Positions 1 to 40,879 of a DNA stretch of 40,879 nucleotides are shown here, one piece after another. Below the pieces are notes generated by a model. That model saw nothing but the letters and a program-made list of their open reading frames with translations. It had not been told where the DNA came from and searched no databases. Numbering within the stretch: the stretch's first letter is position 1; each line of letters opens with the position of its first letter. The stretch lies in NCBI GenBank assembly GCA_900321655.1, contig ONWU01000016.1, positions 1 through 40,879 of the forward strand, written 5' to 3'. The position numbers and the translations under genes are program-made. Source of the stretch: an uncultured Bacteroidales bacterium (GTDB taxonomy: Bacteria; Bacteroidota; Bacteroidia; Bacteroidales; UBA932).

Positions 1-1
1 G

Positions 2-3460
<3,459 letters not shown>

Positions 3461-3480
3461 GCAGTTCCTAATGATATGAA

Positions 3481-3514
3481 AAAGGCGTCGCCCGCAAGGG
3501 GTGACGCCTTTTTT
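3481..3514 (+). terminator. Rho-independent terminator after rpoC
   Basis: The arm AAAGGCGTC (3481-3489) pairs with GACGCCTTT (3503-3511). One G-T pair and a CCC/GGG step extend the stem, the loop is at 3494-3498, and T residues run to 3514. The A-rich 5' side means it can also terminate the convergent lipoprotein gene on the minus strand. Confidence 0.92.
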
Positions 3515-3536
3515 GATGTCAAAAACTCAGAGGGAT

Positions 3537-4004
3537 TTAATCGTACTGCCAGATGGTAACCCGAAGGTCCATATCCGGTTCTCCTCCCTCGTCCAGCATA
3601 AAGTCTGTAGCCGTGTAATAGACGGTGACAAAGCCCAGACCCCATTCAAAGTCCAGGATGGTGGAATAGAGTTGCTGATCATCCGTACCATAGTCTACAT
3701 ACTCTGCCGAAACAACGGGCAGGGGAGTCCAGACAGAGGTGCCATCTTCATCTTTCAAAAGCCGGGAAACGGTTACCGTACCGTAATTGAATACATTCTT
3801 TGTAATCTGAGGAACATTCAGTCTTACCCCTACATAACTGGCTCCACCCTCCAGCTCTACGACTGTCCAGTCGTTGCTGCGGATGGTATAGTCAATGTGG
3901 CTCATCTGGACACCATCGTCACCTTCAATATAATAGTCTTTGGTGCAGGCCACCGACAGGGCACAAACGGACAGGATGGCCATTAGATACTTCGCAATTT
4001 TCAT
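3537..4004 (-). CDS. Small lipoprotein of unknown function
   Basis: 155 residues. The N-terminus has two lysines, a hydrophobic stretch and a lipobox LSVAC, so the protein should be lipidated at Cys20 and anchored in an envelope membrane. The mature part is beta-rich and acidic, with a pattern (SNDW near the start, VPQIT in the middle, a late DFML segment, RVTIWQ at the end) that resembles a widespread family of about 150-residue Bacteroidota lipoproteins with no assigned role. It is convergent with rpoC across a shared terminator and stands alone upstream. No enzymatic motif is visible, and the function is unknown. Confidence 0.8.
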   Translation of the reverse strand: MKIAKYLMAILSVCALSVACTKDYYIEGDDGVQMSHIDYTIRSNDWTVVELEGGASYVGVRLNVPQITKNVFNYGTVTVSRLLKDEDGTSVWTPLPVVSAEYVDYGTDDQQLYSTILDFEWGLGFVTVYYTATDFMLDEGGEPDMDLRVTIWQYD

Positions 4005-4054
4005 AAGTCAAGATATTAGGAATTATAGGCTTTCTTCCAGCAAGGATTGTACCA

Positions 4055-4085
4055 AAGGGAAGGAAAAGCCTGTATTCCTTCCTTT
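4055..4085 (-). terminator. Possible terminator hairpin after the double hydrolase gene
   Basis: AAGGGAAGGAA (4055-4065) pairs with TTCCTTCCTTT (4075-4085), with one wobble pair and a 9-base loop, just past the minus-strand stop at 4105. The T tract beyond the stem is short (read on minus), so termination is plausible but not strong. Confidence 0.45.
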
Positions 4086-4104
4086 ATCTGGTGAGGGAGT
4101 AGCC

Positions 4105-5841
4105 TTACCTGTTAAATCCCTGGGCCGTCAGGAATTCCCAGATACGGTCCATCCACGTATAGCTTCCAGTGCCCGGCGATGCCGTGTCCTGGAAGCAGTG
4201 TTTTCGGGTGGCCAGGGTGTGCAGTTCGCTCTGGATGCCCATAGAACGCTGTTTTTCCCAGACTTTCACGGAAGCCATAGCGGCGTACGGGTCTGCGTCT
4301 CCGTGGATCATCAGAAGGGGAGCGGTGTCCAGGTCGAAGGAGAATTCCGGGGCCAGGACGTTGTTGTCTTCGTTGCCGCCGGAGCTGTTGTAGCCGTCCA
4401 GGCCGTCCGTGAGGGCATAGGCCGGATAAATGCCCACGCCCCACTGCACGTTGCAGGGAAGCTTGTCCACTTCGTCTATGGGAAGGTATGCCTGGTGGCG
4501 GGAGGAAGTAACGCCCATCAGCGTCAGATGACCGCCGGCCGAGCTTCCCATAATGCCGATTCTCTGAGGGTCCAGGCCCAGCGCCTCCGCCTGGCTTCTC
4601 ACCAGCCGGATGGCCCGCTGGAGGTCTTCCCAGGCCGATGTGTGCTTGGCCAGCCCCACCGGGCGCGGGGTGCGGTATTTCATCGTGACCACCGTCATTC
4701 CCTTTTCGTTGAGGTACCTCCGGAAGGGCGCCACTTCAAAGCCGTCCGTTCCGTTGCCCTCATAGGAGCCGCCGGAGTAGATGATCTGGATGGCGCCAGT
4801 GGTTTTATTCTTGGGGAAATGCCATTCCAGATAGGGCTGGCACTGGTGCTCCTGGGCGTCCGGCATCTTTCCTTCCGGCCACAGGGGCTCTTTCCGGTAC
4901 TGGCTGCGGGCCTCGTCCGAGGCATAGCGGTCCATTATATCCACTTCCGCCTCCAGGGTGCCCAGAAAGCCCATCTGCCGGAGGAATTCCACGGCCCTTT
5001 CCGTTCCCAGGACTCCGTGCCCTTTGCCGGGGTACAGGTGCACCTCGGCCGGAATGCCCATCCGGCGCAGCTGCCGGTATACCAGGGTGGAACCGTTGGG
5101 GGAGTAAGGGTCCTGTCCTCCGTGCAGAAGGATCATCGGGCAGGTTTTTTCGTCAAAATGGAAGACGCTGCTGAGGCTGACATCGGGGCCGTACCCCTCC
5201 CGGGTGGCCTTGGTGCCCGTTTCTGCGTCTGTAGTGACATAGGCAGGAGCGTGTACCACCGCCCAGTTGAGGTGGGCGGGGAGGCTGTCTGTCTTGTCTA
5301 CGGGCCGATAAGCCCGGGTCTGGGAACTGGTGACCAGCAGAAGGGCCAGGTGGCTGCCGGCGCTCATGGACACCGTGCCGATGCGCTCCGGGTCAAAGCC
5401 CCTTTTGGCCGCTTCGCTCCTAACCAGCCGGACGGCGCGCTGGCCATCCTCCCAGGCGGTCTGGTACAGGGGAATGCCCTCCGGACGGGGCGTGCGGTAC
5501 ACCAGGTTCACGCACTGATAGCCCAGGGCCGTGTAGATCTCTTTCCATTCCTGCACCGGCTTTACGTCATAGCAGCCGTTGTAGGAGCCCCCGGAAATCA
5601 GAATCATACACCCGCCGTTGGGGTGCTCCGGAGCCGGGTACCATTCCAGATGCGCCATCCGGTTTTTCTCCGGTTTGAAATCCGGCGCCTGGGCCTTGTC
5701 CCGCATAGCTGCAATCTGGTGCGGCTGGGCATCGGGCATGGCTTTCAGCGAAGGCCATAAATTCTGTTTCTGCTGAGCCTGGGCCTGCGCAAAGGGCAGG
5801 GCCACGGCCAGTGCGAGGAGAAGGAACAATCTGTTTTTCAT
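4105..5841 (-). CDS. Secreted tandem double alpha/beta-hydrolase (esterase-like)
   Basis: 578 residues with a Sec signal peptide (about residues 1-21, ending AQAQA). Two homologous alpha/beta-hydrolase domains of the BD-FAE/acetyl-xylan-esterase-like (COG0657) type follow, at about 35-295 and 322-575. Each begins with an MPDAQ-H-Q motif, has an oxyanion-hole segment (ISGGSY / YSGGSY) and a shared YRTPRP motif. Both triads look complete: Ser160 (SMSAG), Asp244 and His275 in the first, Ser434 (SSAGG), Asp517 and His548 in the second. The first domain has Ser instead of Gly at the start of the nucleophile elbow. The ATG at 5841 is chosen because it gives the signal peptide; the frame stays open further upstream. 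Likely removes acyl groups from polysaccharide outside the cytoplasm; the substrate is not evident. Confidence 0.9.
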
Positions 5842-5847
5842 AGCGCT

Positions 5848-5875
5848 AATATACGCAAAAAAAAGCGTATATTTG
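5848..5875 (+). promoter_or_regulatory. cysS promoter overlapped by a palindrome
   Basis: TATATTTG at 5868-5875 fits the Bacteroidota -7 element TAnnTTTG and lies 21 bases before the cysS ATG. No TTTG -33 element is seen at the right spacing. A 9-bp inverted repeat (5848-5856 with 5865-5873, loop of eight A) overlaps it and sits between the divergent starts of the hydrolase gene and cysS. Confidence 0.65.
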
Positions 5876-5896
5876 TGCGATTTAGTGGAATTCAGT

Positions 5897-7354
5897 ATGA
5901 GACCTTTATACCTTACCAATACCCTTTCCCGGAACAAGGAACTCTTCAAACCCATTCACGAGGGCCATGTAGGAATGTACGTGTGCGGCCCCACCGTGTA
6001 CGGAGATGCCCACCTGGGTCACGCCCGTCCGGGAGTGACGTACGATGTCCTGTTCCGCCTGCTCAAGTACCTGGGCTACAAGGTGCGCTATGTCCGTAAC
6101 ATTACAGATGTAGGTCACCTGGAGCACGATGCCGACGAAGGGGAGGACAAGATTGCCAAGAAGGCCCGGCTGGAACAGCTGGAGCCGATGGAGGTGGTGC
6201 AGTACTACACGGAGCGCTACCACGAGGCCATGCGCCTTCTGAACGTGCAGTCGCCCTCCATCGAACCCCGCGCATCGGCCCATATCATCGAGCAGATAGA
6301 GGCTATCAAGAAGATTCTGGCGGCCGGGTATGCTTATGAGAGCAACGGCTCCATCTATTTCGATGTGCAGAAGTACAACCAGGACCACCATTACGGTGTT
6401 CTGAGCGGCCGGAACCTGGACGATACCCTGGAAGGTACCCGCAGCCTGGACGGCCAGGGAGACAAGCACGCCCCCTTCGACTTCGCCCTTTGGAAGAAGG
6501 CCGAGCCGGAGCACATCATGCGCTGGCCCAGCCCCTGGGGAGATGGCTTCCCCGGCTGGCACCTGGAGTGCAGCGTAATGGGAGAGAAGTACCTGGGTGA
6601 AGAGTTTGACATCCACGGAGGCGGTATGGATCTGATGTTCCCGCACCACGAGTGCGAGATTGCCCAGAATGTGGCCTCCCGCGGCACCCAGGGCGTACAC
6701 TACTGGGTGCACAACAATATGATCACTATCAACGGACAGAAGATGGGAAAGAGCCTGGGCAATTTCATCACCCTGCCCCAGCTCTTTGCCGGAGACCATC
6801 CCAAACTGGAGAAGGCCTACAGCCCTATGACCATCCGTTTCTTTATCCTGCAGGCCCATTACCGCAGCACGCTGGACTTCTCCAACGAAGCCCTGCAGGC
6901 TGCAGAAAAGGGATTGGGCCGATTGATGCAGGCCTGGCGGGCTTTGCCTAAGGATGCCGCGGAGGGAACGCCTTCCGCTCCTGTATCGGCCATCATAGAC
7001 GCCGTGCTGGATGCCCTCTGCGACGACCTCAACACCCCCGTTGCCATCGCCCATCTTTTCGATGCCGTGAAGCTCATCAATGCGGGCGGTTTGTCCCAGG
7101 CCGATGCTGCGGCCCTTCACAAACTCTTCGAAGAAGTGGTTGGCGGCGTCCTGGGCTTGAAGGACGAGGAAGCCGGCGCCTCCGGCAAGGCCGAGAAGGC
7201 CCTCGAAGGCGTGATGCAGCTGGTGCTGGAAAACCGCAAGAAGGCCCGTGAGGAAAAGAACTGGGCCGAAAGTGACCACATCCGAGACCTTCTGGCTTCT
7301 TACGGTATCGCCGTCAAGGACACCAAGGAAGGCGCCACCTGGACTTTGGAATAG
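5897..7354 (+). CDS. cysS: Cysteine--tRNA ligase
   Basis: 485-residue class I aminoacyl-tRNA synthetase that charges tRNA-Cys in the cytoplasm. The HIGH signature is HLGH at residues 39-42 (preceded by CGPTVYGDA, with zinc ligand Cys30) and the KMSKS loop is KMGKS at 282-286. The other zinc ligands are Cys225 (WHLEC) and the HHECE segment at 250-254. The ATG at 5897 gives the expected N-terminus RPLYLTNTL; the frame is open a few codons upstream but only from a TTG lying within the promoter. First gene of a tight cysS-xth-threonine aldolase run, with one base to the next start. Confidence 0.98.
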
Positions 7355-7355
7355 T

Positions 7356-8102
7356 ATGAAATTTATCTCCTGGAATGTGAACGGCCTGAGGGCCGTGGCC
7401 GGCAAGGGTTTTGCCGATATCTTTACGCAGCTGGACGCAGACTTTTTCTGTCTGCAGGAAACCAAACTGCAGGCCGGTCAGCTGGATCTGGAGTTCCTGG
7501 GCTATGAGTCCTATTGGAACTACGCGGAAAAGAAAGGCTACTCCGGTACGGCTGTCTATACCAAACATACGCCGCTTTCCGTGCGTTATGGCCTGGGCAT
7601 AGAGGAACACGACCGGGAGGGGAGGGTGATTACCCTGGAGTACGAGAATTTTTTCCTGGTTTGCGTCTATGTCCCCAATTCCCAGGACGGGTTGCGCCGT
7701 CTGGACTACCGTATGCAGTGGGAAGATGCCTTCCGGGCATACCTGTCGGCCCTTCCCAAGCCGGTGATTATGTGCGGAGACCTTAATGTGGCGCACGAGG
7801 AGATAGACCTTAAGAACCCTTCTACCAATCATTTCAATGCCGGTTTCTCGGATGAGGAACGTGGAAAATTCTCGGAGCTGCTGGCGGCCGGGTTTGTGGA
7901 CAGCTGGCGGTATCAGCATCCGGATGAGGTGAAGTACTCCTGGTGGAGCTACCGGATGAATGCCCGCGAGCGGAACGCCGGGTGGCGCATAGACTATTTT
8001 GTGGTGTCGGAATCCCTTAGAGACAGTATTGTCTCCACCGACATCCATAACGAGATATTCGGGTCGGACCATTGCCCCGTAGAACTGATAGCGAACTTAT
8101 GA
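7356..8102 (+). CDS. xth: Exodeoxyribonuclease III (AP endonuclease family)
   Basis: 248 residues. Endonuclease/exonuclease/phosphatase fold: N-terminal MKFISWNVNGLRA, the metal-binding glutamate in CLQETK, the GDLNVAH motif in the middle, and the C-terminal GSDHCPVEL motif with the catalytic Asp-His pair. It should cleave abasic sites and trim 3' ends in base-excision repair. The start at 7356 lies one base after the cysS stop, and its own stop overlaps the next ATG (ATGA), so the three genes are probably translated from one mRNA. The length fits the family. Confidence 0.96.
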   Translation: MKFISWNVNGLRAVAGKGFADIFTQLDADFFCLQETKLQAGQLDLEFLGYESYWNYAEKKGYSGTAVYTKHTPLSVRYGLGIEEHDREGRVITLEYENFFLVCVYVPNSQDGLRRLDYRMQWEDAFRAYLSALPKPVIMCGDLNVAHEEIDLKNPSTNHFNAGFSDEERGKFSELLAAGFVDSWRYQHPDEVKYSWWSYRMNARERNAGWRIDYFVVSESLRDSIVSTDIHNEIFGSDHCPVELIANL

Positions 8103-9127
8103 TTTCTTTTACCTGCGACTACAACGAAGGCGCGCATCCGGCCATTCTGGAGCGCCTTCTGGCTACCAATTTCATCCAGCAGCCCGGTTATGGGGCAGAC
8201 AGCTTCACGGCTTCGGCCAAGGCCCGCATCCGTGAGTGCATCGGCCGTCCGGAGGCCGAGGTCTTCCTCCTTACCGGCGGTACCCAGACCAATTCCACCG
8301 TCATTGCCACCATGCTTAGGGACTACCAGGGCGTTGTGGCGGCTACTACCGGCCACATCGCCGTGCACGAGGCCGGCGCGGTGGAATACACCGGCCACAA
8401 AGTTCTTACCATCCCTCAGCACCAGGGCAAGATGAAGGCGGAGGAGTTGAAGGCTTATCTGGAGGGCTATTACGCCGACGGTTCCTACGATCACATGGTC
8501 TTCCCCGGTATGGTGTACATCTCCTTCCCTACGGAGTACGGTACGCTCTATTCCAAGGCCGAACTCTCTGCCATCTACGACGTTTGCCGGGAGTATTCCC
8601 TGCCGCTGTTTGTAGACGGAGCCCGGCTGGGTTATGGCCTTATGAGCCCCGCCTGCGATGTCTCCATCCAGGAGCTGGCCGGTCTTTGCGACGTGTTCAC
8701 CATTGGCGGCACCAAGGTGGGTGCCCTCTGCGGAGAAGCCGTGGTCTTCCCTTCCGGAAAGGCCCCGGAGCATTTCTTTACGATGGTGAAGCAGCACGGC
8801 GCGCTGCTGGCCAAGGGCCGCTTGCTGGGCGTGCAGTTTGACACCCTTTTCACGGACGGGCTGTACTTCCAGATTGCCCAGGGTGCCATAGACCTGGCTA
8901 TGCAGGTTAAGAAACTGTTTCTGGACAAGGGCTACGAGCTCTTCCTGGATTCTCCCACCAACCAGCAGTTCATTCTCCTTACCCCTGCAGCCGCCAAGGC
9001 CCTGGAGGGGAAGGTGGCCTATGAGGTGTGGGAGCATCTGGCCGATGGCCGTGCGGTGGTTCGCTTTGCCACCAGCTGGGCCACCACGCAGGAGCATGTT
9101 TCGCAGCTCTCTGCCCTTCTGCCTTAG
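8099..9127 (+). CDS. ltaE: Low-specificity L-threonine aldolase (PLP-dependent)
   Basis: 342 residues of the beta-eliminating lyase/threonine aldolase family (fold-type I PLP enzyme), which cleaves threonine or allo-threonine to glycine and acetaldehyde. Visible features are the N-terminal DYNEGAHP, the cofactor-stacking region LTGGTQTN, the AVHEAGA segment, the DGARLGYG motif with the PLP-binding Asp, and GGTKVGA containing the Schiff-base lysine. The start overlaps the xth stop by 4 bases. A GGGCC hairpin separates it from the convergent COG2426 gene. The family is clear; the preferred substrate (threonine, phenylserine or other beta-hydroxy amino acid) is not determined by sequence. Confidence 0.92.
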   Translation: MISFTCDYNEGAHPAILERLLATNFIQQPGYGADSFTASAKARIRECIGRPEAEVFLLTGGTQTNSTVIATMLRDYQGVVAATTGHIAVHEAGAVEYTGHKVLTIPQHQGKMKAEELKAYLEGYYADGSYDHMVFPGMVYISFPTEYGTLYSKAELSAIYDVCREYSLPLFVDGARLGYGLMSPACDVSIQELAGLCDVFTIGGTKVGALCGEAVVFPSGKAPEHFFTMVKQHGALLAKGRLLGVQFDTLFTDGLYFQIAQGAIDLAMQVKKLFLDKGYELFLDSPTNQQFILLTPAAAKALEGKVAYEVWEHLADGRAVVRFATSWATTQEHVSQLSALLP

Positions 9128-9133
9128 GTTTCC

Positions 9134-9155
9134 TTTTGGGCCAGGTGGCCCAAAA
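9134..9155. repeat. Short palindrome between convergent genes, sharing its arm with the 13.0-kb element
   Basis: TTTTGGGCC (9134-9142) pairs perfectly with GGCCCAAAA (9147-9155) around the loop AGGT. The first 15 bases (TTTTGGGCCAGGTGG) are identical to the left end of the element at 13015-13129. It may act as a two-way terminator, but A rather than T residues follow the stem on the plus strand, which is unusual for one. Confidence 0.7.
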
Positions 9156-9157
9156 AT

Positions 9158-9631
9158 TTATTTCACCAGATCAATAGCGCCAAAGACGCCCAGGGAGGCG
9201 GCCAGCATAATGGCGCCGGCCAGAAGCACACCGCCAAGGGCCGCAAGGGTGCTCTTTTTGAAGTCCATATTGAGAATACTGGCGGCCAGCATGCCGGTCC
9301 AGGCTCCGGTTCCGGGAACAGGAATGCCCACAAACAGGAACAGGGCCCAGTAGAGGCCTTTTCCGGCTTTCTCCTCCAGTTTTCGGCCACCTTTTTCGCC
9401 TTTCTGCAGGCACCAGGTGAAGAACCCGCCAATCACTTTCTTGTCTTTCCCCCATTCCAGGATGCGGCGGGCAAAGAGGAAAATGAAGGGAACGGGAATC
9501 ATATTGCCGATAACGGCCACAATGATGGAAGGGACCAGGGGGAGGTCCATCCCCACGGCATAGGGAACGGCGCCGCGGATTTCCACCAGCGGCAACATAG
9601 AGATCAGGAGAACCCAGAGATACTTTTTCAT
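9158..9631 (-). CDS. Small multidrug-export-type membrane protein (COG2426 / PF06695)
   Basis: 157 residues, mostly hydrophobic, with about four membrane segments and a central charged loop (GEKGGRKLEEKAGKG). The conserved motifs are EIRGAVPYA near the N-terminus, IGNMIPVPF in the second segment and GTGAWTGMLAAS in the third, which identify the COG2426 'putative small multi-drug export' family. The name is historical and transport is not firmly established for the family. Its ATG overlaps the stop of the upstream PfkB kinase by 4 bases, so the two are co-transcribed. Confidence 0.9.
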   Translation of the reverse strand: MKKYLWVLLISMLPLVEIRGAVPYAVGMDLPLVPSIIVAVIGNMIPVPFIFLFARRILEWGKDKKVIGGFFTWCLQKGEKGGRKLEEKAGKGLYWALFLFVGIPVPGTGAWTGMLAASILNMDFKKSTLAALGGVLLAGAIMLAASLGVFGAIDLVK

Positions 9632-10638
9632 CGGTCTGTGTAAACGGGGGTGTTGGCGGCAATGAGCGCGCGGATTTCTTCTTTGGCTTCCCTCCAGCGG
9701 GGAATGTCAATCTTGGTGCCGATCACCTCCACCACCTTGGCGGCAATGATGGAACCAATCTCTCCGCAGACCTTCAGCGGAAGGCCCAGGGAGTGGGCGT
9801 AGAGGAAGCCGGCGGCATAGGTGTCTCCCGCGCCGGTGGCATCCACGGGGTTGGCGGGCCAGGGCTCGATGAAATAATATTCGTCTCCGGATTTCACCAT
9901 AGAGCCGGCCTTACCCACCTTCACCACAGCAATCTTACAGAGTCTGGAGAGTTCTTCAATGGCTTCCTGGGGCTCTTTTTTGGTAAAGGCCTTGGCTTCC
10001 GACTCGTTGGCAAAGACGATGTCTACGTAGTTCTCCACCAGGTTGTGGAAGAAAGCCAGGTTGGAATCCACCACATTGTAGGAAGCCATATCGATGGAGA
10101 TGGTGCAGCCGGCCGCCTTGGCCAGTCGGGCTGCCTTGGAAATGAGTTCCTGGTTCTGGACCAGATAGCCTTCAATGTGGAAATAATCGTACCCTTCGAA
10201 GAAGGAGGGCTCCAGGTCTTCCGGACCCAGTTCCAGGGTGGCGCCCATATAGTCTGCGAAAGTTCTCTCCGCATTGGCTCCGGTGATGAATACCATGCAC
10301 CGGCCGCTGGACTTGGTCCCATAAAGCATCTGGGCACGTACTCCGTACTGCTCCATAGTGCTTTTGAACAGGTTTCCGAGGTCGTCGTTTCCTATTTTTC
10401 CCAGGAAGCCGGATTCCATTCCGAAGATGGCGGTACAGGTGATGGTGTTGGCTGCACTGCCGCCGGGGACGTATTTGACGCCGTATTGCTTGAGGGCTTC
10501 CCAGATGCGGTCTCCGGTTTCCATATCCACGTGCTGCATACTGCCAAGGGGCAGGTGGAAGGTCCTCAGGAGGGTGTCGTCCGGAAGGACGGCCAGGATG
10601 TCGGTGAGGGCGTTGCCGATACCAAGGATGGATTTCAT
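9628..10638 (-). CDS. PfkB-family carbohydrate/adenosine kinase
   Basis: 336 residues. Ribokinase fold: N-terminal GIGNALTDIL, the GGSAANT substrate-binding motif, the GKIGNDDLG motif, and the C-terminal DATGAGDTYAAGF with the anion hole and catalytic base Asp. The layout (long lid after SMQHVD, VPGGSAANT) is closest to the adenosine kinase-like branch common in Bacteroidota, but sugar substrates are possible. Phosphorylates its substrate from ATP in the cytoplasm. It precedes the COG2426 membrane protein with a 4-base overlap. The start has a TAAATTTG -7 element 19 bases upstream and is divergent from the flippase-like gene. Confidence 0.9.
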   Translation of the reverse strand: MKSILGIGNALTDILAVLPDDTLLRTFHLPLGSMQHVDMETGDRIWEALKQYGVKYVPGGSAANTITCTAIFGMESGFLGKIGNDDLGNLFKSTMEQYGVRAQMLYGTKSSGRCMVFITGANAERTFADYMGATLELGPEDLEPSFFEGYDYFHIEGYLVQNQELISKAARLAKAAGCTISIDMASYNVVDSNLAFFHNLVENYVDIVFANESEAKAFTKKEPQEAIEELSRLCKIAVVKVGKAGSMVKSGDEYYFIEPWPANPVDATGAGDTYAAGFLYAHSLGLPLKVCGEIGSIIAAKVVEVIGTKIDIPRWREAKEEIRALIAANTPVYTDR

Positions 10639-10657
10639 AACGGGGTGGTTTAACTCA

Positions 10658-10665
10658 CAAATTTA
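10658..10665 (-). promoter_or_regulatory. -7 element for the PfkB kinase gene
   Basis: On the minus strand this reads TAAATTTG, a match to TAnnTTTG, 19 bases before the ATG at 10638. No good TTTG is seen at -33. It lies back to back with the plus-strand element at 10689-10696. Confidence 0.6.
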
Positions 10666-10688
10666 GCCATTATTTGACAAAATTCCAT

Positions 10689-10696
10689 TACCTTTG
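10689..10696 (+). promoter_or_regulatory. -7 element for the flippase-aroE-ssb operon
   Basis: TACCTTTG fits TAnnTTTG and ends 7 bases before the ATG at 10704, so the transcript would have almost no leader. A TTTG exists upstream at 10673-10676 but only 12 bases away, too close for a normal -33 element. Confidence 0.6.
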
Positions 10697-10703
10697 TGAG
10701 AGG

Positions 10704-11711
10704 ATGGACAAGAAAACCAAGAATATCCTTCAGTACGTGTTCTGGGCGGCCGTAGCGGTTGTCCTGGTGTATTTTTGCTTCCGCAGCATAGACTGGAGCC
10801 AGTTTATGCTGGCCCTGGAACACTGCAAATGGGAGTGGGTGCTGGTGTCCATCGCGCTGGGTATTCTTTCGCTTTTTATCCGCGGCCTTCGCTGGAGGAT
10901 GCTCCTGCTTCCGATGGATTCCAAGACTTCCGTACTCACCTGCTTCAACGCTTACAGTATCGGCAGCGCAGTCAATTTGTTTCTTCCCCGCGTGGGAGAG
11001 GTAGTGAGGCTAGCCTATGTGGTAGGAAACTCCTCCAGGGACGAGGAGGGGAAGCGCCTGCTTTCGGCCGATAAAGCGCTGGGATCCATTGTGATAGAGC
11101 GCGTATGGGATATGCTCTTCGTGGGACTGCTCACCACCCTGGTCCTGGTTCTGAAGTGGGAGGATTTCGGCGCCTTCTTCACGGAAAATTTCTCGGGAGG
11201 AGGCCAGGTTATGAGCCTCCTGATTCCAGGGCTTCTTCTGGGTCTCGCCCTTCTGGTACTCCTGTTCTGGCTCCTTAGGAACAAGGGAGAGTTCTGGGGC
11301 CGCATCTGGGCCTTTATCAAAGGCATAGGAGAAGGGCTGAGTTCTTTCCGCCGGATGAAAAAAAGCTGGCTTTTCCTTCTGTACACCGTCCTTATCTGGA
11401 GTCTTTACTGGCTGATGAGCGCCACCATTGTGCAGGCACTCAACGGGATGCCCGTTTTCGGTTCGTTAACCCTGGTGGATGCCCTGTTCATCTCCCTGGT
11501 GGGAAGCGTCAGTACCATGGTTCCCGTCCCCGGAGGCTTTGGCATCTATCACGGAATGGTCAGCGGTGCCCTGCAGGTACTTTGGGGCATTCCCAAAGAC
11601 TCCTGTATGGCCTATGCGGTTCTCAACCACGAATCCCAGGTCCTTACCCAGGCCGTCTGTGGTCTGGTTTCCTACATCCACGAAAGCTTTTTCCGCAAGA
11701 ACAAGAAATGA
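10704..11711 (+). CDS. Lysylphosphatidylglycerol synthase transmembrane-like protein (PF03706, YbhN type)
   Basis: 335-residue polytopic membrane protein with about seven or eight hydrophobic segments, starting at residues 10-27. Family signatures are the RGLRWRMLL motif after the second segment, FNAYSIGSAVNLFLPRVGEVVR (the conserved N-x-x-x-P-x-R-x-GE pattern), IERVWDM, and the late VPVPGGFGIYHG. This is the UPF0104/YbhN family, related to the flippase half of MprF; the substrate is unknown. The start at 10704 is preferred to an upstream TTG because it leaves the -7 element outside the gene. Its stop overlaps the aroE ATG (ATGA). Confidence 0.9.
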   Translation: MDKKTKNILQYVFWAAVAVVLVYFCFRSIDWSQFMLALEHCKWEWVLVSIALGILSLFIRGLRWRMLLLPMDSKTSVLTCFNAYSIGSAVNLFLPRVGEVVRLAYVVGNSSRDEEGKRLLSADKALGSIVIERVWDMLFVGLLTTLVLVLKWEDFGAFFTENFSGGGQVMSLLIPGLLLGLALLVLLFWLLRNKGEFWGRIWAFIKGIGEGLSSFRRMKKSWLFLLYTVLIWSLYWLMSATIVQALNGMPVFGSLTLVDALFISLVGSVSTMVPVPGGFGIYHGMVSGALQVLWGIPKDSCMAYAVLNHESQVLTQAVCGLVSYIHESFFRKNKK

Positions 11712-12433
11712 AGTTTGCGCTCATCGGCCATCCGGTAGAGGGCTCCCTGAGTCCGCGCCTTTTTTCCGCCGCCTACGACGGACGCTATCCGTATGATTTG
11801 ATAGACCGGGAGTGCTTTGAAGATGCCTGGAGGCTGTTTTTGGAGCAGTACGACGGCATCAATGTCACGGCTCCCTTCAAGCAGGATGCCTTTGCCCGGG
11901 CAGACGTGCTGTCGGAAGAAGCCCGCCGCAGTGGAGCCGTCAATCTGGTGGTCAAAAAGGCCGATAAGCTGTACGGCTACAACACGGATGTAGACGGCAT
12001 TGTCCTGGCTGTCAAAGAAAGTGGCCTGCCGGTGGCCGATGCCCTGGTGGTGGGAACGGGCGGTGCGGCCCGTGCCGCCATCGTCGCGGCCCAGAAGTTG
12101 GGCTGCCGGGTAAGCGTTACCGGCCGGTCGGAAGAAAAGGCCCAAGCCCTGGCTGCTCAATCGGGTTGCCAAACCGCTTTCTGGAAGGCTCTGGAGGCCC
12201 TTCGGCCCAACCTGATTATTTATACTCTTCCGGGTGGCGCACCCGTGCCTGCGGGCCTGAATTTTGCAGGATCTGTGGTGCTGGAAGCCGAGTACAAAAA
12301 GCCCGCGCTCTCCGGCTTTCCCTGCAAGGCTTATATCCCGGGGCAGCGCTGGCTCCTGTGGCAGGCTGCGGCCGGATACGGGCTCTTCACCGGGGAAAAA
12401 CCTCATATGGAAAACCTTATTAATGCTATATAG
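11708..12433 (+). CDS. aroE: Shikimate dehydrogenase
   Basis: 241 residues. Reduces 3-dehydroshikimate to shikimate with NADPH in aromatic amino acid synthesis. The substrate-binding motif SLSP is at residues 13-16. NVTAPFK carries the catalytic lysine (the usual form is NVTxPHK, so Phe replaces His). The catalytic Asp lies in GYNTDVDG, and the NADP-binding loop is VVGTGGAARA. It is shorter than the roughly 270 residues of E. coli AroE but typical of Bacteroidota. It overlaps the membrane protein upstream by 4 bases and lies 2 bases before ssb. Shikimate kinase (aroK) is also in this window, 27 kb away. Confidence 0.95.
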   Translation: MKFALIGHPVEGSLSPRLFSAAYDGRYPYDLIDRECFEDAWRLFLEQYDGINVTAPFKQDAFARADVLSEEARRSGAVNLVVKKADKLYGYNTDVDGIVLAVKESGLPVADALVVGTGGAARAAIVAAQKLGCRVSVTGRSEEKAQALAAQSGCQTAFWKALEALRPNLIIYTLPGGAPVPAGLNFAGSVVLEAEYKKPALSGFPCKAYIPGQRWLLWQAAAGYGLFTGEKPHMENLINAI

Positions 12434-12435
12434 TT

Positions 12436-12996
12436 ATGTCACTGAACAAAGTCATGCTCATCGGTAACGTTGGAAAAGACCCGGAAGTACGTTACCTCGA
12501 GTCCAATCCGCAGAATCCGGGCAACAACGCCAAAGTCGCATCCTTCCCCCTCGCCACCTCAGAGCGCTACAGAGATCGCAACGGAGAGCAGCGGGAAAAC
12601 ACGGAATGGCACAACATCGTGGTCTGGAGAGGAAATGCAGATGTGGTGGAAAAATACGTGCACAAAGGCACCCAGCTCTATATTGAAGGCAAACTGCGCA
12701 CCCGCCAGTGGACAGACCAGACGGGCAACAAGCGCTATACCACGGAAGTGGTAGCAGATACCTTGCAGCTTCTGGGAAAGCGCCCGGAGGGAGAAAACCA
12801 GCCGCAGGGCGGGTACCAGGGAGGCTATGTCCAGCAGCCCGCCGCTCCGGCAGCCCAGCCGGCATACCCCGCCGCTCAGCCTGCATACCAGCCCGCCCAG
12901 TCGGCCCCTCAGGCTGCCCCGGCTCCTCAGCCCGCCGCCCCCGCCTACCAGGGTCCTCTTCCGGCCGCCGAACCTTCCGACGACCTGCCGTTTTAG
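12436..12996 (+). CDS. ssb: Single-stranded DNA-binding protein
   Basis: 186 residues. The OB-fold domain occupies about residues 1-115 (SLNKVMLIGNVGKDPEVRY, then WHNIVVW, then YIEGKLRTRQW). A low-complexity tail rich in Pro, Ala and Gln with repeated PAYPAAQ-like units leads to the acidic tip DDLPF that recruits replication and repair partners. Binds single-stranded DNA in replication, recombination and repair. It begins 2 bases after aroE and is last in its operon; the palindromic element at 13015-13129 follows. Confidence 0.98.
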   Translation: MSLNKVMLIGNVGKDPEVRYLESNPQNPGNNAKVASFPLATSERYRDRNGEQRENTEWHNIVVWRGNADVVEKYVHKGTQLYIEGKLRTRQWTDQTGNKRYTTEVVADTLQLLGKRPEGENQPQGGYQGGYVQQPAAPAAQPAYPAAQPAYQPAQSAPQAAPAPQPAAPAYQGPLPAAEPSDDLPF

Positions 12997-13014
12997 GGCT
13001 TAGCACAGACAGTT

Positions 13015-13129
13015 TTTGGGCCAGGTGGGATTTTATGCTACCCACCAAGCCCACTCAATCCCAAACACAAGCCGTAGATGCCATAAACAATGGGCCAGGT
13101 GGTACACACAAAATCCCACCTGGCCCAAA
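13015..13129. repeat. 115-bp palindromic element with perfect 20-bp terminal inverted repeats
   Basis: The left end (13015-13034, TTTGGGCCAGGTGGGATTTT) is the exact inverted copy of the right end (13110-13129). Inside, TGGGCCAGGTGG recurs at 13091-13102 and pairs with 13116-13127 in a 12-bp hairpin with a 13-base loop, so two left-type arms compete for one right arm. It fills the gap between ssb and the convergent radical SAM gene and abuts the latter's stop codon (13130-13132). A 15-base word is shared with the palindrome at 9134-9155. It is either a REP/MITE-like element or an elaborate terminator. Confidence 0.85.
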
Positions 13130-14167
13130 CTAACCCGTGAGTTTTGCCAAGTTGCACAGCAGCAGTTCTCCGTTCTGGCCGCGGAGGTGCATACCATTGC
13201 CGCGGCACTGCTTCCACCACTTGCAGGTGGCGCAGGGACCGGTCTTGAAGGGGGTGTGATCCCGGAACAGCCCGAAGCGGTTTTCCCACACATCAACGAA
13301 ATCGTCCTGGTAGATGTTGCCCTGACTGTAGGAAGAGCGGATGCTGGTACAGCCGGAGATGGCACCGTCTATGCGCACGGAGGCAATGCTCAGGCCCGCC
13401 TGGCAGGAGAACAGGTGGTCTCTCACTTTTCCTTCATACGGTCCCAGGAAGCCTTCGCAGCCGTAACTGGTCTTGATCCGGCCCTCTTTCCGGCAGGTGA
13501 CGATAAATTCCATCAGGCCCTTGTACTGTTCCGGCGAAAGCTGCAGGTGAGGGTCGGTGGCGGCCCGGCCCACCGGGAAGACGGTGAAGATGCGCCAGGC
13601 CTTGACGTCGGCGGAAATCAGGTATTCCCTGATGACTTCCAGCTGGCCGAAGTTCTTTTGCGTCACGCAGGTAACGACATCAAAGCCCACGGACGGAACG
13701 CAGGTGAGGGCGCGGATGGCTTCATCGGCCCGGGCAAAGGATCCCGGTACTCCGCGCATCCAGTCGTGACTCTCTTCCAGGCCATCCAGGCTGATGGTGC
13801 AGGTTCGCATTCCGGCCGATATCAGTTCTGCGACCTTGCCGGACGTCATCAGAAAACCATTGGAAACCAGGCCCCAGGGAAAACCGAGTTCCCGGGTGCG
13901 ACGGCCGCAGGAGACCAGGTCCTTTCTCATCAGGGGCTCTCCACCGGAGAAAATGACCAGAATGTCTTTGGGATTGTAGACTTCCCGGATGCGCAGCAGT
14001 ACCTTCTCGAAATCCTCAAAGGGCATATCGGAGGTAAGGGCCGAGGCCGTGCAGTCGCTTCCGCAGTGGCGGCAATGAAGGTTACAACGAAGGGTACATT
14101 CCCAGAACAACTGGCGCAGCGGGTGCACCCGTGCTTCCCAATTCAGGAGGTGGCTGTGAAGAAACAT
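13130..14167 (-). CDS. Radical SAM/SPASM enzyme, rSAM-lipoprotein system type
   Basis: 345 residues. The radical SAM [4Fe-4S] motif CNLHCRHC has ligands Cys28, Cys32 and Cys35, with an additional Cys24. FSGGEPLMR follows as the SAM-binding GGE motif. The C-terminal third has the spaced cysteines of a SPASM domain (CEGF, SCQAG, SGCTS, CATCKWWKQC, LLC) for auxiliary clusters, which usually indicates peptide or protein modification. It overlaps the stop of the upstream 64-residue lipoprotein by one base. This matches the Bacteroidales arrangement known as the rSAM/lipoprotein system (TIGR04133-like), recognised here from motif and context rather than by a model search. The likely substrate is the neighbouring lipoprotein or another peptide; the reaction is unknown. 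Confidence 0.88.
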   Translation of the reverse strand: MFLHSHLLNWEARVHPLRQLFWECTLRCNLHCRHCGSDCTASALTSDMPFEDFEKVLLRIREVYNPKDILVIFSGGEPLMRKDLVSCGRRTRELGFPWGLVSNGFLMTSGKVAELISAGMRTCTISLDGLEESHDWMRGVPGSFARADEAIRALTCVPSVGFDVVTCVTQKNFGQLEVIREYLISADVKAWRIFTVFPVGRAATDPHLQLSPEQYKGLMEFIVTCRKEGRIKTSYGCEGFLGPYEGKVRDHLFSCQAGLSIASVRIDGAISGCTSIRSSYSQGNIYQDDFVDVWENRFGLFRDHTPFKTGPCATCKWWKQCRGNGMHLRGQNGELLLCNLAKLTG

Positions 14168-14361
14168 CAGTTCTGTTCAGGCGTTTCCGCTTCTTCCGTA
14201 GGCAACTCTTCCTGTTGCCGGGCCTTGTCTATCTTTTCCTGCAGGGCCGCCAACTCTTCTTCTGTGGGCACTTTCTCGGGAACGGGACCGGGGCCGTAGC
14301 AAGCGGTGAAAACATTGACACCCAGAAGCAGGCAAAGGATGCGGATGAGGGCTTTCTTCAC
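14167..14361 (-). CDS. Small lipoprotein paired with the radical SAM enzyme
   Basis: 64 residues. The N-terminus KKALIRILCLLLGV is a signal segment ending in the lipobox VFTAC, so lipidation is expected at Cys21. The mature part is only about 44 residues: YGPGPVPEKVP, then an acidic, probably helical stretch rich in Glu and Gln (EEELAALQEKIDKARQQEE), then TEEAETPEQN. It lies between ketopantoate reductase (13 bases upstream) and the radical SAM gene (1-base overlap). The position suggests it is the substrate or membrane anchor of that system; the YGPGP motif after the lipid Cys is the most obvious modifiable part. Function inferred only from pairing. Confidence 0.8.
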   Translation of the reverse strand: MKKALIRILCLLLGVNVFTACYGPGPVPEKVPTEEELAALQEKIDKARQQEELPTEEAETPEQN

Positions 14362-14374
14362 AGTGTGGTTAAAT

Positions 14375-15376
14375 TTAGAAGAGCTTTAAATTGTCAAATG
14401 AGGGCCTGATTTTGCCGTCCTCTATGTCGTGGATGAGGGCGGTGACCTTCAGGTTGAGGGGCGTGTACACACCAAATTTGTTGCCGAAATTGGCGATGGC
14501 GCCGTTGATGGAATCCACTTCCGTTTTTTTGCCGTTCTCCAAATCCTGCAGCATGCTGGCCTTCAGGTTGGCGTGCTTGCGGATGGCATAGGGCAGGATG
14601 GAGAAGGCAAAAGCCTTGTGGAGGTAGGTTTTGTAGTTGAAAATCTTGACGGCATCCTTGCCCTGGACGGGCTCAATCTTGATGTTGGCGGCCTGGCACA
14701 CGTCTATGCACTCCTTGATGAGACCCAGCACCAGCTTGCGGCTGCGTTTGTTCTGGGCGGCTTCTCCGAAGGTGCAGCCCAGGACAGCGCTCATTCCGGA
14801 GAAGGCCGAATTGATCAGGAGCTTGCTCCAGCGCATACCGATGAAATTGTGCTTGATGGTGACAGGACCCATGCATTCCAGAAGGTCCTTCACATCGGCC
14901 ATATACTTGTGGGGCTTGGTGCCCACACGGCCGAGGGAGAAAGTGAGGCTGTCCGGGGAACTGGTAAGCTCGCACAGGCCGGGGCCCAGCATTGTGGCTC
15001 CCCAGGCGACGATGCAGCCCAGTACGCGGTCTTCTCCCAGCACCTCTGCTATGCTGTCTTCCGGCAGGCCGTTCTGCAGGGTAACCAGTACTCCGTCATC
15101 GGCCAGATAATCTTTCAGAAAGGTACAGACTTCGTGGTTGTGCTGCTGCTTGGTGAGGAGGATGATGATGTCGTACTTGCCGGTCATCTCTTCCGGGAGG
15201 AGGGCCGATACGGGCTGTGTGAACTCTACGGTACCCACCACGTGGGCACCATCCTCCTTCAGGGCCTCGATGTGCGCCCTGTTGTGATTGATCAGATCTA
15301 TTTGTCTTCCGCTACGGGCGATATAGGCTCCCAGGATGGTCCCCATAGAACCGGCCCCATAGATAGCAGCTCTCAT
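14375..15376 (-). CDS. panE: 2-dehydropantoate 2-reductase (ketopantoate reductase)
   Basis: 333 residues. The N-terminal Rossmann fold starts with [13 protein letters not shown] (GxGxxG, NADPH binding). A TLQNGL segment lies at about 100, and the catalytic lysine is in [12 protein letters not shown]. The C-terminal ApbA domain includes the conserved K-T-E-V-D-x-x-NG-x-I motif ([11 protein letters not shown]). Reduces ketopantoate to pantoate for pantothenate and CoA synthesis, although related enzymes act on other 2-oxo acids. It heads the minus-strand group with the lipoprotein and radical SAM genes and is divergent from lysS. The promoter is unclear; a TATTTCTG near 15379-15386 is one base off the -7 consensus. 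Confidence 0.9.
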
Positions 15377-15415
15377 ACAGAAATAGTTTATTCTACGAAG
15401 ATAGTAATTTTTTCG

Positions 15416-15423
15416 TATCTTTG
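15416..15423 (+). promoter_or_regulatory. -7 element for lysS
   Basis: TATCTTTG, an exact TAnnTTTG match, ends 25 bases before the lysS ATG. No TTTG is found at the usual 19-21-base spacing upstream. A purine-rich stretch (AAGAAAAGAAG, 15433-15443) precedes the start. Confidence 0.6.
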
Positions 15424-15448
15424 TACTTTACTAAGAAAAGAAGTTATT

Positions 15449-16963
15449 ATGGCTTACGCAGAGTTTAACGAGCAGGAGCTCGGAAGAAGGGAATCGCTGA
15501 CCAAACTGCGCGAACTGGGAATCAATCCTTATCCCGCGCCGCAGTACCCCATAAACACCACCACCGTAGAGATTGCGGAGGGGTTTAAGCCCGAAGAGGG
15601 AAATTTCCAGGATGTGTGTATCGCCGGCCGCATCATGAGCCGCCGCATTATGGGCGCCGCCTCCTTTATGGAGCTGCAGGACCACGCCGGTCGCATCCAG
15701 GTGTATGTAAAAAGGGACGAGATTTGCCCCTCAGAGGACAAAACCCTGTATAACACCGTGTTCAAAAAGCTCCTGGACATCGGAGACTTCGTGGGTATCA
15801 AGGGCTTTGCCTTCTTTACCCAGACGGGCCAGCTGTCCGTTCACGCCAAGGAACTCACCGTGCTGAGCAAGTCCCTGCGTGTTCTTCCCATCGTGAAGAC
15901 GGATGCCGACGGCACCGTGCACGACAGCTTCGAAGATCCGGAGCTGCGTTACCGCCAGCGCTATGTAGACCTGGTGGTGAATCCCCAGGTGAAGGAAGTG
16001 TTCTTCAAGCGCACCCAGATTGTGAACACGATGAGGGAGTGCTTCAACGAGGCCGGCTGCCTGGAGGTGGAAACCCCCATCCTGCAGGCCATCCCCGGTG
16101 GTGCCACGGCCCGTCCGTTCATCACCCACCACAACGCCCTGGATGTGGATATGTATATGCGTATTGCCAATGAGCTGTACCTCAAGCGCCTCATCGTGGG
16201 CGGTTTTGCCGGAGTATACGAGTTCGCCAAGAACTTCCGCAACGAGGGGATGGACAAGACGCACAATCCGGAGTTCACCTGCGTAGAGATGTATATCGCT
16301 TACAAGGACTACATCTGGATGATGGAGTTCACCGAGAAGATGCTGCAGAGAGTGGCCGAAGCCACCGGCGGTGTGAAAAAGACCATCGGCGGCAACGAGA
16401 TTTCCTTCGAGGGCCCGTTCCGCCGTCTGCGCATCCTGGACGCCATCAAGGAGTACGCCGGCGTGGATGTGAAGGGAATGGGTGAGGAGGAGCTCCGCGC
16501 CACCTGCAAGAAACTGAATGTGGAAGTGTCTCCCGAGATGGGTGTTGGAAAACTCATCGACGCCATCGTGGGAGAATATGTGGAGAAGAACCTGGTTCAG
16601 CCCACCTTCCTCATAGACTATCCCGTGGAGATGAGCCCGCTCACCAAGCGCTGCCGCTACGACGATACCCTCACGGAGCGGTTTGAGCTCTTTGTAAACG
16701 GCAAGGAACTGGCCAACGCCTATTCCGAACTCAACGACCCTGTGGACCAGCTGGAGCGCTTCGAAGAGCAGGCCGCCCTCAAGAGCAAGGGAGACGATGA
16801 AGCTATGTACGTGGATTACGACTTTGTCCGCGCCCTGGAGTACGGTATGCCGCCCACTTCCGGTATCGGCATCGGCATAGACCGTCTTACCATGTTTATG
16901 ACCGGCCAGGAGAGCATCCAGGATGTCCTCTTCTTCCCGATGATGAGACCCGAGAAGTTCTGA
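15449..16963 (+). CDS. lysS: Lysine--tRNA ligase (class II)
   Basis: 504 residues. The N-terminal OB-fold anticodon-binding domain covers about residues 55-150. The class II catalytic core has motif 2 around [15 protein letters not shown] and motif 3 at [15 protein letters not shown] near the C-terminus. Charges tRNA-Lys. The frame is open for 340 codons upstream, but that stretch is antisense to panE; the ATG at 15449 gives the family's expected N-terminus and follows a good -7 element. The stop overlaps the ATG of the RNA methyltransferase (TGATG). Confidence 0.98.
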
Positions 16964-17784
16964 TGGAAACCATTACTTCGGCCCAGAATCCCAAGATTAA
17001 GAACTTGCTCCTGCTGCAGGAAAAATCCAGAGCGCGGCGGGAGCAAGGCCTTTTTGTGGTGGAGGGCCGAAGGGAACTGGAGCACTGCCTCGGCGCCGGT
17101 TATACCGTACGGACCCTCTTTATCTGTCCGGAGATTTATGGAACTATGGACTCTGTGGAAAATTATTTTTTGTGCAGTAGCCCAAAAAACCAATTTTCCA
17201 CAGAGTCTGGCCTGTCGGTCATAGAGATTCCGGAGCAGTTGTACAGGAAGGTGGCGTATAGGGAGAGTACGGAGGGAATTATTGCGGAGGTGGAGTATAA
17301 GTCTTTGAAACTGGAAGACTTGAAGCTGCCGGAAAATCCGCTGGTGATGGTGCTGGAGAGTGTGGAGAAGCCGGGTAATCTGGGGGCTGTATTAAGGAGT
17401 GCCGATGCGGCGGGGGTGGATGCGGTCATCTTCTGCGACCCGCTTACGGACCTTTACAATCCCAATCTGATCCGGGCTTCCATTGGAGCTGTTTTTACCG
17501 TGCCCACCGTGGCCGCTTCCTCGGAGGAGACCATCGCTTTCCTGAAGGCACGGGGTATCCAGATCCTGACAGCGCAGCTGCAGGATTCTTCCCTGTATTA
17601 CGATGTCGATATGCGCCGCGGAACAGCCCTGGTGATGGGCACCGAGGCCACCGGCCTCACCGATGTCTGGCGCCAGGCCGCATCGGCCCATATCCGCATT
17701 CCCATGCTGGGGCGGCTGGACAGCCTGAACGTTTCCGTGAGCGCCGCCATCCTTCTTTTCGAAGCCGTTCGTCAGCGGCAATAG
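16963..17784 (+). CDS. TrmH/SpoU-family RNA 2'-O-methyltransferase
   Basis: 273 residues. The N-terminal substrate-binding domain (about 1-105) is followed by the SPOUT knot domain. The three SpoU motifs are visible: ESVEKPGNLGAVLRSADAAG (motif 1), LVMGTEATGL (motif 2) and IPMLGRLDSLNVSVSAAI (motif 3). It should methylate a ribose 2'-OH in rRNA or tRNA using SAM. Translation is probably coupled to lysS (1-base overlap). The unusual part is bases 17149-17207, a long perfect inverted repeat translated as about 20 residues (DSVENYFLCS...FSTES) in the linker before the knot domain. The sequence here is AT-rich compared with its surroundings, yet the frame stays open. Confidence 0.93.
   Translation: METITSAQNPKIKNLLLLQEKSRARREQGLFVVEGRRELEHCLGAGYTVRTLFICPEIYGTMDSVENYFLCSSPKNQFSTESGLSVIEIPEQLYRKVAYRESTEGIIAEVEYKSLKLEDLKLPENPLVMVLESVEKPGNLGAVLRSADAAGVDAVIFCDPLTDLYNPNLIRASIGAVFTVPTVAASSEETIAFLKARGIQILTAQLQDSSLYYDVDMRRGTALVMGTEATGLTDVWRQAASAHIRIPMLGRLDSLNVSVSAAILLFEAVRQRQ
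17149..17207. repeat. Palindromic element inside the RNA methyltransferase coding sequence
   Basis: Positions 17149-17164 (GACTCTGTGGAAAATT) and 17192-17207 (AATTTTCCACAGAGTC) are perfect 16-bp inverted copies around a 27-base loop. Each arm contains TTTTCCACA or its complement, one base from the DnaA-box consensus TTATCCACA. The frame reads through without a stop. It resembles mobile palindromes known to insert in frame in Rickettsia genes (RPE), but no second copy is seen in this window. Confidence 0.85.
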
Positions 17785-17805
17785 GCTGCTGGTCCGGAAA
17801 ATAGC

Positions 17806-17835
17806 ATCCCGCGTTGGAAAAACGCGGGATTTTTT
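17806..17835 (+). terminator. Rho-independent terminator after lysS-methyltransferase
   Basis: ATCCCGCGTT (17806-17815) pairs perfectly with AACGCGGGAT (17821-17830) around loop GGAAA, followed by five T. It lies 21 bases after the methyltransferase stop. Confidence 0.95.
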
Positions 17836-17874
17836 GTATTATTGTATGCTTAACGAACTAATGACCAAAAATAT

Positions 17875-19284
17875 ATGAGAAAAATTCTGTTTGCATTTCT
17901 GGCCGTGGCTGCCCTGGCCTCCTGCGCCCGGCCCTACCACCCGGAATGGACGTACGATTCCGTAGTATATGAAGTGAACATCCGCCAGTTCTCGCCCGAG
18001 GGAACTTTCAAGGGCGTCGAGGCCCAGTTGCCCCGCCTGAAGGAACTGGGCGTGGACGTGCTCTGGCTTATGCCGATGTACGAGATCGGCACCGTGGAAC
18101 GCAAGGGAACTCTGGGCTCCTACTACGCCATCTCGGATTACAAGAAAGTGAATCCGGAGTTTGGCACGATGGAAGATTTTGAGCACCTGCTGGCTGTGGC
18201 ACACCAGATGGGCTTCAAGGTAATCCTGGACTGGGTGGCCAACCAGACCGCCCCGGACCACGTCTGGATGACGGAAAAACCGGCCGATTTCTATGAAAGG
18301 GATGCCGAAGGCAATGCCATCTGGGAATATGACTGGACAGACACCCGCAGCCTCAATTACGAAAACCAGGAAGTGTGGTGGGCCCAGGACGATGCTATGC
18401 GCTTCTGGCTGGAAAAAGGCGTGGACGGCTTCCGCTGCGACGCCGCCGGAGAAGTGCCGGCCGAATTCTGGTACGCCATTATGCCCAAGATGAACAAGGA
18501 TTATCCCGAGGCCTATTTCCTGGCTGAGGCCGAGCGTGACAACCTGGCCGATTCCCGTACCACCTTCGACGCCAACTACGCCTGGGAACTGCATCACCTT
18601 CTGAACAGCCTGGCCCAGGGCAGCAAAACCCCTGCAGACCTGAAAGAATACCTGGACCGCGACGCCGCCCGCTTCCCGAAGGAAGCTTTCCGCCTCACCT
18701 TCACCTCCAACCACGACGAGAACTCCTGGGCCGGAACCGAATTTGAGCGCGAAGGCAAGGCGGCCGATGCCTGCGCCGTGCTGTGCTTCACCCTTCCCGC
18801 CTCCCAGCCCCTTATCTATACGGGCCAGGAAATCGGCCTCAGCCGCCGCCTGGCCTTCTTCGAGAAAGATCCCATCACGGACTGGAGTGCCAATGAGCAT
18901 ACGGCTTTCTACAAAACCCTGGTAGACCTCAAGCACAACAACCCCGCTCTCGCCGCCGGTGAGCGCGGAGGAAAAATGGTGTGGTGGGAAGCCCCCGAAG
19001 GCTGGGTGGCTTTCCATCGGCAGGTGAAAGACAATATGGTCATCGTCCTGGCCAACTTCGGCACCCCTGTGGAGCAGGAAGCCGTCCAGGAGAAGGCCGA
19101 AGCCAATGACAACCGTCCCCAGGGAGACAAGGTGGCCGTTCCTTTCCTGAACCTGGAATCGGCCCCGGTTACGATGACGTTCAACCTGCCGGGAGAATAC
19201 AGGAACGTATTCACCGGTGAGGTGGTAACCTCTCCTTTTGAGCTCACCCTGGCTCCGGGAGAATATATGGTCTTAACCAAGTAA
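17875..19284 (+). CDS. GH13-family alpha-amylase-like lipoprotein
   Basis: 469 residues. Signal and lipobox LASC put the lipid anchor at Cys17, so the enzyme is exported. The (beta/alpha)8 barrel has the four GH13 regions: region I DWVANQ (119-124, with Gln instead of the usual His), region II GFRCDA with nucleophile Asp189, region III LAEAE with acid/base Glu218, and region IV SNHDEN with Asp281. A C-terminal beta domain ends in LAPGEYMVL. It should hydrolyse alpha-glucans or maltooligosaccharides at the cell surface or in the periplasm. It is followed 5 bases later by a GH97 gene, consistent with a starch-processing pair. No clear TTTG/TAnnTTTG promoter is seen in the 40 bases after the preceding terminator. 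Confidence 0.93.
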   Translation: MRKILFAFLAVAALASCARPYHPEWTYDSVVYEVNIRQFSPEGTFKGVEAQLPRLKELGVDVLWLMPMYEIGTVERKGTLGSYYAISDYKKVNPEFGTMEDFEHLLAVAHQMGFKVILDWVANQTAPDHVWMTEKPADFYERDAEGNAIWEYDWTDTRSLNYENQEVWWAQDDAMRFWLEKGVDGFRCDAAGEVPAEFWYAIMPKMNKDYPEAYFLAEAERDNLADSRTTFDANYAWELHHLLNSLAQGSKTPADLKEYLDRDAARFPKEAFRLTFTSNHDENSWAGTEFEREGKAADACAVLCFTLPASQPLIYTGQEIGLSRRLAFFEKDPITDWSANEHTAFYKTLVDLKHNNPALAAGERGGKMVWWEAPEGWVAFHRQVKDNMVIVLANFGTPVEQEAVQEKAEANDNRPQGDKVAVPFLNLESAPVTMTFNLPGEYRNVFTGEVVTSPFELTLAPGEYMVLTK

Positions 19285-19289
19285 AAGAT

Positions 19290-21635
19290 ATGAAAAAGAC
19301 ATTCGCAGTAATACTTTCCGGCCTGCTGCTGGCGGCCTGCGGCGGAAACGCCCCGAAAGTACAGTTCAGTGAGATCCAGAAAATCAAGAGTCCCGGAGAC
19401 GTTCTGGAACTCACCGTGGGCATAAGCCCGGAAGGCACCCCGCTGTATACCCTCAGCAAGGGAGAGCAGGTGGTGGTGAAACCCTCCCGCCTGGGCTTTG
19501 AACTCCTGGACCAGGAAGACCTGCTTACCGGATTCACCGTAACGGGTGTGGAACTGGGAAGTGAAGATGAAACCTGGGAACCGGTATGGGGAGAGGAAGC
19601 CTCTATCCGCAACCATTATAACGAGATCCTGGTTACCTTCGAGAAGAATCCGGAGGCCGCCCGCGCCGCCCAGATGGGTGTGAGCCCCACGGATCCCGAA
19701 TATACGGCCGATCTGGGCAATCCCTACGGAAAGGGTGCCGTGATGAAGATCCGCTTCCGCCTGTATGACGACGGGCTGGGCTTCCGCTACGAGTTCCCCC
19801 TGGAAAACAAGCTCACCTATTTCAAGATCAAGGAAGAAAAGACAGAGTTTGCCATGACGGGAGACCACACCGCCTGGTGGATTCCCGGAGACTATTCCAC
19901 CCAGGAATTCAATCCCACGGAATCCAAACTCTCCGAGATCCGTAACCTGTCGGACATTCCCCGTCCCCGCGGAGGCGCCCCTCAGCAGGGCTTCTCTCCC
20001 ACCGGTGTGCAGACGGCCCTTCAGATGAAAACGGCCGAGGGCCTGTACATCAACATCCACGAGGCTGCTGTTCTGGATTACCCTACCACCAATCTGGATC
20101 TGGACGATAAGAGCTTCGTGTTCACCACCCATCTTACCCCGGATGCCGAAGGCGTGAAGGGGCGTATGCAGGCCCCTTGCAAAACGCCTTGGCGCAGCAT
20201 CATGGTTTGCTCCAGCGCCACCGAGGTGCTGGCTTCCCGCCTGGTCCTGAACCTGAACGACCCTTGCGTCCTGGAGGATGTTTCCTGGATCCACCCTGTG
20301 AAGTATATGGGCGTATGGTGGGAAATGATTACCGGAAAGAGCGAATGGAGCTATACCAACGAGTATCCTTCCGTGCAGCTGGGCGTAACGGACTATGCGC
20401 ATTCCAAGCCGCACGGCCGCCACGGTGCCAACAATGAAAATGTTCGCCGGTATATAGACTTTGCCGCCGAGAATGGTTTTGACGGCATCCTCATCGAGGG
20501 TTGGAACGAAGGTTGGGAAGACTGGTACGGTCACCAGAAAGACTTCGTGTTCGATTTCATCACCCCTTATCCGGACTTCGACCTCCCGGCCCTGAACAAG
20601 TATGCCCACGAGAAGGGCATCCGTCTTATCATGCACCACGAAACCTCTTCCTCCACCCTCAATTACGAGCGCTGGATGGAAAAGGCGTACAACCTGATGA
20701 ACCAGTATGGCTACAATGCCGTCAAGAGCGGGTATGTAGGAAAGATCATCCCGTACGGAGACTATCACTACAGCCAGCCCACCATCAACCATTACCACTA
20801 TGCCGTCACGGAAGCGGCCAAGCACCACATTATGGTGAATGCCCACGAGGCAGTGCGCCCCACCGGCCTGTGCCGTACCTGGCCCAATATGATCGGCAAC
20901 GAGAGCTCGATGGGTACGGAGTTCCGCGGCACCATCCAGCCCGGTCACACCACCATCTTCCCGTTCACCCGTCTGCAGGGCGGTCCTATGGACTTTACCC
21001 CCGGTATCTTTGAGACCGATATGTCCAAGAACAACCCCAATGACAAGCAGCATATGCACCATACCCTCTGCAACCAGCTGGGCCTGTATGTCACCTTCTA
21101 CAGCCCGCTGCAGATGGCGGCAGACCTCCCGGAGAACTACGCCCGCTTTATGGACGCCTTCCAGTTCATCAAGGATGTGGCCGTAGACTGGGACAAGAGT
21201 ATTTATCTGGAGGCCGAACCGGGCGCCTATATCGTGACGGCCCGTCATCCGAAGCTCTCCACGCTGAATGCATCGGCTCGCAGCACCGCCACGCTGCCGG
21301 ATGCCAAAAAGGATATGGTCACCAATGCCGCCAAGTTTGTCTATGCCCTGCCGGAGAACGCTACTGCAAGGGATCTGGCTGCCGCGAAGCCTCACGATGT
21401 GTGGTATGTGGGCGGCGTTACGGACGAGAACGCCCGCGAGGTAAGCGTGAAGCTGGACTTCCTGAAGCCCGGTGTGGTGTATGAGTCCACCCTCTATGCC
21501 GACGGCCCCACCGCAGACTACGAGACCAATCCCCAGTCTTACACCATCACCCGCGGAGAGGTCACATCGGCCGATGTCGTCAAGGTGAGGATGGCCCGCG
21601 CCGGAGGATTTGCCCTGAGTCTGAGAGAAAAATAA
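19290..21635 (+). CDS. GH97 alpha-glucosidase-like lipoprotein (SusB type)
   Basis: 781 residues. Lipobox LLAAC with lipid anchor at Cys17. GH97 layout: N-terminal beta-sandwich (about 25-290), catalytic barrel (about 300-640), C-terminal beta domain. Four glutamates match the inverting SusB branch: Glu403 (LIEGWNEGW), Glu451 (MHHETSS), Glu520 (NAHEAVRP) and Glu538 (GNESSMGTEF). The retaining alpha-galactosidase branch would have an Asp nucleophile instead. It should release glucose from maltooligosaccharides in the periplasm or at the membrane. Together with the GH13 lipoprotein it forms a starch pair, but no SusC/SusD genes accompany it. A nucleoside kinase gene starts 3 bases after its stop. 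Confidence 0.95.
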   Translation: MKKTFAVILSGLLLAACGGNAPKVQFSEIQKIKSPGDVLELTVGISPEGTPLYTLSKGEQVVVKPSRLGFELLDQEDLLTGFTVTGVELGSEDETWEPVWGEEASIRNHYNEILVTFEKNPEAARAAQMGVSPTDPEYTADLGNPYGKGAVMKIRFRLYDDGLGFRYEFPLENKLTYFKIKEEKTEFAMTGDHTAWWIPGDYSTQEFNPTESKLSEIRNLSDIPRPRGGAPQQGFSPTGVQTALQMKTAEGLYINIHEAAVLDYPTTNLDLDDKSFVFTTHLTPDAEGVKGRMQAPCKTPWRSIMVCSSATEVLASRLVLNLNDPCVLEDVSWIHPVKYMGVWWEMITGKSEWSYTNEYPSVQLGVTDYAHSKPHGRHGANNENVRRYIDFAAENGFDGILIEGWNEGWEDWYGHQKDFVFDFITPYPDFDLPALNKYAHEKGIRLIMHHETSSSTLNYERWMEKAYNLMNQYGYNAVKSGYVGKIIPYGDYHYSQPTINHYHYAVTEAAKHHIMVNAHEAVRPTGLCRTWPNMIGNESSMGTEFRGTIQPGHTTIFPFTRLQGGPMDFTPGIFETDMSKNNPNDKQHMHHTLCNQLGLYVTFYSPLQMAADLPENYARFMDAFQFIKDVAVDWDKSIYLEAEPGAYIVTARHPKLSTLNASARSTATLPDAKKDMVTNAAKFVYALPENATARDLAAAKPHDVWYVGGVTDENAREVSVKLDFLKPGVVYESTLYADGPTADYETNPQSYTITRGEVTSADVVKVRMARAGGFALSLREK

Positions 21636-21638
21636 ACT

Positions 21639-23312
21639 ATGCCTGATATCCAAGTTTACATTGAAAATGAGGGTCGGGAAAAAACCGTCCCTGCCGGATC
21701 CACGCTTTTGAGTTTTGCCCCGAAGGAGGTGGAAGACCCGAAGACCGGGAAAAAATATCCCACGCTGGCGGCCCTGGTGGACCACAAGCTGAAGGCGCTG
21801 GATTTCCCGGTGTTTTATCCGCACCAGATAGAGTTCATCGGATTTAACCATCCCGAGGGACGCAGGACCTATGGCCGTTCACTCAGTTTCCTCGCGCAGG
21901 TGGCCGCCCGTCACCTGTTCCCGGAGAAGATCTTCAAGATCAACCACTCCCTGCCCAGCGGAATGTACTGTAAGTTCCGGGCAGAGCATATTCCGGACGA
22001 AGAGATCCTTCGCCTGAGGGAAGAGATGCGGCGCCTGGTGGCCCTGGACCTCCCGTTCGGCCATCAGAAAATGCTGGCCGAAGATGCCATCAAACTGTTT
22101 GAGAAGCAGCGGCAGCCCCTGAAAGCCGGGGTGGTTCGGTCCCTGGGCCGCTATTTCTGGACGGTCTACACCCTGGACGATGTAACGGACAATTTCTACG
22201 GCCCGCTGGTTCCTTCCACCGGCTTCCTGAAGGTTTTCGACCTGATGCCCTTCCACCACGGTTTCTGCCTGCAGCCTCCGATGGAAGAGGATATTACCCG
22301 GGTGATCCCGCGCACCAAACAAAAGAAACTCACCATTACCCTCAAGGAATACGGCCATTGGTGCAAAACCACCGGCATCGTGAGCGTAAGCGCTCTGAAC
22401 CAGCGTTTGCTGGATGGAAAGGCCGTGGAGCTGATCAACCTCTGTGAAGCCCGTCAGGAAAGGGGCTACGCAGAGCTGGCCGATAAGATTTATGCCGAGA
22501 GGGAAAGGGTGAAGATTGTCTTTCTGGCTGGTCCCTCCTCCAGCGGAAAAACCTCTTCCTCCCTGCGGGTGGCCCAGCAACTGAAAGTGCTGGGGCTGAA
22601 TCCCAAGGTGATAGAGCTGGACAACTACTTTGTGGAAAGGGATAAAACGCCCAGGGACGATGAAGGAAATTTCGATTTCGAGGCCCTGGAAGCAATGGAC
22701 CTGGACCTTTTGGGAAGGCACCTGAATGCCCTTCTGGAAGGGAAGGAGGTGGAACTGCCCCGCTACGATTTCAAGCAGGGAAGGCCCTTCTTCGAAGGAA
22801 AGATGATGCATCTGGAAGAGAATGACATCCTGGTGATGGAAGGTATCCACGCCCTGGATCCCGCCATGGTCCCTTCGGTGGATCCTAGCCGCATCTACCG
22901 TATTTATGCATCGGCCCTTACCTCTCTGAAGCTGGACGAAAACTGCTGCATCTCCACCACGGACAACCGCGTCCTTCGCAGGATGATCCGGGACAACCGC
23001 GTGAGGGGCATTTCGCCGGAAGAGACCATCCTTCGCTGGCCGTCCGTGAGAAGAGGGGAGTCCAAGCACATCTTCCCTTTCCAGGAAAATGCAGACTCTC
23101 AGTTCAATACGGCCCTTCTGTACGAACTTCCCCTTCTGCGCTACTACGGAGAGCCTCTGCTCCGCCGCATCACGCCGGCCTCCCCGGCCTATGCCGAAGC
23201 CGTGAGACTCCTTAAGTTCCTGGAGTACATCACCCCCCTGCATCCTTCGGAGATTGAGGCCATTCCGCCCACATCTATCCTGAGGGAGTTTATCGGCGGG
23301 CAAACCTTATAA
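21639..23312 (+). CDS. Nucleoside kinase with TGS/ThrRS-like N-terminus and uridine kinase domain
   Basis: 557 residues. The first about 70 residues look like a TGS domain. About 70-260 resemble the second additional domain of threonyl-tRNA synthetase (the HxxxH-like segment FGHQKML is at 140-146). The C-terminal half is a uridine kinase/phosphoribulokinase-type P-loop kinase with Walker A GPSSSGKT (298-305) and the nucleoside-site motif ELDNYFVER. This fusion is widespread in bacteria and annotated as uridine kinase or nucleoside kinase. It starts 3 bases after GH97, so it shares that transcript. The stop codon (TAA 23310-23312) lies inside the hairpin at 23302-23334. Confidence 0.9.
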   Translation: MPDIQVYIENEGREKTVPAGSTLLSFAPKEVEDPKTGKKYPTLAALVDHKLKALDFPVFYPHQIEFIGFNHPEGRRTYGRSLSFLAQVAARHLFPEKIFKINHSLPSGMYCKFRAEHIPDEEILRLREEMRRLVALDLPFGHQKMLAEDAIKLFEKQRQPLKAGVVRSLGRYFWTVYTLDDVTDNFYGPLVPSTGFLKVFDLMPFHHGFCLQPPMEEDITRVIPRTKQKKLTITLKEYGHWCKTTGIVSVSALNQRLLDGKAVELINLCEARQERGYAELADKIYAERERVKIVFLAGPSSSGKTSSSLRVAQQLKVLGLNPKVIELDNYFVERDKTPRDDEGNFDFEALEAMDLDLLGRHLNALLEGKEVELPRYDFKQGRPFFEGKMMHLEENDILVMEGIHALDPAMVPSVDPSRIYRIYASALTSLKLDENCCISTTDNRVLRRMIRDNRVRGISPEETILRWPSVRRGESKHIFPFQENADSQFNTALLYELPLLRYYGEPLLRRITPASPAYAEAVRLLKFLEYITPLHPSEIEAIPPTSILREFIGGQTL

Positions 23313-23334
23313 AAATTTGTTTTTTATAAGGTTT
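23302..23334 (+). terminator. AT-rich hairpin at the end of the nucleoside kinase gene
   Basis: AAACCTTATAAAAA (23302-23315) pairs perfectly over 14 bp with TTTTTATAAGGTTT (23321-23334) around loop TTTGT. It contains the upstream gene's stop codon, and its loop holds the TTTG of the next promoter. It is followed by CCCC rather than a T run, so termination efficiency is uncertain; regulation of promoter access is an alternative. Confidence 0.7.
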
Positions 23335-23347
23335 TCCCCTAATTTTG
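23316..23347 (+). promoter_or_regulatory. Promoter of the phosphoribosyltransferase-permease pair
   Basis: TTTG (23316-23319), exactly 20 bases, then TAATTTTG (23340-23347) give a full match to the Bacteroidota -33/-7 consensus. Transcription should start near 23351-23355, within the 5' arm of the terminator-like hairpin that follows. Confidence 0.8.
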
Positions 23348-23348
23348 T

Positions 23349-23378
23349 ATCCCGGTTAGACTCTAATCGGGATTTTTT
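23349..23378 (+). terminator. Terminator-like hairpin in the leader, directly before the start codon
   Basis: An 11-bp stem with one G-T pair joins 23349-23359 (ATCCCGGTTAG) and 23363-23373 (CTAATCGGGAT) around loop ACT, followed by T residues to 23378; the ATG is at 23379. Placed after the promoter rather than before it, it would act on the gene's own 5' leader. It may also simply end read-through from upstream. Confidence 0.75.
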
Positions 23379-24464
23379 ATGTCTGCTTGTTTGCAAGAGG
23401 CAAGCCTTCATTCTGTTGGCCTGTTGCAAGATACAAATGTGTATGAACTGCAGTCCAGGCAGTTTGTCAACCGTTATTTCATTCTCAGTAACGAGGGAAC
23501 CCGTCGCCTGATGGCGTTTCCGGAAGTGGTGGGCTTTGACACCTACCAGTGTATGCTTCCCGCCACGGTGGCTGCCATGAAGCATTTGTTCCCTTCCGGA
23601 GGAAAGGAAGTGGATATCCTTACCATCCTTCGCGGAGGACTGAACTATCCCGTGGAGGAGGCCTGTTTCCGCAGCGGAATCCGCGTAAGCGACATCCATT
23701 TCGTTTCCTGCGAACGCATCATCGAAGACCATATCATTACCGGCCTGGAGATCAAGTACGAGAAGCTGCGCATTACCCGGGACCGCACCCTTGTCATCGG
23801 AGACATTATTGCCACCGGAGACACGCTGCGTCTGTGCCTGGACCAGGTGGTAGACCGCTTCCGCCGCCGCGGAGGCAGCATCCGGAAGATTTTTTTCTTC
23901 ACCATCGGCGGCACCCGCGCCATCGAGCTGATGGAAAAGAAGACGGAGGAAATCCGCCGCGTCTTCCCGGAGTTCGAGGGTTTCGAATGCTTCTTCTATG
24001 AAGGTATTTTCACGGTTTATGAGAATAAGGGTGTAACGGGCATCAATGTCCCGGACATAGACTTTGGCTGGAAGGGAGGCGTCGTGGCCCCGGAGTTCCG
24101 ACGCTATGTCCTGAGTCATCCCTATTCCATCCTGGAGAAATGCATCATCTATGATGGCGGCGCCCGTCGCTATGAGATCCCGGTCCATTTCCGAGAGGCC
24201 CTGGAGTATTGGGAAGGCCTCTGGAGCCGGGCCGATGGAATAGACCCGAGGAAGCTGGTGGGGGAGAAGCTGGGCTTCGAGGAACCCCTCTCTTTCCCGC
24301 AGTGGCTGGCCGTGAACCGCTTCGAGGATTTGAAGGACGATACCCTCTCTGCCCTTTGGGCCGATGAGACGGCACTTCTGAACAATGCTTCCGCCCTGTC
24401 TCTGGAGAGCATCGCCATGCAGCGCATCCAAGCTATTAAAACAAACTTACAGCAATATGAATAA
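23379..24464 (+). CDS. Type I phosphoribosyltransferase-like protein
   Basis: 361 residues. A PRPP-binding motif LVIGDIIATGDTL (138-150) and an upstream TILRGGLNY (82-90, pyrophosphate loop) place residues about 60-230 in the type I phosphoribosyltransferase fold. A C-terminal extension of about 130 residues (after WKGGVVAPEF) has no motif I recognise. The overlapping downstream gene is a cytosine-type permease, so nucleobase salvage is the obvious role: import a base, then add ribose-5-phosphate. The base is not predictable from the sequence. The ATG at 23379 abuts the T tract of the leader hairpin, and later in-frame GTG/TTG starts are possible. Its stop lies 8 bases inside the permease gene. 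Confidence 0.8.
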   Translation: MSACLQEASLHSVGLLQDTNVYELQSRQFVNRYFILSNEGTRRLMAFPEVVGFDTYQCMLPATVAAMKHLFPSGGKEVDILTILRGGLNYPVEEACFRSGIRVSDIHFVSCERIIEDHIITGLEIKYEKLRITRDRTLVIGDIIATGDTLRLCLDQVVDRFRRRGGSIRKIFFFTIGGTRAIELMEKKTEEIRRVFPEFEGFECFFYEGIFTVYENKGVTGINVPDIDFGWKGGVVAPEFRRYVLSHPYSILEKCIIYDGGARRYEIPVHFREALEYWEGLWSRADGIDPRKLVGEKLGFEEPLSFPQWLAVNRFEDLKDDTLSALWADETALLNNASALSLESIAMQRIQAIKTNLQQYE

Positions 24465-25704
24465 CAACAAGATCTTTGACGCGGATTACACCACTTCGGC
24501 GGTGGACAAAGCGGGCCGCAAAAGCAATCTGAGCATGTTTATGGTGATGCTCGGCTTCACCTTCTTCAGTGCCAGTATGTGGGTGGGACAGCAACTGGCC
24601 AGCGGACTGGACTGGAGTGGATTTCTCTGGGCTATGCTGCTGGGCGGCCTCATCCTGGCGGCTTATACCGGAGCCCTGGGCTGGATTGGTGCCGAAAGCG
24701 GCCTTACCCTGGATATGCTGGCCCGCCGCAGTTTTGGTACCAAAGGAAGCTGGCTTCCCAGCGCGATGATCAGTTTCACGCAGACGGGTTGGTTCGGCGT
24801 CGGCCTGGCTATGTTTGCCATCCCCGTCGCCAAGGAATTTATGGGCTTGGAAGTGGCTCCGGACAATATGCCCCTGGAGAGCTACCTGCTGGTAGCCATT
24901 GCCGGTGTCCTGATGACTTCCACGGCCTACTATGGTATTAAGAGCCTCACCATTGTGAGTTACATCGCTGTTCCCGCCGTGGCCATCCTGGGTACGATTG
25001 CTATGATCCTGGCCATCCGCAACGGAGATACCGGCCTGGTGGAACAGTTTGCCAAGGGCACCAAGGATATGGGTATCATTGCCGGTGCCGGTTTGGTTGT
25101 GGGCAGCTTCGTTTCCGGCGGTACCGCTACGCCCAACTTCACCCGTTTTGCCAAAAACGGCAAGGTAGGCCTCATCATCACGGTGGTGGCTTTCTTCCTG
25201 GGCAACAGCCTTATGTTCCTGTTCGGCGCCGTTTCCAGCATCTATGCCGGTGGTAACGATATCTTCGAGGTGATGCTCAACCTGAACCTCTTCTACCTGG
25301 CTGTCCTGGTCCTGGGCCTGAACATCTGGACCACCAATGACAATGCCCTTTACACGGCCGGTCTGGGTCTTTCCAACATCTTCGGCTTCCCCAAGAAGAT
25401 GATGGTTTTCGCTTCCGGTATCATTGGTACCGTGTCTGCCATCTGGCTGTACTGGAATTTCTGCAACTGGCTCAATATCCTTAACGCCACCCTGCCTCCC
25501 GTGGGTATTATCCTCATACTGCACTATTTCCTGCACCGGGGCAAGAAAGTGGAAGAGAAGGTAGTGGACTGGAGCGCCATCATTGGCGTTGTGGCCGGTG
25601 CCGTGGTGGCCAATCTCGTGAACTGGGGCTTCGCTTCCATCAACGGTATGGTGGTAGCCGCCATCTGCTGGGGCGTTGGCCAGTTCATTCAGAAGAAAAG
25701 ATAA
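24457..25704 (+). CDS. Cytosine/purine permease family transporter (NCS1, CodB-like)
   Basis: 415 residues with about 12 hydrophobic segments. Early motifs fit the NCS1 nucleobase:cation symporter family: the N-terminal TTSAVDKAGRKS, then SASMWVGQQLASGLDW, GALGWIGAESGL, and ARRSFGTKGSWLPS (the conserved R-x-x-F-G-x-x-G segment). Late motifs are GGTATPNFTRFAK and NIWTTNDNALYTAGLG. It should import cytosine or a related base with a cation. The start at 24457 is the ATG overlapping the end of the phosphoribosyltransferase gene, so the two are translationally linked. A terminator follows. Confidence 0.92.
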   Translation: MNNNKIFDADYTTSAVDKAGRKSNLSMFMVMLGFTFFSASMWVGQQLASGLDWSGFLWAMLLGGLILAAYTGALGWIGAESGLTLDMLARRSFGTKGSWLPSAMISFTQTGWFGVGLAMFAIPVAKEFMGLEVAPDNMPLESYLLVAIAGVLMTSTAYYGIKSLTIVSYIAVPAVAILGTIAMILAIRNGDTGLVEQFAKGTKDMGIIAGAGLVVGSFVSGGTATPNFTRFAKNGKVGLIITVVAFFLGNSLMFLFGAVSSIYAGGNDIFEVMLNLNLFYLAVLVLGLNIWTTNDNALYTAGLGLSNIFGFPKKMMVFASGIIGTVSAIWLYWNFCNWLNILNATLPPVGIILILHYFLHRGKKVEEKVVDWSAIIGVVAGAVVANLVNWGFASINGMVVAAICWGVGQFIQKKR

Positions 25705-25730
25705 CTTAACCTGTTAATATCTCTTTCAAG

Positions 25731-25765
25731 AAGGGTCCGGGCCTTTTGGTGCCGGGCTCTTTTTT
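25731..25765 (+). terminator. Rho-independent terminator after the permease
   Basis: AAGGGTCCGG (25731-25740) pairs with CCGGGCTCTT (25752-25761) with two G-T pairs, loop of 11 bases, then T residues to 25765. Confidence 0.8.
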
Positions 25766-25770
25766 GTCTC

Positions 25771-25802
25771 TCGTACACGAAAACGGCCCTTTTGGTGTAC
25801 GA
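25771..25802. promoter_or_regulatory. 8-bp palindrome over the uvrA -33 region
   Basis: TCGTACAC (25771-25778) is the perfect inverse of GTGTACGA (25795-25802), with AAAA/TTTT able to pair inside the 16-base loop. It covers the TTTG at 25791-25794, the place a repressor would bind. It could equally be part of a composite terminator with the hairpin upstream. No LexA-type box known to me is recognised. Confidence 0.5.
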
Positions 25803-25824
25803 ACCGGCTTTTTTCGTATCTTTG
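25791..25824 (+). promoter_or_regulatory. uvrA promoter
   Basis: TTTG (25791-25794), 22 bases, TATCTTTG (25817-25824). The -7 element is an exact match and the spacing is one base longer than usual. Only 6 bases separate it from the uvrA ATG, so the mRNA should be leaderless or nearly so. Confidence 0.7.
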
Positions 25825-25830
25825 TAGTCT

Positions 25831-28587
25831 ATGGCAAAGAGGGAATTCATACAGATCCGGGGTGCGCGGGCCAACAACCTGCAGAACATAAGCGTGGATA
25901 TCCCTCGCGGGGAATTCGTGGTGGTTACGGGCCTCAGCGGTAGCGGCAAGAGTTCGCTGGCGTTCGACACTATTTATGCCGAGGGCCAGAGGCGCTATAT
26001 GGACACCCTTTCCACCTATGCCAAACACTTTATGGGCATCCTGGAAAAGCCCCAGGTGGAGGAAATCACCGGGCTCAGCCCCATCATTGCCATCGAGCAG
26101 AAAACCACCGGCAACAACCCCCGCAGTACGGTGGGAACCATCACGGAAATCTACGACTTCCTGCGTCTGCTGTATGCCAAGGGCTCCCGTGCCTTCTCTC
26201 CCGAAAGCGGCAAGGAGATGGTTCGCTATACGGACGAGCAGATTGTAGACCTGGTGATGAGCCAGTATGCCGGCAGAAAATGCTATCTGCTGTCTCCCTT
26301 GGTGCGGGGCCGAAAGGGCCATTACCGGGAACTCTTCGACCAGCTTCGTAAGAGGGGGTACACGGAAGTTCGCATAGACGGAGAAATCCTGGAACTGCAG
26401 GAGGTATCGGCCTTGGACCGCTACAAGCCCCATTTCATCGAAGTGGTGGTAGACCGCCTCAAGCCCGAGGCGGGAGATGACCGCCGCGTCCGGGACTCTG
26501 TGGCGCGGGCGCTGAACATCGGCAAAGGGTCCCTGGCCATCCTGGACAACGAAAGTGGAGCCCTGGCCCACTTCTCCAAGCATCTGGTAGACCCGGAGAG
26601 CGGTCTTTCCCTGCAGGAGCCTCAGCCGCACAGCTTTTCTTTCAACTCTCCGCAGGGGTACTGCCCGCACTGCAAGGGCCTGGGAACCATAGTGGATGTG
26701 AACATAGACACCATCATCCCGGACCGCAGCAAGTCGGTGGCCGATGGGGCCATCGTCCCCTTGGGCCGTGTGCGGGAGAATCGCAAGTTCGATATCATCC
26801 GGGCCATCGCCCGCAAGTATAACTTCAGCCTGTACGACCCTATCGAGGCCTTGCCGGACGAGGCCGTGAGCCTGCTGGTGTACGGCTCCGAAGATCTTTT
26901 CCGCGTGGGAGAAGGGTCCCTTACGGAGATGGAGAGCTGGGGTGGCGTACTGGACAATATAGAAGACACCGTCACCTGTCCGGTGTGCCACGGCACCCGT
27001 CTCAATAGCGAAGCCCTCTGCTTCAAAGTGGACGGCAAAACCATCCCGGAGGTGGCCGCTATGGAAATGACAGAGCTGCGTGCGTGGCTGGATGCCATTC
27101 CGAAGGGCTTCAACCAGCGGGAGAAGAACGTTTCCCGGGACATCCTGAAGGAGCTGCGGGAACGCGTGCAGTTTATGCTGGACGTGGGCCTGGACTATCT
27201 GTCCCTGGACCGTCCCACCGGTTCCCTTTCTGGCGGCGAAAGCCAGCGCATCCGCCTGGCCACCCAAATTGGTTCCAAACTGGTGAATGTCCTTTATATC
27301 CTGGACGAGCCTTCCATCGGCCTGCATCAGAAAGACAACCGCAAGCTCATCGCCTCCCTGAAGGCTCTCCGCGACGAAGGTAACTCCGTGATGGTGGTAG
27401 AGCACGACCTGGAAACTATGCTCAGTGCCGACTGGCTGGTGGACGTAGGGCCCGGCGCCGGAGAGAACGGTGGCCGCATCTGCGCCAACGGCCCGTTGAA
27501 AGAACTGCTTAAGAGCAAGGAGTCTTCCATTACGCTGGACTATCTGAGGGGCAAGCGTACCATTTCTGTCCCCGCTTCCCGCCGCCCTGGAAATGGTCTC
27601 TTCCTAACCCTGAAGGGTGCTACGGGCAATAATTTGAAAAACGTGGACGTGAGCTTCCCGCTGGGCTGCCTTATTGGTGTAGCGGGCTTGTCGGGCTCCG
27701 GCAAGAGCTCCCTTGTGAACGAAACGCTGATGCCCATCCTCAAGCGGAAATTCTACCGTTCCAAGGAAAAACCGCTGCCGTATGAGGCCATCGAGGGCGT
27801 GGAGCATATCGACAAGCTCATTGAGATTGACCAAAGTCCCATCGGTCGGACACCCCGTTCTAACCCGGCCACCTTCACGGCTGTTTTCAGCGACATCCGC
27901 ACCCTCTTTGAGGAGACGCAGGATGCCAAGGTGCGGGGTTACAAGGCCGGCAAGTTCTCCTTCAATGTGCCCGGAGGCCGATGTGAGGAGTGCAAGGGGG
28001 CCGGTATCAAGGTGATTGAAATGAACTTCCTGCCTTCCGTCCACGTCCCCTGCGAAGTGTGCGGCGGTACCCGTTACCAGGAAGATGTGCTGGCCGTCAA
28101 GTACAAGGGAAAGAACATCAACGATGTGCTGGAGATGTCTGTCAGCGAGGCATACGAGTTCTTCAAACCCGTTCCCAAGATTGCCGCCAAACTGAAGGCC
28201 CTGGTAGATGTAGGTTTGGGTTATATTAGGCTGGGCCAAAGTGCTGTTACCCTATCCGGCGGTGAAAGCCAGCGTATGAAACTGGCGGCGGAACTGTCCC
28301 GTCCCTCTACCGGAAAGACGCTCTATATCCTGGACGAGCCCACCACCGGTCTTCACTTTGAAGACATTCAGGTGCTGATGGGCGTGCTGCAGCGCCTGGT
28401 GGATGCCGGTAATACGGTCATTATCATCGAGCACAATCTGGACGTGCTCAAGAGCGTGGACTACCTCTTTGATATGGGCCCGGAAGGCGGACGGAGGGGC
28501 GGCCGCATCGTAGCCCAGGGCACGCCGGAGGAAATAGCAAAGGATCCGGCTTCTGTTACCGGCCCCTTCCTCAAAGAAGTATTGTAA
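25831..28587 (+). CDS. uvrA: Excinuclease ABC subunit UvrA
   Basis: 918-residue DNA damage sensor of nucleotide-excision repair with two ABC ATPase modules. The first Walker A is GLSGSGKSS (34-42) with signature SGGESQR and Walker B LYILDEP. The second Walker A is GLSGSGKSS after VAG, with its own SGGESQR and LYILDEPTTG. The C-terminal zinc finger (CEEC, then CEVC) is intact. The first zinc module is not: CPHC (278-281) remains, but the partner CxxC position reads DPES (254-257), and a more N-terminal cysteine segment found in many homologues reads SPESG (123-127). The length is close to a normal UvrA and the UvrB-contact region is retained. This could be one of two UvrA paralogues, as in many Bacteroidota. 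The start fits the family (MAKREFIQIRGARANNL). Confidence 0.95.
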   Translation: MAKREFIQIRGARANNLQNISVDIPRGEFVVVTGLSGSGKSSLAFDTIYAEGQRRYMDTLSTYAKHFMGILEKPQVEEITGLSPIIAIEQKTTGNNPRSTVGTITEIYDFLRLLYAKGSRAFSPESGKEMVRYTDEQIVDLVMSQYAGRKCYLLSPLVRGRKGHYRELFDQLRKRGYTEVRIDGEILELQEVSALDRYKPHFIEVVVDRLKPEAGDDRRVRDSVARALNIGKGSLAILDNESGALAHFSKHLVDPESGLSLQEPQPHSFSFNSPQGYCPHCKGLGTIVDVNIDTIIPDRSKSVADGAIVPLGRVRENRKFDIIRAIARKYNFSLYDPIEALPDEAVSLLVYGSEDLFRVGEGSLTEMESWGGVLDNIEDTVTCPVCHGTRLNSEALCFKVDGKTIPEVAAMEMTELRAWLDAIPKGFNQREKNVSRDILKELRERVQFMLDVGLDYLSLDRPTGSLSGGESQRIRLATQIGSKLVNVLYILDEPSIGLHQKDNRKLIASLKALRDEGNSVMVVEHDLETMLSADWLVDVGPGAGENGGRICANGPLKELLKSKESSITLDYLRGKRTISVPASRRPGNGLFLTLKGATGNNLKNVDVSFPLGCLIGVAGLSGSGKSSLVNETLMPILKRKFYRSKEKPLPYEAIEGVEHIDKLIEIDQSPIGRTPRSNPATFTAVFSDIRTLFEETQDAKVRGYKAGKFSFNVPGGRCEECKGAGIKVIEMNFLPSVHVPCEVCGGTRYQEDVLAVKYKGKNINDVLEMSVSEAYEFFKPVPKIAAKLKALVDVGLGYIRLGQSAVTLSGGESQRMKLAAELSRPSTGKTLYILDEPTTGLHFEDIQVLMGVLQRLVDAGNTVIIIEHNLDVLKSVDYLFDMGPEGGRRGGRIVAQGTPEEIAKDPASVTGPFLKEVL

Positions 28588-28592
28588 TAGAT

Positions 28593-29561
28593 TTATTCCC
28601 CTGGAAAGCGGACGCCCCACTCGGCGCGGAGACGGTCCATCAGGTGCATGATGTAAAGAATTTCCGAATGCGGCATCTGGGGCGCTTCCACAAGTCCGGC
28701 CTCGATGGCCTCCTTGCAGGCGAGGAACTGATACTCAAAGCCGTTGAACTGCGGCGGAACCGGGATTTCCTTTTCCACCACGTGGCGCTTTCGGCAAACG
28801 CGGATGTGCGTGGGATGGATCAGGTCGTCAAAGGTGAGGTAGCCTGTGGTGCCGGCGATTACTCCCACGTTCTCTCCCTGGCACCAGGCCGATGCCTGCA
28901 CGGAAGCCAGGGTACCATCGGCCAGCACCATAGTAATCACCTCCGTGGCATCCACGCCGGAGTCGGCCCGGATGCAGGTGGCATTGATTTTCTCGATGGG
29001 GGAGTCTGAGTACATCCTTACGAAATTGAGCACGTACACTCCCAGGTCCAGAAGGGCACCGCCGCCCATTTCCGGCTTCAGAACCCTCTCTTTGTCGGAT
29101 ACATTATAGGTAATGGTACCGGTTATCATCCGGGTTTCCCCAATGATGCCAGACTCCAGCAGCTCCCGGGCCATCCGGCGAACCGGCATGTAGCGGGACC
29201 ACATGGCTTCGGCCACAAAGACTCCCTTCTCCCGGGCCAGAGCCAGGATGGCGGCGGCCTCGGTGGCATTCATCATAAAGGATTTCTCCACCAGGCAGGG
29301 CTTGCCGGCAAGGATGGCGTCCCGTGTCACCTCAAAGTGCAGGTGGTGCGGAACAGCCACATACACCAGCTGAACGTCCGGATCATGCAGGAGTTCTGCA
29401 TAGGAGCCGTAGGCCCGGGGAATGCCGAACCGGCCTGCAAAGGCCTGAGCCTTTTCCAACGTGCGGGACCCAACGGCCAGGCACTGCATATCCTGCATCT
29501 GGGAGAGCGTGGTGGCCGCTTTTTCGGCAATGTGGCCGGTGGCAATGATTCCTACATTCAT
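28593..29561 (-). CDS. Gfo/Idh/MocA-family oxidoreductase
   Basis: 322 residues. The N-terminal Rossmann fold (VGIIATGHIAEKAA; the usual GxGxxA reads ATGHIA) is followed by VAVPHHLHFE and LVEKSF, where the family has EKP, so the conserved Lys is kept while Pro becomes Ser. The C-terminal domain contains GGGALLDLGVY with the Asp expected for catalysis or substrate binding. NAD(P)-dependent oxidation or reduction of a sugar or dihydrodiol is likely; the substrate is unknown. It is the last gene of the five-gene minus-strand operon, its start overlaps the GNAT gene by 4 bases, and it converges on uvrA with a 5-base gap. Confidence 0.9.
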   Translation of the reverse strand: MNVGIIATGHIAEKAATTLSQMQDMQCLAVGSRTLEKAQAFAGRFGIPRAYGSYAELLHDPDVQLVYVAVPHHLHFEVTRDAILAGKPCLVEKSFMMNATEAAAILALAREKGVFVAEAMWSRYMPVRRMARELLESGIIGETRMITGTITYNVSDKERVLKPEMGGGALLDLGVYVLNFVRMYSDSPIEKINATCIRADSGVDATEVITMVLADGTLASVQASAWCQGENVGVIAGTTGYLTFDDLIHPTHIRVCRKRHVVEKEIPVPPQFNGFEYQFLACKEAIEAGLVEAPQMPHSEILYIMHLMDRLRAEWGVRFPGE

Positions 29562-30049
29562 ACGCGTATCTTTTGATAGGCCAGGCGGGGTGCTCCGGAG
29601 GCGATATGGATAATTCCGCAGTACGTGAATCCGTAGCGCTTCAGGAGCCCCTGCATAATCTTGTTGTCTTTATGGGTGTCTATGCGAACATTGTCCGTGA
29701 TGCCTTCCAGATACTCCATCAGGGTTTGGAAAACCCCGTGCACTTCCGGATAACTGGCAATGCGGTGAATCACATAGTACGGTTTTTCGTCGTCCAGCCA
29801 CTGGCCTCCTTCAATGACGGCATAGGTAGGATCCGGGCTGGGGATGCAGGCGAAGTACGCCACGATGCGCCCGTCCTCCTCCATCACTTTTCCGTACCCC
29901 GGGCCGATGTCTCCCCGCACCATTTCCCGGGTAGGGTACCCCTCGGGCCATTGATGCAGGTTGCCGGACGCAAGCATAATGCTGCGCCCGGCTTCCAGTA
30001 CTTTCATAATGGCGGGGAGGTCCGCCTCTGTGGCTGTCCTGATTGTCAT
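29558..30049 (-). CDS. GNAT-family N-acetyltransferase
   Basis: 163 residues. Begins MTIRTATEADLPAIMKV, a typical GNAT start, with a central beta strand GRIVAYFACI and the late NKIMQGLLKRYGFTYCG segment that forms the acetyl-CoA site. Unlike many members there is no clear Q/RxxGxG/A; the segment YYVIHRIASYPEVHGVFQTL is in its place. This variant (HRIAS...) is common in Bacteroidota and Firmicutes members without known substrate. It lies between acyl-CoA ligase (1-base gap) and the oxidoreductase (4-base overlap). Confidence 0.85.
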   Translation of the reverse strand: MTIRTATEADLPAIMKVLEAGRSIMLASGNLHQWPEGYPTREMVRGDIGPGYGKVMEEDGRIVAYFACIPSPDPTYAVIEGGQWLDDEKPYYVIHRIASYPEVHGVFQTLMEYLEGITDNVRIDTHKDNKIMQGLLKRYGFTYCGIIHIASGAPRLAYQKIRV

Positions 30050-30050
30050 C

Positions 30051-31976
30051 CTACTGCTTCAGGGCCTGGTGGTTACGGACATTGTGAATGTCCTTGCCTT
30101 CGGCCGTGTAGAGGTAATCCAGCAGATCGGCGTAGTGCTCTTCCACCTTGCCTCGTACAATCTTCATAGTGGAGTTCATCATCTTGTTGGCGATGGTGAA
30201 TTCTTCGTCGCAGAGGCCGATGGCGGAAGGAAGCCAGCGCTCCGGGAACATGCCCTCGTGCTTGCCACCCTTCTTGTAGCTGTCCACATCGGCCTGGATC
30301 AGATCCAGCATATAGTTTCTTCCTTCCTCACTGGCGGGATCCAGTCCGTGCTTCTGGGCGGCTTCGGCCAGGGCGGCCTTGTCCGGGACGAAGAGGGCCA
30401 CACAGAAGGGCTTCTGGTTGTTGTGCAGCACACAGGCGTTCACCCACTTGGAGGTTTCGGTGATGCTGTCCTCGAAGCCTTCCGGAGAATATTTTTCACC
30501 GTCGGAGGAGATGAGGAGGCTCTTGAACCGGCCCACTACATACAGGAAATCGGGATCTTCGGGGCAGATGTAGCCCATATCCCCGGTGTGCAGCCAGCCG
30601 TCGATGACGGTATCGGCCGTGGCCTTGGGGTTCTTCCAGTAGCCGGCCATCACGTTCTCTCCCCGGATCACAATCTCTCCGCGGGTTCCGTGGGGCACTT
30701 CCTTCCCTTCGGCATCCAGGATGACGCAGTCCATAGGCTTTACGATGCGGCCGCTGGAGCCGAAACGGGCGTGTCCGGTGGAGTTGGCGCAGATGATGGG
30801 CGTGGCTTCGGTGAGGCCGTAACCCTGGAACATAGGCATACCTACGGCGCAGAAGAAGCGCTGCAGTTCAATGTCCAGCAGGGCACCGCCGCCCACGAAG
30901 AACTTCATACGGCCGCCAAAGCTTTCGCGGACCTTGGAGAAAAGAATCTTGTCGAAGAGGTCCACCAGGGGCTTGCGCCAGAAAGTTCCTCCGGTTCCGC
31001 GGTTATAGTATTCCTTGTTGTATTTGATGGCGTTTTTGACGGCAAAATTGAAGAGCTTTTCCGTGGTGGCGCCCTTTTTCTTGATACCGGTCTCTATGTT
31101 TTTCTTGAAGTTGCGGGCCAGGGCCGGAACGGAAAGCATCACGTGCGGACGCACCTCGGAAATGGCCGTAGGGATATTTCTGAGGGTGGCCATGGCATTT
31201 TTGCCGATGGGCACGAAGGCGATGGAACCTCCGTAAATCATCATCGTGTACATACCGGCCACGTGGGCGAAGCAGTGGTCCAGCGGGAGGATGATGAGCA
31301 TCACGTTGCCCTCGTCGATGGAGATGACGGAGTTGCCCTGCTCCACATTGGCGGTGTAGTTGCGGTGGGTGAGGAGGATGCCCTTAGGGTCTGCCGTGGT
31401 GCCGGAAGTGTAGGAAATGTTGGCGTAATCGTCCGGGCCGATGGATTTGTAGCGGGCCTCGAATTCGGCCTTGTGGGCCTTCAGGAATTCGTCTCCCATC
31501 TTCTGGATCTCGCTCATCCGGATTTCCTTGTCCTCCAGTTTGTCGTAGTCGAAGGCTACGTCGTCAAAGACGATGACTTTTTCCACATTGGGGCATTCGG
31601 AAAGGATGGCGCGGATCTTGGGCAGGTGGTTGCCGGAAACCAGGATCCACTTGGCGTCCGAGTGGTTGATGCGGAAAATGAGGTCCTTCCCTTCTCCCAG
31701 GTTCACGGACAGAGGAACGTCCGTTGCACCGGCGTAGAGGGCGCCCAGCTCGGCCAGGATCCACATGGCGCGGCTTTCGGACAGGAGGGCGATCTTGTCT
31801 CCTTTCTTCAGGCCCAGCGACATCAGGCCTGCACCGATGCGGTAGGCTTCTTCGCGGGTCTGGCCCTGGGTGATTACCTTCCAGTTGCCGTTCACCTTCT
31901 CCCTCAGATAGGGATGGTTTTCGTATTTGTGGGAATACTTTTCTACAAAGTCAATAATGGTAATTCTTTCTTCCAT
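30051..31976 (-). CDS. Long-chain acyl-CoA ligase / AMP-binding enzyme
   Basis: 641 residues of the adenylate-forming superfamily (COG1022 branch). The ATP-binding loop is YTSGTTADPKGILLTHRN, followed by GYGLTEATPII, the HTGDMG motif containing the ribose-binding Asp, and a C-terminal lysine region MKIVRGKVEEHY. It activates fatty acids to acyl-CoA via acyl-AMP, cytoplasmic or membrane-associated. It lies downstream of two deoxynucleoside kinases (14-base gap) and 1 base before GNAT. Chain-length preference cannot be read from the sequence. Confidence 0.93.
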   Translation of the reverse strand: MEERITIIDFVEKYSHKYENHPYLREKVNGNWKVITQGQTREEAYRIGAGLMSLGLKKGDKIALLSESRAMWILAELGALYAGATDVPLSVNLGEGKDLIFRINHSDAKWILVSGNHLPKIRAILSECPNVEKVIVFDDVAFDYDKLEDKEIRMSEIQKMGDEFLKAHKAEFEARYKSIGPDDYANISYTSGTTADPKGILLTHRNYTANVEQGNSVISIDEGNVMLIILPLDHCFAHVAGMYTMMIYGGSIAFVPIGKNAMATLRNIPTAISEVRPHVMLSVPALARNFKKNIETGIKKKGATTEKLFNFAVKNAIKYNKEYYNRGTGGTFWRKPLVDLFDKILFSKVRESFGGRMKFFVGGGALLDIELQRFFCAVGMPMFQGYGLTEATPIICANSTGHARFGSSGRIVKPMDCVILDAEGKEVPHGTRGEIVIRGENVMAGYWKNPKATADTVIDGWLHTGDMGYICPEDPDFLYVVGRFKSLLISSDGEKYSPEGFEDSITETSKWVNACVLHNNQKPFCVALFVPDKAALAEAAQKHGLDPASEEGRNYMLDLIQADVDSYKKGGKHEGMFPERWLPSAIGLCDEEFTIANKMMNSTMKIVRGKVEEHYADLLDYLYTAEGKDIHNVRNHQALKQ

Positions 31977-31990
31977 AACAGTTTATGTTT

Positions 31991-32611
31991 TTATTCAGTA
32001 GGGAAGAGACCGTAGAGTTCCGCGTCAATCTTGTCTGTGATCTGCTGGAAATCTTCGGGCTTGTTTTCAAATTTGATATTGTCTACGTCTATGATCAGAA
32101 GACGGGACTTGTAGTCTTTGATCCAGTCCTCATAGCGCTGGTTGAGGCCGGTGATATAGTCTATGCGGATGGAGCGCTCGTACTCACGGCCGCGCTTCTG
32201 GATCTGGGCTATGAGGTTGGGAATGCTGGAGCGCAGGTAAATCAGAAGGTCCGGCGGGTTCACCAGGGACATCATCAGGTCAAAGAGGTCTGAATAACTT
32301 TCGAAATCCCGGGTGGACATCAGGCCCATAGCGTGCAGGTTGGGGGCGAAGATGCGGGCATCCTCGTAGATGGTGCGGTCCTGGATGATGACATCCTGGT
32401 GCTTGGAAATCTCCACGACATCCTGGAAGCGTTTGTTCAGGAAATAAATCTGGAGGTTGAAACTCCAGCGCTCCATATCCTCATAGAAATCTGAGAGATA
32501 GGGGTTGAAATCTACGGACTCGAACTTGGGCGTCCAGCCGTAGTGCGCTGCCAGCATCTTGGTAAGGGTGGTCTTGCCACTGCCGATGTTTCCTGCTATT
32601 GCTATGTGCAT
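31991..32611 (-). CDS. Deoxynucleoside kinase (copy 1 of tandem pair)
   Basis: 206 residues of the dNK/dGK/dCK family. P-loop GNIGSGKTTLT (residues 7-17), the conserved Glu in KFESVDFNPYL, the W-x-F-x-x-Q segment (WSFNLQIYFL), the DRT motif (IIQDRTIYED) and a lid with QKRGREYERSI. It phosphorylates deoxynucleosides in salvage. It is clearly homologous to the gene 12 bases upstream, from a tandem duplication, as in lactobacilli where paired kinases split dA and dG/dC specificity. This copy has Phe, Asn and Arg changes in the pocket region compared with copy 2 (for example MERWSFNLQ against IKRWSFALE). Confidence 0.92.
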   Translation of the reverse strand: MHIAIAGNIGSGKTTLTKMLAAHYGWTPKFESVDFNPYLSDFYEDMERWSFNLQIYFLNKRFQDVVEISKHQDVIIQDRTIYEDARIFAPNLHAMGLMSTRDFESYSDLFDLMMSLVNPPDLLIYLRSSIPNLIAQIQKRGREYERSIRIDYITGLNQRYEDWIKDYKSRLLIIDVDNIKFENKPEDFQQITDKIDAELYGLFPTE

Positions 32612-32623
32612 AGTATGGTGTGT

Positions 32624-33235
32624 TTAAAATAATCCGTATAGTTCTGCGTCAATCTTGTCCGTGATGAGGGCGAAATCTTCCTCCCGGTTCAAGAAATCCA
32701 GGTTGTCCGTATCTATGGTGATGAGCCTGCCTTTGTAGGACTCTATCCATTTTTCGTAACGTTCGTTCAGGCCGCTCAGGTAGTCTATGGAGATGGACTG
32801 CTCGTAATCCCTTCCCCGTTTCTGGATCTGGGATACCAGGTGGGAAATGCTGCTTTTGAGGTAAATCAGCAGATCCGGCTCCTTCACCACTTCCATCATC
32901 ACGTTGAACGTGTCCATATAGGTGTTGTAGTCCCTTTCGGAAAGATTGCCCTGGGCATAGTTGTTGGCCACAAAAATGTGCACGCCTTCCTGCAGGGTGC
33001 GGTCCTGGATGATGACATCCCGGGACTGGGAAATTTCCAGGACGTCGTGCAGGCGCTGCTGCAGAAAGTACATCTCCAGGGCGAAGGACCACCTTTTGAT
33101 GTCGGCATAATAGTCTGAGAGATAGGGATTGTAGGTAACGGATTCGAATTTGGGCGTCCAACCATAGTGACGCGCCAAAAGCGTGGTGAGAGTGGTTTTT
33201 CCGCTGCCTATATTTCCGGCTATTCCGATGTGCAT
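32624..33235 (-). CDS. Deoxynucleoside kinase (copy 2 of tandem pair)
   Basis: 203 residues, same family as its downstream neighbour. P-loop GNIGSGKTTLT, KFESVTYNPYL, IIQDRTLQEG and lid QKRGRDYEQSI. First gene of the minus-strand operon. The segment after DRT (LQEGVHIFVANNYAQGNL) differs from copy 1 (IYEDARIFAPNLHAMGLM), where substrate specificity is often set, which suggests divided substrates. Upstream CAACTTTG (plus 33258-33265) is one base from a -7 element, in the divergent region shared with the hydrolase gene. Confidence 0.92.
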   Translation of the reverse strand: MHIGIAGNIGSGKTTLTTLLARHYGWTPKFESVTYNPYLSDYYADIKRWSFALEMYFLQQRLHDVLEISQSRDVIIQDRTLQEGVHIFVANNYAQGNLSERDYNTYMDTFNVMMEVVKEPDLLIYLKSSISHLVSQIQKRGRDYEQSISIDYLSGLNERYEKWIESYKGRLITIDTDNLDFLNREEDFALITDKIDAELYGLF

Positions 33236-33277
33236 CTGTCAGACTTGTTATATTCTACAAAGTTGGTAAAATAATTG

Positions 33278-33285
33278 TAAATTTG
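33278..33285 (+). promoter_or_regulatory. -7 element for the MBL-fold hydrolase operon
   Basis: TAAATTTG matches TAnnTTTG. Because transcription should start 4-8 bases beyond it, the in-frame ATG at 33288 falls at or before the first base of the mRNA, which favours the next ATG at 33312 as the start of translation. Confidence 0.6.
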
Positions 33286-33311
33286 CAATGAATAATGATT
33301 CGCCTGTCGAT

Positions 33312-34013
33312 ATGCTTCATTCCAGAATATTTACTTTCAATCCGCTGGGAACCAACTGCGTGGTCCTATGGGAAGACGGCCAGAAGGCCTGCACGGTGGT
33401 AGATCCCGGTATGTCATCGGCCGATGGGGCCCAAGACCTTTTCGATTTCTTTGAAAAACAAGGGCTTACGCCGGATGCCATTCTTCTTACCCACGGCCAT
33501 TTCGACCATTTCTGGGGCGTGGAGAAGCTCCTGGCCCGGTACCAGGTTCCGGTGTATCTGCATCCCGAGGACAAGGAGGTGATGGACAATGTCACCGGCA
33601 CTCCCGGCGTGACGGAGTCTTTCTCCTTCCTACACCACGATTTTCCTACGGTGGATGTGGCCGACGGGGAAGTTCTTACCACCGCCGGTACGGCCTGGAA
33701 GGTGATCCATACGCCCGGCCATACGCCCGGCGGCGTCTGCTATTATTCGGCCGAAAACAATCTTCTCCTGAGCGGGGATACCCTCTTTGCCGGCAGTATT
33801 GGCCGGACAGACCTGTACGGCGGAGATTACGACAAACTGATGGCTTCCATCCAGGGCAAACTGCTCACCCTGCCCGGAGAAACGGACGTGATTCCCGGTC
33901 ACGGGCATCCCACGTCCATTGCCCAGGAGGGGATGCACAATCCTTTCCTGCAGCCGTTCAACGAGCCCGGAGGAGATTTTCCGGAAGAGGGTATATCCAT
34001 TGAAGGAATATGA
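33312..34013 (+). CDS. Metallo-beta-lactamase-fold hydrolase (glyoxalase II-like)
   Basis: 233 residues from the chosen ATG (8 more codons are open from 33288). The zinc motif THGHFDH (HxHxDH) is followed by HTPGHTPGG and SGDTLFAGSIGR with the bridging Asp, then the final GHGHPTSI. This is the small glyoxalase II-like branch of MBL hydrolases, which act on thioesters or related substrates. The start MLHSRIFTFNPLGTNC fits the family's N-terminus and lies about 20 bases from the predicted transcript start. Its stop overlaps the birA ATG by 4 bases. Confidence 0.92.
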   Translation: MLHSRIFTFNPLGTNCVVLWEDGQKACTVVDPGMSSADGAQDLFDFFEKQGLTPDAILLTHGHFDHFWGVEKLLARYQVPVYLHPEDKEVMDNVTGTPGVTESFSFLHHDFPTVDVADGEVLTTAGTAWKVIHTPGHTPGGVCYYSAENNLLLSGDTLFAGSIGRTDLYGGDYDKLMASIQGKLLTLPGETDVIPGHGHPTSIAQEGMHNPFLQPFNEPGGDFPEEGISIEGI

Positions 34014-34729
34014 TCATCCACTGGCTGGACAGCATCGACTCCACCAATTCGGAGGCCTTGCGCCGGCTGCCGGAACTGCCCGGCGGTACGGTACTGGCGG
34101 CTTATGAGCAAACTGCCGGCCGCGGACAGCGGGGCAACACCTGGTTCACCCAGGCGGGGAAGAACCTCACCTTCTCCATCGTCCTGAAAGACCTTTCCCT
34201 GTCGGCCCCCGAGGCCATCCGGCTCAACTATCTCACGTCCGTGGCCGTCGCAGCCTATTTGGAAAGCCGGGGAGTGAAGGCCGATATCAAATGGCCCAAC
34301 GACATTTATGTTAACGGCCGGAAGATTTGCGGAATGCTGCTGGAAAATACCCTGGGGCCCGGCGGAAGGCTGCTGGCTTCGGTGGTGGGGATAGGCATCA
34401 ATATCAATCAGAAGGAGTTTTCGCAGCTGGCCAACGCCACTTCGCTGGGGCTTTGTACGGGCCGGGAATACGGTCTGGAGGAAGAGCTGGAGGCGTTTCT
34501 TTCTGTCTTTGAAGGGCTTTTGCCGCAGCTCTCTTCCGAAGAACTGTTTGCCGCCTATTCGGCCCGGCTTTTCCGGAAGGGCGTTCCGGCCCGCTACCAC
34601 GATCTTCTTTCCGACTGTGAGTACCAGGGCGTCATAGAAGGGGTAGAGCCCGACGGCCGCCTCCATATCCGCAACCTGGACGGGGGAGACTATTATTACA
34701 GATTCAAAGAAGTAAGCTACATATTATGA
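34010..34729 (+). CDS. birA: Biotin--[acetyl-CoA-carboxylase] ligase (no DNA-binding domain)
   Basis: 239 residues. Catalytic domain only: STNSEA substrate motif, GRGQRGNTW biotinoyl-AMP loop, KWPNDIYVNGRKICGML with the catalytic Lys, GIGININ, and a short C-terminal SH3-like domain. Joins biotin to carrier proteins of carboxylases. The N-terminal helix-turn-helix of E. coli BirA is absent, so it should not act as a repressor. Overlaps neighbours at both ends by 4 bases. Confidence 0.95.
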   Translation: MIIHWLDSIDSTNSEALRRLPELPGGTVLAAYEQTAGRGQRGNTWFTQAGKNLTFSIVLKDLSLSAPEAIRLNYLTSVAVAAYLESRGVKADIKWPNDIYVNGRKICGMLLENTLGPGGRLLASVVGIGININQKEFSQLANATSLGLCTGREYGLEEELEAFLSVFEGLLPQLSSEELFAAYSARLFRKGVPARYHDLLSDCEYQGVIEGVEPDGRLHIRNLDGGDYYYRFKEVSYIL

Positions 34730-35886
34730 AAAGAGAAGTCTGGTTGGATTTTCTGCGGGTCACGGCCTGCTTGATGGTGATGGTTATCCATAGTACGGAG
34801 CCCTTTTATCTTGGGGGCGAGGGAGGACTCATCCTGTCGGCCACGGATGCCTTCTGGGTGGCCGTCTTCGAGGGCATCTGCCGCTGCTGCGTGCCGGTTT
34901 TTCTGGTGGCATCGGCCTATCTGCAGTTCCCGTTGCACTATTCTACCGGAGAATTTTTCCGGCGCCGTGCCGTGCGCATCCTGGTTCCGATGGTGATCTG
35001 GACGGTGGTTTATGCGCTGGCTTTCGGGGATCCGGTGCAGAACTTCAAGGGCCTGCTGCTCAACTTCAACTATGCGGCCGGTCACCTCTGGTTTGTGTAT
35101 ATGCTGGTGGGGGTGTACCTCATTATGCCCCTCCTCTCTCCCTGGGCCGAGAAAGTGTCCTTGAAAGAGCTGGAGGTATATCTGGGAATATGGCTGCTCA
35201 CGACGCTTTTTCCCTTCATCCGCGAGGCGGCCGGGGGAGAGGCTCCGCTCATTCAGGCGGCCGACGGCTTGCCCGCCCAGGCCCTGTTCCCGCTGTGGGG
35301 TGAGGCCTCCTGGAACCCCTTCGGCCTGTTTTACTATGTGAGCGGCTTCTTCGGTTATCTGCTGCTGGGCCTGTACCTCCGCCGCTTTGTGGGAGACCGG
35401 CGCTGGCTCAAACTGGCCGGCTGTTCGCTCTTCCTGCTGGGTTTTGCGGCCATTGTCGGTGGCCTGCTCCGCCGCTTCTCCGATACTTCCGACGGGTTCC
35501 CGCTCGCCGGCCCGCTGTCCACTGCCGTGGCCTGGGAAACTCCCGTCACCTTCTGCGGCCTGCCCGTTGTGATGACCACTGTGGGCATCCTTCTGCTGTT
35601 CCGCTCCTGGTTCTCCGGATGCTCCGAAGAATCGGCGTTCTATCGCCGTGTGATCCTGCCCCTTTCCAAGGCCGGTTACGGGATGTACCTTATCCATATG
35701 CTGGTCCTGGCCCAGTTCTCCGGCTGGTTCCGTAGCTGGCTGGGCCTGGGCTCCGAGGGCGTTCTGGGCGCCTGGACCACCCCGGTCCAGATTCTCTCCA
35801 CGACCCTCTGCAGTTTCGTGGTGGTCGGTCTTGTCGCCGTCCTTCTCCAGCGCATTCCCCGCGTAGGCAAGTATCTGATGGGCTAG
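34726..35886 (+). CDS. Acyltransferase family 3 membrane protein
   Basis: 386 residues with about ten hydrophobic segments. The N-terminus WLDFLRVTACLMVMVIHS carries the family's D-x-x-R and the histidine at the end of the first helix, and RRAVRILVPMVIW is the typical RxxR/P motif. A late GYGMYLIHM matches the family's penultimate helix. It should transfer an acetyl or similar group to a sugar of the cell envelope. The start overlaps the birA stop (ATGA). The first copy of the 102-bp palindromic element begins 18 bases after its stop. Confidence 0.9.
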   Translation: MKREVWLDFLRVTACLMVMVIHSTEPFYLGGEGGLILSATDAFWVAVFEGICRCCVPVFLVASAYLQFPLHYSTGEFFRRRAVRILVPMVIWTVVYALAFGDPVQNFKGLLLNFNYAAGHLWFVYMLVGVYLIMPLLSPWAEKVSLKELEVYLGIWLLTTLFPFIREAAGGEAPLIQAADGLPAQALFPLWGEASWNPFGLFYYVSGFFGYLLLGLYLRRFVGDRRWLKLAGCSLFLLGFAAIVGGLLRRFSDTSDGFPLAGPLSTAVAWETPVTFCGLPVVMTTVGILLLFRSWFSGCSEESAFYRRVILPLSKAGYGMYLIHMLVLAQFSGWFRSWLGLGSEGVLGAWTTPVQILSTTLCSFVVVGLVAVLLQRIPRVGKYLMG

Positions 35887-35904
35887 GGCCTTTTTTGTCT
35901 CCTT

Positions 35905-36006
35905 CCTGCCACCCGTAACGCGTTTTAGGGCCCTGGTGCGTAATGCCTGGCTCACGCGAGCCACTAGTTACGCGTTTTAGGGGTCTAATGCGTAGTGGGT
36001 GGCAGG
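35905..36006 (+). repeat. 102-bp cloverleaf palindromic element, copy A
   Basis: The terminal inverted repeat CCTGCCACCC/GGGTGGCAGG encloses three hairpins. Arm 1 has ACGC (35918-35921) against GCGT (35938-35941), with a self-complementary AGGGCCCT in its loop. The centre is TGGCTC (35948-35953), loop ACGC, GAGCCA (35958-35963). Arm 2 has TACGC (35969-35973) against GCGTA (35990-35994). Arms 1 and 2 are direct repeats of each other. GTAG, the tetranucleotide typical of REP sequences, is at 35992-35995 beside the end. It lies between the 3' ends of the acyltransferase gene and the broken glycerate kinase gene. Confidence 0.92.
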
Positions 36007-36026
36007 GAAGTAATGTACAGGGAAGG

Positions 36027-36994
36027 TTAGAAGATGGTTTTGACGGCCGACTGGATGTTGCGGAGGGCGATGGAGGGGGTAAGGGCCTCGCGAAGGGGCA
36101 GATTACGGGGCGAAACTTCCACCACGGGACGGAAGCCGGCCGATTCCAGAGCCTGGCGGTCTTCGATACGGCCGGAGACCAGTGCCACGGGCACGTTTCC
36201 GGCATTCCGCAAAACCCCGAAGGGCACTTTCCCTTGCAGAGTCTGGGCATCAGACCGGCCTTCACCGGTTATCACCAGACGGGCGCCCTCGACGAGACCA
36301 TCCGGGCCCCCAGATAGGCCATAAGGGCGCCACCCAGGCCCCCGGCCGCTCCGGCGCCGGGCATTTGCCGGACGTCCACCCCGGTCTCTTCCTGCATACG
36401 GGCCGCCAGGCTCAACATACGCGTTTCCAGCATTTCCACCTCTTCCGGAGAAGCTCCTTTCTGAGGAGCGAATACCCGTGCAGCGCCGGTAGGCCCCACA
36501 AAGGGAGCGTCTACATCGCAGAGAAGCTCCAGAGAAGTGAGGTTCCTGATGCCAGGAACCGCCATCATACCGGCACCGCCGTCACAGATGGCGCTGCCGC
36601 CAAGGCCTACCAGAAAGTGTCGGCAGCCTTCGGTATAGGCAGCTACCAGCAGTTCCCCCACGCCCCGGCTGGAGGTAACGAGCGGATGACGCTCTTGAGG
36701 CCGGAGCAGCGAAAGCCCGCAGGCCTGGGCCACTTCGATGATGGCCGTTTCCCCTGCCACACCATACCGGGCCCGTACCGGACGGCCCAGCGGATCCGAA
36801 ACCGTAACTTCACGGAGGCTCGCCCCCAGGGCTGGAACCAGCACCTCCAGCGTACCTTCTCCGCCATCGGCCAGGGGCATCCGGATAATCCGGGCCGACG
36901 GACAAGCCTCCTGCACAGCCTGTGCCATAGCCCGGGCCACCTGAGCGGCCGTCAGACATTCCTTGAACGAATCCGGTGCAAGGACGATTTTCAT
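36027..36994 (-). pseudogene. Glycerate kinase, broken by deletion and frameshift
   Basis: Glycerate 2-kinase family (GarK/GlxK). The first frame, from ATG 36994, gives 240 residues with KIVLAPDSFKE, MPLADGGEGT, LGGSAICDGGAGM, FAPQKGA and GAGAAGGLGGAL, then stops at 36272-36274. The next stretch of the family, DGLVEGARLVITGEGRSDAQT, continues in another minus-strand frame from about 36302 to the stop at 36027. Fifteen to twenty residues expected at the junction are missing, so this is a deletion rather than a single-base error. A second shortening appears after residue 144, where about 25-30 residues usual before CDVD are absent, and the usual N of the GGSATND motif reads C. It lies 7 bases after recJ. 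Confidence 0.8.
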
Positions 36995-37001
36995 AGGGAT
37001 T

Positions 37002-38738
37002 TTAGATGAGTTCGTCCCGCTCGCGAATGTCTTTGAGACGGAGCTGGACCGTGGAGGAACCGCGGTAGAAGTTCTCCACAATGGAATAGCAGATATCGAT
37101 GGGGTTGCCGGCCTTGATGTGGTCGTAGTATTCGGCCATATTGAAGCCGATGGCGGCAATTTGCCGGTACGGCTGGGTTTCCTGCATCAGGTCCAGCTTG
37201 AGGTGGAGGCCGCCGGCGCCCACTTTTCGGCCATTACCGGCATCGTAGACATCTTCCGTCAGGAAAACGGGGTTGTTGTTGCCCGGGCCGAAGGGCTGGA
37301 ACTGCTTCAGAAGGCGCGTGAATTTGGGCGTAATCTGGGAGAAATCCAATTTGGCGTCAATTTCCACTACAGGGGTGAGCTCCTCCCGGGTGATGTTGCC
37401 GGAAACAAAGCTGTCCATCCGGCGGCAGAACTCCTCCAGATGCTCCTCCTTCATAGTGAGACCGGCGGCATAGACGTGGCCGCCGAAGTTTTCCAGGAGG
37501 TCTGCGCAGCTTTCGATGGAAGCATACAGATCGAAGCCCTGGACGCTGCGCGCACTGCCGGTGACAAAGCCGTTGCTCTTGGTGAGCACCACCGTAGGTT
37601 TGTAGAAGGCCTCTACCAGACGGGAGGCCACAATGCCCACCACCCCCTTGTTCCAGGTGGGGTTGTACACGATGGTAACGTTTTCCGTGGCCAGAGCCCG
37701 GCCGCTCTGTACCATATCCAGGGCCTCCTGGGTAATTTCCCGGTCTATGGACTTGCGTTCGTTGTTGTTGTCATTGATCTGTTCCCCAATGCGGAAGGCC
37801 GTGCGGTCGTCCGTAGCGGTGAGCAGTTCTACGGCCAGGCGGCCGCTTTCCATTCGGCCGGCTGCATTGATGCGGGGGCCGATTTTAAAGACAATATCGT
37901 CTATGCTGATGTGCCCGGGCTCCAACTTGGCCAGGTTGATCATTGCCAGCAAGCCCTTGCGCGGGTTTTCGTTAAGGCGTTTGAGCCCGTAGTGGGCCAG
38001 GATGCGGTTTTCTCCGGTCATAGAGACCAGGTCTGATGCGATGGAAACCACCTGCAAATCCAGCAGGGGTTCCAGCAGGGAGAACTCCAGCCCATATTTC
38101 TGGACATAGCCCTGGGCCAGTTTGAAACCTACGCCGCAGCCGCAAAGATCGTCAAAGGGGTAGTGGCAGTCTTCTCTTTTGGGGTCCAGGATGGCAACGG
38201 CAGCCGGGAGGGCATCCTCGGGAAGGTGGTGGTCGCAGATAATGACCTCAATCCCTTTGGCGCGGGCATATTCCACTTTGTCTATGGCTTTAATGCCGCA
38301 GTCCAGGGTGATAACCAGGCCGATCCCATTGTCCGAAGCCCAGTCCAGGGCCTTGTAGGAGAGGCCGTAGCCCTCGTCGTAGCGGTCCGGAATGTAGAAA
38401 TCCACCTTCTGGGTGAAGTGGCGTATGAAGGAGAAAACCTGCGCCACGGCCGTGGTGCCGTCTACGTCATAGTCTCCGTATACCAGGATTCTCTCCCCTC
38501 CCGTGATGGCCTGGTGCAACCGCTCCACGGCTTTGTCCATATCCTGCATCAAGAAAGGATCGTGGAGGTCTTCCAGGCGGGGACGGAAAAAACTGCGGGC
38601 CTGCTCGAACGTCTCTACACCGCGCTGGACCAACAGGTCTGCCAGGACCCGGTCTATGCCCAGTTCCGTCGCCAGCTGCGAAGCCTTTTCAGGATCTGCA
38701 GCCGGAATCAGTGTCCACTGACGTTCCGCAATTCCCAT
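37002..38738 (-). CDS. recJ: Single-stranded-DNA-specific exonuclease RecJ
   Basis: 578 residues, DHH superfamily. Motifs: VYGDYDVDGTTA (metal-binding Asp residues), LDCGIKA, ICDHHLP (DHH), GCGVGFKLAQ, and the DHHA1-domain segment GSARSVQGFDLYASIESC plus FGGHVYAAGLTM with the GGH motif. The OB-fold region ends in VQLRLKDIRERDELI. Degrades single-stranded DNA 5' to 3' in recombination and mismatch repair. It has its own promoter 31 bases upstream, inside and just after the aroK 3' end; the broken glycerate kinase follows 7 bases downstream. Confidence 0.97.
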   Translation of the reverse strand: MGIAERQWTLIPAADPEKASQLATELGIDRVLADLLVQRGVETFEQARSFFRPRLEDLHDPFLMQDMDKAVERLHQAITGGERILVYGDYDVDGTTAVAQVFSFIRHFTQKVDFYIPDRYDEGYGLSYKALDWASDNGIGLVITLDCGIKAIDKVEYARAKGIEVIICDHHLPEDALPAAVAILDPKREDCHYPFDDLCGCGVGFKLAQGYVQKYGLEFSLLEPLLDLQVVSIASDLVSMTGENRILAHYGLKRLNENPRKGLLAMINLAKLEPGHISIDDIVFKIGPRINAAGRMESGRLAVELLTATDDRTAFRIGEQINDNNNERKSIDREITQEALDMVQSGRALATENVTIVYNPTWNKGVVGIVASRLVEAFYKPTVVLTKSNGFVTGSARSVQGFDLYASIESCADLLENFGGHVYAAGLTMKEEHLEEFCRRMDSFVSGNITREELTPVVEIDAKLDFSQITPKFTRLLKQFQPFGPGNNNPVFLTEDVYDAGNGRKVGAGGLHLKLDLMQETQPYRQIAAIGFNMAEYYDHIKAGNPIDICYSIVENFYRGSSTVQLRLKDIRERDELI

Positions 38739-38769
38739 AGTAAACCCTGCCCCAAATTAGGGCGTCTTA

Positions 38770-38801
38770 CAAAGATAAGGAATCTGCCGAAAAATTACAA
38801 A
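38770..38801 (-). promoter_or_regulatory. recJ promoter
   Basis: On the minus strand: TTTG (38798-38801), exactly 20 bases, TATCTTTG (38770-38777), then a 31-base leader to the ATG at 38738. The -33 element overlaps the aroK stop codon. One of the best consensus matches in the window. Confidence 0.85.
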
Positions 38802-39292
38802 CAGGAGATAATGATTTCATCGGCTATCTCTTCGGGCGTCAGGCCGATGGTATCGATGGTTACGTGCGCGGCCTTTTCATACAGGGGCAGCCGCTGGGCC
38901 AGGCGCTCTTCCCAGCCTTCGCCCGCGAGAGGGCGCCCCTCCTTCTGCCCTTCCAAATGGGCTCGAAGGGTATCGGCATCGGCCTGAAGATAGATACAGA
39001 GGGTTTTTTCCTGCAGCAGGCCGATGGCTCCGGGCACCGTCACCGTCCCTCCGCCGAGCGCCAGCACAGCCGTGCTCTCGGCGTATTTGCCCACCGTCTG
39101 CTCCAGTGCCTGCTTCTCTTTTCGGCGGAAGCCCTTCTCTCCCTCGGCCTCAAAGATGACCGGGATGGAATGCCCCGCTTTTTTCACAATGATTTCGTCC
39201 AAATCCAGGAAAGGGCAGCCCAACGCATCGGCCACCAGGCGGCCGACGCTGGTCTTCCCGCTTCCCATAAATCCTGTGAGTGCGATTAACAT
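38795..39292 (-). CDS. aroK: Shikimate kinase
   Basis: 165 residues. Walker A GFMGSGKTSVG (7-17), the DLDEII motif with the Mg/shikimate-binding Asp, GEKGFRRKE with the shikimate-binding Arg, LGGGTVT, and the lid QKEGRPL. Converts shikimate to shikimate 3-phosphate with ATP in the cytoplasm. The start is fixed by the P-loop position and lies only 4 bases after a -7 element, so translation probably begins at or near the 5' end of the mRNA. Element copy B lies 39 bases upstream of the start. Confidence 0.96.
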   Translation of the reverse strand: MLIALTGFMGSGKTSVGRLVADALGCPFLDLDEIIVKKAGHSIPVIFEAEGEKGFRRKEKQALEQTVGKYAESTAVLALGGGTVTVPGAIGLLQEKTLCIYLQADADTLRAHLEGQKEGRPLAGEGWEERLAQRLPLYEKAAHVTIDTIGLTPEEIADEIIISCL

Positions 39293-39296
39293 ACTG

Positions 39297-39327
39297 CAAA
39301 GTTACAACAAAACCGGGCTATTGCAAG
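39297..39327 (-). promoter_or_regulatory. aroK promoter
   Basis: On the minus strand: CTTG (39324-39327), 19 bases, TAACTTTG (39297-39304), then 4 bases to the ATG. The -33 element is one base off TTTG and lies only a few bases from element copy B (39331-39432), so insertion of that element set the upstream border of this promoter. Confidence 0.7.
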
Positions 39328-39330
39328 CCA

Positions 39331-39432
39331 TCCGCCACCCACTACGCACTAGAGGCCCAAAATGCGTCACTAGTGGCTCGCGTGAGCCAGGCATTACGCA
39401 TTAGACCCCCAAAACGCGTAACGGGTGGCAGG
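39331..39432 (-). repeat. 102-bp cloverleaf palindromic element, copy B
   Basis: Inverted relative to copy A and in the same orientation as copy C. Ends are CCGCCACCC (one mismatch to the consensus CTGCCACCC) and GGGTGGCAGG. The central hairpin TGGCTC-GCGT-GAGCCA and the two arms with GCGTA/TACGC pairs are kept. By eye about 85-90 percent identical to copies A and C. It starts 11 bases past the stop of the Y1 transposase-like gene (39444) and sits just upstream of the aroK promoter. Confidence 0.92.
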
Positions 39433-39443
39433 ATTCACGGATT

Positions 39444-40367
39444 TCACCGCTGTTTTCCAAAGTCCTTGGCCCGTAGCAGTTGCAAGACCATATGTTCGGA
39501 CAGGTCTGTGGCAGAGGAGATAACATCGGCCGGAAGGTCGTACTCTTTAGACAGCAGAGTGACAAGCCGGCCTTTCTCCTCGTTGGAGAGTTGACGAAGT
39601 TGTCGGCCCGAATAAAAGTTTTGTAGCAGCTGGTCTACTATCTCCTTAACCTCGAATGCGGTAAAATTGAGCGTTTCATTCAGGGATCGGCTCACTTTTA
39701 CGAAAGCCTCGTAATCTTTGACCAAGCGGGATTCGTACTCTTTGGGTCCCTTGAACAGCCTGAGGAAGAGGCTGTTATCTACAAATGAAGAGGGAAGGAG
39801 CCCATATTTGGGATGGAACTGCCAATGGTTTGGAATGGGGATTCGGGATCCCGTCATCTCTTCCAGCTTCCGCTTGGAAAAGGCCGATGCCGGCGTCCCG
39901 GAAATCATATCATTTACGGCCGAATAATGAAGGTATCCCGAGCCCCAGGGATAGCCGGAAGGGATGAACTGTTGCAGCTCATAGGCATTACGGTCCAGAT
40001 AAATGAAGTTGTTCTTCATTTGCTCCGGATTATCCACAGATCTCAGTTTGAACCAATAATCATCCGGCAGGGGCGGGTATCCGTCTTTGCTAAGACGAGA
40101 TGATACCTTTTGTTTAAGATAATCGAATGCAGCCAGACAAGAACTGCCCGTTCCACTGAGCAGGATGTGAACGTGATTGGGCATAAGTGTAAAGTCATAG
40201 ATGGTAATTTCAAACAGGAGGGTGAGAAGTCCTGTTACGGTCATCCCGTATGCGTACTGTTCTGAGTTGTGAAACAGGAATCCTTCTCCCCATCCATCTG
40301 TGCTTAAGTGGTAGTACCCTTTCTTGAGGGAGTGAATGTGATCTCTTTCTGATCTTTTTCTGACCAT
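39444..40367 (-). CDS. Y1 (HUH) REP-associated tyrosine transposase-like protein
   Basis: 307 residues from the chosen ATG. The Y1_Tnp signature LMPNHVHILL puts the HUH metal ligands at His65 and His67. Candidate nucleophile tyrosines follow in FIYLDRNAYE (Tyr123, Tyr129). A GYPWGSG segment and a C-terminal region of about 150 residues, absent from the roughly 150-residue IS200/IS605 TnpA, give the length seen in RAYT-like proteins. Such enzymes cut and join single-stranded DNA at hairpins. The frame is open from an ATG at 40433, but that lies upstream of the predicted transcript start; ATG 40367 follows a good promoter. The flanks are element copies B (11 bases past the stop) and C (upstream), both in the same orientation, the classic layout for a RAYT with its REP elements. 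Confidence 0.87.
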   Translation of the reverse strand: MVRKRSERDHIHSLKKGYYHLSTDGWGEGFLFHNSEQYAYGMTVTGLLTLLFEITIYDFTLMPNHVHILLSGTGSSCLAAFDYLKQKVSSRLSKDGYPPLPDDYWFKLRSVDNPEQMKNNFIYLDRNAYELQQFIPSGYPWGSGYLHYSAVNDMISGTPASAFSKRKLEEMTGSRIPIPNHWQFHPKYGLLPSSFVDNSLFLRLFKGPKEYESRLVKDYEAFVKVSRSLNETLNFTAFEVKEIVDQLLQNFYSGRQLRQLSNEEKGRLVTLLSKEYDLPADVISSATDLSEHMVLQLLRAKDFGKQR

Positions 40368-40402
40368 ATTTTCAGGGCATAGGGTTTTAGGTATGCCGGT
40401 CC

Positions 40403-40434
40403 CAAACTTACGGCCTGTTATGACAAAAAACAAG
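40403..40434 (-). promoter_or_regulatory. Promoter of the Y1 transposase-like gene
   Basis: On the minus strand: CTTG (40431-40434), 20 bases, TAAGTTTG (40403-40410). It leaves a leader of about 30 bases to the ATG at 40367 and excludes the upstream ATG at 40433. A consensus promoter suggests the gene is expressed by the host rather than being silent debris. Confidence 0.7.
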
Positions 40435-40602
40435 GATCGAAAAAAAGATAGTGTTGTTTCACATTCTTTTTTTGGGTTTTAAAGGAAGAATCGCTTAAAA
40501 CTTGAACATGTTTTTGTATATGGAGCCCCGGACGGAGCCGTCAACGTATTAAGAGTAAGCCGTCTTTGATACGGGGGCAGTCTGTATGTGTGATCGGAGC
40601 CA
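40435..40602. other. Non-coding gap upstream of the Y1 gene
   Basis: No coding frame I can support. The part near the promoter is A/T-rich. A small hairpin GACGG (40531-40535)/CCGTC (40538-40542) lies in the middle with a loop too tight (2 bases) to be convincing. With element C and the repeats at 40732-40779 it makes up a 422-base gene-free region. Confidence 0.5.
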
Positions 40603-40708
40603 CCCCTGCCACCCACTACACACCAGAGGTCCAAAATGCGTAACTAGTGGCTCGCATGAGCCAGGCATTACGCACCAGGGCCCCCAAACGCGTAACGGGT
40701 GGCAGGGG
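40603..40708 (-). repeat. 102-bp cloverleaf palindromic element, copy C
   Basis: Ends CCCCTGCCACCC and GGGTGGCAGGGG form a perfect 12-bp terminal inverted repeat, 2 bp longer than in copy A. The central hairpin is TGGCTC-GCAT-GAGCCA, with one loop change relative to A and B. Both arms are present, the left one with CACAC where A and B have CGCAC/CGCAT. It lies between the Y1 gene promoter and the 3' end of the partial gene at the window edge. Confidence 0.92.
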
Positions 40709-40731
40709 ACCGATAAAGTGGCAGGAATAGG

Positions 40732-40779
40732 GCCGAAATAGAACCGAGGCAGGACCAGAAGGCGCCGAAATAGAACCGA
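40732..40779. repeat. 16-bp direct repeat pair
   Basis: GCCGAAATAGAACCGA occurs at 40732-40747 and again at 40764-40779, 32 bases apart, just beyond element C. A nearby GTGGCAGG (40718-40725) repeats the element's end. This may be a relic of earlier insertions or a short tandem duplication. Confidence 0.65.
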
Positions 40780-40789
40780 AAAAGGCTGA

Positions 40790-40879
40790 TTAGAACAGCG
40801 TAGGTTCCCAGTTGCCCATATCGATAGGGTCGTCTGGGGAGTTGGAGTCTTTCAGCAGCTGGGAAGACTGGCCGGTCTG
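40790..40879 (-). CDS. C-terminal end of an unidentified protein (cut by window edge)
   Basis: A minus-strand frame open from the window edge encodes 29 residues (QTGQSSQLLKD, then NSPDDPIDMGNWEPTLF) before a TAA at 40790-40792. The composition (Ser/Gln-rich, then acidic, ending in aromatic and hydrophobic residues) looks like a natural protein C-terminus, but it is too short to identify. Element C and the direct repeats lie downstream of its stop. Confidence 0.55.
   Translation of the reverse strand, partial: QTGQSSQLLKDSNSPDDPIDMGNWEPTLF

Follow-up and report, generated by a model that had tools for sequence, protein, structure and literature searches.

The closest described relatives of the system reported here are the RAYT proteins and their REP sequences. 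The way in which RAYTs identify REPs and propagate them is unsolved, and the best-studied model relies on a GTAG guide (PMC8266576); REPs usually number more than 100 per genome, according to the relevant passage of PMC2817692. In the sections of Quentin et al. 2018 that describe its subclasses (PMC6006769), Bacteroidetes TnpA_REP proteins, with 'atypical secondary structures', form subclass 2.6 (Bertels group 5), with a median length of 179 aa and the motif YIH[QN]NP, and DnaA_C- or HTH-bearing TnpA_Y1 proteins form subclass 2.1.2; the same sections report that no REP-like sequences were found beside subclass 2.1 or 2.3 genes. The corresponding part of PMC3733652 outlines a further arrangement, the TIRYT/TIRtron, of RAYT-like genes with long flanking repeats, the TIRs being inverted.

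Our analysis concerns a window, by which we mean the whole stretch of 40,879 nt from an uncultured Bacteroidales bacterium, that carries a RAYT-like Y1/HUH gene on its minus strand (39444..40367), encoding 307 aa from an ATG at 40367 or 329 aa from an alternative TTG start at 40433. On the same strand lie its HUH motif (HVH, residues 65–67, 40167..40175), a candidate catalytic Tyr123 (39999..40001) within the motif YLDRNA, and a C-terminal helix-turn-helix domain (residues 235–307, 39447..39665). H65, H67, Y123 and N127 show no variation in an alignment of 65 sequences, nor in one of 27, and R126 is nearly invariant among the 65. The top fold match of the protein is the E. coli RAYT structure 4ER8, and by fold and active site it is a RAYT, with scores below the cut-offs of both NCBIfam REP_Tyr_transpos (NF047646; 13.6 bits vs 80) and Pfam Y1_Tnp (PF01797; 19.6 vs a curated 23). 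The gene is under purifying selection, with dN/dS of 0.08–0.14 in 12 of the 17 RAYT pairs run; of the remaining pairs, four with dS ≤0.015 gave unreliable ratios (0.27–0.56) and one was saturated. No near-identical copies of the IS200/IS605 style were found in its own genome, where the top paralog is 46% identical.

The gene sits between two elements of the same orientation, with a third, inverted copy 3.3 kb away, as the preliminary description had stated. E2 (39334..39429, plus strand; units 39334–39377 and 39386–39429, 8-nt spacer, repeat reaching 39433) ends 11 nt past the RAYT stop codon, and E3 (40608..40703, plus strand; units 40608–40651 and 40660–40703, 8-nt spacer, repeat 40604–40706) starts 240 nt upstream of the ATG. 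E1 (35908..36003, minus strand; units 35908–35951 and 35960–36003, repeat 35904–36007), between an acyltransferase and a glycerate kinase gene, is inverted relative to these, 88% complementary to E2 and likewise to E3, and separated from E2 by 3330 nt. As ~99-nt copies, the three span 35908–36006, 39334–39432 and 40608–40706. Folded on both strands, E1–E3 gave z values of −4.1 to −6.7 against dinucleotide shuffles, of which 0/200 reached the native energy in each of the six folds. A scan of all 40,879 nt for lags of 45–59 (≥29 matching bases in 40) found E1–E3 alone, each at lag 52, and zero places at any other lag in that range. No Rfam family reached its cut-off with the elements (top E 0.12), and a terminator scan placed none at them, the region total being 6 vs 6.1 expected.

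Each element consists of two head-to-tail 44-nt units and an 8-nt spacer, giving a 52-bp period, and each unit is an imperfect hairpin with a 14-nt arm, a 16-nt loop in which an A/T tract adjoins a G/C core, and a second 14-nt arm. We aligned 21 of 26 doublet-like finds, from eight genomes, without gaps over 96 columns, leaving out five: the weak window places 9615 and 25724, two L205 finds that were additional or overlapped others, and L214, a duplicate of L215 (these two loci, on contigs C34 and C19 of G019, are identical over about 3.9 kb, which looks like assembly duplication). Within doublets, the two loops share one orientation in 19 of 21 cases and are tied in the other two, unlike the inverted arrangement of a REPIN. 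Within units, 83.2% of cells are paired, 12 of 28 pairs are changed on both sides compared with 6.1 in shuffles (reached by 0/500), and covariation is 0.182 vs a shuffled 0.138 (0/500); further pair types were not above shuffles, 158 of 500 equalling the observed value. When the partner is slid out of register, pairing is only 26–43%, a comparison to which we gave more weight because shuffles ignore relatedness. An alternative long hairpin across the doublet is 82.3% paired, with 10 pairs, scoring close to the two-hairpin reading because all four arms are alike, and as judged from the aligned sequences the relatives support two 44-nt hairpins and one long hairpin about equally.

The minimum-energy fold of the window elements is a single long imperfect hairpin, so that neither folding nor the relatives bear out the cloverleaf of the preliminary description. 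Its GTAG/CTAC beside one element end is also displaced: the motif occurs in some copies, inside the stem, and GT[AG]G lies within 8 nt of none of the 84 hairpin feet in the 21 doublets, a count for the window clade alone. Its suggestion that the architecture differs from described REPINs does hold, not by way of a cloverleaf but through the head-to-tail 52-bp units and the missing GT[AG]G foot. Mismatches are frequent at arm positions about 5–9, chiefly in the first unit; they resemble the bulge that the E. coli RAYT enzyme needs, as described in part of PMC8266576.

Of 101 same-genus genomes, counting the window's own, 85 have RAYT relatives at E ≤1e-5, often several in each. A named-genome scan kept the best 80 of 143 relatives as loci; among these best 80, 79 have titles naming Bacteroidales, Bacteroidia or Candidatus Cryptobacteroides, many from rumen or gut samples, with Candidatus Cryptobacteroides the title of one distant member (L108, 24% identity). 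The genus of the window is itself probably Cryptobacteroides. The gene set comprised 97 of 101 after L104, L106, L107 and L027 were dropped (stops or <250 aa). Two of the 80 loci lacked 300-nt flanks; of the other 78 genes, 54 have upstream and downstream repeats whose match equals or exceeds the 95th percentile of 195 control ORFs taken from these loci, and 37 of those 54 have a downstream copy that begins ≤20 nt beyond the stop codon. The pairs are direct in 44 cases and inverted in 10, an orientation that is partly ambiguous in self-palindromic elements. Taking one gene per 65% protein identity cluster as a lineage, the top repeat lag in the 350 nt 3' of the gene is 51–53 bp in 40 of 59 lineages, compared with 60 of 900 control windows (same loci, >1.6 kb from the gene), or, at a score of at least 12, in 31/59 compared with 15/900. 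This comparison is conservative, because control windows may hold some real elements. Additionally, AAAAACG/CGTTTTT occurs downstream of the gene in 20 of 59 lineages vs 1.7 expected.

The period is common to these lineages despite turnover of the sequence that bears it. Element sequence is shared by all 31 gene pairs at ≥80% protein identity, by about 10% of pairs at 50–80% and by ≤2% below 50%; the sequence is thus renewed across lineages, and the geometry largely persists. The window's genome itself holds four RAYT paralogs with mutually unrelated flanking repeats, the three further ones lying on contigs C15, C47 and C24 (L135, L136, L137); the C47 paralog has a 51-bp period, and no 51–53 lag was found for those on C15 and C24. 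Beyond the genus, the 52-bp period was absent from 17 long-form genes and appeared once, weakly, in 20 short genes. The long-form family (~290–326 aa, RAYT-like, L138–L154) comes from same-phylum genomes, mostly of family f19, and has matching flank repeats in just 3 of 14 testable genes and the 52-bp period in none. Separately, a 3.9-kb contig labelled Fibrobacter (L057, CAMHDS010000135.1) carries a 46% identical RAYT and 52-bp arrays, and is possibly misbinned Bacteroidales.

Genome searches extended the three copies of the preliminary description, with a fourth, diverged doublet in the window's own genome (contig C27) and more copies in some relatives. The window element was detected by BLAST in 4 of 200 same-genus genomes and by a covariance model in 33 of 200. 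Copy numbers range from a few up to roughly a dozen per genome; they are lower bounds (≤20 candidates scored per genome), and a palindromic place is counted on each strand. Of seven dispersed copies inspected, six fall outside long ORFs. Window-type elements occur in 14/14 genomes with a RAYT of ≥44% identity, one of them (G005) a fragment, and in 16/167 without, a class that includes genomes whose top RAYT is <44% identical (p 5e-13, n=181, omitting G101–G119, for which there was no protein search). The 44% line was set after the data were seen, and five of the genomes fed elements into the model; minus these five, the counts are 10/10 vs 15/166 (p 5e-10). Two genomes run against co-occurrence: G140, with 10 element matches, lacks a RAYT at E 1e-40, and G019 retains an element but no close RAYT. 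The element is thus not equally common where the Y1 gene is lacking, and together with the invariant HUH and Tyr residues, the match to 4ER8 and the gene-element pairing, its tracking across 181 genomes supports the RAYT reading first proposed for the locus. An element of unrelated sequence, that of L068, was searched for in five genomes and gave 10 matches at home, one weak match in another and none in three.

The window order is acyltransferase-E1-glyK-recJ-aroK-E2-RAYT-E3-parC (REARRANGEMENTS). The acyltransferase gene (Acyl_transf_3; 34726..35886, plus strand) forms one border of a segment that is inverted compared with RUG173 and holds, all on the minus strand, glyK (glycerate kinase; 36027..36997, frame broken near 36275), recJ (37002..38738) and aroK (shikimate kinase; 38795..39292), which adjoins E2. 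Beyond E3, the contig end cuts a minus-strand gene (40791..40879), which we take to be the 3' end of parC (topoisomerase IV A) through its homologue's sequence in L204. The two-frame glyK pattern also appears in the relatives G201 and G202, pointing to a shared break or a programmed frameshift. Elsewhere in the window (31994–33235), two adjacent deoxynucleoside kinase genes (both dNK, Pfam) are apparently a tandem duplicate.

Gene order in RUG173 (L036/G201; RAYT 84% identical) is acyltransferase-element-RAYT-element-aroK-recJ-glyK-element-parC, an order that depends on joining two contigs by recJ, because recJ is split over two contig ends. As read from these two gene orders, the difference is one inversion of the segment between the inverted copies E1 and E3. 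Similarly, a 2.8-kb aroK-RAYT module is inverted between L051 and L052, where the overlaps of the aligned blocks coincide exactly with the elements (3163–3261 and 5903–6001 of L051), and an aroK-RAYT module is inverted between elements in L055 vs L056 (RAYT 91%). Element copies lie at both ends of all three inversions. In L051/L052, the RAYT is 99% identical (dS 0.01), the module 94% and the flanking blocks 91–92%, so that the surrounding DNA is 91–94% identical, a contrast that may mean the RAYT was exchanged or converted between species. The compared genomes are MAGs or drafts, and ~100-bp inverted repeats could cause misassembly, which is possible for any single pair and less so for three, of which one compares species sharing about 80% identity.

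Over 14 genomes (13 relatives plus the E3-parC of the window), the gene end that adjoins the parC 3' end is of six kinds, and an element is present in 13 of the 14, the exception being G019 with a direct aroK-parC junction. This aroK|parC site is empty in G019, where the stops overlap, carries a solo doublet in G038 and contains element-RAYT-element in G202. Among 71 junctions tallied, from loci that share descent, the 27 with an element are of 13 kinds and the 44 without are of 11, and birA-recJ (9) and acyltransferase-birA (6) are always element-free. Against a simple rule, some junctions with no element detected vary too, chiefly in aroK orientation beside recJ (split 6 vs 3), and also in one acyltransferase-aroK and one RAYT-birA junction.

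Given the observed unit anatomy, catalytic conservation, purifying selection, gene-element pairing, common period despite turnover, low-copy dispersal and copies at inversion ends, we think it likely that the locus is a REPtron-like pair, in which a RAYT-type HUH nuclease (core plus HTH domain) works on its own lineage-specific element, usually arranged as doublets, one directly after the stop codon and another upstream of the gene. The protein would act on the elements through its HUH domain, which would bind a unit hairpin when it becomes single-stranded, on the lagging strand for instance, and would nick and rejoin it by means of Tyr123. The C-terminal domain may grip the double-stranded unit, and the 52-bp spacing, about five turns of 10.4 bp, would set two units on one helix face. 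Occasional strand transfer could copy or relocate doublets, and inverted copies may serve as recombination sites, for the enzyme or for ordinary homologous recombination, flipping the intervening DNA.

Two alternatives concern how the flipping occurs. Passive repeats, spread by the RAYT, with inversions and solo elements arising solely from RecA-type or single-strand-annealing recombination, have about an even chance of being the whole account of the inversions; this view bears on nothing but the inversions and leaves the remainder of the RAYT-element explanation intact. Copies of ~100 bp at 85–95% identity are probably enough for homologous recombination, and the repeats here are of that length, with E1 88% complementary to E2/E3, element matches between paired genomes 85–95% identical, and breakpoints that fall anywhere within the repeat. 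On the other side, the recency of the L051/L052 inversion (RAYT dS 0.01) suggests frequent exchange, though it does not name the enzyme. That the RAYT is itself the recombinase strikes us as unlikely; it would then recognise pairs of units that the 52-bp spacing keeps in helical phase and, by catalysing strand exchange at inverted copies far apart, flip chromosomal modules, aroK-RAYT among them. If true, DNA would here be inverted through single strands by an HUH enzyme, a route unlike that of Tyr/Ser invertases, and each lineage's private element would serve as a recognition code that evolves fast and preserves nothing but its geometry.

Two other readings concern the elements themselves. Element-(glyK)-RAYT-element could be one transposon (IS-like or TIRtron-like), with solo elements as excision scars, as the element-RAYT-element of G202 at the site empty in G019 would suggest, along with L039 and L040, in which glyK lies between the upstream element and RAYT; L039 has this element-glyK-RAYT-element beside parC and L040 has it between other genes, with a weak downstream copy. 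We nevertheless hold such a composite unit to be quite improbable, in view of the window's genome having no near-identical second RAYT (closest paralog 46% identical), the low RAYT dN/dS, and the 12 of 21 loci (L036–L056) that remain at the parC/aroK/recJ block, which suggests vertical descent. Intergenic position, often at 3' ends, and palindromic form would also suit bidirectional terminators or structured RNA whose tie to RAYT is incidental; with no Rfam family at cut-off (best E 0.12), a terminator scan blank at the elements, and the pairing with RAYT lineages and 52-bp tandem period left unexplained, we give this very little credence.

The system offers a large natural library of dozens of lineages, often several per genome, in which element sequence varies widely and arm, loop and 52-bp period are mostly kept; geometry is thereby separable from sequence, and recognition is testable by unit swaps between lineages. 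It would extend element-bearing RAYTs to proteins with HTH/DnaA-like tails, where a published survey found no REPs, and it links such elements to inverted chromosome segments in rumen bacteria. In the open-access literature searched, we found no report of the 52-bp geometry or of element-bounded inversions.

Compared with the described systems, the locus shares with E. coli RAYT/TnpA_REP (REPtron; PDB 4ER8) the HUH/Tyr core and fold, cognate imperfect hairpins with mid-stem mismatches flanking the gene, one gene per genome for each element family, and the conservation of an ordinary host gene. It differs in its 307-aa protein with an extra helix-turn-helix domain, in elements without the GT[AG]G foot, in units that are head to tail at 52 bp, unlike REPINs (inverted REP doublets), and in copy number, a few to about a dozen (lower bounds) against the >100 usual for REPs in the passage of PMC2817692 on this point. 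With subclass 2.6, as its description in PMC6006769 has it, our system shares the phylum and flanking structures that lack GT[AG]G and have copies elsewhere in the genome; it is set apart by its proteins, which have about 290–320 aa, Y-x-x-R-N and a C-terminal domain. Subclass 2.1.2, in the same sections, resembles it in that an HUH core precedes a C-terminus of the DnaA domain IV or HTH kind, the DnaA likeness being tentative for our protein, and, unlike what they report for subclasses 2.1 and 2.3, matching flank elements accompany 54 of 78 genes here. The TIRtron, as outlined in part of PMC3733652, is similar in its long repeats unrelated to GTAG REPs, some of them self-complementary, at low to moderate copy number, and seems unlike in its inverted flanks, 44 of 54 pairs reading as direct here, an orientation partly ambiguous in palindromes, and most having the internal 52-bp tandem. 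Because both the GT[AG]G foot and the inverted doublet fail, we do not file these elements as REPs or REPINs; the system as a whole would probably work like a REPtron.
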